Assembly (NCBI GenBank): GCA_031263485.1
Contig: JAISFS010000046.1
Location: forward strand, 22,662 to 86,661
Length of the DNA stretch: 64,000 nt
Direction of reading: 5' to 3'
Source: Deltaproteobacteria bacterium
GTDB taxonomy: Bacteria; Desulfobacterota; Desulfarculia; Adiutricales; Adiutricaceae
The translations under genes were made by a program, and so were the position numbers. Position 1 is the first letter of the stretch, and the number at the start of each line of letters is the position of its first letter. The notes beneath the pieces are model-generated. The model saw only the letters and a list, made by a program, of their open reading frames with translations, did not search any database and had not been told where the DNA came from. Below are positions 1 through 64,000 of this stretch, one piece after another.

Positions 1-214
1 CAGGGTCGGACCACTCCGCGTTCAGCTCCGCCATGGTCTCCACCGGGTAGAGGTTGATGCACGACTCGCCAGGCATCCAGCCGAGCCACAGGTAATCGGG
101 CCGGGAGGACCTGTCCAGGATCGTCCGGACGGATCCGGGCAGGGTGAGCCTGCCCTTGTCATCCAGCGAGTGGTGGAAGGTGTTGGTGAAGTCTATGGCG
201 GCGCACTCGGCCAT
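1..214 (-). CDS. mraZ: Transcriptional regulator MraZ, N-terminal part (truncated by window start)
   Basis: Minus-strand reading gives MAECAAIDFTNTFHHSLDDKGRLTLPGSVRTILDRSSRPDYLWLGWMPGESCINLYPVETMAELNAEWSDP; the xHSLDDKGRLTLP motif is typical of MraZ. Not in the ORF track because it runs off the window. Confidence 0.85.
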   Translation of the reverse strand, partial: MAECAAIDFTNTFHHSLDDKGRLTLPGSVRTILDRSSRPDYLWLGWMPGESCINLYPVETMAELNAEWSDP

Positions 215-1506
215 CGCGGCCTTTCCCCCCGGATGGGCCGGGGGCGGATCCCCCGCTCCGGGCTCAAGGCGCCCTGTTTGGGGTTTGATTGGAAGAATAT
301 CCCACTCTGCCCCACCCTGTCAACTATTTTATGAGAGGCAACCCAAAAATTTGGTCGAGTTCACCACATAGAACCACGCGTTATATATTATCTATCATAT
401 GTGCCTAACGAAAAAATTCAATCCACCAGATGTTGACAGCGAAATTCCCGGGCATATTCCTGCCCTTGACCGCAGTCGCAAGAGTCAGCGGACGTGACAA
501 TAGCTTTCGTCCTTATGCTGAACGTCCGCCTATCGGCAGGCAGCGGCAGCGAAGTCGCGCGCCACGACGGGCAATGGCTCGCATGAAATTCCGCGCGGAA
601 TCGGCACGTCCGGCCGCGTCAGTGCGTCAGCGCATGCGCTATACGGCGCCACGCCAGCACGGCAACGAGCGAGGCGCCCGAGGCGGCAGGCATTGCCTTT
701 GAAGCGTCAACCGCGGCTCCCCGCCCGCCTCGTTTCGGAAACGGGCGGCAAGCGGATTGTTTCGCCGAAGGGATATGCTGTCTGACAACATCCCGTCAAG
801 TTGTGCGATGCGATTCGCGTGCCGCGACGTTTGCCGCAACGTCGCGTAAAGCGGGCCCGTGATACTTCCGCCCGCGAAAACCCTTTAGCCGCTTGCGAGG
901 CAAAGGTAAGGCGCCGCGACGGCTGAAACCGGCTCTTAGGACGGGCCTCGGCGAACGGACACCGAGACCGCGCCCCTGACCCGGACTCTCGCGGGTGACG
1001 GGCTCCGGTGGGGGCAGACGGGACGGCATGGCTTCCGAAGGTTCCGGCCGCGCTGCAGGTCGCACGAAATCCCGCCAAGCCGACTGGCGGCGACCGGCCG
1101 GACGAAATGGCCCCCGGGTGGGTCCAGGTGGGAGGCGCCCGTGCGGGGAGGGATGTCGGCCCTCAAAAGGATCCAGTCGGTCTCGGCGGGGTCCCCCGGC
1201 AGATACCGGGGCCTGAGCGGCGCCGCGCCCTGAGGGGCTCGGACCATAAGGATGCGCAGTCTGGTACGCCCCGAAGCGCTTCGGAGCGGCGGGACGGGCC
1301 TTGACGCGAGGCGGCTTATGAGCCGAAGTCCTAATCCTTTTAGGAGGTAGCCGTTAAGGAACGGCGCCTTAAGGAAGAATGGGGAAAGGAGGATTTCGAC
1401 GACGAGTGGTACCGTAAGGTTCGGTGCCATACGGAAGATGCCGTAAGGACGGTTGCCGAAAGGAGGATTTCAGCGGTGGTAAGGCGCCGTAAGGGAGGAG
1501 GGTTTC

Positions 1507-1791
1507 GGAAAGGAGGGTTTCGGCGGGAGGTGCCGTAAAGGAAGGTACTATAAGGAGGGATGCGGAAAGGAGGGTTTCGGCGGGAGGTGCCGTAAAGGAA
1601 GGTACTATAAGGAAGGTTGCGGAAAGGAGGGGGTCGGCGGGAGGTGCCGTAAAGGAAGGTACTATAAGGAAGGTTGCGGAAAGGAGGTTTTCGGCGGGAG
1701 GTGCCGTAAAGGAAGGTACTATAAGGAAGGATGCGGAAAGGAGGTTTTCGGCGGGAGGTGCCGTAAAGGAAGGTACTATAAGGAAGGTTGC
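1507..1791. repeat. 57-bp tandem repeat, 5 near-identical units plus degenerate upstream copies
   Basis: The motif ggaaaggagg..tcggcgggaggtgccgtaaaggaaggtactataaggaagg recurs at 1507, 1564, 1621, 1678, 1735 and 1792 (partial). Confidence 0.95.
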
Positions 1792-2713
1792 GGAAAGCCG
1801 GGTTTCGGTGGCGGAGGATGCCGCAGGAGACGTCACCGCAGGGCCGGCGGAAATCTAACGAATTATGGCCAGGACTATGGCCTGAGACGAAAGGAGCCCC
1901 GACCGTCTATGGCTCCGGCCGCATGTGGGGGATCGGAAAATGTACCAGGCAACTTAAGCTATGCGTGAACGGTTTTTGTGGGATTTCGGCGGGAAAGCGC
2001 AAGATTTGCCGTTCCTGGTCCTGATGGCCGGCCAACCCGCCATGCGGAAACGTCAGTCAGCCGGACGCAGATTCCGGGACTCCGCAACCTTTCGGACTGC
2101 GAGCCGGACCGAAACCCGTCCGCTATCCGCGGCAGTGATGCCTGTGACAGATGGTGACGGCAGGCGGCGCAACGGAAGCGAACCGAGACCGTGACCGAAA
2201 AGGACGCGAGGAGGATGTCTGGAGGACGCGCGGGGGAAAGATTTCCGGAGCACGGACAGGGCCGCGCGTACCGTCAGGCCGGAAATGGACGGCCATAAGC
2301 CCTTCCGCCGGATCCCGCCAATCCCCCGCTAGGCGATCATCCGCAATCGTCGGTCAGACAAGCGCCGCCGTCCTCGGATCAACGGATTTCCATTCGCATT
2401 GAATCCCCCGCCGGCGGAATCGGGATACGGATGTCGGGGCCCTGATCGTGATATCTTTCCGGGAATCCGGCTGTTACGGCAGAACTGGTGAAATTTCCGG
2501 CATGAAAATTTCGGTGGGGCATGCGGCATGCGGCACGCCGCGATCCTGACGCGCCCTGAAAATTCCCGTGAAACCGTCACGCGCCGCGCGCTTCGAATCC
2601 GTCCATCGTACGGTTCATGGCACCGGTGCTCCATGAGGCCGGTTCTAGCGTGGCGTTACCATGGACCTTGCAGTTCATCGGACAGGCCGACTAATTCCGG
2701 CAACCCTAGCCTT

Positions 2714-3105
2714 TCCGCATCGGCGTGCCATGTCTTCGGCATCGGCGCGCCTTGCCTTGCGGCATCGTCCCGCCTGGCCGTATCGGCGTCGGCGCACCTT
2801 GCCTTGCGGCATCGTCCCGCCTGGCCGTATCAGCGTCGGCGCGCCTTGTCTTGCGGCATCGTCCCGCCTGGCCGTATCGGCATCGGCGCGCCTTGCCTTG
2901 CGGCATCGTCCTGCCTGGCCGTATCGGCGTCGGCGCACCTTGCCTTGCGGCATCGTCCCGCCTGGCCTTATCAACGTCGGCGCGCTTTGCCTTGCGGCAT
3001 CGTCCCGCCTGGCCTTATCAACGTCGGCGGGCCTTGTCTTGCGGCATCGTCCCGCCTGGCCGTATCGGCGTCGGCGGGCCTTGTCTTGCGGCATCGGCGA
3101 GCCTG
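2714..3105. repeat. 47-bp tandem repeat (about 8 units)
   Basis: ggcatcgtcccgcctggccgtatcggcgtcggcgcgccttgccttgc recurs at 2761, 2808, 2855, 2902, 2949, 2996, 3043 and 3090, with a degenerate copy at 2714. The period is not a multiple of 3. Confidence 0.95.
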
Positions 3106-3156
3106 CACGTTGGCGCCGCCCGGGCCGGGGCTTACCGACTGAGCGGCGCCTTGCCG

Positions 3157-3918
3157 TCAAGACAAAGGCGGACGCGGCGACCCGGAGACCCTGCCGCCGA
3201 CTAACTCTGCCGCCAGGCTCAGTGCCTCGTCCTCCATCCTGGCCACGTCCTCCATCCTCTCCAGGAGACCGGGCTCGGCGTCCAAGAGCGCCGCCAGCTC
3301 GCCGAGGACCCGCCGCTCGAAGCGCCCTAAGGCCCCTTCACGGCGCGCTAGCCGCACGAGCTCGAGGAGCACGGCCCTGCCGGACTCGCGGGAGAACTTC
3401 CAGTGCCCGGCATCCGCGGCCGGGGAGAAGCTGCCCCTGCGGTACTTCCGGCACTCGAGCCCTTCCCCGCCGGAGACCACGAGGCCAACCGCGTTCCCGA
3501 GAATTTCCTCCCTGGCCGAGACGGATTTCGCTTCCTTCGAAGGATCGCGGTCCGGTTCCCCCCAGGCGGAGGACGCGCCGCTCGAGGAACTCAGGTACCT
3601 CAACACCGACACGCAGATGCTGTCCGCCTCCAGGAGCTTCAAGCCGGGATCTCCCCCGCGCCGCGCGAGGTTTTCGAGGACACGCGGGTCCTCGATGAAC
3701 GGCGAGGCGCCTTCAGGGACACCCTCGGAAAGGTCGCAGGTGATTTTCACGTAGAGGAAAAGCCTGTCCAGCTCCCACTTGCTCACTCGCCACTGGGCGC
3801 CGTCAGGGCAGGTGTAGACGGGGATCTCCCCTTTCCTGCTCTCGGAGACGGCCAGCGTGAAAGCAAGGGCGAAAAAGGCGAGGCGGTCATCCTTGCCCGT
3901 AAGGTACTCCAAAAGCAT
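3157..3918 (-). CDS. Hypothetical protein (MLLEYLTGKDDRLAFFALAFTLAVSESRKGEIPVYTC...)
   Basis: Downstream part of the minus ORF 3157..4053. Internal ATG at 3918 is the likely start; the 45 residues before it look non-coding. Confidence 0.6.
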   Translation of the reverse strand: MLLEYLTGKDDRLAFFALAFTLAVSESRKGEIPVYTCPDGAQWRVSKWELDRLFLYVKITCDLSEGVPEGASPFIEDPRVLENLARRGGDPGLKLLEADSICVSVLRYLSSSSGASSAWGEPDRDPSKEAKSVSAREEILGNAVGLVVSGGEGLECRKYRRGSFSPAADAGHWKFSRESGRAVLLELVRLARREGALGRFERRVLGELAALLDAEPGLLERMEDVARMEDEALSLAAELVGGRVSGSPRPPLS

Positions 3919-4085
3919 GATTGTTCCCAGCGCGGACAGACGCCGCAGGTCAGCCGTTGCCCGGCAACGGGGCGCGGCCGAAGGGGCCGAGCCGGTTCGC
4001 CGCGGCGGCAGGGTACCGAGGCCCGAATCCGGCGTATGCCGGCCGCGCCTCATGCCGCGACGCGGTCCTTTGCCGCGCCGGCGGC

Positions 4086-7000
4086 CTAAAACTCCCGCGT
4101 CGCGCCGTTCCCGGGGCCGTCGGCGCCTCCCCGGACGCGCGGAGCGGCAATGACGGCGTGAAGGCCGCCGGACTCGGTTCCCGGCGCCTCCGCCCCGACC
4201 GAGGCGGCGTCCTTTCCCGCGTCAGGCATCCGGACGGGGCACTCCCGCGCCGACTCGGCGTTCGAGCGGGCGACGCTCATGAGTAGCTTGATGCGGTTCA
4301 GCTGGTTCACCTCGCTCGCGCCGGGGTCGTAGTCCACCGCGGCGATGTTGGCGCCTCGGTAGCGGCGCTTGAGTTCCTTGACCACCCCCTTGCCCGTCAC
4401 GTGGTTGGGGAGACAGCCGAAGGGCTGGAGGCAGAGGATGTTCCCGATGCCCTTCTCGAGCATGAGCGCCATGTCGGCCGCGAGGTACCAGCCTTCCCCC
4501 GACTGGTTGCCCAGGCTCACCAGCCGCTCGCCGGCCTCTTTCAGCTCCGAGAAACGGTTCAGGTGCCCGAAGCGCGGATGCCTGACGAGCGCATCCCGCA
4601 TGGGGGCACGGTACCTCTCCATGACGCGGATGAACCAGAGCCCCAGCCATTTGCGGATGCGCCCACCTCCCATGGCATCCGCGCGGAAGACGTCGTCGTG
4701 AAAGCAGTAAAGGAAGAAGTCCGCCAGTTCCGGAAGCACCGCCTGCCCCCCCTCGGACTCCAGGATCGCCACTGCCTGGTTGTTGGCCTCTGGATGGAAG
4801 TTTATGAGGATCTCGCCCACGACCCCCACCCGGGGCCTGTCCGGCGGCAAGAGGTTCAGCGACGCGAACGCGTCCGCCATCGAGGCAATCATGCCCGGGA
4901 AGGCCGCCTTGTCGCCCGCGCGCACCGCGCCGGCGCAGCGCCCGACCCAGCTCTCGCAGAGGCCCTCGGCATCGCCCGCCGTCCTCTCGTAAGGCCTGCT
5001 GGCCAGGACCAGCCGCTGGAGCATGTCCCCGAACAGCAACCCGAGCACCGCGCGCCCGTAAGCGGCGCGATCCAGCTTGAGGCCCTTCTCCGTGGCCGCC
5101 CCGGACAGTCCGAGGGGCCAGACCGGCACCTGGGGCATGCCGGACTCGTTCAGGGCCCTTCGCAAGAGCGCCACGTAGTTGGAGGCGCGACAGCCTCCCC
5201 CCGTCTGGCTCATGAGCACGGCGGTGCTCGCCAGATCGTGCCGGCCGCTCTTGAGCTCGTTCAGGATCTGCCCGATCGATACCAGCGCCGGGTAGCAGGC
5301 GTCGTTGTTCACGAACTTCAGCCCCTCCTCCACCGCCCCGCGGCCAAGGTGGGGCAGGATCTCGAGCCTTAACCCCATGGGCTCCAGGGCGGGCCCGACG
5401 AAGCGCCAGTGCATGGGTGACATCTGCGGGCACAGGAGCGTGTACTCGGGGGCCTTCTTGGCGAGGAGCCTCGGAGGGCTGAAGACGTATGGCGCGGCCG
5501 CGGCGTTGCGGGCGCTCCTGCGGCCGCGGTCACGCATGGCGGCAAGGAGCGATCTCACCCTGATCCGCGCGGCGCCGAGGTTCGCGCCCTCGTCGATCTT
5601 GAGGAGCGTGTAAACCTTGCCGGCGCCCTTGATGATCTCGGAGACCTGGTCGGTCGTCACGGCGTCCAGCCCGCAGCCGAAGGAGTTGAGCTGCACCAGC
5701 TCGAGCTCCTCGTGCGCGGCGGCGACCGCGGCCGCGCGGTAGAGCCGGGAGTGCGGAATCCACTGGTCGCGCACCCTCAGTGCCAAGGACGGCGGGGCAA
5801 GGTGATCGACCGAGTCGGCGGGGAGCACGCCCAGGCCGTTGGCCGTGATCAGATCGGGGATGCCGTGGTGGATGCCCGGATCCAGGTGGTAGGGGTGCCC
5901 GGCCAGCACTATCGCCCGCCGCCCGGTACCCTTGAGGCGCGCGAGCGCCCTTTCGCCGGCCTTGCGCACGTCGGCGCGGTACAGCCGCTGCGCCTCGTAG
6001 CCGGCCTTGAGGGCCTGGCGGATCTCGGAAGTCCCGAGGCGCAGGAACCCGAGCTCGTGCTTGAGCCTGGCCGCAAGCCTCCGCGGCGACGAGCCGAGAT
6101 CGAGGAATGGCGACACGAGCCTCACCCCCGAGTCGCCGATGGCGTCCATGTTGAGCCGCACGAGCTCCGGATAGGTGCCCACCAGCGGGCAGTTGTAGCG
6201 GTCCTCAGTGCGGTAGGGCGCGGGGAGCTCCAGCGGGGTGCAGGGGAAGAACACGAAATCCGGCCGTTCGGCCAGAAGCGCCATGACGTGCCCGTGGACC
6301 ATCTTGGCGGGGTAGCACACGGTCTGGCTGGGGATGGTCTCCAGCGCCGAGTTGAAGAGCTCCTTGGAGCTGGGCGGCGAGAGTTCCACCCGGATTCCCA
6401 GGGACCTGAAGAAGGCGTGCCAGAACGGATAAGTCTCGTACATGCCCAGCGCCCGAGGGATGCCCACCCTCGCCCGGCTGTCGGAAAGGGGTCCGGGCTG
6501 ACGGACGCCCATGAGGCAGTTGAGGTTCCAGCTGAAGAGGTTGGGCGGGGCCTCGGAGCCGTCCGCTCGCTCCTCCAGCGATCCCAGCGCGGGGAGCCTG
6601 GCTAGCGTTTCCGAGATGCTCCCCAGCCCGGCCCTGCTTGCCAGGGCGTCTATCCTGTCCGCGGCGTGGCTTTTGGAGGCGGCGCCCCGCTCGCAGCGGT
6701 TCCCGGAGACGAAGAGCCGCCCGTCCGAGAAGCGGTTCACGGTCAGGAGGCACCTGTTCTCGCACTTGCGGCAACGGGTGTTGGAGCTCTTCACCGAAAA
6801 GCCCGCGAGCTCCTCCCGCCCGATTATCCCGGAAAGCCCCGCCATGCGGGGGTCGGCGCCCGGAGGTCCGCCGCCGGTCCTGCCCGCCGCGCCCCGTGCC
6901 GCGTCCCGGCCCGCGTCACCGTCCGCCAGGCGGTCCCGCCACTCCTCGGCGGCAAGGAGCGCGGCGCCGAAGGCTCCCATGAGCCCGGCTATGTCCGGCC

Positions 7001-8687
7001 GGACGACGTCCCGGCCTATCGAGAGCTCGAAGGAACGGAGCACCGCGTCGTTGAAGAAGGTGCCGCCCTGGACCACAATCCTCTCGCCCAGCTCCTCGGC
7101 CCTCGCGATGCGGATGACCTTGTAGAGCGCGTTGCGGACGACCGAATAGGAGAGGCCCGCGGAGATGTCGCCCACGGGCGCGCCTTCCTTCTGCGCCTGC
7201 TTCACCTTGGAGTTCATGAAGACGGTGCAGCGGCTCCCCAGATCCGCCGGTTTGGAAGCCAGGAGCGCCGCCTGGGCGAACCCCGCCGCGTCCAGGCTCA
7301 GGGTCGAGGCGAAGGTTTCCAGGAACGACCCGCAGCCCGACGAGCAGGCCTCGTTCAGCATGAGCCGCTCGATGATGCCGTTGCGGACGGAGAGGCACTT
7401 GATGTCCTGTCCGCCGATGTCGACGATGAACGAGACGTCCGGCACGAAGCGGGCCGCGGCCTTGTAATGGGCTACCGTCTCCACCTCGCCCAGATCGAAT
7501 CCCAGCGCTGCCTGGATCAGCGCTTCCCCGTAGCCGGTCACCCCCGAGCGGGCAACCCTGACGTCCGCCGGCGCGGCCGCGTAGAAGCCGGAGAGCGCCC
7601 CCATTGCGGATTTCAGCGGGTTCCCGTGGTTATGGCCGTAAAACGAGTGAAGGAGCCTCGCCTCGGAGTCCAGGGCCACCAGCTTGGTGGTGGTGCTCCC
7701 GGCGTCCAGGCCCAGGAACACCAGCCCGTCCTCGGGCCAGCCGGCGCGCGGGAGCCTGGCCCGTGAGTGGCGTTCCTGAAAGTCCTTGAGATCGTCCAGG
7801 CTGGTGAAGAGCGGCGGGAGCGGGCTTATCTCGGGGGGGAGGGACCGGGATTTCAGGTCCCGCGCCCGGCAGGCCAGATCGCTCAGCCTGTATGTCTCGC
7901 CGCCTGCGGAGACCAGCGCCGCGCCCATGGCCACGAAGAGCTGGGCGCAGGGGGGGCAGACGGCCTCCCCGGGCAACAGCTTCAAGGTCTCCACGAACCT
8001 CCGGCGGAGCTCGCTCAGGAAGAACAGCGGCCCCCCCAGGAAGGCCACCCGCCCGGAGATGCGCCGGCCGCAGGCCAGGCCCCCTACGGTCTGGTCAACC
8101 ACCGACTGGAAGATGGACGCCGCTATGTCTTCCCTGGCCGCCCCCTCGTTCAGAAGCGGAAGGATGTCGGCCTTTGCGAAGACCCCGCAACGCGCGGCGA
8201 TGGGGTGGATTGTCCTGTGGGACTTCGCGAGCTCGTTCAGGCCGGCAGGGTCCGTGGACAGGAAAGTGGCCATCTGGTCGATGAAGGCCCCGGTGCCGCC
8301 TGCGCAGGTCTCGTTCATCCGCTGGTCGATACCCGCGTCGAAGAAGGTGAGCTTCGCGTCCTCGCCGCCCAGCTCGACCGCCACGTTGGTGCGCGGCAGA
8401 AAACGTCTGATGGCCTCGGCCCCCGCGACCACCTCCTGCACGAAGCCAAGGCCCAGCAGCTCAGCGGTGCGGATGCCTCCCGAGCCCGCCACCGCCAGCG
8501 TGGCCTCGCGCTCCGGGAAACGTTCCGCCGCGCTGATGACCGCGTCCGCTACCGTCTTCCGCACGTCGGAGAAATGCCGCTCGTAGCTCTGGAAAAGAAG
8601 CCCGTCGGCGCCGTCCAGGACGGCTATCTTGACGGTGGTGGAGCCGATGTCCAGCCCCACCCTCAATATGTCAGCAGTCTGGGTCAT
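4086..8687 (-). CDS. CoA-substrate-specific enzyme activase, giant BadF/BadG/BcrA/BcrD ATPase protein (2-hydroxyacyl-CoA dehydratase activator type) with tandem ATPase domains and DUF2229-like region
   Basis: VGLDIGSTTVKIAVLDG and a second LGLDAGSTTTKLVALD; NETCAGGTGAF and NEACSSGCGSF signatures; 1533 aa. Confidence 0.93.
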   Translation of the reverse strand: MTQTADILRVGLDIGSTTVKIAVLDGADGLLFQSYERHFSDVRKTVADAVISAAERFPEREATLAVAGSGGIRTAELLGLGFVQEVVAGAEAIRRFLPRTNVAVELGGEDAKLTFFDAGIDQRMNETCAGGTGAFIDQMATFLSTDPAGLNELAKSHRTIHPIAARCGVFAKADILPLLNEGAAREDIAASIFQSVVDQTVGGLACGRRISGRVAFLGGPLFFLSELRRRFVETLKLLPGEAVCPPCAQLFVAMGAALVSAGGETYRLSDLACRARDLKSRSLPPEISPLPPLFTSLDDLKDFQERHSRARLPRAGWPEDGLVFLGLDAGSTTTKLVALDSEARLLHSFYGHNHGNPLKSAMGALSGFYAAAPADVRVARSGVTGYGEALIQAALGFDLGEVETVAHYKAAARFVPDVSFIVDIGGQDIKCLSVRNGIIERLMLNEACSSGCGSFLETFASTLSLDAAGFAQAALLASKPADLGSRCTVFMNSKVKQAQKEGAPVGDISAGLSYSVVRNALYKVIRIARAEELGERIVVQGGTFFNDAVLRSFELSIGRDVVRPDIAGLMGAFGAALLAAEEWRDRLADGDAGRDAARGAAGRTGGGPPGADPRMAGLSGIIGREELAGFSVKSSNTRCRKCENRCLLTVNRFSDGRLFVSGNRCERGAASKSHAADRIDALASRAGLGSISETLARLPALGSLEERADGSEAPPNLFSWNLNCLMGVRQPGPLSDSRARVGIPRALGMYETYPFWHAFFRSLGIRVELSPPSSKELFNSALETIPSQTVCYPAKMVHGHVMALLAERPDFVFFPCTPLELPAPYRTEDRYNCPLVGTYPELVRLNMDAIGDSGVRLVSPFLDLGSSPRRLAARLKHELGFLRLGTSEIRQALKAGYEAQRLYRADVRKAGERALARLKGTGRRAIVLAGHPYHLDPGIHHGIPDLITANGLGVLPADSVDHLAPPSLALRVRDQWIPHSRLYRAAAVAAAHEELELVQLNSFGCGLDAVTTDQVSEIIKGAGKVYTLLKIDEGANLGAARIRVRSLLAAMRDRGRRSARNAAAAPYVFSPPRLLAKKAPEYTLLCPQMSPMHWRFVGPALEPMGLRLEILPHLGRGAVEEGLKFVNNDACYPALVSIGQILNELKSGRHDLASTAVLMSQTGGGCRASNYVALLRRALNESGMPQVPVWPLGLSGAATEKGLKLDRAAYGRAVLGLLFGDMLQRLVLASRPYERTAGDAEGLCESWVGRCAGAVRAGDKAAFPGMIASMADAFASLNLLPPDRPRVGVVGEILINFHPEANNQAVAILESEGGQAVLPELADFFLYCFHDDVFRADAMGGGRIRKWLGLWFIRVMERYRAPMRDALVRHPRFGHLNRFSELKEAGERLVSLGNQSGEGWYLAADMALMLEKGIGNILCLQPFGCLPNHVTGKGVVKELKRRYRGANIAAVDYDPGASEVNQLNRIKLLMSVARSNAESARECPVRMPDAGKDAASVGAEAPGTESGGLHAVIAAPRVRGGADGPGNGATREF

Positions 8688-10596
8688 GATCGGCAGAAAA
8701 GCTCCTGAGGGCGCCGTACAGGGCGCGGGGGACCGGCCGACGGCAGGGTCCCCCTCCCGGCAACGGGGCGACCGCCGTCAAGCCCATGCCGACGCCGGCC
8801 CCGGGCACTCACGGTCGTCGAGCCGGAAGCGCCGGCAAAAAGCGCCGGACCGGCCAGGACCAGCCTTAAGGGGCGGGCCGACGCCGCCAAAGACGGCGCC
8901 CGAAGGGAAGGCGAAGCCCCGCCTGGAAGCCCCGCAGGCCGTGATCCCTGCCCCGAAGGACATAATGGGGCCGATTCGGAACACTGCGGCCCGGAGGCCG
9001 CGTCCGGAACGGCGACGGCTGCCGCGGCGGTTCCCGCCGAGGCCGGCGGCACCCGCCGGGACCGGGCGGGCGAGCGGGCATGGCCCGCCGCAAGCCTCAC
9101 GCATAGCCTTAAGGCAAGGCGGCGGTATCGTGGAGCCGCTACGCGTGAAGTTTCGATTATACCACATGCCGACCGTCATGTTCGCCGGAAGGGACGGAGC
9201 GGCGGAGCGTGATCATGGTCGCGCGGATCCGTGAAACGCCGACGCCAGTGGGCATCAGCGAAAGCGTCCGCCGAAAACGGTTCGTTCCGCGGAGCCGGCT
9301 CGGATTCGTCCCCAGTCGCATCTGCCCGCTTGACCTGACGGACGCCTCCTGCCTGCGCACGATGGCCGGAGCCCCCCGGACAATACTGACCGCTCGTTCA
9401 CGATCGATATTCCTTCCGCATGGGGGCATAGCCGGGCTGAACCCCGGAAACCGCCTGGGGGTTCACATGCCTCATTCATCCATGCGGGTCGGGAAGATAA
9501 GCTCCAACCAGTCGAACGCCTGATCAATGCCCGAAAAATTCGACGCAATCCGCCGCCGTTGTCGGGTGTTCGCGGCCTCTCAATCCCCTTCGCGGCTCCT
9601 TGCGATGAAGAACTCGGCAGGACTTGGCGTGACGTTCATCTCGCCGGAACCAGCCAGACGGTCAGTTATCGAGGACGTCCTGTCCAGATGAGTCCAAACC
9701 GCTGAAGCCGGTTTTAAACCCTTCTAAATCCGAGATGGTTCATTTGGCGATTGTAACCTTAAGAAGCGGTGTAGTCGACAGGACGGCCACCATGAGCGGC
9801 TTCATGCCATAAACCGGATTATTTTCCTCACCAATGCCGTGGGACTCCGGCAATAGCTGGATCTTCGGTCGATCCGGCATATGTTGTGGAAAAGAGTGAA
9901 CTTGCGCCCATCCGGAAACAGGGAGCCGTCCCCCGGATTTCCGCTCTAGCGTCTTTGCCGTGTCCCCGATCTTCGCGAATAGCCTGGACACCGACCCGGA
10001 ATAATTTCAACGCATCCTGTCGGACAGACCTGATCGTATTGTGTGTTCGTATAAGCCTAAATCCGGATAATCCTGCACCATAAACATCGCCGGAGGATAG
10101 ACAATCGGTGATTCCGTTAAATTCCAGACAATTCGGGGATAATAGTCACCTTACACTCTGACTTATGATGAAAAAATTCGTCATCATCCTATGAGAGAAT
10201 GACTTAGGCATGGAATTAATGCAGGATTGATCAAAAATCCATGAAGAACAGCTCGAAACATTAATATTCAAATTGATCCACAAGGTTCGTTACAGTTTTC
10301 TTTGCCAACATTCATCGCATGGATCACAAACCCAAGACGTTGTCCATTTTGATGTCTTTGGATATATTTGAAGACGTGAAATGTTTGATTATGATTCTCC
10401 AAGATACATCATTACGAAATACCGATGCCATACGCCAAGATGATTCACAGGTCCCGTCTTCAAATGCCTCAGATCCATCGTTGCCTATGATTTATCTATT
10501 GGTGCAATGTTGAAAAAGTTCCATTCTGTAGATGGCAACCGCCGGGATGGCAGACAATGGATTCCAGGTTTCAATTCGATTCTGATCAGGATTATC

Positions 10597-10639
10597 CGTC
10601 ATGAATTCACATTTATTATTCGTCATGAATTCACATTTA
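10597..10639. repeat. 24-bp direct tandem duplication cgtcatgaattcacatttattatt
   Basis: cgtcatgaattcacattta starts at 10597 and again at 10621. Confidence 0.9.
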
Positions 10640-10849
10640 AATGCTTCAGACACAAATCTTGAACGTCACTCATTAGAGGATTCGACAGTCCATTCGAGGT
10701 TAAACGTTGCACGATATGGGACATGAAAGACGGAACCGTAATAAGTCGGAACGGGAATCCGGGGCAGGCAACGCCCGATGATCACTTGCCTCAGGGAGGC
10801 TGATGGCAAGACGTACCTGTTATAGGGACATGACAGCCCATCTGTACTG

Positions 10850-11320
10850 ATTGGAGCTCCGCCGCCCCGCCCGATTCTTCATCATGAATCCCTCGCCGGC
10901 TTATTACGGTGGCGTCATGAATATTTCTCTGACCGACTTCGATATACTGGAGGTCTGTGAAAAAGGCCCTTCCGAGCCTGAATAGAATGGCAAAAGCGCA
11001 CGTCTATCAATCAGGCCGAACTTCATGCCGGATTTGACGAAATACCGTCTCTGCGCCGATACGGATGCGTCAGGGGGATCCCTTGAATGAAAAGGCGCAT
11101 TGTCTCCGTGAAGTCCTCTTCAAACTTTTTACACATGCCTCATACTTGACATCAATGACATGGATACTGAACGGCGTAACATCAAAACCGTTACGCGGAA
11201 GATAACGGGTCCCTATAGAACCCCATGGTCAAAACGTCGTCGGTCCCGATCTCACGCAACAGCGATCCCGTATCGGCCTGGCTGACGTGAGCCAGGAATC
11301 CGTCGCTTTCAATCAAAACA
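10850..11320 (-). pseudogene. Possible frameshifted remnant of a gene immediately downstream of the TonB receptor
   Basis: Minus-strand reading gives protein-like segments in shifting frames: LIESDGFLAHVSQADTGSLLREIGTDDVLTMGFYRDPLS; RYLPRNGFDVTPFSIHVIDVKYEACVKSLKRTS; KFEEDFTETMRLFIQGIPLTHPYRR; YFVKSGMKFGLIDRRALLPFYSGSEGPF. Family not identified. Confidence 0.35.
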
Positions 11321-13394
11321 GGTATGCGGCAGAGAGGACAAAATGCCGTGCAGGATAGTTGTAGTAACTGGGTTCGTATTCCTCGTCAAACAGGTTCTTG
11401 ACCGCCAGGACGACCTTGAGCCTCCGGTCTTCGCCATAATCGAAACCTAGATTGAAATCCATCGTTTTCCCGCTCCTGTATTTGTTCATTAAGACCCCAT
11501 TGGAGATAAATGAGCGTTTGGCGGCCGCCCTGAACGTGGCGTCCGCAAACACCCTCAGATCGTCACTTGCGTCGGAATCCCATTTTAGCCCTACCGAACC
11601 CCAGGACCTTGGTGTGGCGTTCCCTTTTGAGGTGGTGCCGCTCTCGTGGTCTTTCAGCTTCCCGTCAAGATAGGTATAGCCGCCATACGCAGTAAAGCCG
11701 GTATCGAATATTCGCCATGAAGCTCCAAGCTCGAAGCCGACCGTAGTGTATTCAGCGGCGTTCTTCATTCGCCAGTAAAAATGATTGTCCACTATGCCAA
11801 GATACTTCGACGCGATAAAATCCTTGACTTTGCTGTAAAACACCGCCGCGTCTATGAACAGGTTATTGTCGCTGTAACGCACCCCGAATTCGTAGCTCTG
11901 GGACTTTTCCGGCTTCAAGTCCGGAAATGGCATGAGGTACCCGCCCGTGCCTGTCAATTTCGAAGCGAGATCCGGAGCCCTGAATCCTTGCGAGTACTGC
12001 AGTCGCAACGACAAAACTTCCCAAGGCATGTAAACCAGACCTGCATTTCCGACAACATTCTCGAATGAATATGACTTGTTTGCCGATTCGGGAAACGCGT
12101 CCAGCCTGCCCTGGTGCGAATTGATCCTGGTATATCTGATTCCGGTGGTCAGCGTGAGGGGGTCAGCTATATGCCATACGTCCTGGATGAAGGCCGCAAA
12201 CGTCGCCTGTTTCGATTCGAAGAAACCGTACTCCCTGTTGGCCGCTTCTGACTCGTTTAAGAGCTGGTCGTGGACGAAATCTAAACCGATGTTGATTTCG
12301 TGGTCGCCTAAAGACAGATCACCCTGCAGGTATGCCCCGAAAGTCTTTGTCTTATCAACCAGCAATGAACTCAAAAGATTCGTCGCCGGATATTGGACGC
12401 CCAGTTGTTTCGTATTGCGCCGTTGATGATAGAGTCGGAAAGTCAATCGATCCAAATGCTCTATTAAATCTCGGAGGACCAGTTTTCCAACGATGGTGTC
12501 GCGCCTGTTTTCGGGGAACATCGACAATTCAGTCAGATCCGGATCGCCGTACGGAAGGTATTTCGCTATATACAAGGGATCGCCATACCATCTTGAGTTT
12601 GCCTCGTTGACATCAGAATCGTAATGATTGAATGTTATATCCAATTCGCCATTTTCGGAAATATATCCAAAATTTCCGAAAACACTTTCTGTAGAAAAAT
12701 CTGAGTGATCCAGCCTGCCCACCTTGGCAGCGCGCCGATCCCCCGCTTTCTGGAAAGAACCGGATACCCGATAGCGATATGATTCCGTATCCCCGTAAAT
12801 GGCGAGGTGCGGCGTGTAACCGTCGTTGGAATTGTCATAAACCAAATCGGCCCTCCCTCCGAAAGGGCGCCCATCGCCGCCCTTTTTAGTGATGACGTTG
12901 ACCACGCCTCCGATTGCCTCGGAACCGTAGAGCGACGATGCCGGCCCCTTGATGATTTCGATCCGTTCGATATCGGACGGATCTATGGTCAGGAGGCCTT
13001 TGTTCTGATCGTCCTTGAAGACCGAATTCTGGTTGATCCCGTCTATGAGATACAAAACCCTCATCGGGATCTGTCCCCTCAGGATCAGCATACCGTTGTT
13101 CCCTGGCCCGGCCCTGTTGACCGCATAACTTACTCCCGGAACATCCCTCATTTTTTCAGCTGTATTCGAGCCCGGATAGCGTTCTTCGATTTCCTGCTCG
13201 GTGACCACGCTGACGGACATGGGCACCTGCATCAGATCGCGCTCGGAACGCGTTGCGGTGACCATGATCGGCTCTACGGCCATCGGAGTCTCAGGGGGCG
13301 ACAGCTGGGCCGAAGATGAGGCGGGAAAAATCAAAACCGTCAAAACTGTCAATGAAATCACGGTTAGAAACTCTTTTTTGACTATAGTCTTCAT
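11313..13394 (-). CDS. TonB-dependent outer membrane receptor
   Basis: Signal peptide, plug domain (PIMVTATRSERDLMQVPMSVSVVTEQEIEE...RGQIPMRVLYLIDGINQN...IERIEIIKGPASSLYGSEAIGGVVNVITKKG), beta-barrel C-terminus ending in SAAYLF. Confidence 0.95.
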   Translation of the reverse strand: MKTIVKKEFLTVISLTVLTVLIFPASSSAQLSPPETPMAVEPIMVTATRSERDLMQVPMSVSVVTEQEIEERYPGSNTAEKMRDVPGVSYAVNRAGPGNNGMLILRGQIPMRVLYLIDGINQNSVFKDDQNKGLLTIDPSDIERIEIIKGPASSLYGSEAIGGVVNVITKKGGDGRPFGGRADLVYDNSNDGYTPHLAIYGDTESYRYRVSGSFQKAGDRRAAKVGRLDHSDFSTESVFGNFGYISENGELDITFNHYDSDVNEANSRWYGDPLYIAKYLPYGDPDLTELSMFPENRRDTIVGKLVLRDLIEHLDRLTFRLYHQRRNTKQLGVQYPATNLLSSLLVDKTKTFGAYLQGDLSLGDHEINIGLDFVHDQLLNESEAANREYGFFESKQATFAAFIQDVWHIADPLTLTTGIRYTRINSHQGRLDAFPESANKSYSFENVVGNAGLVYMPWEVLSLRLQYSQGFRAPDLASKLTGTGGYLMPFPDLKPEKSQSYEFGVRYSDNNLFIDAAVFYSKVKDFIASKYLGIVDNHFYWRMKNAAEYTTVGFELGASWRIFDTGFTAYGGYTYLDGKLKDHESGTTSKGNATPRSWGSVGLKWDSDASDDLRVFADATFRAAAKRSFISNGVLMNKYRSGKTMDFNLGFDYGEDRRLKVVLAVKNLFDEEYEPSYYNYPARHFVLSAAYLF

Positions 13395-16126
13395 CCTGCA
13401 AACTCCCATACGTTAAATCACCGGGCAATCATAGGGCGAATGACCATTTCACCAAAAGCTGCTGTCCAGAAATGTCCATCCAATCCCACGGACTCAAACG
13501 ATCATACGCTGCTGCTATTTTCCATCTGATCATATCCCCTATACGAAACGGATTACTTGCTGCATGAAAATCCTATCAAAATCATGGAAATTATCCGCGA
13601 ACCCGTAAACAACCGCCTAATCCGACACAATCGGATAAATCGTACCATGTATCCTCCTGAAATCCCTATCCCTTGACCGAAGGGCAAGACATTCCTAGTC
13701 CGTCCTCATCTCGGTCCCTCGCTCTCCGTTTCCTCCGAATGACCATAATCCATGGCGAGAGTCCGGTCATCGCGCCCTTTGACCTGCTCTGCTTTCCCGA
13801 TAGACCTGGCGAGTGAATCCGCGTCCAGACGCCAAGAAAGCTCCCTCCAACGTTTGCGCAAAGCAGGTGCAGCGGAGAATGTCGTTCTTCATGATCGGCA
13901 GAATTCGGCTGACATGATTGAAACCCTTAAACAACCCCATCAAGGCCAGGGAATATGTTCCGGGTGTCCGTCCCGGAATACCTGACGAGATCCTGTGACT
14001 TCAACGAGATCTGATGACGCAGGTACCTACGGTATTCGCCGAGTCAGGCGGTTTCGAATTGAGCTTAAACCCCGTATGACATGCCTGAGATCAAAAATCC
14101 CTGAGACTCGACGCCTCCCGGGTAGACCCTCTTTCGGATAAGGACCTGATACAACGGACGAAGAATCTGCGGGTGAGACAATTTAACCGGAAATTCCTGT
14201 ATTTCACGTCAAGCGCCCGCGTATCTCTTCAGGAATTCTGTAACCACCTCAAGAGCATTGGGGCATGATCGTACAGTCGTCATGTGACTTTAGGCGGCCT
14301 TCTGACCCGTCACGGCGGACAAGATGATCATGCGGTTCAGGGGTCCAGGAGACACTGGCATTTCTGACCTCATAAGATATCATCCCGGTAAAGCATCATC
14401 TGGAACTCGGGTTTGATTTGTGCATATCGAGTTTAACTTGCGCCGCCCCTATCCGCGAAACCGCGTGAGTGCCGGAGACGGCCGTGAGGCCCAGCCCACA
14501 AGCGAACACCGGATATCCCTTGACATTCATGATCTCGTCTTGATTCCGGCCAGCCTGAAATTTTCTGGCGCGGCGGAGACACCTCCTTGCGATGGCCAAT
14601 ACCTCCATTCTCACTTATGCTGGACAGTTACGGCCTGTATAGTTCCAGAGCTCCGTCACTATGGGGCCGGGACGGTCCAGAGGGACATGGAGAGCCCGTC
14701 CGGGGAAACCGATCCCGACTGAGTAAACCTTGTTTTGTGCCTCGATATGGTCAGCAGCTCAATCTATAAAGGGAGACAAGCGTATTTTGTCACAGAAACG
14801 GCAGGTAGGAACGGACAGATGAGAATCCCGAAAGCCGTGCGTCTAAAGTCGAATCGGTCTTAAACATCCTTTCACGCGTCAGACGTCAGTCCTGGCTCGC
14901 TCAAGTTAACTGCACCTTGCCACCCCAAGTCGGTGAGAGGCGGGAGCAGACGATTCCGTCATTCTGCCGCCGCGCACTTCCCCCAGGATAATATCCCCAG
15001 CAAGCGAAGCCGCCTGCAAGCCGCAATATTCCGTAAGATCGCATGCCGGGTCTTATAGCACCCTGCCGTTCCGCCTGTCAACACCAGAATCCTCAATTTT
15101 CACTGTCACGCGATTCGTCAATAATATCCCCGAATGCGGCAAAAGTCTAAACAATAAGGAGATTTTTATGATATAACCCCTAATGACAACCGGATTATTG
15201 ACAGATCTTCTTCCATTGATTTTCACTAATTTGATTTTTTCCTGTCGCCTTTGACACCGAAACAATCGCTAATATCCCTTTCAACTTCAAAAACACCTCG
15301 CCGTCCCGTAACCGAAATATCTGATTCTGTCTATGGCAGACAAGTTCCGATCTCGGCTCGGACCCGCCATTCATCCAAATTTTACATTGTCTCGATTATT
15401 CCGGTCTCAAATCATAATTTCTCGACAGGATTGCATTACCGGAAAATTTTTCATACTGTTTAATCAAGATTGATTCCACTGCAAAATTCCCATCCCTCAC
15501 CTCCTGGCAGTCATTTGAGGGCTGAGTATCTGGGTCAAGGGTGCGCATATGTGCGGTGGTTTGAGGCTTTAGCGCCTGGATGTTAATGCGATGGACGCAT
15601 AAAGATCCGCTTCCCTGTCGAGGTGGAGGGTTTTTGCAGTGGAATCAAGATTAATAATTCGGCAGGTTGATGGCCATGAACTTCGCATTGGAAATCACTT
15701 GCCGGATATGTCACCTGATGTCTGGTAACAGAAATCAAGTGCCACGCATGACGAGTGATATTGGCGGCATTCTTCATGTCGTTATCCGGCTTCATCAGCT
15801 GATTCCTGACTCCAATCTCTCCTGAAGACGCCGAAGAACAAGTATATATCCACATTCATCTTGACTTCGCCGTCCTGACGAACCAGGCGCCCAATCAAAA
15901 AACCGCGCAGTCATGAGAACCCGCTCGTAACGATTCTCGTGGAGCTTCGCGTCGGTCTCGACGGCGGAACGCCATCAGGTACCATTTCCGCTCCCTGTCG
16001 TTTTCCGTTTCGCTCAAGCGCACTCATGCTTTGGCCTCCCCGCCGGGGACACGGGACCTCAGGGGGGACGGCGAGTCTCGAGGGCAATCCGGAACCCGCC
16101 AGGCTACGACACGATCGGGGCACGCG

Positions 16127-17521
16127 TCAGCCGGGGCCATGGAACGTCTGGCCGGACTGATCATCATCCGCATGAACGTTCAAGTCCAGGAGGCTTTCGG
16201 CCGCCGCCAGCGCATCTGTCGGCCCCGGAATGCCGCATGCCTTCCAGGGAGCGGCCCCGGGCGGCGGTTCGAGGGGGAGGCCTTGGCGCTTGAGCGCCCA
16301 GTCGTAGCATAATAGCCGAATCCGGTCGGACATGGGCGTCCACAGCGCCGGACTGGAAGCCGTATAAACGACCAGGAGCGGAGTCCCCGCCAGGGCCGCC
16401 AGGTGCGCCGAACCAGTGTCCACTGACATGAACAGATCCAGCCTGGCGCACAGGGCCCGGAACCCCCCCAGGGTGGTCCTCCCGGTCAAATCCTCGACAG
16501 GGGCGTCGGTCATGGCCGCGAGAGCGCGGGCGGCGATGCCGTCCTCGGGGCCGCCCGTCACGCAGAACGTCGCTCCCCGGCTGCGGTAGAGCCCTTCCGC
16601 CACGGCCTTCCAGTTCAGAAGGTGCCAGCACTTCTCCGGCTGGCGACCGGCAAGGCACAACCCGGCCTTGACGGCGTCGCCGGGGATGAGCTTGTAGAGC
16701 CCCGCCGCCTCCTCCTCGGCCTCGGGCGTGGGCGGTGCGAGCCTGGGCCGCAGGAGCCTACCCGGCCCTTCCCGGTAGGTCTCGTCCAGGGCCCAGGCGC
16801 AGAGCCTTGCCTGGTGTTCGGCCATGTGGATCTGGGAGGGCGGCACGGTATCGCCTTCCCTTTCCCCTGCAAAGCCCGTTTCGGCGCATTGCCAGGGCCA
16901 AGCGGGATCCTCGTAGCCGGGGATCCGGGACGCCACTCGCCGCCGCTGGCCCGCCAGAAGGCTCAGGATACCCGAGCGCCCCTTGTGGTCGAAGCCAAAG
17001 GCCGTGTCCCAGCGCTCGCGACCGATCTCCCTGGCCAAGCCGAAGGTGGCCTTGAGCCCAAGCCCGCGAGAGGCATGAGCGGTCACGTAGATCTTGTCCA
17101 CGTCCGGACTCCCGGCCAGTAACCCCGCAGCGGCGGGCCGCGCGACCAGCGCCGTACGGCACCCGGGCGCGAGCCTTTTCAAAAGCGCCAGACCCGGGAG
17201 GCACATGAGCGCGTCCCCGATATTTTTCAGCTGGTAACCTATGAAGCCCGGCCCAGAACTCCCGAAGTCGCCTGCGGCGCGGGCCGTCCGCCGCAATGCC
17301 GTGCCTTCGTCGGCTACGGTATACGGGAGGCTTGAGGCATTGCCCCGCGGATCCATCGGCCACGGCGCAGGCTCCTCTGGTCTTGCGGCCATCGGGGCAA
17401 CTCCAGAGTCGGTATCCCCGAAATCATTCACTGTCCGCTCCGACCGCGACCCTACCGCATCGATTTCCTGTTTCGGAGGCTTTCCGGGGCGCATATGACC
17501 CGTGCATTCCGTAGCCGTCAC
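16127..17521 (-). CDS. Glycosyltransferase family 9 (ADP-heptose:LPS heptosyltransferase-like)
   Basis: NIGDALMCLPGLALLKRLAPGCRTALVARP...PDVDKIYV; DLTGRTTLGGFRALCARLDLFMSVDTGSAHLAALAGTPLLVVY. Confidence 0.88.
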   Translation of the reverse strand: MTATECTGHMRPGKPPKQEIDAVGSRSERTVNDFGDTDSGVAPMAARPEEPAPWPMDPRGNASSLPYTVADEGTALRRTARAAGDFGSSGPGFIGYQLKNIGDALMCLPGLALLKRLAPGCRTALVARPAAAGLLAGSPDVDKIYVTAHASRGLGLKATFGLAREIGRERWDTAFGFDHKGRSGILSLLAGQRRRVASRIPGYEDPAWPWQCAETGFAGEREGDTVPPSQIHMAEHQARLCAWALDETYREGPGRLLRPRLAPPTPEAEEEAAGLYKLIPGDAVKAGLCLAGRQPEKCWHLLNWKAVAEGLYRSRGATFCVTGGPEDGIAARALAAMTDAPVEDLTGRTTLGGFRALCARLDLFMSVDTGSAHLAALAGTPLLVVYTASSPALWTPMSDRIRLLCYDWALKRQGLPLEPPPGAAPWKACGIPGPTDALAAAESLLDLNVHADDDQSGQTFHGPG

Positions 17522-19320
17522 CCCCGTTTCGCCTTCCCGCCCGCAGGTACCCCGGAGCGTCTTCTGACGTTCGAGGCGCTCGTTCCTTTCCCTGAAGCAG
17601 GTTTTCTGGCGGAAGCGTTTCCGGTCACGGAAGCCTTGCCGACGAGTCTGGATCCGGAAACCCTTGGGGAGGATTTGGCCCGGGAAGCCTTATCGCCGGA
17701 AACCCTGCCGACAGATTTTAAACAGGAAGCCCTGCCGGCGGGTTTTGACACGGAAGCCCTGTCGATGGGCTCGGCCTCGGAGGCTATGACTTCGGGCTTA
17801 CCTCCGAATGCCCTGACGGAAGGCGTGGCCGCGGAAGCCATGATGGCGGGTTTGGCACCGAATTCCTTGGAGGAAGGCCTGACCCCGGAAGCCTTGACGG
17901 AGGGCTCGTTCACGGAATCAACGGCGGAAGGGGGCTCGGTCACGAATGCCCTGACGGCGGGCCTGGGTTCGAATGCCATGACGGCAGGCCTGATCCAGGA
18001 ATCCCCGACGGCGGACCCGTTCATGGATTCCCCAGCGGAAGCTGGCTTGGCGCCGAAAGCCCTTACCGAAGGCTTGGGCTCGGAAACCTTGACGGCGGAC
18101 CCGTTCATGGAGTCTTCGGCGGAAGCTGGCTCGGCCCCGAAAGCCCTTACGGAAGGCTTGGACCTGGAAACCCTGCCTGCATGCCCGTTCGCGTGATCCG
18201 CGGCGGAAGCCGGCATGACCGCGGAAACCCTGGCGGCAGGCTTGTCCGCGGAATCCCCGGCGGAATCGGGCTTGGTCCCGGAAACCATACCAGCAGGCTC
18301 GATCACGGAAGCGGGTCGAATGACCCGGCTCACTTCGAATATGGATTCGGCCTCGGGATTGCCGAGCCCAATCGCCCTGGGGACAGGACCCTTTCCATGG
18401 GCCGCGAGGGCTGCCCTGGCGGCGTCAACGAGCCCGCAGAATAAGGCAAGGGAACCGGGATCCGAACGGGCCAGCCCCTCTGGGTGCCACTGGACGCCCA
18501 ACACGAAGCCAAACCCCGGGAGCTCCACGGCCTCGATCAGGCCGTCCGAGGAATTGCCGGTCACGACAAGTCCATGGCCCAGCCACCGGATGCCCTGATG
18601 GTGCCCGGTATTGACCTGCACGGTCAGGCCGCCCGCGAGCCCGGCTATAATGCTCCCCGGGGACAGGGTCACCTCGTGGGTCGGGCGGGTGCGAGGGATG
18701 CGCTGGCGGTGCTCCACGGCGCCTTCCACCATCGTACCGATATCCTCCCAGAGGGTGCCGCCCAGAGCGACGTTCATGAGCTGAAGGCCGCGGCAGACAC
18801 CCAGCACCGGAAACCCCGCCTCCAGGGCAGCGAAAAAGAGAGCCGCTTCCCAGCGGTCCCTGGCCTTGTCCTGATTGGCCAGGCCCCTGGGGAGGCCAGG
18901 CTTGTCCCTTGGGTCGGCACCCACGTCCCCGCCTCCGGACAAAAGAAGCCCCCCGATGCCGCCGGCGAGGCATTCGCGGGCCAAGGGCAAGTAAAGTTCA
19001 ACCCCGTCCACACCGCCGCCGGCCGTACCTGCGGGGACGCGGCCTTTGCCGACCAGATACCCTTTGGGGGGCCAGCCACCGGCGGGCCGCCGGAAAGGCC
19101 TTATCTCCTCGCCTTCCTCGGGAGGGGGAGGCGGGGCGCCCTCATCGAAATACCCGGGGTCCAGCCCCGGGGTGGGCAAGAGGGCCGGTACGGCACCGGC
19201 CAGATATATGGCGTCCGCATAGTTGAGGTTCAAACGGGCCTGGGAAAGGGTCCAGCGATCATCCCAGTCCTGGGCGGTGCCGTTGGCGCAAGTGACGCCT
19301 ATCAGCGGCCGGGTCGGCAA
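17518..19320 (-). CDS. Gamma-glutamyl-gamma-aminobutyrate hydrolase-like peptidase C26 with long low-complexity repetitive C-terminal tail
   Basis: RPLIGVTCANG, LLLSGGGDVGADP, FPVLGVCRGLQLMNVALGGTLWEDI, GVQWHPEG (class I amidotransferase-like triad). TTG at 19320 preceded by AAGGAG is the likely start. Tail is A/S/K/P/V-rich with internal repeats. Confidence 0.85.
   Translation of the reverse strand: MPTRPLIGVTCANGTAQDWDDRWTLSQARLNLNYADAIYLAGAVPALLPTPGLDPGYFDEGAPPPPPEEGEEIRPFRRPAGGWPPKGYLVGKGRVPAGTAGGGVDGVELYLPLARECLAGGIGGLLLSGGGDVGADPRDKPGLPRGLANQDKARDRWEAALFFAALEAGFPVLGVCRGLQLMNVALGGTLWEDIGTMVEGAVEHRQRIPRTRPTHEVTLSPGSIIAGLAGGLTVQVNTGHHQGIRWLGHGLVVTGNSSDGLIEAVELPGFGFVLGVQWHPEGLARSDPGSLALFCGLVDAARAALAAHGKGPVPRAIGLGNPEAESIFEVSRVIRPASVIEPAGMVSGTKPDSAGDSADKPAARVSAVMPASAADHANGHAGRVSRSKPSVRAFGAEPASAEDSMNGSAVKVSEPKPSVRAFGAKPASAGESMNGSAVGDSWIRPAVMAFEPRPAVRAFVTEPPSAVDSVNEPSVKASGVRPSSKEFGAKPAIMASAATPSVRAFGGKPEVIASEAEPIDRASVSKPAGRASCLKSVGRVSGDKASRAKSSPRVSGSRLVGKASVTGNASARKPASGKGTSASNVRRRSGVPAGGKAKRG
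17530..18350. repeat. Degenerate in-frame repeats encoding the C-terminal tail of the C26 protein, including an 84-bp direct repeat
   Basis: gcggacccgttcatgga..gaagctggct..ccgaaagcccttac occurs at 18011 and 18095; shorter degenerate units throughout. Confidence 0.75.
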
Positions 19321-19530
19321 AGGCAACTCCTTCCAGGACCGGCGCGAACGGCACGACCCTCCGCGCCTTCCATCGGCCCTAAACGGGCGGGCCCGACAGG
19401 CCCGACGAGACAAGAGTCAAGCCGGCTGCCCCTGCGGGGCAACCGTGCTTAAAGGGGGTGCCCCGCTTGGCGCCATGGCGCCGAGGGCAGTCGGCATGGG
19501 CGCGGCGTCTGCGGGCAAGGCCACGGGAAC

Positions 19531-19944
19531 TCACGCGGGCCTGAAGAGGATGACCGCCTCCCCGTCCAGGACCTGGACTTCTCCGCGGGCACGGGCCGTG
19601 GTACGCAGGAGGATCTTGCCCGAGGCATCGTCCTTGGCGGCTATCTCCACCCGTACCGTCAGCGTATCGCCTATGAAGACCGGGGCCTTGAAGACCAGGG
19701 TCTGCGAGAGGTAGACGGTCCCCGGGCCGGGAAGCGCCGTGCCCAGGATTGCACCCACGACGGAGGCCGGAAGCATGCCGTGGGCTACCCTTGTTCCGAA
19801 GACCGTCCGGGAGGCGTATGCCTCGTCCATATGCATTGGGTTCCAGTCCCCGGAGACGGCGGCGAAGGCCTCAAGGAGCTTCTCCGTCACCATTACGGTC
19901 CTCTCGGCGTAGTCGCCTTCCGCCATATCGCTGAAACTTGGCAA
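19531..19944 (-). CDS. MaoC-like (R)-specific enoyl-CoA hydratase
   Basis: FAAVSGDWNPMHMDEAYASRTVFGTRVAHGMLPASVVGAILGTALPGPGTVYLSQTLVFKAPVFIGDTLTV; TTG start with GGAGG upstream. Confidence 0.92.
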   Translation of the reverse strand: MPSFSDMAEGDYAERTVMVTEKLLEAFAAVSGDWNPMHMDEAYASRTVFGTRVAHGMLPASVVGAILGTALPGPGTVYLSQTLVFKAPVFIGDTLTVRVEIAAKDDASGKILLRTTARARGEVQVLDGEAVILFRPA

Positions 19945-21820
19945 GTTGCCTCCGGGCCCAAATGTTTGATTTTAAATGACGGAGAGGGGAAAAACAAGGT
20001 TCATGACATTCTGACGGTCCGCTGCCGCGGAAACGACCTGGCCCGCGCACCGGATGAAATGCCGCATACCCGCCGCCTTCAGGGGCGGATCGGGACCCGT
20101 ACGATATCCGTCAGGCCGTGAGGCGGGAGTCTCTTTGGCCGGTCTGGTCCCCTGCTGTCCTGAGCCGGGCAAAAGCTGTCCTAAGATGCCATGACGAGGC
20201 CCGGATCGGGAGATGGCATTTGAGATGGGCTCCGAGCCGGGCTGTTTCCGGGACTTCACGCCGCGAACCGAGACGGAATCGCGCGTAAGCCCCGGCGACA
20301 GCCGATCCTGATAGTCGTTGGCAGAACGATGAAGATATTCCATCCGTCCGGCAAGCCCGGTTCCGGCCGTCGCGGATTCTTCAGTGTCGGGACACACGAG
20401 ACCGCTCGAGGCATGAAGGTCAGACGGGCATGATAAAACATGCCCATAAAGCCATTCGCCGGATCCGCTGTCATTTCTCGGCCCCGCGCAAAGCTTGGCC
20501 CCGTGCAAAGCTTCAGGGGACAACGAAAAGCAACCCTTCCGTACCGAGGAGCCTACGAGGATGTGACGCGGGATTCGGGGCAACGGGAAGGCGGAGGGAG
20601 GATGGCTTAACCGGTTAGATATCTCCGCTCGGCAAGTTCTGTCAATTAATTTCGAGTCACTCCGCATCGTTACAGCAATCAATCATGCTCATTCATATTG
20701 CATGGGAGCGTTTCCAGTCTTTACCGTGTTTCTGACGATATTGTTGAGATTTTCGAACGGATCTCGTCTGTCTTTAGGAGTGTTGTCGATGGTTGTTGCA
20801 AGAATGGTTAGCCGAATCCGATCGGCCATGTTAAATTAATATTGATTTTCTTGTATGAAAAGTCTGTGGATCAGATCGGTCTTGTCAACCAAGACGGCCT
20901 TTTCCTGACATAATAATTAAAATTTCCTATTCCGCCAATAGAAGACGGCAAACCTTCGACTTTATGGACGCCCATAACATCACCTTTCGGATGGGCACTT
21001 AATGCGAGTGAATGATTCATAATTTTTGTTTCATGTCCTGATCATCAACGGCTATCCTGACAACCTAACGGCATTTGCCTTGCCAAAAATGAAATCACCT
21101 CAAGGAAAGCAACCTGATTTAGAGTGTTCTGACAGAACATACTGAAATCAAAAGGCAAAAGGAATTCAGAGGAAGCCATTTCCAAGCTCCGAGACTATAT
21201 GAGGAATCAAGCCGTCAGACGTTGACTTCGTTTTTCAAGTTGCCGCAATGCCGGAAAACCGATAATCAGAATGGCTCCCGCATACAATCACAACAAGCAT
21301 GATCATGACGGCAACCAATTTATGGGCCCATCGTTAGGGCAACACACAAATATATCGTTGCCTATGAAAATTGCTGATAATTCAGCTTGTTTCGAGGCCT
21401 GACGCCAAGTCAGGGCCGCGAACGATATTTCGCTGACGCCCTTCACACCTCGCCTTATACTCTAGGGAAACGGCTTCGGATTGCCGATCCAGGCATTGCA
21501 GCAAGTTAATCCATTAACCCGGTGGGTACATTTTGGAAATTATACGATACATGAATGTTCACTGCAATCAAGGCGTTTCGGTTATAAATCCATATTTGTT
21601 ACGGCTACGGCAATCCATAATCGACTTTTAATTGAAACGATTTTTTTTTCATACATCTTATCGAGCCCGCAAAAAAATTGAAATTATGAAGGTATCATCT
21701 TTTTCTCATAAATTACAGCCCTAGCGATATTCGGCGAATTGTCAGGCGCTTGACAAAACCGATACTGAAAATTCGTCATATCTCTTTTCCTTGCCGCTGG
21801 CGAGCCGGCGGGACCCGACC

Positions 21821-22579
21821 CTATCGCCAGCCCATGAACCTCATGATGTTGTTGAAGAAGACGTCCTCCAACTGGGTCCTGTCCAGGCCGCTCACCTCGG
21901 TGCGCAGGATCTCGACCGCGTAGTGGTGGAACGGCACGTCGCTCCCCCAGAAAATCCTATCGGCACCGACCCTGAGGTAAGCCTCGCGGATCTTGGTGTG
22001 CATGGGCATGCCGGAATTCTCCAGCCAGATGTTCTCGGTCTTCCTCGCCACGTCTATGGCCGCCTGGATGTAGACTCCGTGGCCATGACCCATGTGGACC
22101 ATGACGATCCTGGCCTTCGGGAACTCGTCCGCGAGCTGGCCAATGCTCCAGGGGAGGGAGAAGGGCGGGTGGCCGGAGTGGATGAAGACGGGAAGATTCC
22201 GGGAGACCGCCTCCTCCATGAGGGGAAAGACGCACTCGTCGTTGGCTGTGTAAGAGTTGAACAGTGGGTGAAGCTTCAGTCCGCACACTTCCCCCGTCCC
22301 GCAGAACTCCCGGAACCGCTCCGCCGAGTCGGGGAGCGTGGGATTCATCCAGGCGAGCGCGTATAGCCTTCCGGGAAACGCCTTCTGGGCGTCCAGGGCG
22401 GTCACGTTGTCCGGATAGCTCACTATGGCCTTCTCGATGCCGTACAAGGCCATCTCCGTTGCCATCTCCGCGGCGGTTATGGCCACCCCGCACCAGGACC
22501 CGAACTCGCCCACGTGGGCATGCGCGTCTATCTTCCTGATTTCCTGCGGCCCGTAAAGGCGTCTCCCGGCATCCGTCAT
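21821..22579 (-). CDS. Amidohydrolase-family (amidohydrolase_2) metal-dependent hydrolase
   Basis: KIDAHAHVGEFG, GLKLHPLFNSY, PVFIHSGHPP, RIVMVHMGH, DRIFWGSDVPFHHY. Confidence 0.88.
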   Translation of the reverse strand: MTDAGRRLYGPQEIRKIDAHAHVGEFGSWCGVAITAAEMATEMALYGIEKAIVSYPDNVTALDAQKAFPGRLYALAWMNPTLPDSAERFREFCGTGEVCGLKLHPLFNSYTANDECVFPLMEEAVSRNLPVFIHSGHPPFSLPWSIGQLADEFPKARIVMVHMGHGHGVYIQAAIDVARKTENIWLENSGMPMHTKIREAYLRVGADRIFWGSDVPFHHYAVEILRTEVSGLDRTQLEDVFFNNIMRFMGWR

Positions 22580-22655
22580 CGAAGTTCACCTTCCCTTCCG
22601 ATGAGAAGACGACAAATCCGGCGGAGCGACGTCCGCCCCGTCCGGCTCCTCGCCC

Positions 22656-25600
22656 TCATGGCGCATCCGGATCCTCTTCCCCCATAGCGTCAGGCTCATC
22701 AACCCCCAACCACGCGCCCGGTTCGCCCATCGTCTCCCGCCGCGACCCGTTCCCGCCGTCCCGGACGGGCCTCACGGCGACATGCGGCAAGCCGTCCGTC
22801 CCGCCCCGTGCCGATCCGTTCCCCCCCGCCCCGGAAACGACCGAGCCGCCCTTACGCGAGACCCCGTATCCGGCGGCATGCGTTACCCCCGACAGGATCG
22901 GGAGCGGAAAGGCCTGCATCCCCGCGATGGGGCCGCCGAATTCGACGTTCCGCAACAGCGCGTCCCTGAGATCCGTCAGATCCGCGAACTGCGTCTCAGG
23001 CGACCCGATCTCGACGGATGCCCGGGAGTTCGCGTCCTGAGGCTCGCTGCCTGTCGAAGCCGATGCTTCCGGCGGCTCACTGATTAGCGGGCCTGCGCCC
23101 CCGCCGCAAGGCGAGCCCTGGGCGGGCGCCTTCTGGGCGGCCGCGTCTGAAACCTCCCCGGAGGCGTAGCGCGGGGCCCCGGCAGGTTCAGTGATCCCGG
23201 CTTCGGGAGAAGCCGCCGGGGGACCGTCCTGCGGAAGCGCCACGCGAGCGGCGATTGCCTTGCTTTCACGCGGGGCCATGGGAGCGGCTTCCGCTGGAAC
23301 GGCCGCCCCGCCGCGCATTCCGTGATTCGAGCCTCCCGACAATTCGACGCCGCAGGCTTCGAACGGAAGAAGACGGCCCGCGAACGGCGGAGCCGGCGTC
23401 TCTTGCGGATCGCCGCGGGGGAAGTCGCGGCGTTCGCCATCTCCCGCGGTCGTTCCTGGAGCGATGCGTGCCGCGTCGCGAACGATGCCGCGGGTCGGCC
23501 TTTCCGAGGGCTGGTAGTTGGTGATGAGGACCTCCAGGCTCCCGCCCTTTCGGGTGTTGTAGCTGGAGTTCGAATAATCGCTGTCCAGGACGGTGACCTG
23601 GTACTTGCCGCACCAGCCGTACAGAATCCGGTTGCCCTGGCCCTTGTGGGAAAGCACGTTGGAGAGGGCGAAGCTCACCCCCCGAGCGTTCAGGGTGTCA
23701 AGGAGGTCGTATAGGGCGAGCTCCTCGCTCTCGTTCCACTGCTTGAAGCCCCGCTTGCCGTCGTTGTAGTTCGCCTGGGCTATGAGATAGGGCGGGTCGC
23801 AGTAGACCATATCCCCGGGGCCTAGCCCGGAGACGTCGGCCTCCGAGAAGTCCCCGGCGGTGAAGGTGATATCCGCCGACTGGATGCGATCGATGAAGGC
23901 CTCGAGATTCCTGCGCATGGTCGGGCTGAACCTGCTCCGGCCCCTGCCGAAGGTGTTGTTGTACTGCAGGCGGCTGTTGAACCTGAACATGTAGTTGAAC
24001 GAGTGGCAGGCCAGGGTGAATAGGTCCACCGGGTCGCCAGTGGCGTTGTAGAAGCTCCTGAAGGCCTGGTATGCCCTGTCGTTGTCCTCTGAGAGGCCGA
24101 AAGTCCTGATGCGTTCCTCGATCTGCTCCAGGGCCTCCTTCTTGTCCGTCGTCTGGAAGGCACGGTACATGCCGATGATCTTGACGTTCAGGTCGTTGCA
24201 GACTACCCGGGCGGCGGGCGCGTTGATGCCCACGTCGCAGCCCCCGGCGAAGAGGTCGACCAGCGTGCCAACTCCCTCGGGGAAGCGCGGCAGGATCTGC
24301 GGGAGCAGACGGTGCTTGCCCCCGATGTAGTTGAAGGGGCTCTTCAGGTACTCGCGGCAGGCGACCAGCCGCGGGGTAGGGCGCAGGGGCGGCAACGGGA
24401 GCGCCTGCGTTGGCGGGAGTGGCGGCGCGGGGGACGGTGGCAGCTCCGCCTTAAGCGACTTGACCGCCGAGGCCGGCCTGACCGACCGGAGGATACCGGG
24501 CCTGAAGCCGGCCAGGCCAGGGGAGAGGCCCTGCGAGTTCCAGCAGCCCTCGCCCGGAAGCGAAACCGCTCCCGGGCCCGTTATTCCGCTGTCCAGCCTG
24601 GCGGCGAAGTCGTCAAGAGCCTCCAGAGACCCTGACTGGGTCACGGGGCATCGCGCCAGCCTGCGGACCTTGCGCACGTAGAAGATGTACTCGGAAAGGT
24701 CACGTCCGTCCTGTTTCATGCGGGAGCTGTAGCGGCGGTATGGGGTCTCGTAGCGCCTGAAGCTCCCGGACGCGCCGTGGCGCCTCATGATAGCCTCCAG
24801 CCGCTCTGACGGCATCAGGCCCTCGGCGCTGTAACTCACGATGATATGCCGGAACCTGGCCTCGGCTATGAGGTCATCGAAGGCCGCCTCCACCTCGGAG
24901 CCGACGCAGAATGCCGAACCCGCCCCCGGCGAATTCCGCAGGCCGGTGACGCCCTTCACTTCGGGCGAATCGTAGCGGGACACGGTCTCCAGCACGTGGT
25001 AATTGGCGCCGTACTGCCTGCAGGTATACGGCGGGTCGACGTAGAGGATCTCGCCCTCGATCTCGCGGACCAGCAGGTTGGCGTCCATATTGTAGGAGCG
25101 GTTCTCCAGGCCGTTGTCCACTATCTCCAGGTTGGCCAGCTCGAAGGGCCTGAGCGCCCTGCATTCCCAGTACTTGAGGAATGCCCCGTAGGTGCCCGCC
25201 GTGTTGGACACGCTCGGCACGCCCTCCACGAGGCGGGCCAGCAGGTGGAAGTATTCCGCCTCGTCGAGCAAGCTGTCCCTGCGCCACACCTCTATGGTGT
25301 GACGGATGAAATCCATCCGCCTGGCGTTGTCACGGGTGAAGTACATGCGCCCGTCCCGGGGCCACTGTCCTGCCGGGACGCACCCGCACGCGCCCACTCC
25401 GGCCGAAGCCGGAGGCGCGCCGCAGACGGGGCCGTTGGCCCCCGGCCAGTCCTTGACCGGGGAGTAGTTGTTGGTTATGGAGAAGGGACACTCTTCGATC
25501 TCGCCGAATGCGGTCTTTTCCAGGTAGATCTTGGGATTGGCTATGCCCTTCCTGGACTTCAGCACCGCGAAGGTCGGAGGGGCGTTGGCCTCCACGGTGG

Positions 25601-25790
25601 CCTTCTGGATCACGTAGGAAAAGTGCAGGATGTCGTTCGAGATCACCTGGTAACGGCGCTTGAAATATCGGCCCACGCTCCCCGTGCCGGAGAATATGTC
25701 GCAGAACAGACCTCCCCCGGAGGGGGCGTGCTCGCTCACCACCCTGTCGATGGAACCCAGCAGCTGCGACTTCCCGCCGATGTAGCGCAT
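22656..25790 (-). CDS. Fused dual D12-class DNA adenine methyltransferase (M.FokI-like arrangement) with long low-complexity C-terminal tail
   Basis: First domain MRYIGGKSQLL...FCDIFSGTGSVGRYF...ILYVDPPYTCRQY; second domain SPFNYIGGKHRLLPQILPRFP...VDLFAGGCDVG...MVYCDPPYLIAQANYNDGKRGF...SLEVLITNY. ATG at 25790 is the likely start rather than 26288. Confidence 0.9.
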   Translation of the reverse strand: MRYIGGKSQLLGSIDRVVSEHAPSGGGLFCDIFSGTGSVGRYFKRRYQVISNDILHFSYVIQKATVEANAPPTFAVLKSRKGIANPKIYLEKTAFGEIEECPFSITNNYSPVKDWPGANGPVCGAPPASAGVGACGCVPAGQWPRDGRMYFTRDNARRMDFIRHTIEVWRRDSLLDEAEYFHLLARLVEGVPSVSNTAGTYGAFLKYWECRALRPFELANLEIVDNGLENRSYNMDANLLVREIEGEILYVDPPYTCRQYGANYHVLETVSRYDSPEVKGVTGLRNSPGAGSAFCVGSEVEAAFDDLIAEARFRHIIVSYSAEGLMPSERLEAIMRRHGASGSFRRYETPYRRYSSRMKQDGRDLSEYIFYVRKVRRLARCPVTQSGSLEALDDFAARLDSGITGPGAVSLPGEGCWNSQGLSPGLAGFRPGILRSVRPASAVKSLKAELPPSPAPPLPPTQALPLPPLRPTPRLVACREYLKSPFNYIGGKHRLLPQILPRFPEGVGTLVDLFAGGCDVGINAPAARVVCNDLNVKIIGMYRAFQTTDKKEALEQIEERIRTFGLSEDNDRAYQAFRSFYNATGDPVDLFTLACHSFNYMFRFNSRLQYNNTFGRGRSRFSPTMRRNLEAFIDRIQSADITFTAGDFSEADVSGLGPGDMVYCDPPYLIAQANYNDGKRGFKQWNESEELALYDLLDTLNARGVSFALSNVLSHKGQGNRILYGWCGKYQVTVLDSDYSNSSYNTRKGGSLEVLITNYQPSERPTRGIVRDAARIAPGTTAGDGERRDFPRGDPQETPAPPFAGRLLPFEACGVELSGGSNHGMRGGAAVPAEAAPMAPRESKAIAARVALPQDGPPAASPEAGITEPAGAPRYASGEVSDAAAQKAPAQGSPCGGGAGPLISEPPEASASTGSEPQDANSRASVEIGSPETQFADLTDLRDALLRNVEFGGPIAGMQAFPLPILSGVTHAAGYGVSRKGGSVVSGAGGNGSARGGTDGLPHVAVRPVRDGGNGSRRETMGEPGAWLGVDEPDAMGEEDPDAP

Positions 25791-26536
25791 CGCCCGTGTT
25801 ACCCCGCCTCGGCGGCCGACGGCGCCGAAGGCCGCCCGCTTCCGTAAGTCCAGAGCCTGTCGGGTCCGCCGCGGCGCATCGCCGCTGGAGGCCCGGGTGA
25901 GCCTAAGGCCGCCGGACCGGTGGCCAGATGGGATGCCCGAGGGCGCGGAATCGCTCTCCGCGGAACAGCCGGAACAGCTGGGGCGCCGGAGCGGGAAAGC
26001 CGGCCGCCGCGCGCGGGCGTCAGACTGGCATTCAGTTGCCTGGGGCCCGGCCCGACGCATGGATGTTGCCGCAAGCGGAGAAGACGGAGATACGCCGCCG
26101 ACTTTCCGCGCCGGAGCCCCGACAGGCAGATGATGGCCACCGCGAATGCGTAGACCCGCCGACGCGAGGCCGACAAGGCCGGTACGGGTCGGGACTTCGA
26201 CCGAACGGCTGATGGCCGATGCGGTTGAGGGACGGGGAGCCGTCGGCGAGCTCCCGCGATTCCGGGCGGACGTGATTCCGTCGGCCACAAAGGATCGCCC
26301 TCATGCGCCAGTGGTGATACCCACGCATATTACCGCAAGTCAATGCGTCTTGGAAGAGGCATCGAAACGATGAAGCGCGTCGGCATCGCGGGGAGGCCGA
26401 AAGGCGCGGAAACAGGCCGCCGCTCCCGCGTCCGGAAACTCCTGGAGGCTGCCTGCGGCGGCTTCGGGCGTTAGACGCTCTGCGCGCCGCGGAGAACTTG
26501 CGGGCCAAGGCCTTCTCTAGCCCGCAACGACGCCGT

Positions 26537-27817
26537 TTAAGCGGTCCGCCGCCTCCGGCCCTTCCGACGGGGCGCCACGGTGTAGTTCCAGTCCCCCCGA
26601 AACTCGTCGGGAGTCGTGTGGCGCAACGCTTCCCCGGGGGAACCCCTCAACTTCTCGGCAAAGAAGGCGCGGTGGTCCAGGCGGCAGAGGACGCGGAGCG
26701 CGGGGTCACAGTCCGCGGCTCCCAGAAGGTTCACGCTGGTCTCGTAATCCGCCCCCGTCCCCCCCCTCCAGCCGGTGCTGAAGAAGGAAAAAAGCTTCCG
26801 GCACAGCCTCGGGTCCCAGCGGCTCGTGCCGGGCTGGAAATGCGAGACCGCGACGGGAAGCCTAATCTTGCCCGCGAGGGCGAAGACGGACGAGAGCCAG
26901 AGGCTTCCGGGCGAAAACGAGCAGCCTCCGCGGCCTACGGTCAAGTACAGGAGAGTCGCGTGCGGGAACATCTGTCGGCCCGCGGCCTTCCACCAGCCGT
27001 AGATCGACTGGGTGGCGAACTCCGAGTCGTCGCGACAGGTGCTTACCGTCTGGGAGGTCTGGAGCCTGGCCATCTCGTAGATGCCTCGCGGGAGCCCTGA
27101 GACTCGCGAGACCTCGGGGTAGGATCGGAACTTCGTGCGTCCGAAAGGCGGCATCTCCGTCTTGCCCAGCTTCCGCGACTCCAGGCTCAGCACGGGGTTA
27201 GAGCGCCCTATCTCCGCAGCGACGCGGCCGTTGATGTACGCGAACTGCGCGGGCCCGTCCGGGCGCTGGTTTGCCCCCAGCATGTGCCTGGAGGTCGTCT
27301 GGAGGGTGTAGCCCAAATACTTGAGCTGCTTGCGGGCGGTGGACGGCGAGACGTCGAGCCCCCCCTCCCTGAGTCTCGCCGCGATCCTGCGGGTGGAGTC
27401 CAGGGTCCACTTCAAGGGCGAAATCGTCCCCTCGGGCATGCTTGCGGGGTCCAACACGCGCTCTATGGAATCGTTCAGCTCGGGGTGGTGGTAAATTAGC
27501 GGGATGCGCCCGCCGCCCTCGCGGCGGATGCGATCCTCCGGGAGCACGGAGTCCGGGTCCTCCATGAAGTCCATCATCTCCTGGAGCCCGCGCTTGATGG
27601 TGGAGCGCGCCACGCCCGTCGCCCGGTGGACCAGGGTCACCCCGCCGTAGCCCAAGGTCATGGCCTTTTCAGCCACGAAGGCACGGAGGGTACGCTCATT
27701 GAGCGTACCCCTGGCTACCGCGAAATCCTGGCGGATGCTCTCTTCGGTTTCGGCCAAGTTTTCGGCCAAGTTTTCGGCCATGATTTCGGCCATGGTTTCG
27801 GCCATGGTTGGATTCAT
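26537..27817 (-). CDS. ISAzo13-family transposase-like protein with substituted DDE catalytic residues
   Basis: SPLKWTLDSTRRIAARLREGGLDVSPSTARKQLKYLGYTLQ, PDGPAQFAYIN, WW..., HFQPGTSRWD, FRGDWNYTVAPR, all resembling PF07592 members. Expected VISVDTKKKE is VLSLESRKLG; expected ITADGGGSN is LTVGRGGCS; expected KWNKIEHRLFS is RWDPRLCRKLFS. Confidence 0.82.
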   Translation of the reverse strand: MNPTMAETMAEIMAENLAENLAETEESIRQDFAVARGTLNERTLRAFVAEKAMTLGYGGVTLVHRATGVARSTIKRGLQEMMDFMEDPDSVLPEDRIRREGGGRIPLIYHHPELNDSIERVLDPASMPEGTISPLKWTLDSTRRIAARLREGGLDVSPSTARKQLKYLGYTLQTTSRHMLGANQRPDGPAQFAYINGRVAAEIGRSNPVLSLESRKLGKTEMPPFGRTKFRSYPEVSRVSGLPRGIYEMARLQTSQTVSTCRDDSEFATQSIYGWWKAAGRQMFPHATLLYLTVGRGGCSFSPGSLWLSSVFALAGKIRLPVAVSHFQPGTSRWDPRLCRKLFSFFSTGWRGGTGADYETSVNLLGAADCDPALRVLCRLDHRAFFAEKLRGSPGEALRHTTPDEFRGDWNYTVAPRRKGRRRRTA

Positions 27818-27830
27818 GGTTGGATTCAGA
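27744..27830. repeat. 12-bp tandem repeat (ttcggccaagtt / ttcggccatggt) at the 5' end of the transposase-like ORF
   Basis: Five units ttcggccaagtt, ttcggccaagtt, ttcggccatgat, ttcggccatggt, ttcggccatggt followed by tggattcatggttggattca; encodes MNPTMAETMAEIMAENLAENLAET. Confidence 0.9.
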
Positions 27831-29283
27831 CCTTCCTTCCAAAGCCTGATGCGGCTCTACGCTTTTCGGACGAAGAACGCCCGGAAACAGGAAAACCTTT
27901 GCGGCGGCCCCGCACCGGAAGGCGAGACGGTAAGATCCCCGCCGCCCGTAGCCCGGGAGCGGGAGATGGCCGAAGCCATTCCTGAAGGCCCGGAAGCGCC
28001 GGATCGTTTTTACGGCCCCGCGCGAGGCGGGGCGGTGTGTCCAGAGACAACGGGACGAATCATTGCCGTGATAGGAAGCCGGGGGTACGCGCCAACGGCG
28101 GAATGCCCGCGCAAAAGCCGCGTCGGGCACGGGAAACGGTGCCGCGACGCGCCGAAACCAGGCGCATTCGCCTGAACGTCGACCTGTAGCGCTGAATCTG
28201 CGAGGAATCGCCGGGAAAACAAAGCGAAGAAGACGGAAAGCCACGGGATAGAAAATCAAATGCAATCGGAAATTCGCGGGACAGGCGTCGCGGAAAACAA
28301 AAGCCGCCGAAGACGACGAAACCCGCCGAAGGAAAAACAACGAATGCCGAATCGAAACTATAAAAAGGAAACACCGAAAAAAACCCGACGCGTAGCCCTG
28401 CGGATATGCGGCAAGACGCGAAAAGCCGCTGAACCGGCGCTATTTCCCGCGTGGAGACGCGCCGCCGGGGCGGAAAAGCGGACCGCCCGGCCCGGATGTC
28501 ATAAGTCCGGGTACCGGGCGTATCGGCGGAGGAGGCACCTTGGGCGTTCGCCATGAAAGGGCTTCCGGGAATGGGGTGAAGGAAGGGCTGACAACTCCGG
28601 TGTTTCCTCCTGTCCCAGGCACTTTCGGCGGCGACCGGCGGGCGAATGCCCCCGAAGGTCCGTAGCGGGACCTCCGCGGACAGGCAACGGGTATCCTGGA
28701 CGTGGAGCCGACCGCTCCCCAGCGGTCAGGCGCGGGGACATGAGACGGAAAGCGAAAAAATACGAAATCCGCGATTGCCGTCCGGACGGGCGGCAGAAGA
28801 CGCAAGGCGAAAGCCAGGCGCCGTGAGCCGAAAGCCGAGAAGCCTGATCGGGAACTCGCGGGCCGCAGGGCGACGGGCCGAAATACGTATGCGGGGGCTT
28901 GTGCCACATGTCCTGCGCCACTAGGCTATATGGACCGCATCATAGCAGAAAAAACCGAAAACTGAAACAAAGAATCTGCGACCCGAAATGCGCGGACGCG
29001 TCTCATCCGGGGAAACCTGGAATCGGGCCAGAAGCCTTGACCTTAAGCAGGAGCCTGAAACAGGAGGTTTCATGCCGGACGGTCGGGAATCCCCTGGGTG
29101 CGCGCCGAAAAGCCAGAATCCTGCGGTAAAGCCCGATATTGCGCGGACTTCGGGATAAAAGACGCCGCTGGGTTTGCCCGGCGTACCCCGGACTGGCGAC
29201 CGGATTCCGGACGAAAGCCGCGGATTCCGCCGCGCGGGGCCGCCCGGCCCAAGCTCCGCCTCTTACGTCGGGAAGGCCGGTCG

Positions 29284-29979
29284 TCAGGGGCTGACCAGGA
29301 GGAAGACGGCGAGAGTCCCCTTGAGCTGGTCCAGAAGAAGCCTGTAATCCTTGCCATCCCTGGTTATGATCATGCTGTCGCCAGGCTCCATGGTCCTGGC
29401 GACCCTCTTGCCCGCATCGAGGTGCTGCACCCTCACCGTTGCCGTCCTGTCAAGACTGTCCACGTCCATAACGGAAAGCAGCACCTGACCGTCTATGATG
29501 AGCCTGCTGTCCTCGTTGCGGACGGACAGGCGGGCAAGGGAAGGCGATCCCCCGGTCGCGGCGGCAGGGCCCCCGGAAGCGGCGGCGGAGCCCGCGATGC
29601 CGCCGTCCGCGGCGGCCGCGTCCCCCAGAAAGGCCTCGGGGGCCTCCCCGCCCGGAACGGGGTCCAGACCCTCCCCGCCGGACAGGCCGTCGGCATCGGA
29701 GGGAGCCCCGATGCCCGCAGGGCTCGCGGGGCTCGCGGTCCGATCGGCCGCAACGGCCTTCAGCGAGTCAAGCTCCTTTTGCAGGAGCGTCCGCTGGAGC
29801 ACGAGCGACCCGTTTTCGGCCTCGAGCCGCTGGATCTGCCCCTGCATCCTGGCGATGCGGGCCTTGGAGGCCTGGCGTCCGTTGTCGAAGCTGAAATAGT
29901 AGATGAGCCCGCAGAGCGCGAAAAGGGCCACCAGCCTCCAGATCCTGTCGAACGGGGGACTGGCGCGGGGCTCGCGCAT
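29284..29979 (-). CDS. Hypothetical single-pass membrane protein with coiled coil, Ala/Gly-rich linker and C-terminal conserved-looking domain
   Basis: WRLVALFALCGLIYYFSF TM segment, ARIARMQGQIQRLEAENGSLVLQRTLLQKELDSLK coiled coil. Stop/start region abuts the upstream REC gene (29979). Confidence 0.7.
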   Translation of the reverse strand: MREPRASPPFDRIWRLVALFALCGLIYYFSFDNGRQASKARIARMQGQIQRLEAENGSLVLQRTLLQKELDSLKAVAADRTASPASPAGIGAPSDADGLSGGEGLDPVPGGEAPEAFLGDAAAADGGIAGSAAASGGPAAATGGSPSLARLSVRNEDSRLIIDGQVLLSVMDVDSLDRTATVRVQHLDAGKRVARTMEPGDSMIITRDGKDYRLLLDQLKGTLAVFLLVSP

Positions 29980-30887
29980 CAGAGGATGAGCCCCAGGGCA
30001 ACCCTTGAGATGAACTCGGCGGAGGAGCTGTCGGTGGACGGCTTCAGGATGCAGTCGTCCACTCCGTTGCCCGGGGCCAGGATTACGGGCAACTTTTCCA
30101 GGCCCGCCGTGCAGACGACGAAGTACAGGGGCAAGAACTTGCGGTTGAACTTCATCTCCTGGCAGAAGTCCACCCCGGTGCGCCCGTCCTCCAAGGCATA
30201 GTCGCTTATGATGATGCGCGGCTTCTCGGCCAGGGCCAAGTTCACGGCCTCGTCCACGCCAGAGGCGGTCACCACCAGGAAATTCGAGTCCTCCAGGAGC
30301 TTTTTCAGCATTTCCCGCTGGTAGCTTGAGTCGGAGAGGACGAGCACCTTGCGTGGCTGGGCGTTCACCGGGGTGACGAGGAGGTAGTTTATGAGCTTCT
30401 GGGCGCCAGCCAGGAGCACCTTGGCCCTGGCCAGGGCCTGGCCGGTGGCCTGGAGCTCCTCCTCCATCTGCCTGTCCCCCTCGCGACTGTGGCGGATGCG
30501 CGCCGGGCCACCGCAGATGCGGGCTATGATGTTCAGAAACGCCGCCTTCTGCACGTCCGCCCTGACGAAAGCCGCGGCCCCCTCGTTGAAGGCCATGGTC
30601 AGGTTCTCCAGATCCGTGCCGCTCAAGTCCGCGAAGATGAAGCCCGTCGCGCGGCGCTCGTCCGTAACCTCCTGAAGGACCTTCACGCTCCAGGCGTCCT
30701 CGGCCACGTAGTCCATGACCACCACGTCCGGGCGCACGGCGAGCACCGCTCCGGCCATGTCGGAGTCCGAGGCGCCGGGCTGGAGGTCAAGGGGCGGGAG
30801 AACCGTGAACTTGCCGCCAGTGAGGAAGCCTTCCAGCTTCTGCTTGAACGGCGCATCGGAAAGGTGGAGGAGTATCGTTGCGGTCAT
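29979..30887 (-). CDS. Response regulator-like protein with two receiver-like domains
   Basis: MTATILLHLSDAPFKQKLEGFL...PDVVVMDYVAED...; second domain RKVLVLSDSSYQREMLKKLLED...PRIIISDYALEDGRTGVDFCQEMK...DDCILKPSTD. Confidence 0.78.
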   Translation of the reverse strand: MTATILLHLSDAPFKQKLEGFLTGGKFTVLPPLDLQPGASDSDMAGAVLAVRPDVVVMDYVAEDAWSVKVLQEVTDERRATGFIFADLSGTDLENLTMAFNEGAAAFVRADVQKAAFLNIIARICGGPARIRHSREGDRQMEEELQATGQALARAKVLLAGAQKLINYLLVTPVNAQPRKVLVLSDSSYQREMLKKLLEDSNFLVVTASGVDEAVNLALAEKPRIIISDYALEDGRTGVDFCQEMKFNRKFLPLYFVVCTAGLEKLPVILAPGNGVDDCILKPSTDSSSAEFISRVALGLIL

Positions 30888-31150
30888 GTTGGGTCTCGGA
30901 GGGCGCGGGGAACTTGGTTGAACTCGGGGATTTTGGAAACTCGGGATGTCCCGGAGGATCCCTGACGGCATCGGTAATGTCTTGAGGGGCGCGTCCCGGC
31001 CGGAAGGATCGCAACCGACGTCGGCGCCTCTCGGGAAGGTCGCGGAAGATCGTGGGAAAGGGGGATCGTGGGATCGTGGGAACACCGACCGGAGCCCGTC
31101 CGCAAGGCGCCCGGCCTGCCTGGCGGCGGGTGACGCGCTCCCGCATGCCG

Positions 31151-33346
31151 TCAGTCCACGGGAAGGTTCTCGTACTCCAGGACGTTGTAGAAGCGCTTGA
31201 GCTGGCGCTCGCAGAACTTGTTCACCTCGTCCGGCGTGTGGGTGGAGGCGAACATGAGCTTCAGCTTCTCGGAGGCCAGTCCCTTCTCGATGCGGTCCAG
31301 GCTGGGCACGGTGTCGATGAGGTCGCCCAGGAGCGCGATCCGCTTCACGATCAGGTACGCGACCAGGCTTGTCTCCTGGAAGGAGGGGCCGATCCGGAAC
31401 ATCGACTGGTAGACCCGAGTGCCCTTTGTGTTTATCTTGGCGAAATAAAGGATGGTGCCGAGGGGCGAGAGGTGGAAGTTCTCGTCCTCCGGCTGGGAGT
31501 CGGGCTTCTCGCGGGCCTCGGTGCGCTTGTAGCGGCCGAGCTCCGCCAAGAGCTCCGGGTCGCGCACCTCGTAGCCGCGGCCGGCCCTGATTTCGATTAT
31601 GCCCTGCTCCATGCTCTTCACCGCGTCAAGAAGCAGATCGATGACATCCTGGGTGACCTTGAGCTCCTTCTCGCGGACCTGGTCCAGGACCGTCTCCACC
31701 TCGTGCACGAAGGTGCCCACGTTGGTGAAGCCGGTCATGATGAAGTTGCCCTTGATCGAGTGGAAGTGCCGGAAGATCGTGTTCACCCGCCTGATGTTGT
31801 CCGGGTCCTTCTCCAGCTGGAAGATCTCCTCGTTCAGATCGTTTAGGATATTCTGGATCTCGACGAAGAACTCCTCGGCCATGGACTCGTCCATCATCTC
31901 CTGGGGCCGCGGGATGGCCGCAGGCGGCGGGCCTTCCCCGGGGGCCTCCGGCTCGGGCGCTTCGACCGCGTCCGCCTCCGGGGGCTCATCCCCCACGTCC
32001 ATCATGGAGTGGTCCATGAAGGTGCCGTCCGTGGCCTCCATGATCCGGCCGCTGGACATGGCTATGAGATCGAAGGGGTCCAGCACCATGCCCAGCTGGC
32101 TCCCGCCCAGGATGGTGGTCCCGGCGACGCCGCGCACGCTGAAGATCTCGGGGAGCGGGATCAGGACCAGCTTCTGGGGCCGGATGAACTCGGAGACCTT
32201 GAGCGCGATTCGACCGTTCTTGGCGTCTATGATGATGACGGGCAGGTAGTCCTCGAACTCGGTCCCCGCGAGCGGCGTGCCCGTGAGGAGCCCGCGCAGG
32301 TCGTGCAGCGGCACGATGGAGCCCAGGTAGGTGATGCTCTCCGTGCGCTCCATGGTCGTATGCACCTCGCTCGCAGAGAAGGACTGCGTGGCGACCACGT
32401 TCCCGATGGGCACGGCATAGTAGCTTTCGCCGGAGCGAATGATGAGCGCGTCCGTGATGTTGACGGCGGAGAGCTGGGGTATCTTGTAGGTGAACACCGT
32501 GCCCTTGCCGGGCGCGGTGTCGATCAGCACCTCGCCGCCCAGGTTCTCGACCGTGCTCTTCACGACGTCCATGCCGACCCCGCGCCCGGAGATCTCGGTC
32601 GCCTCGGAGGCGGTTGAGAAGCCCGGCTGCATTATGAGGTTCCAGCACTCCTGCGGGGAGATGGCGTTGGCCGCGGAGTACGGGAGGAAGCCCTTCTCCA
32701 CGGCGACCTGGCGGATGCGAGCCTCGTTCAGGCCATGTCCGTCGTCCGAGACGGAGACGTAGGTGAATCCCTCCTTCTTGTAGGCGGTGAGCGTGAGCTG
32801 GCCCGTGGGCGACTTGCCCGCGTGCTTGCGGTCCAGCGGATCCTCGAGGCCGTGGTCCACCGCATTCCTTATCTGGTGGGCCAGCGGCTCGTAAAGGCGC
32901 TCTGCCACGGTCTTGTCGACAAGGGTGTCCTCGCCCACGATCTCGAAATTCACCTGGCGGCCCTTCTTCTTGGCCAGATCGCGCACGAGCCTCCGGAACC
33001 TCAGGAAGGTCTCCCGGATGGGCACCATGCGGATGTCCATGACCAGGTGATGCAGATCGGAGGAGATGCGGTTCGTGGTGAGCGCCACGTTCTTGATCAT
33101 CTCCATCGAGTTCTTGTCGATGTTCGCAGTGGAGGTGGAAAGGTGCCTCTGCAGGATGGAGATGTTCGATGCCGAGATGATGATCTCCCCGGTCAGGCCC
33201 AGGAGCCTGTCCAGGTGGGAGATCTTGACCGCCATGCGGTCCAGCTCGGGCGGGGCGCCCTGAGCCGCCGCGGCGGGGGCGCCGGCGGGCGGCGCCGCCT
33301 TCGGATCCGCGGCCTGCTCGCCTTGGGAATTACCACTCATGCTCAA
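31151..33346 (-). CDS. CheA-like histidine kinase with permuted architecture: dimerisation/HATPase/CheW-like domain first, Hpt domain at C-terminus
   Basis: N-term LDRLLGLTGEIIISASNISILQRHL (P3), QIRNAVDHGLEDP, GRGVGMDVVKSTVENLGGEVLI (P4), CheW-like P5, then IFRHFHSIKGNFIMTGFTNVGTFVHEVE (Hpt). Confidence 0.92.
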   Translation of the reverse strand: MSMSGNSQGEQAADPKAAPPAGAPAAAAQGAPPELDRMAVKISHLDRLLGLTGEIIISASNISILQRHLSTSTANIDKNSMEMIKNVALTTNRISSDLHHLVMDIRMVPIRETFLRFRRLVRDLAKKKGRQVNFEIVGEDTLVDKTVAERLYEPLAHQIRNAVDHGLEDPLDRKHAGKSPTGQLTLTAYKKEGFTYVSVSDDGHGLNEARIRQVAVEKGFLPYSAANAISPQECWNLIMQPGFSTASEATEISGRGVGMDVVKSTVENLGGEVLIDTAPGKGTVFTYKIPQLSAVNITDALIIRSGESYYAVPIGNVVATQSFSASEVHTTMERTESITYLGSIVPLHDLRGLLTGTPLAGTEFEDYLPVIIIDAKNGRIALKVSEFIRPQKLVLIPLPEIFSVRGVAGTTILGGSQLGMVLDPFDLIAMSSGRIMEATDGTFMDHSMMDVGDEPPEADAVEAPEPEAPGEGPPPAAIPRPQEMMDESMAEEFFVEIQNILNDLNEEIFQLEKDPDNIRRVNTIFRHFHSIKGNFIMTGFTNVGTFVHEVETVLDQVREKELKVTQDVIDLLLDAVKSMEQGIIEIRAGRGYEVRDPELLAELGRYKRTEAREKPDSQPEDENFHLSPLGTILYFAKINTKGTRVYQSMFRIGPSFQETSLVAYLIVKRIALLGDLIDTVPSLDRIEKGLASEKLKLMFASTHTPDEVNKFCERQLKRFYNVLEYENLPVD

Positions 33347-33734
33347 AAACTCGCGCGAGTACGATGTTTACCATTTCGGCGGTCGGGGGCTTTATGAGGT
33401 AGTCGTCCGCCCCCAGCCTCAGGGCCTTGAAGATATACTTGTAGTCGGCATGGGTGGAGAGGATCACCACCGGGATCGACCTGAGCTTCGGGTTGTTCTT
33501 GAGCATCTCCGTCAGCTCGAAGCCGTCCATCTCGGCCATCACGAGGTCGCTTATGACCAGATCGACCGGCTTGTCCTTCAGGATCTCAAGCGCCTCCACG
33601 CCGTTCACCGCCTCGGACACGATGAGCCCCATGTTGGCGAAAAGCTCCTTGATCGTCTTGCGTACGGCCTGGTAGTCATCGACCACCAATACCGATTTGC
33701 CTTGCCAAACCTTGCCGTCGATCTGCTGAGCCAT
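33330..33734 (-). CDS. CheY-like single-domain response regulator
   Basis: SVLVVDDYQAVRKTIKELFANMGLIV...VDLVISDLVMAEMDGFELTEML...IPVVILSTHAD...GADDYLIKPP. Its 3' end overlaps the CheA-like start by 17 bp. Confidence 0.93.
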   Translation of the reverse strand: MAQQIDGKVWQGKSVLVVDDYQAVRKTIKELFANMGLIVSEAVNGVEALEILKDKPVDLVISDLVMAEMDGFELTEMLKNNPKLRSIPVVILSTHADYKYIFKALRLGADDYLIKPPTAEMVNIVLARVFEHEW

Positions 33735-34530
33735 GCCAGGGCCTTCTCCACATTTGGGGAAACGAGACCGTTGCGGCGCCGCCTAATGGGGGTTAGCCGG
33801 AATCTCGAGTCAAATGATTATAGCACCTCTTAATGACCGCTTCAAACGGGGCCGCGGCTTTAGGGGGACATCGGCGCCCGTCCCCCGTTCTCTCGGCGCT
33901 CCAACGAGGCCCAGTGGAGCCTGCCCCGGCCATCCCAGGCTCCTATCTTTACGTCTCCCGCTTCCCACCTGGTCATTCCGGGGCTCGCCCCCCTCCGGAC
34001 TCTCCCCTGGAGAATGGCTTGCGATCGGCCAGAAACCCAGAATACCACAAACAACTAATTTTCAAAAATAATTACTCTTATTATTAGCCATTGCCAACCC
34101 TTTGACCAGAGGCAACGAAAAACAAACTGCGCGGTTTTATGGAAGGAAACACGAGGATCCCGCCTGACAGGCAGTATGATCTACCCCGGAAACCCGGAGC
34201 TCCTGAGGGATGGACGGCCCCCGGGCGAAGATCACAGGCCCGCCACGAGGCAGGACATCGGCCTTGGCCTGCCTCGGCGACTCGCGACATGCCATCCCCG
34301 CCTCGAGGATGCCGGGGGCTTGACGGACCCGCCCATCCTGCCCTGCGACCAGGGGCCCAAAGCGTGCATTGTCCGCCCCCGATGCCTGTTTGAGCTTCCG
34401 GCCCCTCTATCCCGCTGATCCCGCCCCATGGCCAGGCATGGGTTGCCCGCCTGACGGACGGCTGACGATCGGGGCAGACGGCCAGCGACCCCCGTCCGGA
34501 AGGACGGCAATTGCCAGACGGACAGGGGGG

Positions 34531-34612
34531 GAAGGCTGACTGCCGGGCAGAGGGCGGCGGGAAGGCTGACTGCCAGGCAGAGGGCGGCGGGAAAGGTGAC
34601 TACCTGACGGAC
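34531..34612. repeat. 30-bp tandem repeat, about 2.7 units
   Basis: gaaggctgactgccgggcagagggcggcgg at 34531, 34561 and degenerate at 34591. Confidence 0.85.
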
Positions 34613-34742
34613 GCGGGAGGGCCGACGCGACTAAATCCGAGCCGTAAAAAATGAGCCCCATACGGAAACCGCCTCCGGACCAGTAGGTCGCGGAGGCGGA
34701 ATGGATCGGGCGAGGCCCCAAGGCGGACCGAGGTCAGGGAGG

Positions 34743-35699
34743 CTAGATGGTCTTCAGGCGCTCGCGCGCCACGCCGGCAGAGTAGCTCTTGGAGTACTCG
34801 CGGACGACCTTCTGGTAGAGAATGCGGGCGCTGTTGACGTCCCCGGTGGCCTGGAAGGCCAGGCCCTGCTTCAGGAGGGCCGCGGAGACCAGGTTGTTCT
34901 TGGGATAGCCGCTCACGAGCACCTGGTACTCCAGGATGGCGTCCTCGAACTGGTTCTGGAAATACAGGCACTCGCCTATGTAGTACTGGGCCGCAGGGGC
35001 CTGGGAGCCGCCCGGCTCCGCCGCCAGGTAGTCCTTGAAGAGCGCCATGGCCTGCGGGTAGTCCTTCTGGTCGAAGAGAGCCTTGGCCTGGTCGTACGTG
35101 CCAGGCTGGACCGGGGCCGGGGCCGGGGCGGGCGCGTCGCCGCCGGATTCGGGCATCACGGGCGGGGGTCCGGTCTGGATCGTGCCGGGGGCGGGGGCCG
35201 CGATCGCGGGCCCGGCAGGGGCAGACGGGACGGCCATCGGCGGGCCGGTCGGCGGAAGCGCCGGGGGCGGGCCGGCCGTCGGCGGGAGAGTCGGCGCTAT
35301 GGCCGGGGCCGTCACGACGGGCACGCTTCCCAAGGAGGGGTCGGGCCCGACCACTTCGCGGCTCAAGGCCGGGAGCCCGGCCCGCTTCTCCAGGCGATCC
35401 AGGCGGGCGGAGAGGTACTGGAGCTGCTGGCTGATGCTCATGCCGCCCAAGGAAGCCGTCTCGATGCTCTCGGTCAGGCGTTGGATATTGGATCGCATGT
35501 TGTCGATCTGGAGCCGCAGATCCGAAGCGCCGCCTCCAGGGGCGCCCCCGCGATCCTTGATGTCGGCCACCTCCTGGCGCAACAGCGCGACTTCCTGCTC
35601 CAGATTGGAGCGCGTGACGCTAATGCCGCCCCCCGAGCAGGCGGAAAGGAGCGCCAACGATACGGCGGGCAGGAGGAGTAGCGGGAGCGGAATTCTCAT
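34743..35699 (-). CDS. ybgF: Tol-Pal system protein YbgF/CpoB-like lipoprotein with TPR repeats
   Basis: Lipobox-like LALLSAC; coiled coil; C-terminal GTYDQAKALFDQKDYPQAMALFKDYLAAEPGGSQAPAAQYYIGECLYFQNQFEDAILEYQVLVSGYPKNN. Confidence 0.8.
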   Translation of the reverse strand: MRIPLPLLLLPAVSLALLSACSGGGISVTRSNLEQEVALLRQEVADIKDRGGAPGGGASDLRLQIDNMRSNIQRLTESIETASLGGMSISQQLQYLSARLDRLEKRAGLPALSREVVGPDPSLGSVPVVTAPAIAPTLPPTAGPPPALPPTGPPMAVPSAPAGPAIAAPAPGTIQTGPPPVMPESGGDAPAPAPAPVQPGTYDQAKALFDQKDYPQAMALFKDYLAAEPGGSQAPAAQYYIGECLYFQNQFEDAILEYQVLVSGYPKNNLVSAALLKQGLAFQATGDVNSARILYQKVVREYSKSYSAGVARERLKTI

Positions 35700-36922
35700 G
35701 ATTGAGGCACCTTACAGATAGGATTCGTTCCGGCCCGGGCCCCCTCGGGGGCCGCCGGGAACTGGGACGCTCCGGGGGCCTGAAACTGGCATCTACTTAT
35801 CACAGGGCCCGTAAAATTGCAAACCGCGCGGGCCGCCAATCCCGCGTCCGCGCCAGACGAAAGCGTGACCTGCGGCGTGCCCGGGCGACCTCGCCGCGGC
35901 AAGTCCGCGCCGCGGAAAGTTCTGATGGAGCCGCCCTGTGAAATGCCGAGCCTTGGCAGGCTTGCGGGACCCGCCCTGTTCCGGGAGGTTCCAAGCCTTC
36001 AGGTCTGCCGAATGGCCTCCCGAAGAGGCTTCCCGCCAGGCATTTCGCGGACCCGCGCCGGCGCGCGCCCGTCATGCCGGCATGGCGCTCCGTTAACGCG
36101 CCGCCTGAACGCGGATCTCTTCGCTGCCTGGGCGCGTCAGCCTCCGCATTGCCGGGCGCGAGTCTCGACCTACCCGTTGCGGTTGATCGCCCGGGATGTC
36201 CCGGAGCCGTTGCGGGCCTGCCTGGCAGAGGCGTTCACGGACCATGGCCAGGACGACGCGGCGGGATTTTCCCGCCTGCGGGCCCTCACGGCCGATCCCT
36301 CGACAGGCCCGGAAAGGTTTTCCTGACCTTCGAAGGCGGACCCGCTTTTTGGCGCCTGGCGGCACAATCCCCGCGCCCGGGAAACGGCCAGTCCCCCGCC
36401 CGCTCCCCGGGCGGAAAGCCCTTGGAGCCAGTTGCATAAACCGCGGCGGCATAGCCATGGATCCATCAGTTGTGGGCGGGCAACCTCTTTTCTGCCGCAT
36501 CCGTCATCATGCCCTTCATCAAAACCCTTTATGCGACGGGCTCCTGGCGGCTGTCGCCTCGCTGAACCGGACCCCTGAGGCGAGGAAGGCGCCGCGATCC
36601 CGCAGGAAAGCGCCGCAGGCCAAGGGGACCAGAGGGAATGCCGCATCCCGAGGGGCCGGGGCACGAGCCCGCCCGCCCCTTGGTCCCGCGCTCGCTCCGG
36701 CTTCCCTGGCCCCGCCAATGAGCGTTCCTCTCGCGTACGCCCCGAGCTCCCGAAAGCGCTAATCCCCTGGTGTATTCGGTCCGATACGACAGACAGCGGG
36801 GGATCCTCGGCCGCGACTCCCGCAGGTCTGGCCCGGATATGGCCCGCTAATTGCTACACTCGCCCGCAGAGGGAGGGGGGAGAGCCCCCGCGAGAACAAA
36901 TTTCCCTTCCAAGGAGTATCCC

Positions 36923-37537
36923 ATGGAGACATTGACCATTGACGGGCGGGAGATGACGGCCGGCGAGATCGCGGGCGCTAACCTGGAGGAGATCCTCCTG
37001 AACCTCATGGAGCATCCCGTCACCAACGGCAGGATCATCTGCGCGGTGGTCGTGAACGGCTCGCCTTACTCCGAGGAGGTGCCCCACGCGGCCCTGGAGG
37101 TCGACCGCTCCTCCATCGAGTCCCTGGCCCTGGACACCCTGACCCTCGAGGACATGGGCCTGAGCTTCCTCAAGACGGGACCTCAGTACCTGGGCACCCT
37201 CCTGGAGGCGCTCCCCAAGATAGTGGAATCCTTCCGGGTAGGGGACGAGCACGAGGCCAACGAGCACTTCCTGAACTTCCTGGAGGCGCTTCAACTGCTG
37301 ATGAGCATGCTGGAGCAGACCCGCCACGTCCTCAACCTCTGGCAGGGGGGGGACGGCGAGAACGGCTCGGAGCTGACCGGCTACCTGGACGGGCTCGTGG
37401 AGGTCCTGAACACCCTGATAAGCCTCCAGGAGCAGAAGGACTGGATATTCCTGGCGGACGTGCTCGAGTACGAGCTCTCCGACTCCCTCAGGCAACTGGC
37501 CGAGATCCTGCCGCGGCTGAGCCAGGGGGGACACTGA
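36923..37537 (+). CDS. Conserved-looking hypothetical protein
   Basis: aaggag 7 nt upstream of ATG at 36923; METLTIDGREMTAGEIAGANLEEILLNLMEHP...; helical C-terminal half. Confidence 0.75.
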   Translation: METLTIDGREMTAGEIAGANLEEILLNLMEHPVTNGRIICAVVVNGSPYSEEVPHAALEVDRSSIESLALDTLTLEDMGLSFLKTGPQYLGTLLEALPKIVESFRVGDEHEANEHFLNFLEALQLLMSMLEQTRHVLNLWQGGDGENGSELTGYLDGLVEVLNTLISLQEQKDWIFLADVLEYELSDSLRQLAEILPRLSQGGH

Positions 37538-37539
37538 TC

Positions 37540-37992
37540 GTGGAAAGGGATAGCCTGAAGGCCGCGGCCGCGGAACGGGCATTCTGGGAGACGACGTTGA
37601 AGGTCACTCACGAGTGCCTCGAGTTGGACCGCCGCTTCGCCGGAACCGTGAAGGCTCGCCACGAGTCCGGGGACGACCCGCTGGACCCGGAGCTCTGGGA
37701 GAACTTCATCGAGGCGAGAAGGAGCCTGGTGGACTTCACCGCCCAAAGCCTGAACCTCATCGCCAGGGACCGCGCCGCACGGGAGCGCAACAGGGAAGCG
37801 GAGGAGCGCCTCAAGACCGCCTTGGGCGAGATGGTGCGCCTGGAGGAGGGGCTAGCCGGCTTCCTGACAGTGAACCTCAAGGCGCTGAAGGACACCGTTG
37901 AGCACCTCTCCCGCAACCAGGCCATCTTCACCGGCTATGCCCGCGCGTCGGGCGCGAAGCCGGGACCCGAGACCCTGGAGACAAGGGCCTGA
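37540..37992 (+). CDS. Hypothetical helical/coiled-coil protein, probably cotranscribed with preceding gene
   Basis: GTG start 2 nt after the preceding stop codon; MERDSLKAAAAERAFWETTLKVTHECLELDRRF... Confidence 0.7.
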   Translation: MERDSLKAAAAERAFWETTLKVTHECLELDRRFAGTVKARHESGDDPLDPELWENFIEARRSLVDFTAQSLNLIARDRAARERNREAEERLKTALGEMVRLEEGLAGFLTVNLKALKDTVEHLSRNQAIFTGYARASGAKPGPETLETRA

Positions 37993-38098
37993 CAGGCGCC
38001 GCGGCGGAGGCCGCCGTCACGGCCCGATAACTCAGCAGGCCCGTGACGATGCCCGGCCAGAGACGCCGGAGGCCCGGCCGGAAGCCATACGGGGCCTC

Positions 38099-38869
38099 TT
38101 ACGGGCACGGCCCGGGATAGGGCCTCACGCCGAATTCGGGGAGCCTCTTCAGAACCGCGGGATCGCGGGTGAAGAGGCTCCCTTCCCTTTTCAGGAGCAG
38201 CCACGCGTCCGCGAGCCCGCTCAACAGGTACGGCTCGTGAGTGGCGACCACGCACACGCGCCCCGCCGCCTTGAGCCTCGCCAGATCTTCCAGGAGCGCA
38301 CCGGTCCCCGGCCAGTCCAGTCCCGAGAAAGGCTCGTCGAGGAGCACGGCCTTGGGCCCTCCCGCGAGCGCGGAAGCGATGGCCAGCCTTTTCTTGAGAC
38401 CGTGGGAGAGCCGCTCTACGGGCACGTCGAGCATCCCGGAAAGGCCCCAGCGCTCCGCGATGGCCTCCGCCCCGGCGACCGCGCCCGACTCGCCGGTCCC
38501 GGAATCGGATCCCGCCCCCCCTTTCACGCTCCCTCGCACGGCGTCCTCCGGCTTCCCGGAGCCTGCGGACCGGCTCAAGCCCAGCTCCAGCTCCTCGCGG
38601 GGATCCTCCCCCAGGAGGTACTGGTCGGGATCCTGAGGGACGAGAGCCGTGCCCTTGGCCAAGGCCTCCCGGGCGCTCTCCCCGTCCAGCTCGACCGTGC
38701 CGCCGCGCGGGCTCTCGAGACCTCCCAGGATGTCCAGGAAAGTGCTCTTGCCGGCGCCGTTCGCCCCGCAGATCAAGGCGAAGCCCCCGTCGGGAATCTC
38801 GAAAGTCAGCCCCCCGAAAAGCTCCTGCCCGCCGCGATGGCTGAAGCGAAGATCGATCGCCCTGAGCAC
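38099..38869 (-). CDS. ABC transporter ATP-binding protein (probable ECF/biotin transporter A-component)
   Basis: GANGAGKSTFLDILGG Walker A, LSHGLKKRLAIASALAGGPKAVLLDEPFSGLDWPG signature and Walker B; 3 bp from bioY. Confidence 0.87.
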   Translation of the reverse strand: MLRAIDLRFSHRGGQELFGGLTFEIPDGGFALICGANGAGKSTFLDILGGLESPRGGTVELDGESAREALAKGTALVPQDPDQYLLGEDPREELELGLSRSAGSGKPEDAVRGSVKGGAGSDSGTGESGAVAGAEAIAERWGLSGMLDVPVERLSHGLKKRLAIASALAGGPKAVLLDEPFSGLDWPGTGALLEDLARLKAAGRVCVVATHEPYLLSGLADAWLLLKREGSLFTRDPAVLKRLPEFGVRPYPGPCP

Positions 38870-38872
38870 CCT

Positions 38873-39682
38873 TCAAGGCCTCTCGCCGGGGCCCGACGGG
38901 TCCTCCGGGGCGACCGCGACCGCATCCGGGCCGACATCCGCCTGTCCCGGGGCGTCAGGGGCCGCGGACGGGCCGGTACCGGCCGATTCAGGTCCGTCCT
39001 TGACCCCTTCAGGTCCGGCAACGGCGCCTTTCCCGTCCTCCGCGCCCAAATCGGGTTCCTGGCCGCCGGTTCGGCCCAGGCCAAAGACGGGGACGCCGGG
39101 GACGGCCTCGCCTGCGGGGGGAGCCGATTCGATTTCGGGCGCGGCATCGCGGATTCCCAGCCTGCCCGCGATCCCGGCGGCGCAGGCGGCGGCAGCCGCC
39201 GCCTTGAGGGCATCGCCCGGCAAAAACGGCGTTACCGCCAGAAAGGCCCTGTCCCAGGGAAGCGACAGGTTCGCGTGAAGGCCGACAGCCCCCGCCGCGT
39301 TCACTACTGCCGTGGCCAAGGCTCCGCAGAGCGCACGGGCGGGCCACCCGCGACCGGCTGCGATCCCCGCCGCGGCCGCGGCGAGCGGGAACGACAGCGC
39401 GAAGCCGGCTGTGGGCCCGGCAAGGATCGCGGGACCCGCGACCCCGCCCGCGAAGACGGGAAAGCCCAGCAGCCCGGCGCCCACGTAAAGGGCCGCCGGC
39501 TTCCAGGCGCGGAAGCCTTCCGTGAATCCGCAAAGAAGGATAAAGAAGGTCTGCAGGGTGATCGGGACAGGCCCCAACGGCAGGGACACGTAAGCCCCGG
39601 CGGCCATGAGGGCCGCCCACAGCGCCGCGCGGGCGGCCCCGGCCGTCTCCTGAAGGGTGAAGGCGCGGAAGGTCTTTTCCAT
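38873..39682 (-). CDS. bioY: Biotin transporter BioY with low-complexity C-terminal extension
   Basis: ALWAALMAAGAYVSLPLGPVPITLQTFFILLCG, YVGAGLLGFPVFAGGVAGPAILAGPTAGFALSFPLAA; followed by about 90 aa G/A/P/E-rich tail. Confidence 0.9.
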   Translation of the reverse strand: MEKTFRAFTLQETAGAARAALWAALMAAGAYVSLPLGPVPITLQTFFILLCGFTEGFRAWKPAALYVGAGLLGFPVFAGGVAGPAILAGPTAGFALSFPLAAAAAGIAAGRGWPARALCGALATAVVNAAGAVGLHANLSLPWDRAFLAVTPFLPGDALKAAAAAACAAGIAGRLGIRDAAPEIESAPPAGEAVPGVPVFGLGRTGGQEPDLGAEDGKGAVAGPEGVKDGPESAGTGPSAAPDAPGQADVGPDAVAVAPEDPSGPGERP

Positions 39683-39902
39683 GAGGGGATCCTTGCTCCG
39701 GGACGTGATGGCCGTCGCGGAAGGCCCGGAGGCGCAATGTGCCAACGGCCATTCGAAGCCCCCATGCCGGAAAGCCGAGAGAGCCAAGAGAGCCGAGAGA
39801 GCCGCGCGGGGCCATCGGCGGTGACGCAGGACGAAGGGCTCAGCGCCGCTCAGGCGCCCGCCCCTGCCCTGCCCGTCGGCGCACGGAGCCGCAGGCCCTC
39901 GG

Positions 39903-40010
39903 GCCTGCGGATACCCGCGGCTCGGCGGCCAGATGCCTGCGGATACCCAGGCTCGGCGGGCCAGATGCCTGTTGATACCCTCGGCTCGGCGGGCCAGGCG
40001 GCCTGCTTAC
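39903..40010. repeat. 32-bp tandem repeat, about 3.3 units
   Basis: gcctgcggataccc..ggctcggcgg(g)ccagat at 39903, 39935, 39967 and partial at about 40001. Confidence 0.85.
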
Positions 40011-40136
40011 CCGCGCATGTTGATTATCAACACCCAGGCGCATGAAACATTTGAGGGCATTCGAATATGACGGGTGGCCGCGAAACCCGAGAAAACGCTT
40101 CACGACAAATTACCGGCACGGCGGAGCGGGCGAGGG

Positions 40137-41204
40137 CTACGGCCGCAAGCCGGCGAGCGGCAGGCCCAATCCCTCGTCCTCGCCGGTCATGAGGTTCATG
40201 TTGGCGACCGCCTGGGTGGCCGCGCCCCGGGCGAGGTTGTCTATGACCGAGACGATCTTGAGTATCCCCGCGCCCTCGTCGTGGAACAGCGCCACATCGC
40301 AGAAGTTGGTGCCCCGCACGTCCACGGTCTGGGGTACGCCGCCCTCCTCCCTGAAACGAACGAAGCGCTCCGCGCGGTAGCGGGCCTCGTAAAGCGCCCT
40401 TATCTCCGGGTAAGGCGGGAGCCTTTCCGAATCGAGGTACACGGTCGCCTCTATGCCGCGGTTCATGGGGACCAGGTGCGGCGTGAACGCGAGCCTCAAG
40501 GGCTTCCCGCCGGCCAGCGCGAGTTCCTGGGCCATCTCGGGGGTGTGGGCGTGCCCGATCACCTTGTAGGCCCTGAAATTCTCCGCCACCTCGGCAAAGA
40601 GGTTCGGCACCAGCGCGGACTTGCCGGCGCCCGAGACCCCGCTCTTGCAGTCGGCTATCACGGGGGAATCGGGTCCCAAAAGGCTTCTCTCTGCGAGCGG
40701 GAGGAGCGAGAGGATCACGCAGGTGGGATAGCAGCCGGGGTTCGCGACCAGCCGCGCCGATTTGATCTCCCCGCGGCGGATCTCCGGGAGCCCGTAGACA
40801 GCCTCGCCCAGGAGTTCCGGGGCGGAGTGCTCGGTCTTGTACCATCTGGGGTACATGGCCGGGGACTTCAGACGGAAGTCCCCGGTGAGATCCACCGCCT
40901 TCGCGCCCAGCTTCAGCACCCGCGGGGCAAGCCCCATGGAGACGCCGTGCGAGACGGCAAGAAAGAAGAGCTCCGGAAAGCGCCCCGGATCCCGGTCCTT
41001 GAGCTTCTCGAGATCCGCCGGGTCCTCCAGGACCAGATCCCCGTAGCCCGTGACCCCGGAGAGGTGGGGGAGCTCGTCCGCGAGCCTCCTGCCCTTCAAG
41101 CCCCTTGAAGTGACCAGCGTCACCTCGGAACCGGGCCTTCCCGCAAGGACGCCCAGGACGGCGGCGCCGGTGTAGCCCGTCGCCCCGATCACGCCTATCC
41201 TCAT
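40137..41204 (-). CDS. argC: N-acetyl-gamma-glutamyl-phosphate reductase
   Basis: MRIGVIGATGYTGAAVLGVLAGRP, FFLAVSHGVS, VDLTGDFRLK, YGLPEIRRGEIKSARLVANPGCYPT, KSGVSGAGK, GHAHTPEMAQEL. Confidence 0.95.
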   Translation of the reverse strand: MRIGVIGATGYTGAAVLGVLAGRPGSEVTLVTSRGLKGRRLADELPHLSGVTGYGDLVLEDPADLEKLKDRDPGRFPELFFLAVSHGVSMGLAPRVLKLGAKAVDLTGDFRLKSPAMYPRWYKTEHSAPELLGEAVYGLPEIRRGEIKSARLVANPGCYPTCVILSLLPLAERSLLGPDSPVIADCKSGVSGAGKSALVPNLFAEVAENFRAYKVIGHAHTPEMAQELALAGGKPLRLAFTPHLVPMNRGIEATVYLDSERLPPYPEIRALYEARYRAERFVRFREEGGVPQTVDVRGTNFCDVALFHDEGAGILKIVSVIDNLARGAATQAVANMNLMTGEDEGLGLPLAGLRP

Positions 41205-41662
41205 CACTCGACCTGCCTTTCCGGTCCTCCGCCCCAAGCCCTTATCCCTAAGCCCATGGCTCATGGCGCGATGGCCCGCCGCGGCGGGGGACCTTTGCGC
41301 GGCCGCAGGGCCGCAGAGAATTTCGGCTGATTCAGCAAGCCTTGCAGGGCCTTCCCCCGCAACCCCATCCCGGCTTCACGGAACGGACTCGGGCCTCGGG
41401 AGCCTTGCCGCGCAGGACCACCGAAGTCCCTTTGTCCGGGGCGTCCCCCGCCGCGCGCGCGACCGAGCGCCGCGCCCTTTCCCTTTGCCGCCGGAGCACC
41501 GTGCGGGACCGGGATTTCAGCCGCGCTGCCGGACGCCGGTCGGACTCAAGGCGACACGGCCTGGAATGGTGGCCCCAAAAACAGGAATCCGGGCCCTTCC
41601 TTCCCGGAGGGGCCCGGATCCACGTTAGTCGGACATGTCGCGGGGCGGCCCCCCGTCGCAGG

Positions 41663-42058
41663 CTACCTCTTGGAGTACTGGAAGCGGGCCCTCGCGCCCT
41701 TCTGGCCGTACTTCTTGCGCTCCTTCTCCCGGCTGTCCCGGGTGAGGAGCCCGGCCTTCTTCAGCGCGGGCCGCAGACTCTCATCGTATAGCTGCAGGGC
41801 CTTGGCGATGCCGTGGCGCACGGCGCCCGCCTGACCGGAGACGCCGCCGCCGGACGCCAGGATGTAGATGTCGAACTTCCCGTGGTTGTTCGTGAGCGAC
41901 AGCGCCTGTTCGGCTATGATGCGCAGGGTCTCCCGGGCGAAGTAGTCCTGGAGGTTGCGGCGCTTGTTGACGGTCACGGTGCCCGAACCGGGGGCGAGCC
42001 AGACCCTGGCTATGGCGTTCTTGCGTTTGCCGGTGGCGTAGAACCTTTCGATTGGCAT
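41663..42058 (-). CDS. rpsI: 30S ribosomal protein S9
   Basis: [25 protein letters not shown]...[19 protein letters not shown]...[28 protein letters not shown]. Confidence 0.97.
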
Positions 42059-42083
42059 GTCGTTCCTCGGCTAGTCCTGGCGT

Positions 42084-42521
42084 CTACAGCTCGAGCTTCT
42101 CGGGCTTCTGGGGGGAGTGGGGATGGGAAGGCCCGGCGTAGACCTTGAGCTTCTTGAGCTGACGGCGGCCCAAGGTGTTCTTGGGGAGCATGCCGCGCAC
42201 GGCGCGCATGATGACGTCCCTGGGCTTCTTCTCCAGAAGGGTCTTGGCCGCCGTCTCCTTCAGGCCCCCGATGAAGCCCGTGTAGTGGCGGTAGATCTTG
42301 TCCTCCAGCTTGCGGCCGGTGAAGCGGACCTTGTCGGCGTTGACCACGACCACGAAGTCGCCGGTGTCGCAGTGGGGGGTGAAGATCGCCTTGTGCTTGC
42401 CGCGGAGGCGGCGGGCTATCTCGGAGGCCAGGCGCCCCACCACCTTGTCGGCGGCGTCAACGAGGTACCACTTCTTCTCGACCTCGGGCTCCTTGGCCAT
42501 GAAAGACTTGTTGACATCCAT
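42084..42521 (-). CDS. rplM: 50S ribosomal protein L13
   Basis: [71 protein letters not shown]...[13 protein letters not shown]. Confidence 0.97.
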
Positions 42522-43007
42522 CTTTAAGCTACCTTGGGGGGCCTTGTTTGGCGGTCCTCGCGGGGCTGACGCCCCGACCGCCTGCGGGCCCGCGTCTCGG
42601 GCGCGGAAAGGCCTGAACTCGTGCTTATAGCACCTGCCGTCCGACGTGTCAAGAGGCGCCGACGCCCGTCCGGTCTCCGGGGGGCAGCCGCCGTTGCCGG
42701 AGAGCGGGGAACGGCCCCTGCCTACAGGGGAAAAAAAAGACCGACCCGGAAGCCCCGCCGAGCCATGGCCCGATCATCGGCTTCAGGCCAGATCAGGGCC
42801 ATATCGGAGTCGGGGGCGGGCTGGCCGAAACGCCACGCGTGCCATAATCATACGGCTTTTCGGCAACCCTTTCAAGCCCGGAAGCGCGGACGCGCGGGCG
42901 AAGGCGGACGCGCGGGGCCCGACCTCGGGACCGTTGGGGCGGTGCTCCGGGGCATGCCGGAGCCCCGCCCGCGTCCGTCCGCCCCGGAAAGGCCGACCGG
43001 GACCCGA

Positions 43008-44390
43008 TCATCGTTCCCCCTCCCGCTCGAAGACCGCGTAAAAGAAGCCGTCCATGTCGTGTCGGTGAGTGACCGTCCGAAAGCGGCCGGGGCCGATCTT
43101 GAGGGGCTCCAGCTCCGGGGGGAGGTCCTCCGCCGGATGGAAGTCCGGGCGGGAGGCCGAAAAGGCGTCCGCCACCTCGGGGCCCTCCTCGCGGGTGACG
43201 GTGCAGACGCTGTAGATGAGCCTGCCCCCGGGGCGCACGGCCATGGCGGCGGCGTCCAGGATGGATTTCTGGAAGCGAGCGAGCTTCGCGACGTCCTCGG
43301 GAACGCGCTTCCACTTGATGTCCGGCCGGCGGCGGATGACCCCCAGCCCCGTGCAGGGGGCGTCGGCGATGACCAGGTCCCAGGACGGCTCCAGCGTGGC
43401 CTCCAGGATGTCCCCCTGGAGGATCTTCACCCGGTCGAAGACGCCCAGCCTCCTGGCTTCCGCGTAGAGATCCTCGAGCCTCAGGCGGGAGTTGTCCATG
43501 GCCGCGGCCCGGGCCTCCGGGAAGGCGCCCAGCACGGCGAAGGACTTTCCGCCCACGCCCGCGCAACAGTCCAGAAACCTCCTGGGACCGGGGCCGGCGG
43601 GGGGGCCCGCCAGAAGCGCCGTCAGCTGCGAGGCCTCGTCCTGGATGCTGAAGTGCCCCTCCCTGAAGCCCGGCCAGGTGTCCGGGCGGCCCGCGGCCAC
43701 GATCTCGGGCTTCAGCCCCGCAGGCGACCAAACCGTGGGACGCGTCGGGAAACGGAGCCGCTCCGCGAACTCCTCCCTGGTCCCCCCGGCGGGGTTCAGG
43801 CGGATGGTCGGCGGCGCGGGCTGGTTCCCGGCGGCCAGGAATGCGCGGGTCTCCCTGACGCCCCACTCGGATGCCAGCTTGTTCACCAGCCATTCCGGGT
43901 GCGAGTAGAAGGTAGCCAGCCGAACCAGCTCCGGGGTGTCCTCCCCGTCACGCTCGCGTGGCCAGAACGCGTCCGACTCCTTGTCGCGCACGAAGGCCCT
44001 GAGCACCGCGTTGATGAGCCCCTCGCGGCCCGGGGTGAAGCTCTTGCCCAGCGCGGTCGTCTCGTTCACCGCGGCGTGGTGGCCCACCCGGTCCATGAAG
44101 AGGATCTGCGAGAGCCCCATGCGCAACAGGATGCGCACCGCCTTGGGGGTCTTGGAGCCCGAGCTGAGCTTCCCGTCTATCAGGAAGTCCAGCCGGCTCT
44201 GGTGGCGCAGGCAGGCGTAGACGATTGCGGAGGCGAGCGCCATGTCGCGCCGGGAGAGCATGACCCCCAGCCGTCCCAGGACGTCCTCCGGCCGGGCCCC
44301 CTCGGCGGAGGCCCTGAGGACGCCCAGCGCCACCCGGCGCGGGTTGGGGGACAGGCTCCCCCCCTGGGACTTCGCGGAGGGCTCGTACAT
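43008..44390 (-). CDS. rsmB: 16S rRNA (cytosine-C5)-methyltransferase RsmB (Sun/NusB-type)
   Basis: NusB-like N-terminus (VALGVLRASAEGARPEDVLGRL), DCCAGVGGKSFAVL, DAPCTGLGVIRRRPDIKW, YSVCTVTREE. Confidence 0.93.
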   Translation of the reverse strand: MYEPSAKSQGGSLSPNPRRVALGVLRASAEGARPEDVLGRLGVMLSRRDMALASAIVYACLRHQSRLDFLIDGKLSSGSKTPKAVRILLRMGLSQILFMDRVGHHAAVNETTALGKSFTPGREGLINAVLRAFVRDKESDAFWPRERDGEDTPELVRLATFYSHPEWLVNKLASEWGVRETRAFLAAGNQPAPPTIRLNPAGGTREEFAERLRFPTRPTVWSPAGLKPEIVAAGRPDTWPGFREGHFSIQDEASQLTALLAGPPAGPGPRRFLDCCAGVGGKSFAVLGAFPEARAAAMDNSRLRLEDLYAEARRLGVFDRVKILQGDILEATLEPSWDLVIADAPCTGLGVIRRRPDIKWKRVPEDVAKLARFQKSILDAAAMAVRPGGRLIYSVCTVTREEGPEVADAFSASRPDFHPAEDLPPELEPLKIGPGRFRTVTHRHDMDGFFYAVFEREGER

Positions 44391-45560
44391 TTCGGAAGAC
44401 CTTTCTTAGGCTTTGCCGGTCTCAGGCGCTGTAGGGTCGCCCGGGCCGCAGGCCGAACGCGGGCGGGCGCCTGGAAGAACGGACCCGGGCCGCCAGGGCA
44501 CTGGAACGCTTCGAGGGAGGGCGGGCCGGAGACTCGACCGCGAAGCCCTCCGGCCCGCCCGCCGCTCCCGGCCCCTTGTTCCTTCCGGCGGAAGCCCGGC
44601 GGAAACGCATCGGGCATTGCGCCTCCAGGCGCCGGCCGTAGCCCCGACCACAGCCAAAGATAAGCGGGATCGGGCGGAAAGGTCAACAGATGATGCGCCC
44701 TTTCCGTTAGCTCGATCGGGCGCCGCCGTCCCGGGCCCGCGCCCGGATTTTCCGTCCGAGTCCCGCAGCCGGCACTTCCTTTCAAAAATGAGGGAAAGCT
44801 TGACTTGTCCGGGAGTTCCGCGTAAGTTCACGCGGCTCTGTCGCGCCTCCGAACGCAGGGCGCCGGCGGCGCGACCCTGGAAAAACGCTCCCGATGCGGC
44901 CCAACGGCCGCCAAGTCAACGTTCCCGGACCGCCAGGAACCCCGCCTGGGGCCATGCGCTCGGGCAGGGGGCTCCGCCATGGGGCCAAGGGACCTCCGCG
45001 GATGAACCGAACTCCGCCCGATAGGGCGCCTCTTGGACTCCGCAGGCCCGTCGGCAGGGTCTTCGGGAACGCCGGTGGCCGATAACGGATAAAAAAAACC
45101 TGCGGCGAAAAATATTCCTCTTGAAATATAACCAGTGTTTTCAGCGAGTTGGCTTCACCGCCCTTCCGGGGCGCCGTCCGCAGGTGGCTCCGTTGGCTGC
45201 GCCGGCGAGCTCCGCCGATCATCTCGAACGCCCCGGGACGGCCCCGGGAGCGGACCTCAACCGATGGCCCGGGCCGACTCGGCACTCTACAAGAAAATGA
45301 GACGCCCGGACACGTCTTCTCGAAAACCGTTTAACTTTTCCCCCGGGGTGTCGATAAGAGAGCAAAGCCCGGCGGCGCCGGCAAAGACCCGAGGTCTCCT
45401 GGCCACGGGAACTGCCTCTCCAAGACGCCGCGCGGCTGGCAAATTGCGGCGCCCGGCCGACCGACGGCCCATGGCGCCCCCCGCCGGAACCCCCCGCTTA
45501 CGGCCTTCGGCCGGAGGATCGGACAGCGGAGGGCGGCACATTCTCAATTCCGGAGGGAAT

Positions 45561-45917
45561 ATGATGGCCCCTTTGAACGCATTGGATAAGATAGGCCTGA
45601 GCATCGACCAGGTCTCCCAGATGACCGGCGTCAAGAAGACTACCTTGAGATACTGGGAGAAGGAATTCTCCGAGTACCTGAAGCCGGACAGGACCGACAC
45701 GAAACGCCGCCAGTATTCCCTCCAGGAGGTGGAGAAGGTCGCGGTCTTGAAGCAACTCATTGAGGAGGAGAAGTACAAATCGGCGGGGGTGCGCCTCAAG
45801 CTCGGCCTGAACGCCTCCCTGCCCGCCGCGTCCCCCGCGGTCACGGCCGGCCCCGCCGCGCCCGCGCCCGCGTCCTTAGGCGGCAACTCCTCCGGCAGTT
45901 CGCCTCCGGACGGCTGA
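45561..45917 (+). CDS. MerR-family transcriptional regulator
   Basis: GGAGG upstream of ATG at 45561; IGLSIDQVSQMTGVKKTTLRYWEKEFSEYLKPDRTDTKRRQYSLQEVEKVAVLKQLIEEEKYKSAGVRLKL. Confidence 0.88.
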   Translation: MMAPLNALDKIGLSIDQVSQMTGVKKTTLRYWEKEFSEYLKPDRTDTKRRQYSLQEVEKVAVLKQLIEEEKYKSAGVRLKLGLNASLPAASPAVTAGPAAPAPASLGGNSSGSSPPDG

Positions 45918-46017
45918 TGGCCCTCCAGGGCCCGATCTTGCCCGGGGCCGGCCCAGAAGGCTCCGGGACTCCGGCGTAAGCCAGGGACGGCGACGGCGTA
46001 TATTCGCCACGCGGCGG

Positions 46018-46060
46018 AAAAGGGAGGATTCCACAGCGAATCCTCCCTTTTCCGTTTTTT
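46018..46060 (+). terminator. Rho-independent terminator downstream of the MerR-family gene
   Basis: Perfect 13-bp stem aaaagggaggatt / aatcctccctttt with 8-nt loop ccacagcg, followed by ccgtttttt. Confidence 0.9.
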
Positions 46061-46354
46061 CTTATCGTCACTGCCCATATGCCGGGCGCGAATCGGGGAA
46101 CGAGCCAAAGCCGCAACAGAGAGTCAGGGCCGAGCAAGAGTCAGGGCCGAGACAGAACCAGTGGTCGAGGTCAGGGGCGGGGCCTGGTTGCAAGTCGAAC
46201 CCTTGCTGGCCCGCCATCGACGCGCCGCGTCCGCAGGCCGAAAAAGGACAGGGGGACGGAGATAAGGAAGGTGCGAAAGATCGAAGGCACAAAGGCAAAA
46301 AAATAAGCGTCCGCGAGAAAAACGACGCAACGCCAGGGCGATTCACGGGCTCCC

Positions 46355-47692
46355 TCATGAACGCTCTTGGGCTTCAAGCTCCTCCAGGAGCACCGCCGCC
46401 GTCGCTCCCAGCCCTTCCCCGCGCCCCAGAAAGCCCATGCCCTCGGTGGTCTTGCCCTTCACGTTGAAGCGGGCCGGATCCGCGCCCAGCGCCGATGCCA
46501 TGGCCCGTGCCATCTCCGCGCGGCGCGGGGCCACCTTCGGCCTCTCGCCCATGACCGTCAGATCGGCGTTCACCAGCCGGAAACCGCGGCCCACGTCCTC
46601 CCAGGCGTATTTTAGGAGATCGGTGCCGGAGGCGCCCTTCCAGCGGGGGTCCGTGTCCGGGAAAAGCCCGCCGATGTCCCCCGCGCCCGCCGCCCCCAGG
46701 ATGGCGTCCACCAGGGCGTGGGCCAGCACGTCAGCGTCCGAGTAGCCCAGAAGCCCGCGCTCGCCGGGGAAAAGGACGCAGCCGAGCCAAAGCGGCCGAT
46801 CGTCCTCCGCGAAGGCGTGGAAGTCCAGGCCATGGCCGGTCCGGAGCCGGGAGCCCGCCAGGCGGAAGGCGGCCGCGTCCCCGGCCGACATGGCGACCCC
46901 GCCTGCCCTAAGGCCGGCCGCCACCATCTCCGCCAGCTCCAGGTCACGGGGCGTGGTGATCTTCATGTTGATCTCGTCCCCCTCGACCAGCCGGACCGGG
47001 ATGCCCATGATCTCCGCCAGGTACGCCTCGTCCGTGGACCGGGAAAGATCGGCCCGGGCGGAGGTCAGGACCTTCTCCAGGACCGCCCTGGGGAAGCCCT
47101 GGGGCGTCTGTGCCCGCCAGAGGCCCTTGCGGGGCACCGTGCGTCCGACGAAATCGGCGGAGGTCCCGGAATCGGCGGAGGTCCCGGAATCGGCGGAGAT
47201 CACGGATTCGCCGGAGATCACTGATTCGCCGGTGGTCACGGTCTCGTCCGGACGCACGGGCGCCGTTCGGCCTTCCTTGAGGGTGTCGCTCAGCCTCAGC
47301 GCGGCTATGGCCGGGCAACCGCCGGCCGCCTTCAGGACACGGGTGATGAGATCCCCCGTGACGAAGGGCCTGACCCCGTCGTGCACCAGCACTATGTCGC
47401 AGGCGCCGTCTAAGGCTTTCAATGCGTTAAGGACGGACTCCGAGCGGAAGGAGCCGCCAACGCATACTTTTATCTTAGGGGATAGCGGCAGAAGCGCCGC
47501 CTCGAAGAGGCCTAGCCCGGAAGCGGGCACGGCGCAGACCACCTCCGCTATGCCGGGATGGAAGGCGAAGGCCGAGGCCGCCCACACCGCCACGGGAGCG
47601 CCTCCCAGAAGCCGGAGCTGCTTCAGGGTCCCGCCCGGGTCGCCGAAGCGGGTCCCAGAGCCTCCCATGGGGATAATGGCGCCGGCCTTCAA
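46355..47692 (-). CDS. ispDF: Bifunctional IspD/IspF (MEP cytidylyltransferase / MEcPP synthase)
   Basis: AGAIIPMGGSGTRFG, VLVHDGVRPFV, TPQGFPRAVL (IspD); GHGLDFHAFAED, GCVLFPGERGLLGYSDADVLAHALVDAILGAAGAGDIGGLFPDTDPRWKG (IspF). TTG at 47692 preceded by AAGGAGA is the likely start. Confidence 0.92.
   Translation of the reverse strand: MKAGAIIPMGGSGTRFGDPGGTLKQLRLLGGAPVAVWAASAFAFHPGIAEVVCAVPASGLGLFEAALLPLSPKIKVCVGGSFRSESVLNALKALDGACDIVLVHDGVRPFVTGDLITRVLKAAGGCPAIAALRLSDTLKEGRTAPVRPDETVTTGESVISGESVISADSGTSADSGTSADFVGRTVPRKGLWRAQTPQGFPRAVLEKVLTSARADLSRSTDEAYLAEIMGIPVRLVEGDEINMKITTPRDLELAEMVAAGLRAGGVAMSAGDAAAFRLAGSRLRTGHGLDFHAFAEDDRPLWLGCVLFPGERGLLGYSDADVLAHALVDAILGAAGAGDIGGLFPDTDPRWKGASGTDLLKYAWEDVGRGFRLVNADLTVMGERPKVAPRRAEMARAMASALGADPARFNVKGKTTEGMGFLGRGEGLGATAAVLLEELEAQERS
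47153..47242. repeat. 18-bp in-frame tandem repeat (5 units) inside the IspD domain
   Basis: Encodes TVTTGE-SVISGE-SVISAD-SGTSAD-SGTSAD. Confidence 0.9.
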
Positions 47693-47847
47693 GTGCGGCT
47701 GTCTCCTTCCCTCGACGACGGCCTCGGCGCACCTCGAGGCACCTGAGGGGTACCCTCTGGAAGGCTTCGGCGCACCTCGAGGCGGCCCCGGTCCCCCGGG
47801 GGCCTCAGGCCCCTGCCGGGCACATGGGCCCGCTATGAATGAAAAAT

Positions 47848-48209
47848 CCGGGCCGGCCTGTAAGCCGGGTTCTGTGCGGCCCGTCCCCTCGCGGGGCCGG
47901 GCCCGGCAGCCATTCATCTAGGCGCAGGGTCTCCCCTGCGCTCCAGCGACCAACCCGGGAACAAGGCGGGCAGCCTTATGGTTCCCTATTAGGTCTTGCT
48001 CCCGACGGGGCTTGCCTGGCCCGCCCGGTCGCCCGGACGGCCGGTGAGCTCTTACCTCACCCTTTCACCCTTGCCTTTATCAGGCGGTCTCCTTTCTGTT
48101 GCGCTTGCCCGGGGTCACCCCCGCTGGGAGTTGCCCAGCGCCGCGCCCTGTGGAGCCCGGACTTTCCTCCCGGGGCATGAAGCCCCCGGCGGCTGCCCGG
48201 CCTGCCCGG
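47848..48209 (-). ncRNA. rnpB: RNase P RNA (bacterial type A-like)
   Basis: Minus strand contains GGAGGAAAGTCCGGGCTCC (48152-48170), GTAAGAGCTCACCGG, GGAGCAAGACCTAATAGGGAACC, and 3' ACAGAACCCGGCTTA (47861-47875); the ends CCGGGCAGGCC / GGCCGGCCCGG can form helix P1. Confidence 0.95.
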
Positions 48210-48243
48210 ATGCCCTTGGCCCCGCGCCTGGCGGGGACCGAAT

Positions 48244-48705
48244 CTATGGCGCTTCCCTGTCCGCCGGCAAAAGGGCGCCCGGCAGAAGGGCCCCCGCCTT
48301 GCCCAGTCTGGCCGCCTCTCCGGCCAGGCGGTCGGCCTCGGCGTTCTGGGCTCGGAGGACGTGACGCACGGTATAGTCCTCGAAGCCCGCCAGAAGCCCC
48401 TTGACCTTGAGGTACAGCGGCCTCAGGCCCGGGTTCGCCACCCTGTAGGCCCCGGAAAGCTGGCGCACGGCCAGCTCCGAGTCCATGATTACGTCCAGCC
48501 TCCTGACGCCAAGCTCCAGGGCCTTCTCCAGGCCCAGGATGAGCCCGCGGTACTCGGCCACGTTATTGGTGGCGCGGCCCAGATAGGCCCCCAGCCCGAA
48601 GACCCTGTCTCCGCCGGGGCCGATCAGCACGGCCCCGGCCCCCCCGTGCCCGGGATTGCCCAGCGAGGCCCCGTCCGTGTTCAGGGTATGTCTTCCTTCG
48701 CTCAT
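48244..48705 (-). CDS. Ribonuclease HI family protein
   Basis: TLNTDGASLGNPGHGGAGAVLIG...NNVAEYRGLILGLEKALELGVRRLDVIMDSELAVRQL...VLRAQNAEADRLA. Confidence 0.92.
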   Translation of the reverse strand: MSEGRHTLNTDGASLGNPGHGGAGAVLIGPGGDRVFGLGAYLGRATNNVAEYRGLILGLEKALELGVRRLDVIMDSELAVRQLSGAYRVANPGLRPLYLKVKGLLAGFEDYTVRHVLRAQNAEADRLAGEAARLGKAGALLPGALLPADREAP

Positions 48706-49114
48706 CTGTAAGATCGCTTTCCCGGCTCCCCGGACCATGCGGTCCCGGGGCCCTTTACAAGAAGCCCTATGGCATCCGCCCGAAAATTGGCGGGGTGGGA
48801 CAGGGCCAGACGCCCGGACCATCCGCACGGAAATCCCGGCCCCTGCCGATGGTAAAGACCGGCCTGGACAGGTCTTAAGCTGCGGACGCCGCCAGTCCCC
48901 GAGCGGCGCCGGAAAAAAAGGCTTGCCACTTGCGCCGGAAAGGCCCGGCGGGACCGAACGGTCGCGGGGCAGGTGAAGCCGAAATCGGGAAATCCGGCAG
49001 TCCGGAGGGGCCCGGTCCCGAACCGGCCGTAAACGCCGGCATAACCCGGCTCCGGGAGGCATTGAGGGCCGGAAGGGACGATGATCCGTCGTTTCCCCGG
49101 GACGGGGAAGGGGC

Positions 49115-50122
49115 TCAACGGGGCGCGGTCTTGCCCGGCCTCCTGCCTTCTGCGGATCTGTCGGAGGCCGAGTCCATCAGGGAGGAGAAGCGGCCCTTCT
49201 GCTCCCCGGTCGGCTTGCGGGTGCCGGAGCGCATCATCTGGAGCCACACCGGCTGGACCTGAGGGAGGCTCGTCATCAGGACCTTGATGAAATTCTGTAG
49301 CTTGGGGGGGGTGAGTTTCAGCACGTCCATGACGTAGGCAAGATCGACCTCCGGATCCTCCAGCTTCATGGGGTATCCCGCCTTGTGGGCCAGGCTGTCG
49401 GAAAGGTTCACCAGCGCCGTTATCTCCTTGCGGCCCGGGCAGGACTTGGGGTTGTGGTGGAAGAGGATGCCCTCCTGGAAGACCACGGGAAGGTTCCAGT
49501 TGCGGGCAAGGAGGTAGCCGATGACGGTGTGCTTCAGGCCGAGCGAGGACTCGGCTTCCAGGAACGGCACCCCGGCATCTGTCAGCTCCATGAGCTCGTT
49601 GAACTGCTGGGGGAACTTGGAGACCAGGATGATGACGCCCAGCTCGTGGAGAAGCCCGGTTATCATCGCCTCGGACGGCTCGCAGGCCTTGGTGATGACC
49701 GCGAGCTCACGGGCTATCCAGGAGACTGAGAGCGAGTGCAGCCACAATCCCTCCCCGTCGAAGCCCCGCGGCACCTGGGAGAGGTCGAAGGTCTCGGAGA
49801 GCCCCAGGCCGACGGCCATGAACTCCAGCTCCTTGAAGCCGATGATGAGTATCGCGCGGTCTATGGTGGAAACCGGGGTGGTGAGCCCGTAGAAGGCGGA
49901 GTTGGAGAGGCTTATCACCTTGGCGGCCAGCGCGGGGTCCTGCTCCAGGACACGCTCGAGGTCCTTGGGCTGGGTCTGCTCGTTCATGAGCAGGCTCAGG
50001 AGGGTGTACATCGTATGCGGGAGGCTCACCAGCCTCCCTATGTCGGGCAGGCGGTGGGCTACCTGGGCATCGATCTGGTTTTCCAGGTCGTCTTTGGCGG
50101 TTTGCTGGCGCGTCTCTGCCAC
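49115..50122 (-). CDS. HDOD domain signalling protein
   Basis: LPDIGRLVSLPHTMYTLLSLLMNEQTQPKDLERVLEQDPALAAKVISLSNSAFYGLTTPVSTIDRAILIIGFKEL...GLLHELGVIIL; GTG at 50122 is the likely start. Confidence 0.88.
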   Translation of the reverse strand: MAETRQQTAKDDLENQIDAQVAHRLPDIGRLVSLPHTMYTLLSLLMNEQTQPKDLERVLEQDPALAAKVISLSNSAFYGLTTPVSTIDRAILIIGFKELEFMAVGLGLSETFDLSQVPRGFDGEGLWLHSLSVSWIARELAVITKACEPSEAMITGLLHELGVIILVSKFPQQFNELMELTDAGVPFLEAESSLGLKHTVIGYLLARNWNLPVVFQEGILFHHNPKSCPGRKEITALVNLSDSLAHKAGYPMKLEDPEVDLAYVMDVLKLTPPKLQNFIKVLMTSLPQVQPVWLQMMRSGTRKPTGEQKGRFSSLMDSASDRSAEGRRPGKTAPR

Positions 50123-50703
50123 GGCGTCACCCCGGAGGAAGGCGGACAAGGCTAACGATCCCGGATCCCGGCGCAACGGGCGCCGCCAGGCGCGGAGGCG
50201 CTTAAGGCGGATGAGCGGGAATTCATGCGTTTTGATTATTGCACAAATCCCCTGCCGTTGAAAGCGCCTTGCGGCACGGGAACCGACCGGCAGGCCCGGC
50301 GGGGCCGTCTGGATCCGGCCGGACCAAATCGCCCGACTCTTCCGAGAGAGATGCGGGAAAGCTTCCGCTCGCGCCTTCACGCATTTTCCCTCGGATCATC
50401 CTCCTTCTCCGCCTCTCGCCCAGATCACTGCGCCTCTCGCCCAGATCCCTGCCGGCCGTATGGACGGGAAGCCCGAGAGCCGGAGCGGCGAGGAACCCCA
50501 AGGCGATGGGCGGAGTCGCCTATGGCGAAGGCCGGTGGTCCATGCCGCGTCCGCCCGGAGAGGGACGCGGCTCCGGAAACGCGAGGCCACGCCTCGCGAC
50601 CGGTCAGGCAGACGGCACGGCCGATGCCGTATCCGTCACATGCCTGCAGGGGCCAAAGCGGGAGGGCCGACACGTCGGGCCGTCGCCAGTGCCGTGAAGC
50701 CTC

Positions 50704-51357
50704 CTACCGCGTCCGGGCCTTCACCGTTGCCAACGTCCTTTCCACGGCGTCCGGCAACCCCTTGAGTATCTGCTTCTGGGCTTCCAGCGCCAGGCCGCGG
50801 CGCCTGTTGTCCCTGACGAGGGGCAGGTTCACGTCCACCGAGACCAGGGAAGCCCGGGCCGCGGCCTCCAGGATGATCGCGGCCACCGCGCAGTCGCTCA
50901 CGGCGCCCGCGTTCGCGAAGGAGGCGAGCCGCTCGTTTTCGGCAAGGAGCCTCGAAGCCAGCTGGCCCATCTGCAACGGGACGTCTATCGCACGATAGGC
51001 GGCCTCGCCGGTCGCCGCGTCCCGAGCGGCTATCTCCTCAGGTTCCGATTTCGGCATTCGCAAGGCTGCCATGAGCGCATCGAAGGCCAGCATGTCCTCC
51101 CCGGCGAGACGCTGGAAGCCCGCCACCGCCGCCGTGAAGGACTGCGCCAGGCTTTCGGTCTGTTCCTGGCAGGCCTCATAGCCCTCCTTGCCCAAGGTGA
51201 GCCTCGCCACCATGGCGCCCATAGAGGCGCCCAGGGCGCCCGCGGAGGCGGCAACGCTCCCGCCTCCGGGCACGTGGCTGCGGGAGGCGGCGGCGTTGAG
51301 GAATTCCGCGAAAGGCATCTCGTTGAAGAAGGCCTCGACGTGATTTTTCTTGATCAT
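50704..51357 (-). CDS. Cyclodeaminase/cyclohydrolase family protein (FTCD C-terminal-like)
   Basis: FAEFLNAAASRSHVPGGGSVAASAGALGASMGAMVARLTLG...DEDxxAFDA-like segment; ATG at 51357. Confidence 0.87.
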   Translation of the reverse strand: MIKKNHVEAFFNEMPFAEFLNAAASRSHVPGGGSVAASAGALGASMGAMVARLTLGKEGYEACQEQTESLAQSFTAAVAGFQRLAGEDMLAFDALMAALRMPKSEPEEIAARDAATGEAAYRAIDVPLQMGQLASRLLAENERLASFANAGAVSDCAVAAIILEAAARASLVSVDVNLPLVRDNRRRGLALEAQKQILKGLPDAVERTLATVKARTR

Positions 51358-52171
51358 AGGGGCTGTCCTGCGCATCGCGACCGAGGGCCGAGACGGCGGT
51401 CCGGCCGGCGGGATCGGTTCATGAAGTCGGGGCGGCAGAGGGAACGCCCGGACGGACGGCGCGGCGGAGGGACGGTCCGTCCCGGTGAATCGGCTTCCGG
51501 TACGCACGGACGCCGGAAGCGGCGCGTCCGACTGCACGGTTCCGCCGCATCGTTTCAGGATATCAAAAAGTCCCGGGAAAGAAAGGATCCCGGTCAAACC
51601 CCGTCCGGGGCCCTCCCCGCCTTCTCATGTCCGGATACGGCAACATGATCTCGGCATCCGGAAACAACTCCCGGCAACTATACGCGCCTCCACCGGTGTC
51701 CGGCATCCCGAATGCGGCCCCCCATCCCGCCGGATCGGACGCGGCGGGACGCGCGATCGAGGATCACGGTCGCCGAAAGCCGAGCCCGCAAGTTGCCACG
51801 CGCCCGCCGGTGAAGCAGAGCGTTCCATCAAACGGCTCGTGGGCCGCCGAGCGACCGTCCGCGCGGCAACGCCCGCCCGCATTCTTCCGTCTGGAGGGAC
51901 CCGCTCTCAGGATCATCGCCAGGGACACGCGGCGGTTTTCCGCCGCATCCGACATCGGCGGACTGCTGTGCGCTTTTGAACCGTTAACGAATCGGACACG
52001 CCCTGAGGAACCGATCGCGCGGAGCCTAAAGCGCACGCGATATCTCCTGATACTTCCAGCTCTGTCCGGAACTTGGCGGAGTTTAAATCACCTTTTCTGT
52101 TCCTCCCGGATCTTCCGGATCATTTCCGTTCCTTCCGGATCTGAGCGAAACCTGCGGCCACTTCCGTGGCT

Positions 52172-52632
52172 CTCCGAATCAATCGGATATTTCCGCAACT
52201 TTCCGAATCCAACGGACATCGCCGCGACTTTCCGAATCCAGCGGTCATTTCCGCAACTTTCCGAATCCAGCGGACGTTTCCGCTACTTTCCGGATCCGAC
52301 GGACGTTTCCGCTACTTCCCGAATCCGACGGACGTTTCAGCTACTTTCCGAATCCGACGGGCGTTTCCACAACTTTCAGGATCCGACGGACGTTTCAGCA
52401 ACTTTCCGGATCCGACGGGCGTTTACGCAACTTTCCGGATCCGACGGACATTTCAGCAACTTTCCGGATCCGACGGACATTCCCGCAACTTTCGAATCCG
52501 ACGGACATTCCCGAAACTTTCGAATCCGACGGACTTTTTCGGTCACTTCCGAATCCAATGGACTTTTCCGGTCACTTCAGGATCCAACGGACTTTCCGGT
52601 CACTTCAGGATCCAACGGACATTTCCGGAACC
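52172..52632. repeat. 29-bp tandem minisatellite, about 16 degenerate units
   Basis: ttccgaatccgacggacgtttccgctact-type unit at 52172, 52201, 52230, 52259, 52288, 52317, 52346, 52375, 52404, 52433, 52462, 52491, then 28- to 29-bp spaced copies to 52604. Confidence 0.95.
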
Positions 52633-52956
52633 CACGGGTTAGTCCGGGAACAGAGGAAACCTTCCGGTCCAGCAACAGGCGCCAGGCCGCTACGAAAAAA
52701 AAGCCGCAACGGGATGCGGCGCGATTTTCGGGATATGTAGCCAAATACCGCAACATCCGGCATCTCGGCAGGTTTCAGTGCAAGACGAGCCAACACGCTC
52801 GGGATGCGACGGAAAAACCACCGTGACGCCCATCTTCCGCGCGGGCATCATTGCAAAGTTTCCTGAGCCGGCGGAGCGCGGGCAACCGTTCGCCTCCGTC
52901 TCGAGGCTGCGGCCGTCGGACGGTCCCGCTGCGGATCGGACGGGACCCGCAGGCGC

Positions 52957-54219
<1,263 letters not shown>

Positions 54220-56586
54220 TGGATTGTCTTTGCCGTTGCGTGGTTTCGTCATGCCACTGGACCCGCCTGGAGCACCCGGCGGGAGTCCTCCGAAATTGCT
54301 TGGTTACGGTCCCCGGGCGGTTACCGTAGGCTACTGGTGCCTTGAGGCGCCCGGGAATCTGAACTCTGGATGTTCTGGTTTGAGGGACTGGCTATCGGGG
54401 GGAGGGACCACGATCCGCGGCGAGCCGGGAAACGGCCGGTGCGGACGGTGTCTGTCGGGCAGATGGCGAACTGGACGTATTCTAGTTTACCTATTTGCCC
54501 GAATATGTCAAGCTCGCAGGTCGTGCAAATTTTTTTCAAAAGCCACATTTTTTCAAAAAAGAGTGAAAACGCGGCATTCGGCTTGAAAGGAAACCTGATG
54601 CCAAAATCCCTGATTTTACGGCGTTTTTCAATGATTTCAGGACGTTAATCAGGGGGAATAACCCTTTGGCACTTTCAGTGCCTTTACACGGATCAAAGCT
54701 ACGCCATACAAAATTTTTTCAAAATTGAATAGCCAGAATTAATGTTCGATCATTTTCTCCAATCCTGCCCTGATGCTGAAGGACTCGCCAAGCCAATTGC
54801 GTCCGTACGATCGTGCGGGCGGCACCTGCCGGGATACAATGTAGCACTTATAATCCGAAGGCGTCCGCGGACAATCCGGTTCGCCGGACCCGACGGTCGT
54901 AATGTCCGCAACACTCCGTACGGCAAGCCGAAAAGGGAGACGGGAACGCGCCGCCGCGCGACGACTCCGCGATGCGGGAAGCAAAGCCGTGACAGGACCG
55001 AGGCATCCGGGCGCGGGACAGCGAAGGCCGGGCATACGGAGCGGGGGTCCGCCCAGTTTGGCTGAGGGCGTGTCCGGGCAACCGGGGCACGATCGCCGGG
55101 AGCCTGGGGGACCTCGGCAAGGCGCGTCGGCTTCGGGAGCCGCTCCGCTGGCCGCAACACGGGAGGCCGGGGGCGCCTTTCGGGCGGGCCTGGAAGGAAG
55201 GCGCGGGCAGGGCGGGTGATGACAGAGGGGTGGGGCCGGCGTTGGGGGCCGGCGAACAAGGGCGATGTTTATGAGGCGCGTGGCGGAGAACCGCAGGCTG
55301 GGTTGATCAGGGGTCGGGAGACGGGCTGAAGGAGGAACAGGGCAGGACATGTTCGGGCGGGACTTGTACGGATGCGGGCCCCGACCTTCCGACCGGGTAC
55401 CAGGCGAGGCGTCCGCTTTCCTGGAAACGCTATTTTTTTTACACTCAGGGATGGCTTTTGTCAAGCGGAAGAGGCCGCAAAAAGCCCCGGGCATGGCCGC
55501 CTTCGGGTCCGAGCGGCCGCCCGGCCTTCACTGAAACCCTTTGTTTACGCCGGATTGGACAAAAATCGACATTTTCGAAAATCCCGCAGTTTTCCAGGTA
55601 ATCCCGCTGGGAACCCCCTCGCGATGAGCCGCTTCCCGTTCGCGATACGCATCGGACGGACCTGTTCCGCCCCTGCCCAGCCTATCATCCTGGCCATTGC
55701 AGATTGCATCCATGCCCTCCCGGTTACGGAACGCGCCCTGAGAACGTCGCGGAAACGTGAAACGGGAAAACAATCCGCAAAAACGAACGTCGGCAGGAAT
55801 CGTACCGCCCGAACGTCCGCGCTCCGCAAAGAAGCCTTCAGTCAACCAAAGGCCGCGAGGCCTTTCCTGACAGTTGGAACGCCGATGCCGGGCCGACCTG
55901 CAGTGCGGTGCGCGCGGTGCCGGTCCTGCGACGCCTGTGCGCCGCGAAGCGCCTGACGGCAGGTGATTTTTCCGCTCCGGAGCTACGGCTTGAGCCGGGA
56001 CTAAACGCGACGGAAATACGCCGCGCGTATGCACGACAGCCACTTGCCCAAAGAGTGCCGGAAGCCTCACCCGAGGCTCCGATGGGCTTTGGCGAACGAT
56101 CTGGAAGGTGCCATGAAGGTCTCAAATCCTCCGGAAACCCTCGAAATCATAGAGGACGCTCAATCACGCTGAAGGCTAGCGATAGGGCCCGCAGGGCTTC
56201 CGGAGTCTCGGTATTGCTAAGGGAAGTTCCGGATACCCTCCCACTTCCCGACGGCTCTCTCAAAATCCTCTCGCTGACGAATCCCGCCTGAAGCTTCCCG
56301 GGGACTCCGTAATCCCACGGATGCCTCCCTTGCCCTGGCCGCCCGCCGGCATTGACCGCCTTGACGGCTGGCGAATTTCGGCGTTCTTCAGTGACCCGCG
56401 GCGCGTCCCATGGAGCATGAGGCACTCCGGTCGCGGCGCCTTGGCCCTGAAGCTTCGGTTACGCCCCCAAGCCGCCGGGCAACCCGCCTTAATCCCGCAT
56501 GCCCGAATGCCTCCAGGAAGCCTTATACCGGCCCTCGAATGCAAGCGGGATACGCGCGGGCGTATGCCCGTAACCGGGAGACCGCC

Positions 56587-57945
56587 TCAGTTCTTGTATC
56601 CGTCCTTGCCCGGCTCCGCCAGCCCGGCCCAGGCTTGGCCCTCTTCGCCGGCGGCGCGGGACGCTTCGCCTTTGACGTCGGGTGGACCGCCGTCCGTAGG
56701 GGCGCCCGCCTCCGAGCCCTTCCCGCGGCCGTTGGACCCGACGGCCTGCCCGGGTATGGCACGGCCTGCGGAGGCCGCCGCCACGGTCACCGCATCGGAG
56801 CGGCGTTTGGCGGCGGCGTCCATCATCTCCTGGACGGATCTCTTGATCGCCTCGAACTGCGAGACGGGGTTTTGACGGGGCCGGAACAGGTCCAGAATCG
56901 GCGCCGGGCCGGAGGGATCCAGGTTCCCGCGCGCCGTGATCTCCACGCTCTCGAACAGGCCTTTGGCGTCCATGGTGAGCGCCGCGACGGCAGCCGAGAC
57001 CCGGGCCGAGATCGTGCGTTCCACGAAGAGCGTCGCGAACTCCGAGAACCAGAATGCCGCCCAGATCCCCGCCCAGAAGAGCGCCGCCAGGCACGGCCGC
57101 ACGACAATGGGATAGCCGAAGAGAATGCCCACTGAGTTCAGGAGTATCAGGGACGCGGGCACGGCCAGGGAGACGCTGAAAAACCTCAGGATGGCCAGGC
57201 TCCTCCCGGACGAGACCTCGCGGCAGAGGGCGGCTGCCGCCATTCCCGCGGCCAGGGCATTGGGAGGGAATGCCGCCAGGTCCCTCTCGGGCACCATGAG
57301 CTTGCCCGCCATCGGGAAGGGCACGGGGAGGCCGGGGTAGAAGGCCGTGGAGACGACCACGTCCCCCGGGCCCAGGCCGGACGCCCTGGTGGCGGACAGG
57401 AGCGAGAGGTACCTTTCGGCCCCTGCGGGGATCTCCCCGGCCTCTGGCGGGCGGAGGTTCCGGTCGGACAGGATGGCCACGCGGGGCTTCAGGAGCCAGA
57501 GGGCCGTCGCGAGCCAGACCAGGGCCAGGGCTATGCCGCCCCAGGCGAACGGCCCCATCACCGGGATGGTCGCCAGGAGGGCCAGGGTACCTGCGGCCCC
57601 CACGGGAAGGAGGGCCAGGAAATGCCACAGGCCGGCCGAAGCCCTCTCCCTCCATCGCCGGGGATCCACGCCGAAGGCGCTGTCCAGGGAGCTCCGGAGG
57701 AGGCCCACGGGGAGCCGCGCGATGCCGAAGGCCAGCACCAGGAGCAGGGACGCGACCACCCGGCCGGCCGCCTGCGGCGCCATCGACTCCCCCAGCCGCC
57801 AGATCGCGTCACCCAGAAAGAACAGGAGGCATACGATATAGGCCGCCTCCACAACCCTCTGGATCAGGGCGAGCGCGAAGTCCCATCGGCTGTATGTTTC
57901 GCCGAGGCGTCTGGGGTCGGTCCGGGACCTGATTCTACTGAACAT
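56587..57945 (-). CDS. Multipass membrane protein resembling M48/Ste24 peptidases but lacking HExxH
   Basis: Several N-terminal TM segments; STAFYPGLPVPFPMAGKLMVPERDLAAFPPNALAAGMAAAALCREVSSG occupies the place of the Ste24 ANAYFTGL...LAHELGH segment; C-terminal SAAVAALTMDAKGLFESVEITARGNLDP. Confidence 0.6.
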   Translation of the reverse strand: MFSRIRSRTDPRRLGETYSRWDFALALIQRVVEAAYIVCLLFFLGDAIWRLGESMAPQAAGRVVASLLLVLAFGIARLPVGLLRSSLDSAFGVDPRRWRERASAGLWHFLALLPVGAAGTLALLATIPVMGPFAWGGIALALVWLATALWLLKPRVAILSDRNLRPPEAGEIPAGAERYLSLLSATRASGLGPGDVVVSTAFYPGLPVPFPMAGKLMVPERDLAAFPPNALAAGMAAAALCREVSSGRSLAILRFFSVSLAVPASLILLNSVGILFGYPIVVRPCLAALFWAGIWAAFWFSEFATLFVERTISARVSAAVAALTMDAKGLFESVEITARGNLDPSGPAPILDLFRPRQNPVSQFEAIKRSVQEMMDAAAKRRSDAVTVAAASAGRAIPGQAVGSNGRGKGSEAGAPTDGGPPDVKGEASRAAGEEGQAWAGLAEPGKDGYKN

Positions 57946-58602
57946 GCGCGCCCTCCTGGCGGGTATGAACGCCGTGAAATCCGCGCGGCATCCTTGCGCC
58001 GCTGTCCGATCCGGCCGGTTCGCGCTTCGTCGGCCGGTTCCGGGCGGCGCGAGGCGCGTCCGGGGCAGGACGCGTCCCGCCTAGCGTTAGACCGCTTGAG
58101 GGCCTAAGCGAATCCAGACTTCATCAGACGATCGTGCGACGTCCGGTCGGAAACCGCATGGCCCGGCGCGGACGCCCCGCCGGTTGGCACGGCGCGGCAA
58201 GGAAACCTGAAGAAGCCTGCCCTTCATGCCCCAAGGCCCGCGAAAACCTGCGGAACGGCATCGGCGCACGGCTCCGTCGCCGTCGCCGTCGCCGCCGTCG
58301 TCACCGCGACCGTCGCCGCACCGTCCGCCGCCGTCCCGCGCGACGGGGCGAGGGCCTTCCCGGCCGCGCCGTCCCCGGCGATGAGATCTGTGCCAAGCCG
58401 ACCCGGCTTTCCGCCCAAGGCATCGCGGAGGGGCGCCCCGCCAGGCGATCGCGCCGGGCAGAAACGCCTTGCGGGAGGACGCGACCTCGACGGTTATAAC
58501 ACCGGGGCTCCTTCGGCCTCAAGCGAGCCGGGAATCGGGTCTCCCCAAGACCATGCCTGACCGGAGGCAGGCGCGTCCCGGCAACGGAGGCCCGCGAAGC
58601 GC

Positions 58603-60018
58603 CTACAGGCCATAAAGCTGGATCTTCGTGATGAGCGCCCTCCGGGACAGGCCCAGGAGCAGAGCTGCCTTGGTGCGGTTCCCGGAGACGGCGGAAAGGC
58701 CCCGGGAGATGACTTCCCTCTCGGTCTCGGCCGTCACCTGCCGGATGGCCTCCTTCAGGTCCAGCATGCCGGGAGGCAGGCGTACGATGGCGCCTTCCGA
58801 AGGCCAGGGGGCAGGAGTGTCCGGACCGTCCGCCCGGACCGACGAGCCGGTGAAGAAGAGATCTCCAGGCCCGATATGTTCGCCGTCGCTCATGACCGCC
58901 GCCTGCTCCAGGATGTTCCTCAACGCCCGGACGTTTCCGGAGAAGTTCTGCTCGGTAAGGAGCTTCAGGGCCGCAGGGGTGAGCTTCTTGGGAGGAAGGG
59001 CGTTGCGCTGGACCGTCTCCTCCAGGAAATGCCTTGCCAGAAGCGGGATGTCCTCGCGGCGGTCGCGCAGGGGCGGCATCTCGATGCGCACGACGTTAAG
59101 CCGGTAGAAGAGATCCTCGCGGAAGCGCCCCTCCTGGACCTCCTGGGGGAGCGACTTGTTGGTCGCGGCCACGACGCGCAGGTCCGACTTGCGCGGGGCG
59201 TTCTCGCCCACGCGCCTGAACTCCTCCTCCTGGAGCACCCTCAGGAACTTCACCTGCATCTCCAGGGGCAGCTCGGAAATCTCGTCCAGGAAAAGCGTGC
59301 CCCCGTCCGCCTCGCTCAAGAGCCCGTTCTTGGCCCTGTCGGCCCCGGTGAAGGCCCCGCGCACGTGCCCGCAGAACTCGCTCTCCATGAGGTTCTGGGG
59401 GATGGCGCCGCAGTTCACGGCCACGAAGGGCCTCTCGCGGCGAGGGCCGTTCATGTGGATGCTCCGGGCCGCCAGCTCCTTGCCCGTGCCCGACTCGCCG
59501 GTTATGAGCACGGTCGCCTTGGTCTCGGCCACCTTGGCTATCATGCCGAAGACCCTGCGCATCGCCGGGCTCTCGCCCAGAAAGCTCCCGCGGTCCTCGC
59601 GCTCGCCTATCTCCTTTTTCAGCCTGCGGTTCTCGTCTATGAGCCGTTTGCGTTCCAGTCCCTTGGCCAGCACGAGCGCCATCTCGTCCTCGTTGAAGGG
59701 CTTGGAGATGTAGTCGTATGCCCCGGCCTTCATGGCCTCGATGGCCGTCTCCATGGTCGCGAAGGCCGTGACCACCACGACCACGATGTCCGGGTCCGTC
59801 TCCTTGAGCCTCCTCAGGAGCCCCAGCCCGTCCATGCCCGGCATCATGAGATCGGTCAGGACGGCATCCACGCCCTCGCGCCCGGTCACCGCCAGCGCCT
59901 CCTCGCCGCCCGCGGCGGTGGTGCAGCGGTAGCCGCGCTTGGTGAGCATGATGCTCATGATGCGGCGGATATGCTCCTCGTCGTCCACGATGAGCACGTG
60001 GGGGGCAGGGCCGCTCAC
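58603..60018 (-). CDS. NtrC-family sigma-54-dependent response regulator
   Basis: HVLIVDDEEHIRRIMSIM, VLTDLMMPGMDG, GESGTGKELAARSIH, GAFTGADRAKNGLLSEADGGTLFLDEISELPLEMQVKFLRVLQEEEFRRVG, C-terminal Fis-type HTH. Confidence 0.95.
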   Translation of the reverse strand: MSGPAPHVLIVDDEEHIRRIMSIMLTKRGYRCTTAAGGEEALAVTGREGVDAVLTDLMMPGMDGLGLLRRLKETDPDIVVVVVTAFATMETAIEAMKAGAYDYISKPFNEDEMALVLAKGLERKRLIDENRRLKKEIGEREDRGSFLGESPAMRRVFGMIAKVAETKATVLITGESGTGKELAARSIHMNGPRRERPFVAVNCGAIPQNLMESEFCGHVRGAFTGADRAKNGLLSEADGGTLFLDEISELPLEMQVKFLRVLQEEEFRRVGENAPRKSDLRVVAATNKSLPQEVQEGRFREDLFYRLNVVRIEMPPLRDRREDIPLLARHFLEETVQRNALPPKKLTPAALKLLTEQNFSGNVRALRNILEQAAVMSDGEHIGPGDLFFTGSSVRADGPDTPAPWPSEGAIVRLPPGMLDLKEAIRQVTAETEREVISRGLSAVSGNRTKAALLLGLSRRALITKIQLYGL

Positions 60019-61754
60019 GACGGGCCTCCCTGCGGGCCGTCCGCCTCGGGGAAGCTGATGGCGAAGCGGGCGCCTTCGCCCGGGGCGGTGGAGAGCTCGA
60101 TGCTCCCGCGGTAGCTGTCCACGATACGCTGGCAGATGGCCAGCCCCAGCCCCGTGCCCTGCCCGGGCCCCTTGGTGGTGAAAAAGGGGTCGTAGACGCG
60201 CCGCATGACCTCGCGGGGCATGCCGGGGCCGTTGTCGGAAAGGGTCATCACGACCTTCCCGGGCTCGCGTGAGAGCCCCACGGTGAAGCGAGGCGGGGGC
60301 GCCTCCTGGCCGGCCATGGCCTGGGCGGCGTTCATGCCGACAATCACCACCACCTGGGCCAGGTGGTCGCGGTCCATGGTGACCAGATGCGGGGCGCGGC
60401 CCTCGTCCAGGAGGTACTCCACGCGGATGCGGCTGAACACCCTCTGGGCCTCCAGCATGCCCATGATCCTGGGGATGTGCTCGGCCAGATCCAGCGTCTC
60501 GGAGATGCCGCGGCTGGGCCGGGAGTAGTCCAGAAGCTCCTTTAAGATCTTCTGGATTCGCCCGGTCTGGGTCAGGATCGCCTGGATGTACTCGGCGCGC
60601 TCCCCGGCGTCCTCCACGCCGGCGCCCAGGATCTGGGCGTAGCCGGAGATGGTGGACAGGGGGTTCCCCACCTCGTGGGCGACCCCGGCCGCGAGGATGC
60701 CTATGCTGGCGAGCTTCTCGGAATGGAGGAGCTGGCGCTCCAGCTGCCTGCGCTCGGTCAGGTCGCTCACCATGAGCATCCAGCTCCCCGTCCCCCCGCC
60801 CTCGCCCGGATCCCCGGCGCTGGAGGTGGATATGAGGACCGTCCGGCGCTCGCCCGCGGAGTTCACGAGCACCGCCTCGTAGGTGCGGTCGGCCGGGGGA
60901 GGGCCTCCGGGCCGCCAGTCGGACAGGGCCGGGGAGTCCTCAAGGTAGCCCCTGAAGTCGTTCCCCAACAGGTCCGGCTTGGTCCAGCCCCACTGGCCGG
61001 TCTTGCGGTTGGCGTAAGTGATGAGGCCCCTCCCGTCTATGGTGAGTATCGCGTCGTTCGCGGTCTCCAGAAGCCTCTCCAGGTAGCTGGAGCTCTCGCG
61101 CGCCCGCCTCTCGCTCTCGATGAGCTTGGCGTTGGCGGACGACAGGTCGTCGAAGAGCTGGACGTTGTTCAAGGCCGCGCTCGCCTGATCCGCCATGATG
61201 GAGAGCATGTGCCCGTGCTCCGGCGAGAAGGGAAGCTCCGAGGGGCGCGAGAGGACCATCACGCCCAGAAACCTGTGCCGCACCAGAAACGGCGCCAGCA
61301 CCAGCGCCCGCGGCCCCTCGCCCTCGCGGCCCAACGGGTCAGCCGTGGCCGGGGCCTCGGGGAGGTTCACGAGCCGGGGCGCCCCTCCTCCCTCCGGATC
61401 CGAGAGCGCGTCCATGGGCCACAGGGGCGCGTCGGACCCGCCGTAGAAGCGGAACTCCTCCGAGTCGGTCCAGTAGGCGGCCCTGAGCCTCAGGCTGGCC
61501 CAGCCGTCCGCCACCCCGTCCGCCGGATCCTTCAGGAGAAGCGCCAGGCGGTCCACGATGATCTCGTGGGCCACGGCGTTCATCAGAGACGAGGCCAGGC
61601 TCTCCACCGACAGGGTGGTGCGGAGCGCGTCGCCCAGCCTTCTCACCAGGCTAAGCTCCTCCAGCTTCTGGTCATAGCGCTCGTAGATCTCCGTGAGCGT
61701 GCTCTTGTAGATCTCGAGCTTTGCCTCCAGCTCGTCGAAACGCTTCTCGTCCAT
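60015..61754 (-). CDS. Sensor histidine kinase (GAF-PAS-HisKA-HATPase), partner of downstream NtrC-type regulator
   Basis: GAF-like N-terminal region, PAS (RLLETANDAILTIDGRGLITYANRKTGQWG), HisKA AAGVAHEVGNPLSTISGYAQIL, HATPase LSDNGPGMPREVMRRVYDPFFTTKGPGQGTGLGLAICQRIV; 4-bp overlap with regulator. Confidence 0.93.
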   Translation of the reverse strand: MDEKRFDELEAKLEIYKSTLTEIYERYDQKLEELSLVRRLGDALRTTLSVESLASSLMNAVAHEIIVDRLALLLKDPADGVADGWASLRLRAAYWTDSEEFRFYGGSDAPLWPMDALSDPEGGGAPRLVNLPEAPATADPLGREGEGPRALVLAPFLVRHRFLGVMVLSRPSELPFSPEHGHMLSIMADQASAALNNVQLFDDLSSANAKLIESERRARESSSYLERLLETANDAILTIDGRGLITYANRKTGQWGWTKPDLLGNDFRGYLEDSPALSDWRPGGPPPADRTYEAVLVNSAGERRTVLISTSSAGDPGEGGGTGSWMLMVSDLTERRQLERQLLHSEKLASIGILAAGVAHEVGNPLSTISGYAQILGAGVEDAGERAEYIQAILTQTGRIQKILKELLDYSRPSRGISETLDLAEHIPRIMGMLEAQRVFSRIRVEYLLDEGRAPHLVTMDRDHLAQVVVIVGMNAAQAMAGQEAPPPRFTVGLSREPGKVVMTLSDNGPGMPREVMRRVYDPFFTTKGPGQGTGLGLAICQRIVDSYRGSIELSTAPGEGARFAISFPEADGPQGGPS

Positions 61755-62209
61755 GCTCTGGCGCCTTTGCAACCGGAAATGGGGGCGGGTCCGGCCCGCC
61801 CGATACCCCGGGCGCGACCGACGGGGCCTGGAGACGCGACAGGGGCCGACGGAGAGTCCCGCGCCTTGACCAGGGGCTTTGCCCGATACCTCGTCGTCCC
61901 GGTCCCCGATGACTCGTCGCCTGAAACGGCGAGGGTACCGGCTTTCGCGGCCGAAACGGCAAGGGGCACCGAGCCTTGACGGGGCGGAAGCGGCAGGGGA
62001 TACCCGCGCGGGGATTCGTGTCGGCCGGCGGGACCGGAGGGCGGGCACCCGCCATGAAGGAGAAGATAACCCTAATCGCGCGAAAAACAAGCCCGGACGC
62101 CGAAGTCGCGGCGGACGGCCTCCGGGGGAACGGCCGCTGGCGGGGCTTCCGCCCTAAGACCGCCAGAGGCGCCCTAAGCGGCCGACGGGCGCCCAAACCT
62201 CAGACAAGG

Positions 62210-63550
<1,341 letters not shown>

Positions 63551-63779
63551 TCAGGGGGATTATATCCCGCAGGCCCGCGACGCGCAAAGGGAATTGGGGC
63601 CGCAGGACCGCAGGGAATATCATGCCCTGCCCGCAGGCCGGTCGGGGGACACGCCGGTCCCCTGCCTGAACGCGGCCAGGGCGGGTCAGGCCGCACGGCG
63701 CGCCTGCGGGCCGGAAGGCCCGAGACGGGCACGGCTCTCCGAGGAAAATTGACAGGCGGATTCATGGGTAACGCGAAAG

Positions 63780-64000
63780 GGCAAAAGCTAAAGGCGAGGG
63801 GCAGGGGGAAAAAACGAAGGGCAAATGCAAAGGACAAGGGGCAGGGGAAAAAACGAAGGGCAAAAGCAAAAGGCGAGGGGCAGGGGAAAAAACGAAGGGC
63901 AAAAGCAAAAGGCGAGGGGCAGGGGAAAAAACGAAGGTCAAAATCAAAAGGCGAGGGGCAGTGGAAAAAACGTAGGGCAAAAGCAAAAGGCGAGGGTCAG
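63780..64000. repeat. 39-bp tandem minisatellite, at least 5 units, continuing beyond window
   Basis: gcaggggaaaaaacgaagggcaaaagcaaaaggcgaggg recurs at 63801, 63841, 63880, 63919 and 63958. Confidence 0.95.

Follow-up and report, generated by a model that had tools for sequence, protein, structure and literature searches.

A CheA-type protein with the circularly permuted domain order P3-P4-P5-P1-P2, conserved in the Adiutricaceae

Introduction

CheA is a textbook five-domain kinase whose domains follow one another in the order P1-P2-P3-P4-P5, and the point at which P1-P2 is attached is usually taken as fixed. Outward from the core, starting at P3, P2 is encountered first and P1 next. P2 is optional and is absent in over half of CheAs.

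The main text of a survey of 13,673 CheA sequences (PMC10782961) describes proteins that lack P2, contain extra receivers, duplicated domains or N-terminal receivers, or are bipartite, and estimates that CheA-receiver hybrids, in which the receiver is mostly C-terminal, constitute ~34% of CheAs. These hybrids share with the protein studied here the presence of an extra phosphotransfer module after P5; however, their P1 is N-terminal and a receiver is appended, whereas in our protein the Hpt domain itself follows P5. Bipartite CheAs, as described in the same text and as also seen at locus L114 of genome G312 (see below), likewise have a P3-P4-P5 core to which no P1 is attached ahead of P3, but their Hpt is encoded by a separate gene; in the permuted protein, a single chain continues from P5 into P1 and P2. 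The CheA3/CheA4 pair of Cereibacter sphaeroides (PMC10782961) likewise deviates from the standard way of joining P1 to the core; that system consists of two proteins, of which CheA3 still has an N-terminal P1, whereas ours is a single protein. The main text of the survey does not mention a CheA in which Hpt follows CheW. According to that text, the CheA core was defined by composition and not by order, and the protein would therefore be filed as a CheA variant and not as a canonical CheA. A search of the literature for a permuted CheA returned nothing, and the papers retrieved with "circular permut" concern gene order.

Here, we analyzed a 64,000-nucleotide stretch of contig JAISFS010000046.1 (assembly GCA_031263485.1, family Adiutricaceae), referred to as the window, which encodes a CheA-type protein with the order P3-P4-P5-linker-P1-P2. 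It shares with the canonical CheAs of Thermotoga maritima and Escherichia coli the five domains, the catalytic motifs, the phospho-histidine motif and the P2 fold. It differs from them in that the tether leaves from P5 instead of from P3, and in that P1 lies nearer to the core than P2.

Results

A single open reading frame contains the five CheA domains in rotated order

The gene lies in one uninterrupted open reading frame (positions 31151-33346), as the original prediction had it, on the minus strand of the window. The listed 731-aa version opens with a TTG codon at 33346, but the start codon that is conserved is an ATG at 33340. With this start, the permuted cheA gene spans 31151..33340, encodes 729 aa and shares 11 nt with cheY. 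Pfam analysis of the 731-aa version revealed the order H-kinase_dim (40-105), HATPase_c (151-291), CheW (300-429), Hpt (489-581) and P2 (650-712). The same five domains were found in identical order in the orthologues L034, L063 and L029, which are 64-72% identical to it.

The assembly from which the window derives is fragmented (337 contigs), and a frameshift, a chimeric assembly or a fusion of two neighbouring genes in the source MAG might in principle have generated such an arrangement. However, the single open reading frame and the order recur in 37 genomes belonging to two families, including the closed chromosome CP026657 of Smac51. The identical order in all intact orthologues excludes chance or a frameshift as the cause, and we consider the probability of an artefact negligible.

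The kinase core is complete and no Hpt domain precedes it

The P3 dimerization domain (33032..33229, minus strand, as are all features given below) scored 21.3 bits against PF02895, slightly below the Pfam cut-off of 23; its orthologues in L034 and L029 score above the cut-off and that in L063 just below it (22.8). From P3 onwards, the protein aligns with T. maritima CheA (1b3q, E 3e-67 over P3-P5). This alignment also covers the P4 kinase domain (32474..32896; PF02518, E 3.6e-15), whose ATP-binding N, G1, F and G2 boxes are intact: H155, N159 and D162, the DDG motif and GRGVGMDVV are invariant across 16 sequences that are 64-91% identical. P4 is followed by P5, the CheW-like receptor-coupling domain (32060..32449; PF01584, E 4.6e-13), which is retained in every copy of the permuted CheA. 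A P3-P4-P5 core was thus present at the N-terminus in the usual internal order, in agreement with the original prediction.

An additional N-terminal Hpt domain would have contradicted the permutation. None was found: P3 begins near residue 32, and the ~31 variable residues ahead of it leave no space for such a domain, so that a hidden N-terminal Hpt was rejected.

The C-terminal half consists of a linker, P1 and P2

P5 is followed by a linker of ~54 aa (31883..32059) that is rich in Pro, Ala and Glu; the original prediction had placed an acidic, Pro-rich linker here. The linker has no Pfam match, is variable in the alignment and is disordered in the AlphaFold model (pLDDT ~25). The full-length model, built with 16 close orthologues, was poor (pLDDT 54.6), and its global arrangement was unusable.

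The predicted Hpt domain with the motif HFHSIKGNF was indeed present after the linker. This P1 domain (31604..31882; PF01627, E 2.7e-11) matches the CheA P1 structures 2ld6, 1tqg and 1i5n, and aligns with them across the phospho-histidine motif. The putative phospho-acceptor, His527 of the 729-aa protein (codon 31760..31762), aligns with the histidine of the H-S/T-I/L-K-G motif of CheA P1 domains, and residues H527, K530, G531, H546 and E549 are invariant in the 16 orthologous sequences.

The last domain (31154..31495) had been described as resembling the region adjacent to P2 of some CheA proteins. The relationship to CheA held, but the domain itself is P2, the response-regulator docking domain. 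It scored 25.4 bits against PF07194 (cut-off 23); of the orthologues, L034 exceeds the cut-off, L063 equals it and L029 falls slightly short of it. When residues 616-729 were modelled separately with 16 orthologues, AlphaFold predicted with high confidence (pLDDT 90.9) a beta-alpha-beta-beta-alpha-beta fold preceded by a helix. The first-ranked match of this model in a Foldseek search of the PDB was 1u0s_A, T. maritima CheA P2 bound to CheY (E 1.3e-4, probability 1.00, TM 0.85 on target), and this was the sole match below 0.001. A search of the PDB with a sequence profile of this domain alone found no relative, whereas the structure comparison did.

With P2 as the last domain, the arrangement P3-P4-P5-P1-P2 rotates the canonical order exactly: the blocks P1-P2 and P3-P4-P5 are each kept intact, and P5 precedes P1-P2. 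The proposal of a circularly permuted CheA therefore stands in a stronger form than originally stated. P1 is the first and P2 the second domain outward from P5, which places P1, joined to P5 by the linker, proximal to the core and P2 at the distal free end.

The permuted cheA gene is part of a conserved four-gene cluster

The conserved cluster consists of cheY, the permuted cheA, a gene for a response regulator with two receivers and a gene for a membrane/coiled-coil protein. The cheY gene (33330..33734) encodes a single-domain receiver (PF00072, E 6.4e-28), adjoins the start of cheA, and was found directly upstream of it in every locus with enough upstream sequence. Downstream lies the gene of the 302-aa tandem-receiver regulator (29979..30887), in which PF00072 matches the second receiver and the N-terminal receiver is degenerate; in the Smac51 copy, which begins 2 nt past the end of cheA, two PF00072 stretches were detected. 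In the search of the class, the regulator profile and the permuted cheA were found in exactly the same 37 genomes. The product of the fourth gene (29284..29979) has a hydrophobic helix at its N-terminus and contains a coiled coil. This protein has no Pfam match, its C-terminal domain included, and is conserved after the regulator in most loci with flanking sequence. Further upstream, cpoB and two divergent genes are present in most home-family loci with flanking sequence, and are absent from that position in Smac51 and the Adiutrix loci. No MCP, cheW, cheR or cheB gene was found within the conserved cluster.

Elsewhere in the window, two D12-class adenine methyltransferase stretches lie within a single 1210-aa open reading frame (22656-26288, minus strand), whose long N-terminus may not be real.

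Distribution of the permuted CheA

Among 64 genomes representing the class, 37 carry the permuted cheA. These are 35 of the 37 home-family genomes and both genomes of a sister family; none of the 25 others has the gene. In one of the carriers (G426), it is split over two contigs. We also scanned one genome per species over GTDB with lineage-specific peptide patterns, which would miss distant relatives, and obtained 29 orthologous loci, nearly all of them labelled as Deltaproteobacteria MAGs or Ca. Adiutrix; the scan also recovered the closed chromosome CP026657. The habitat of Adiutrix is the termite gut, and based on this and on isolate names we read these as samples from termite guts.

A MAG labelled Planctomycetota contributes one of these loci (L034), in which a permuted cheA of 64% identity has the usual arrangement with cheY and the regulator gene; the locus may have been misbinned or transferred. 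A Lachnospiraceae protein (L038) whose match spanned query residues 40-687 was considered as a distant permuted relative and rejected, since it is canonical, with Hpt at 5-224 and then the core.

Among 396 genomes drawn over the phylum, in searches whose sensitivity drops for very divergent CheAs, a full-length match or one spanning CheW to Hpt was found in only seven, all of the home family. P1 was located ahead of P3 in every canonical CheA examined that had a detectable P1 (~30 distinct proteins). A tblastn search of 72,556 plasmids with the CheW-Hpt junction gave no place covering 80% of the query. The architecture was thus found neither elsewhere in the Desulfobacterota sample nor in the main text of the survey (PMC10782961). 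Coverage beyond Desulfobacterota consists of the pattern scan and the plasmids, and we confine the statement of rarity to the phylum.

In G312 (contig C6, locus L114), a CheA core occupies a 400-aa open reading frame and is immediately preceded, in the same orientation, by an Hpt stretch; this looks like a bipartite CheA.

Chemotaxis genes in the genomes carrying the permuted CheA

The carrier genomes checked have MCP genes and flagellin, and the MCP and CheW genes are located elsewhere in the genome, outside the cheA cluster. Most carriers also contain two or three canonical CheAs (three in the genome of the window), and the permuted CheA may therefore serve a side pathway. In G423 (1.5 Mb, 81% complete), no CheA core besides that of the permuted protein was detected. 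This genome encodes nine MCPs, a flagellin and two CheW proteins, and its other Hpt match is a 308-aa Hpt-STAS-like protein and not a CheA. G022, the sole genome of the family with neither MCP nor flagellin, also lacks a CheA, and the permuted module is absent as well. The module is absent too from G429 (83% complete), which has kept three canonical CheAs. Arguments drawn from G423, G022 and G429 are limited by the incompleteness of MAGs.

These data bear on whether the same permuted CheA might have a role other than taxis, in which the regulator and the membrane/coiled-coil protein of the cluster would transmit its signal and CheY would be a branch or a phosphate sink. The composition of the cluster, which is devoid of MCP, cheW, cheR and cheB genes, the inseparability of regulator and kinase across genomes, and the canonical CheAs that accompany the permuted one in most genomes fit such a role. 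We nevertheless consider it rather unlikely, given the retention of P5 in all copies, the gene content of G423 and the absence of the module from G022. The gene content of the carriers favours, without proving, a receptor-coupled kinase.

A different arrangement would be that Hpt-P2 is a relay that receives its phosphoryl group from another kinase and that the core acts on the P1 of some canonical CheA, similar to the CheA3/CheA4 split of Cereibacter. Split CheAs are reported to work in nature (main text of PMC10782961), and further CheAs are available in most carriers. However, intact P1 and P4 are fused in all copies, and G423 has no second CheA core that we could find, which makes this arrangement very improbable.

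Origin of the permutation

In a phylum-local tree of core sequences, the permuted proteins form one group with full support (SH-aLRT 100) and a long stem. Their nearest canonical kin had no reliable placement, with weak or open forks, and no ancestral unpermuted locus, in which the regulator would lie beside a canonical CheA, was found in the genomes of the class. We also compared the scores of canonical CheAs against the permuted protein, and those for the P4 core and for P1 were correlated (Spearman 0.60, p 0.004). This is compatible with both halves stemming from a single CheA, a tandem duplication followed by loss of the outer halves being one conceivable route, but overall conservation of the sequences could also yield such a correlation.

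Discussion

The order, motifs, conservation, gene cluster and co-occurrence described above are observed, and array coupling, kinase activity and the phosphoryl acceptors are inferred. We consider it probable that the protein is a working, receptor-coupled CheA that underwent a natural circular permutation at the level of domains, with the P1-P2 tether hanging from P5. It would dimerize via P3 and dock into receptor/CheW arrays via P5. His527 of P1, on the flexible tether at the end of P5, would be phosphorylated by P4. Phosphorylated P1 would then serve as donor for the CheY of the neighbouring upstream gene and probably also for the tandem-receiver regulator; P2, as the chain terminus, would recruit the receiver. 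According to work cited in PMC10782961 and PMC10653900, a P1 domain freed from the kinase remains functional, and a geometry in which P1 is tethered to P5 should therefore permit its phosphorylation.

We tentatively put forward the possibility that this is the first natural circular permutation of CheA to be described, one that is order-wide, exchanges the distances of P1 and P2 from the core, and is able to serve as the sole receptor-coupled CheA (G423). An evolutionarily stable rotation constitutes a natural experiment on CheA. If the protein signals via receptor arrays, neither the attachment point of the tether nor the order of P1 and P2 would be needed for receptor control, which bears directly on models that give the position of P1, or P1 sequestration beneath the array, a part in controlling the kinase. 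The kinase and the tandem-receiver regulator could, in addition, be used as a marker module for the Adiutrix lineage of termite-gut bacteria.

Other chemotaxis-related genes were observed in the genomes analyzed. The genome of the window encodes a 380-aa CheD fused to a C-terminal receiver (L107:3487-4629, G000:C86), beside a canonical cheA and several MCPs. A ~300-aa protein encoded in G423 (L135:1987-2910, minus strand, contig C31) begins with an Hpt domain and ends in a stretch with weak STAS similarity; it belongs to no CheA, and similar short Hpt frames are present in G431, G017, G430, G425 and G010. Finally, in home-family genomes (e.g., G006:C159, G011:C170, G018:C157 and G023:C98), flagellin N-terminal domains are located in open frames of ~1,650-1,720 aa, suggesting giant flagellins.
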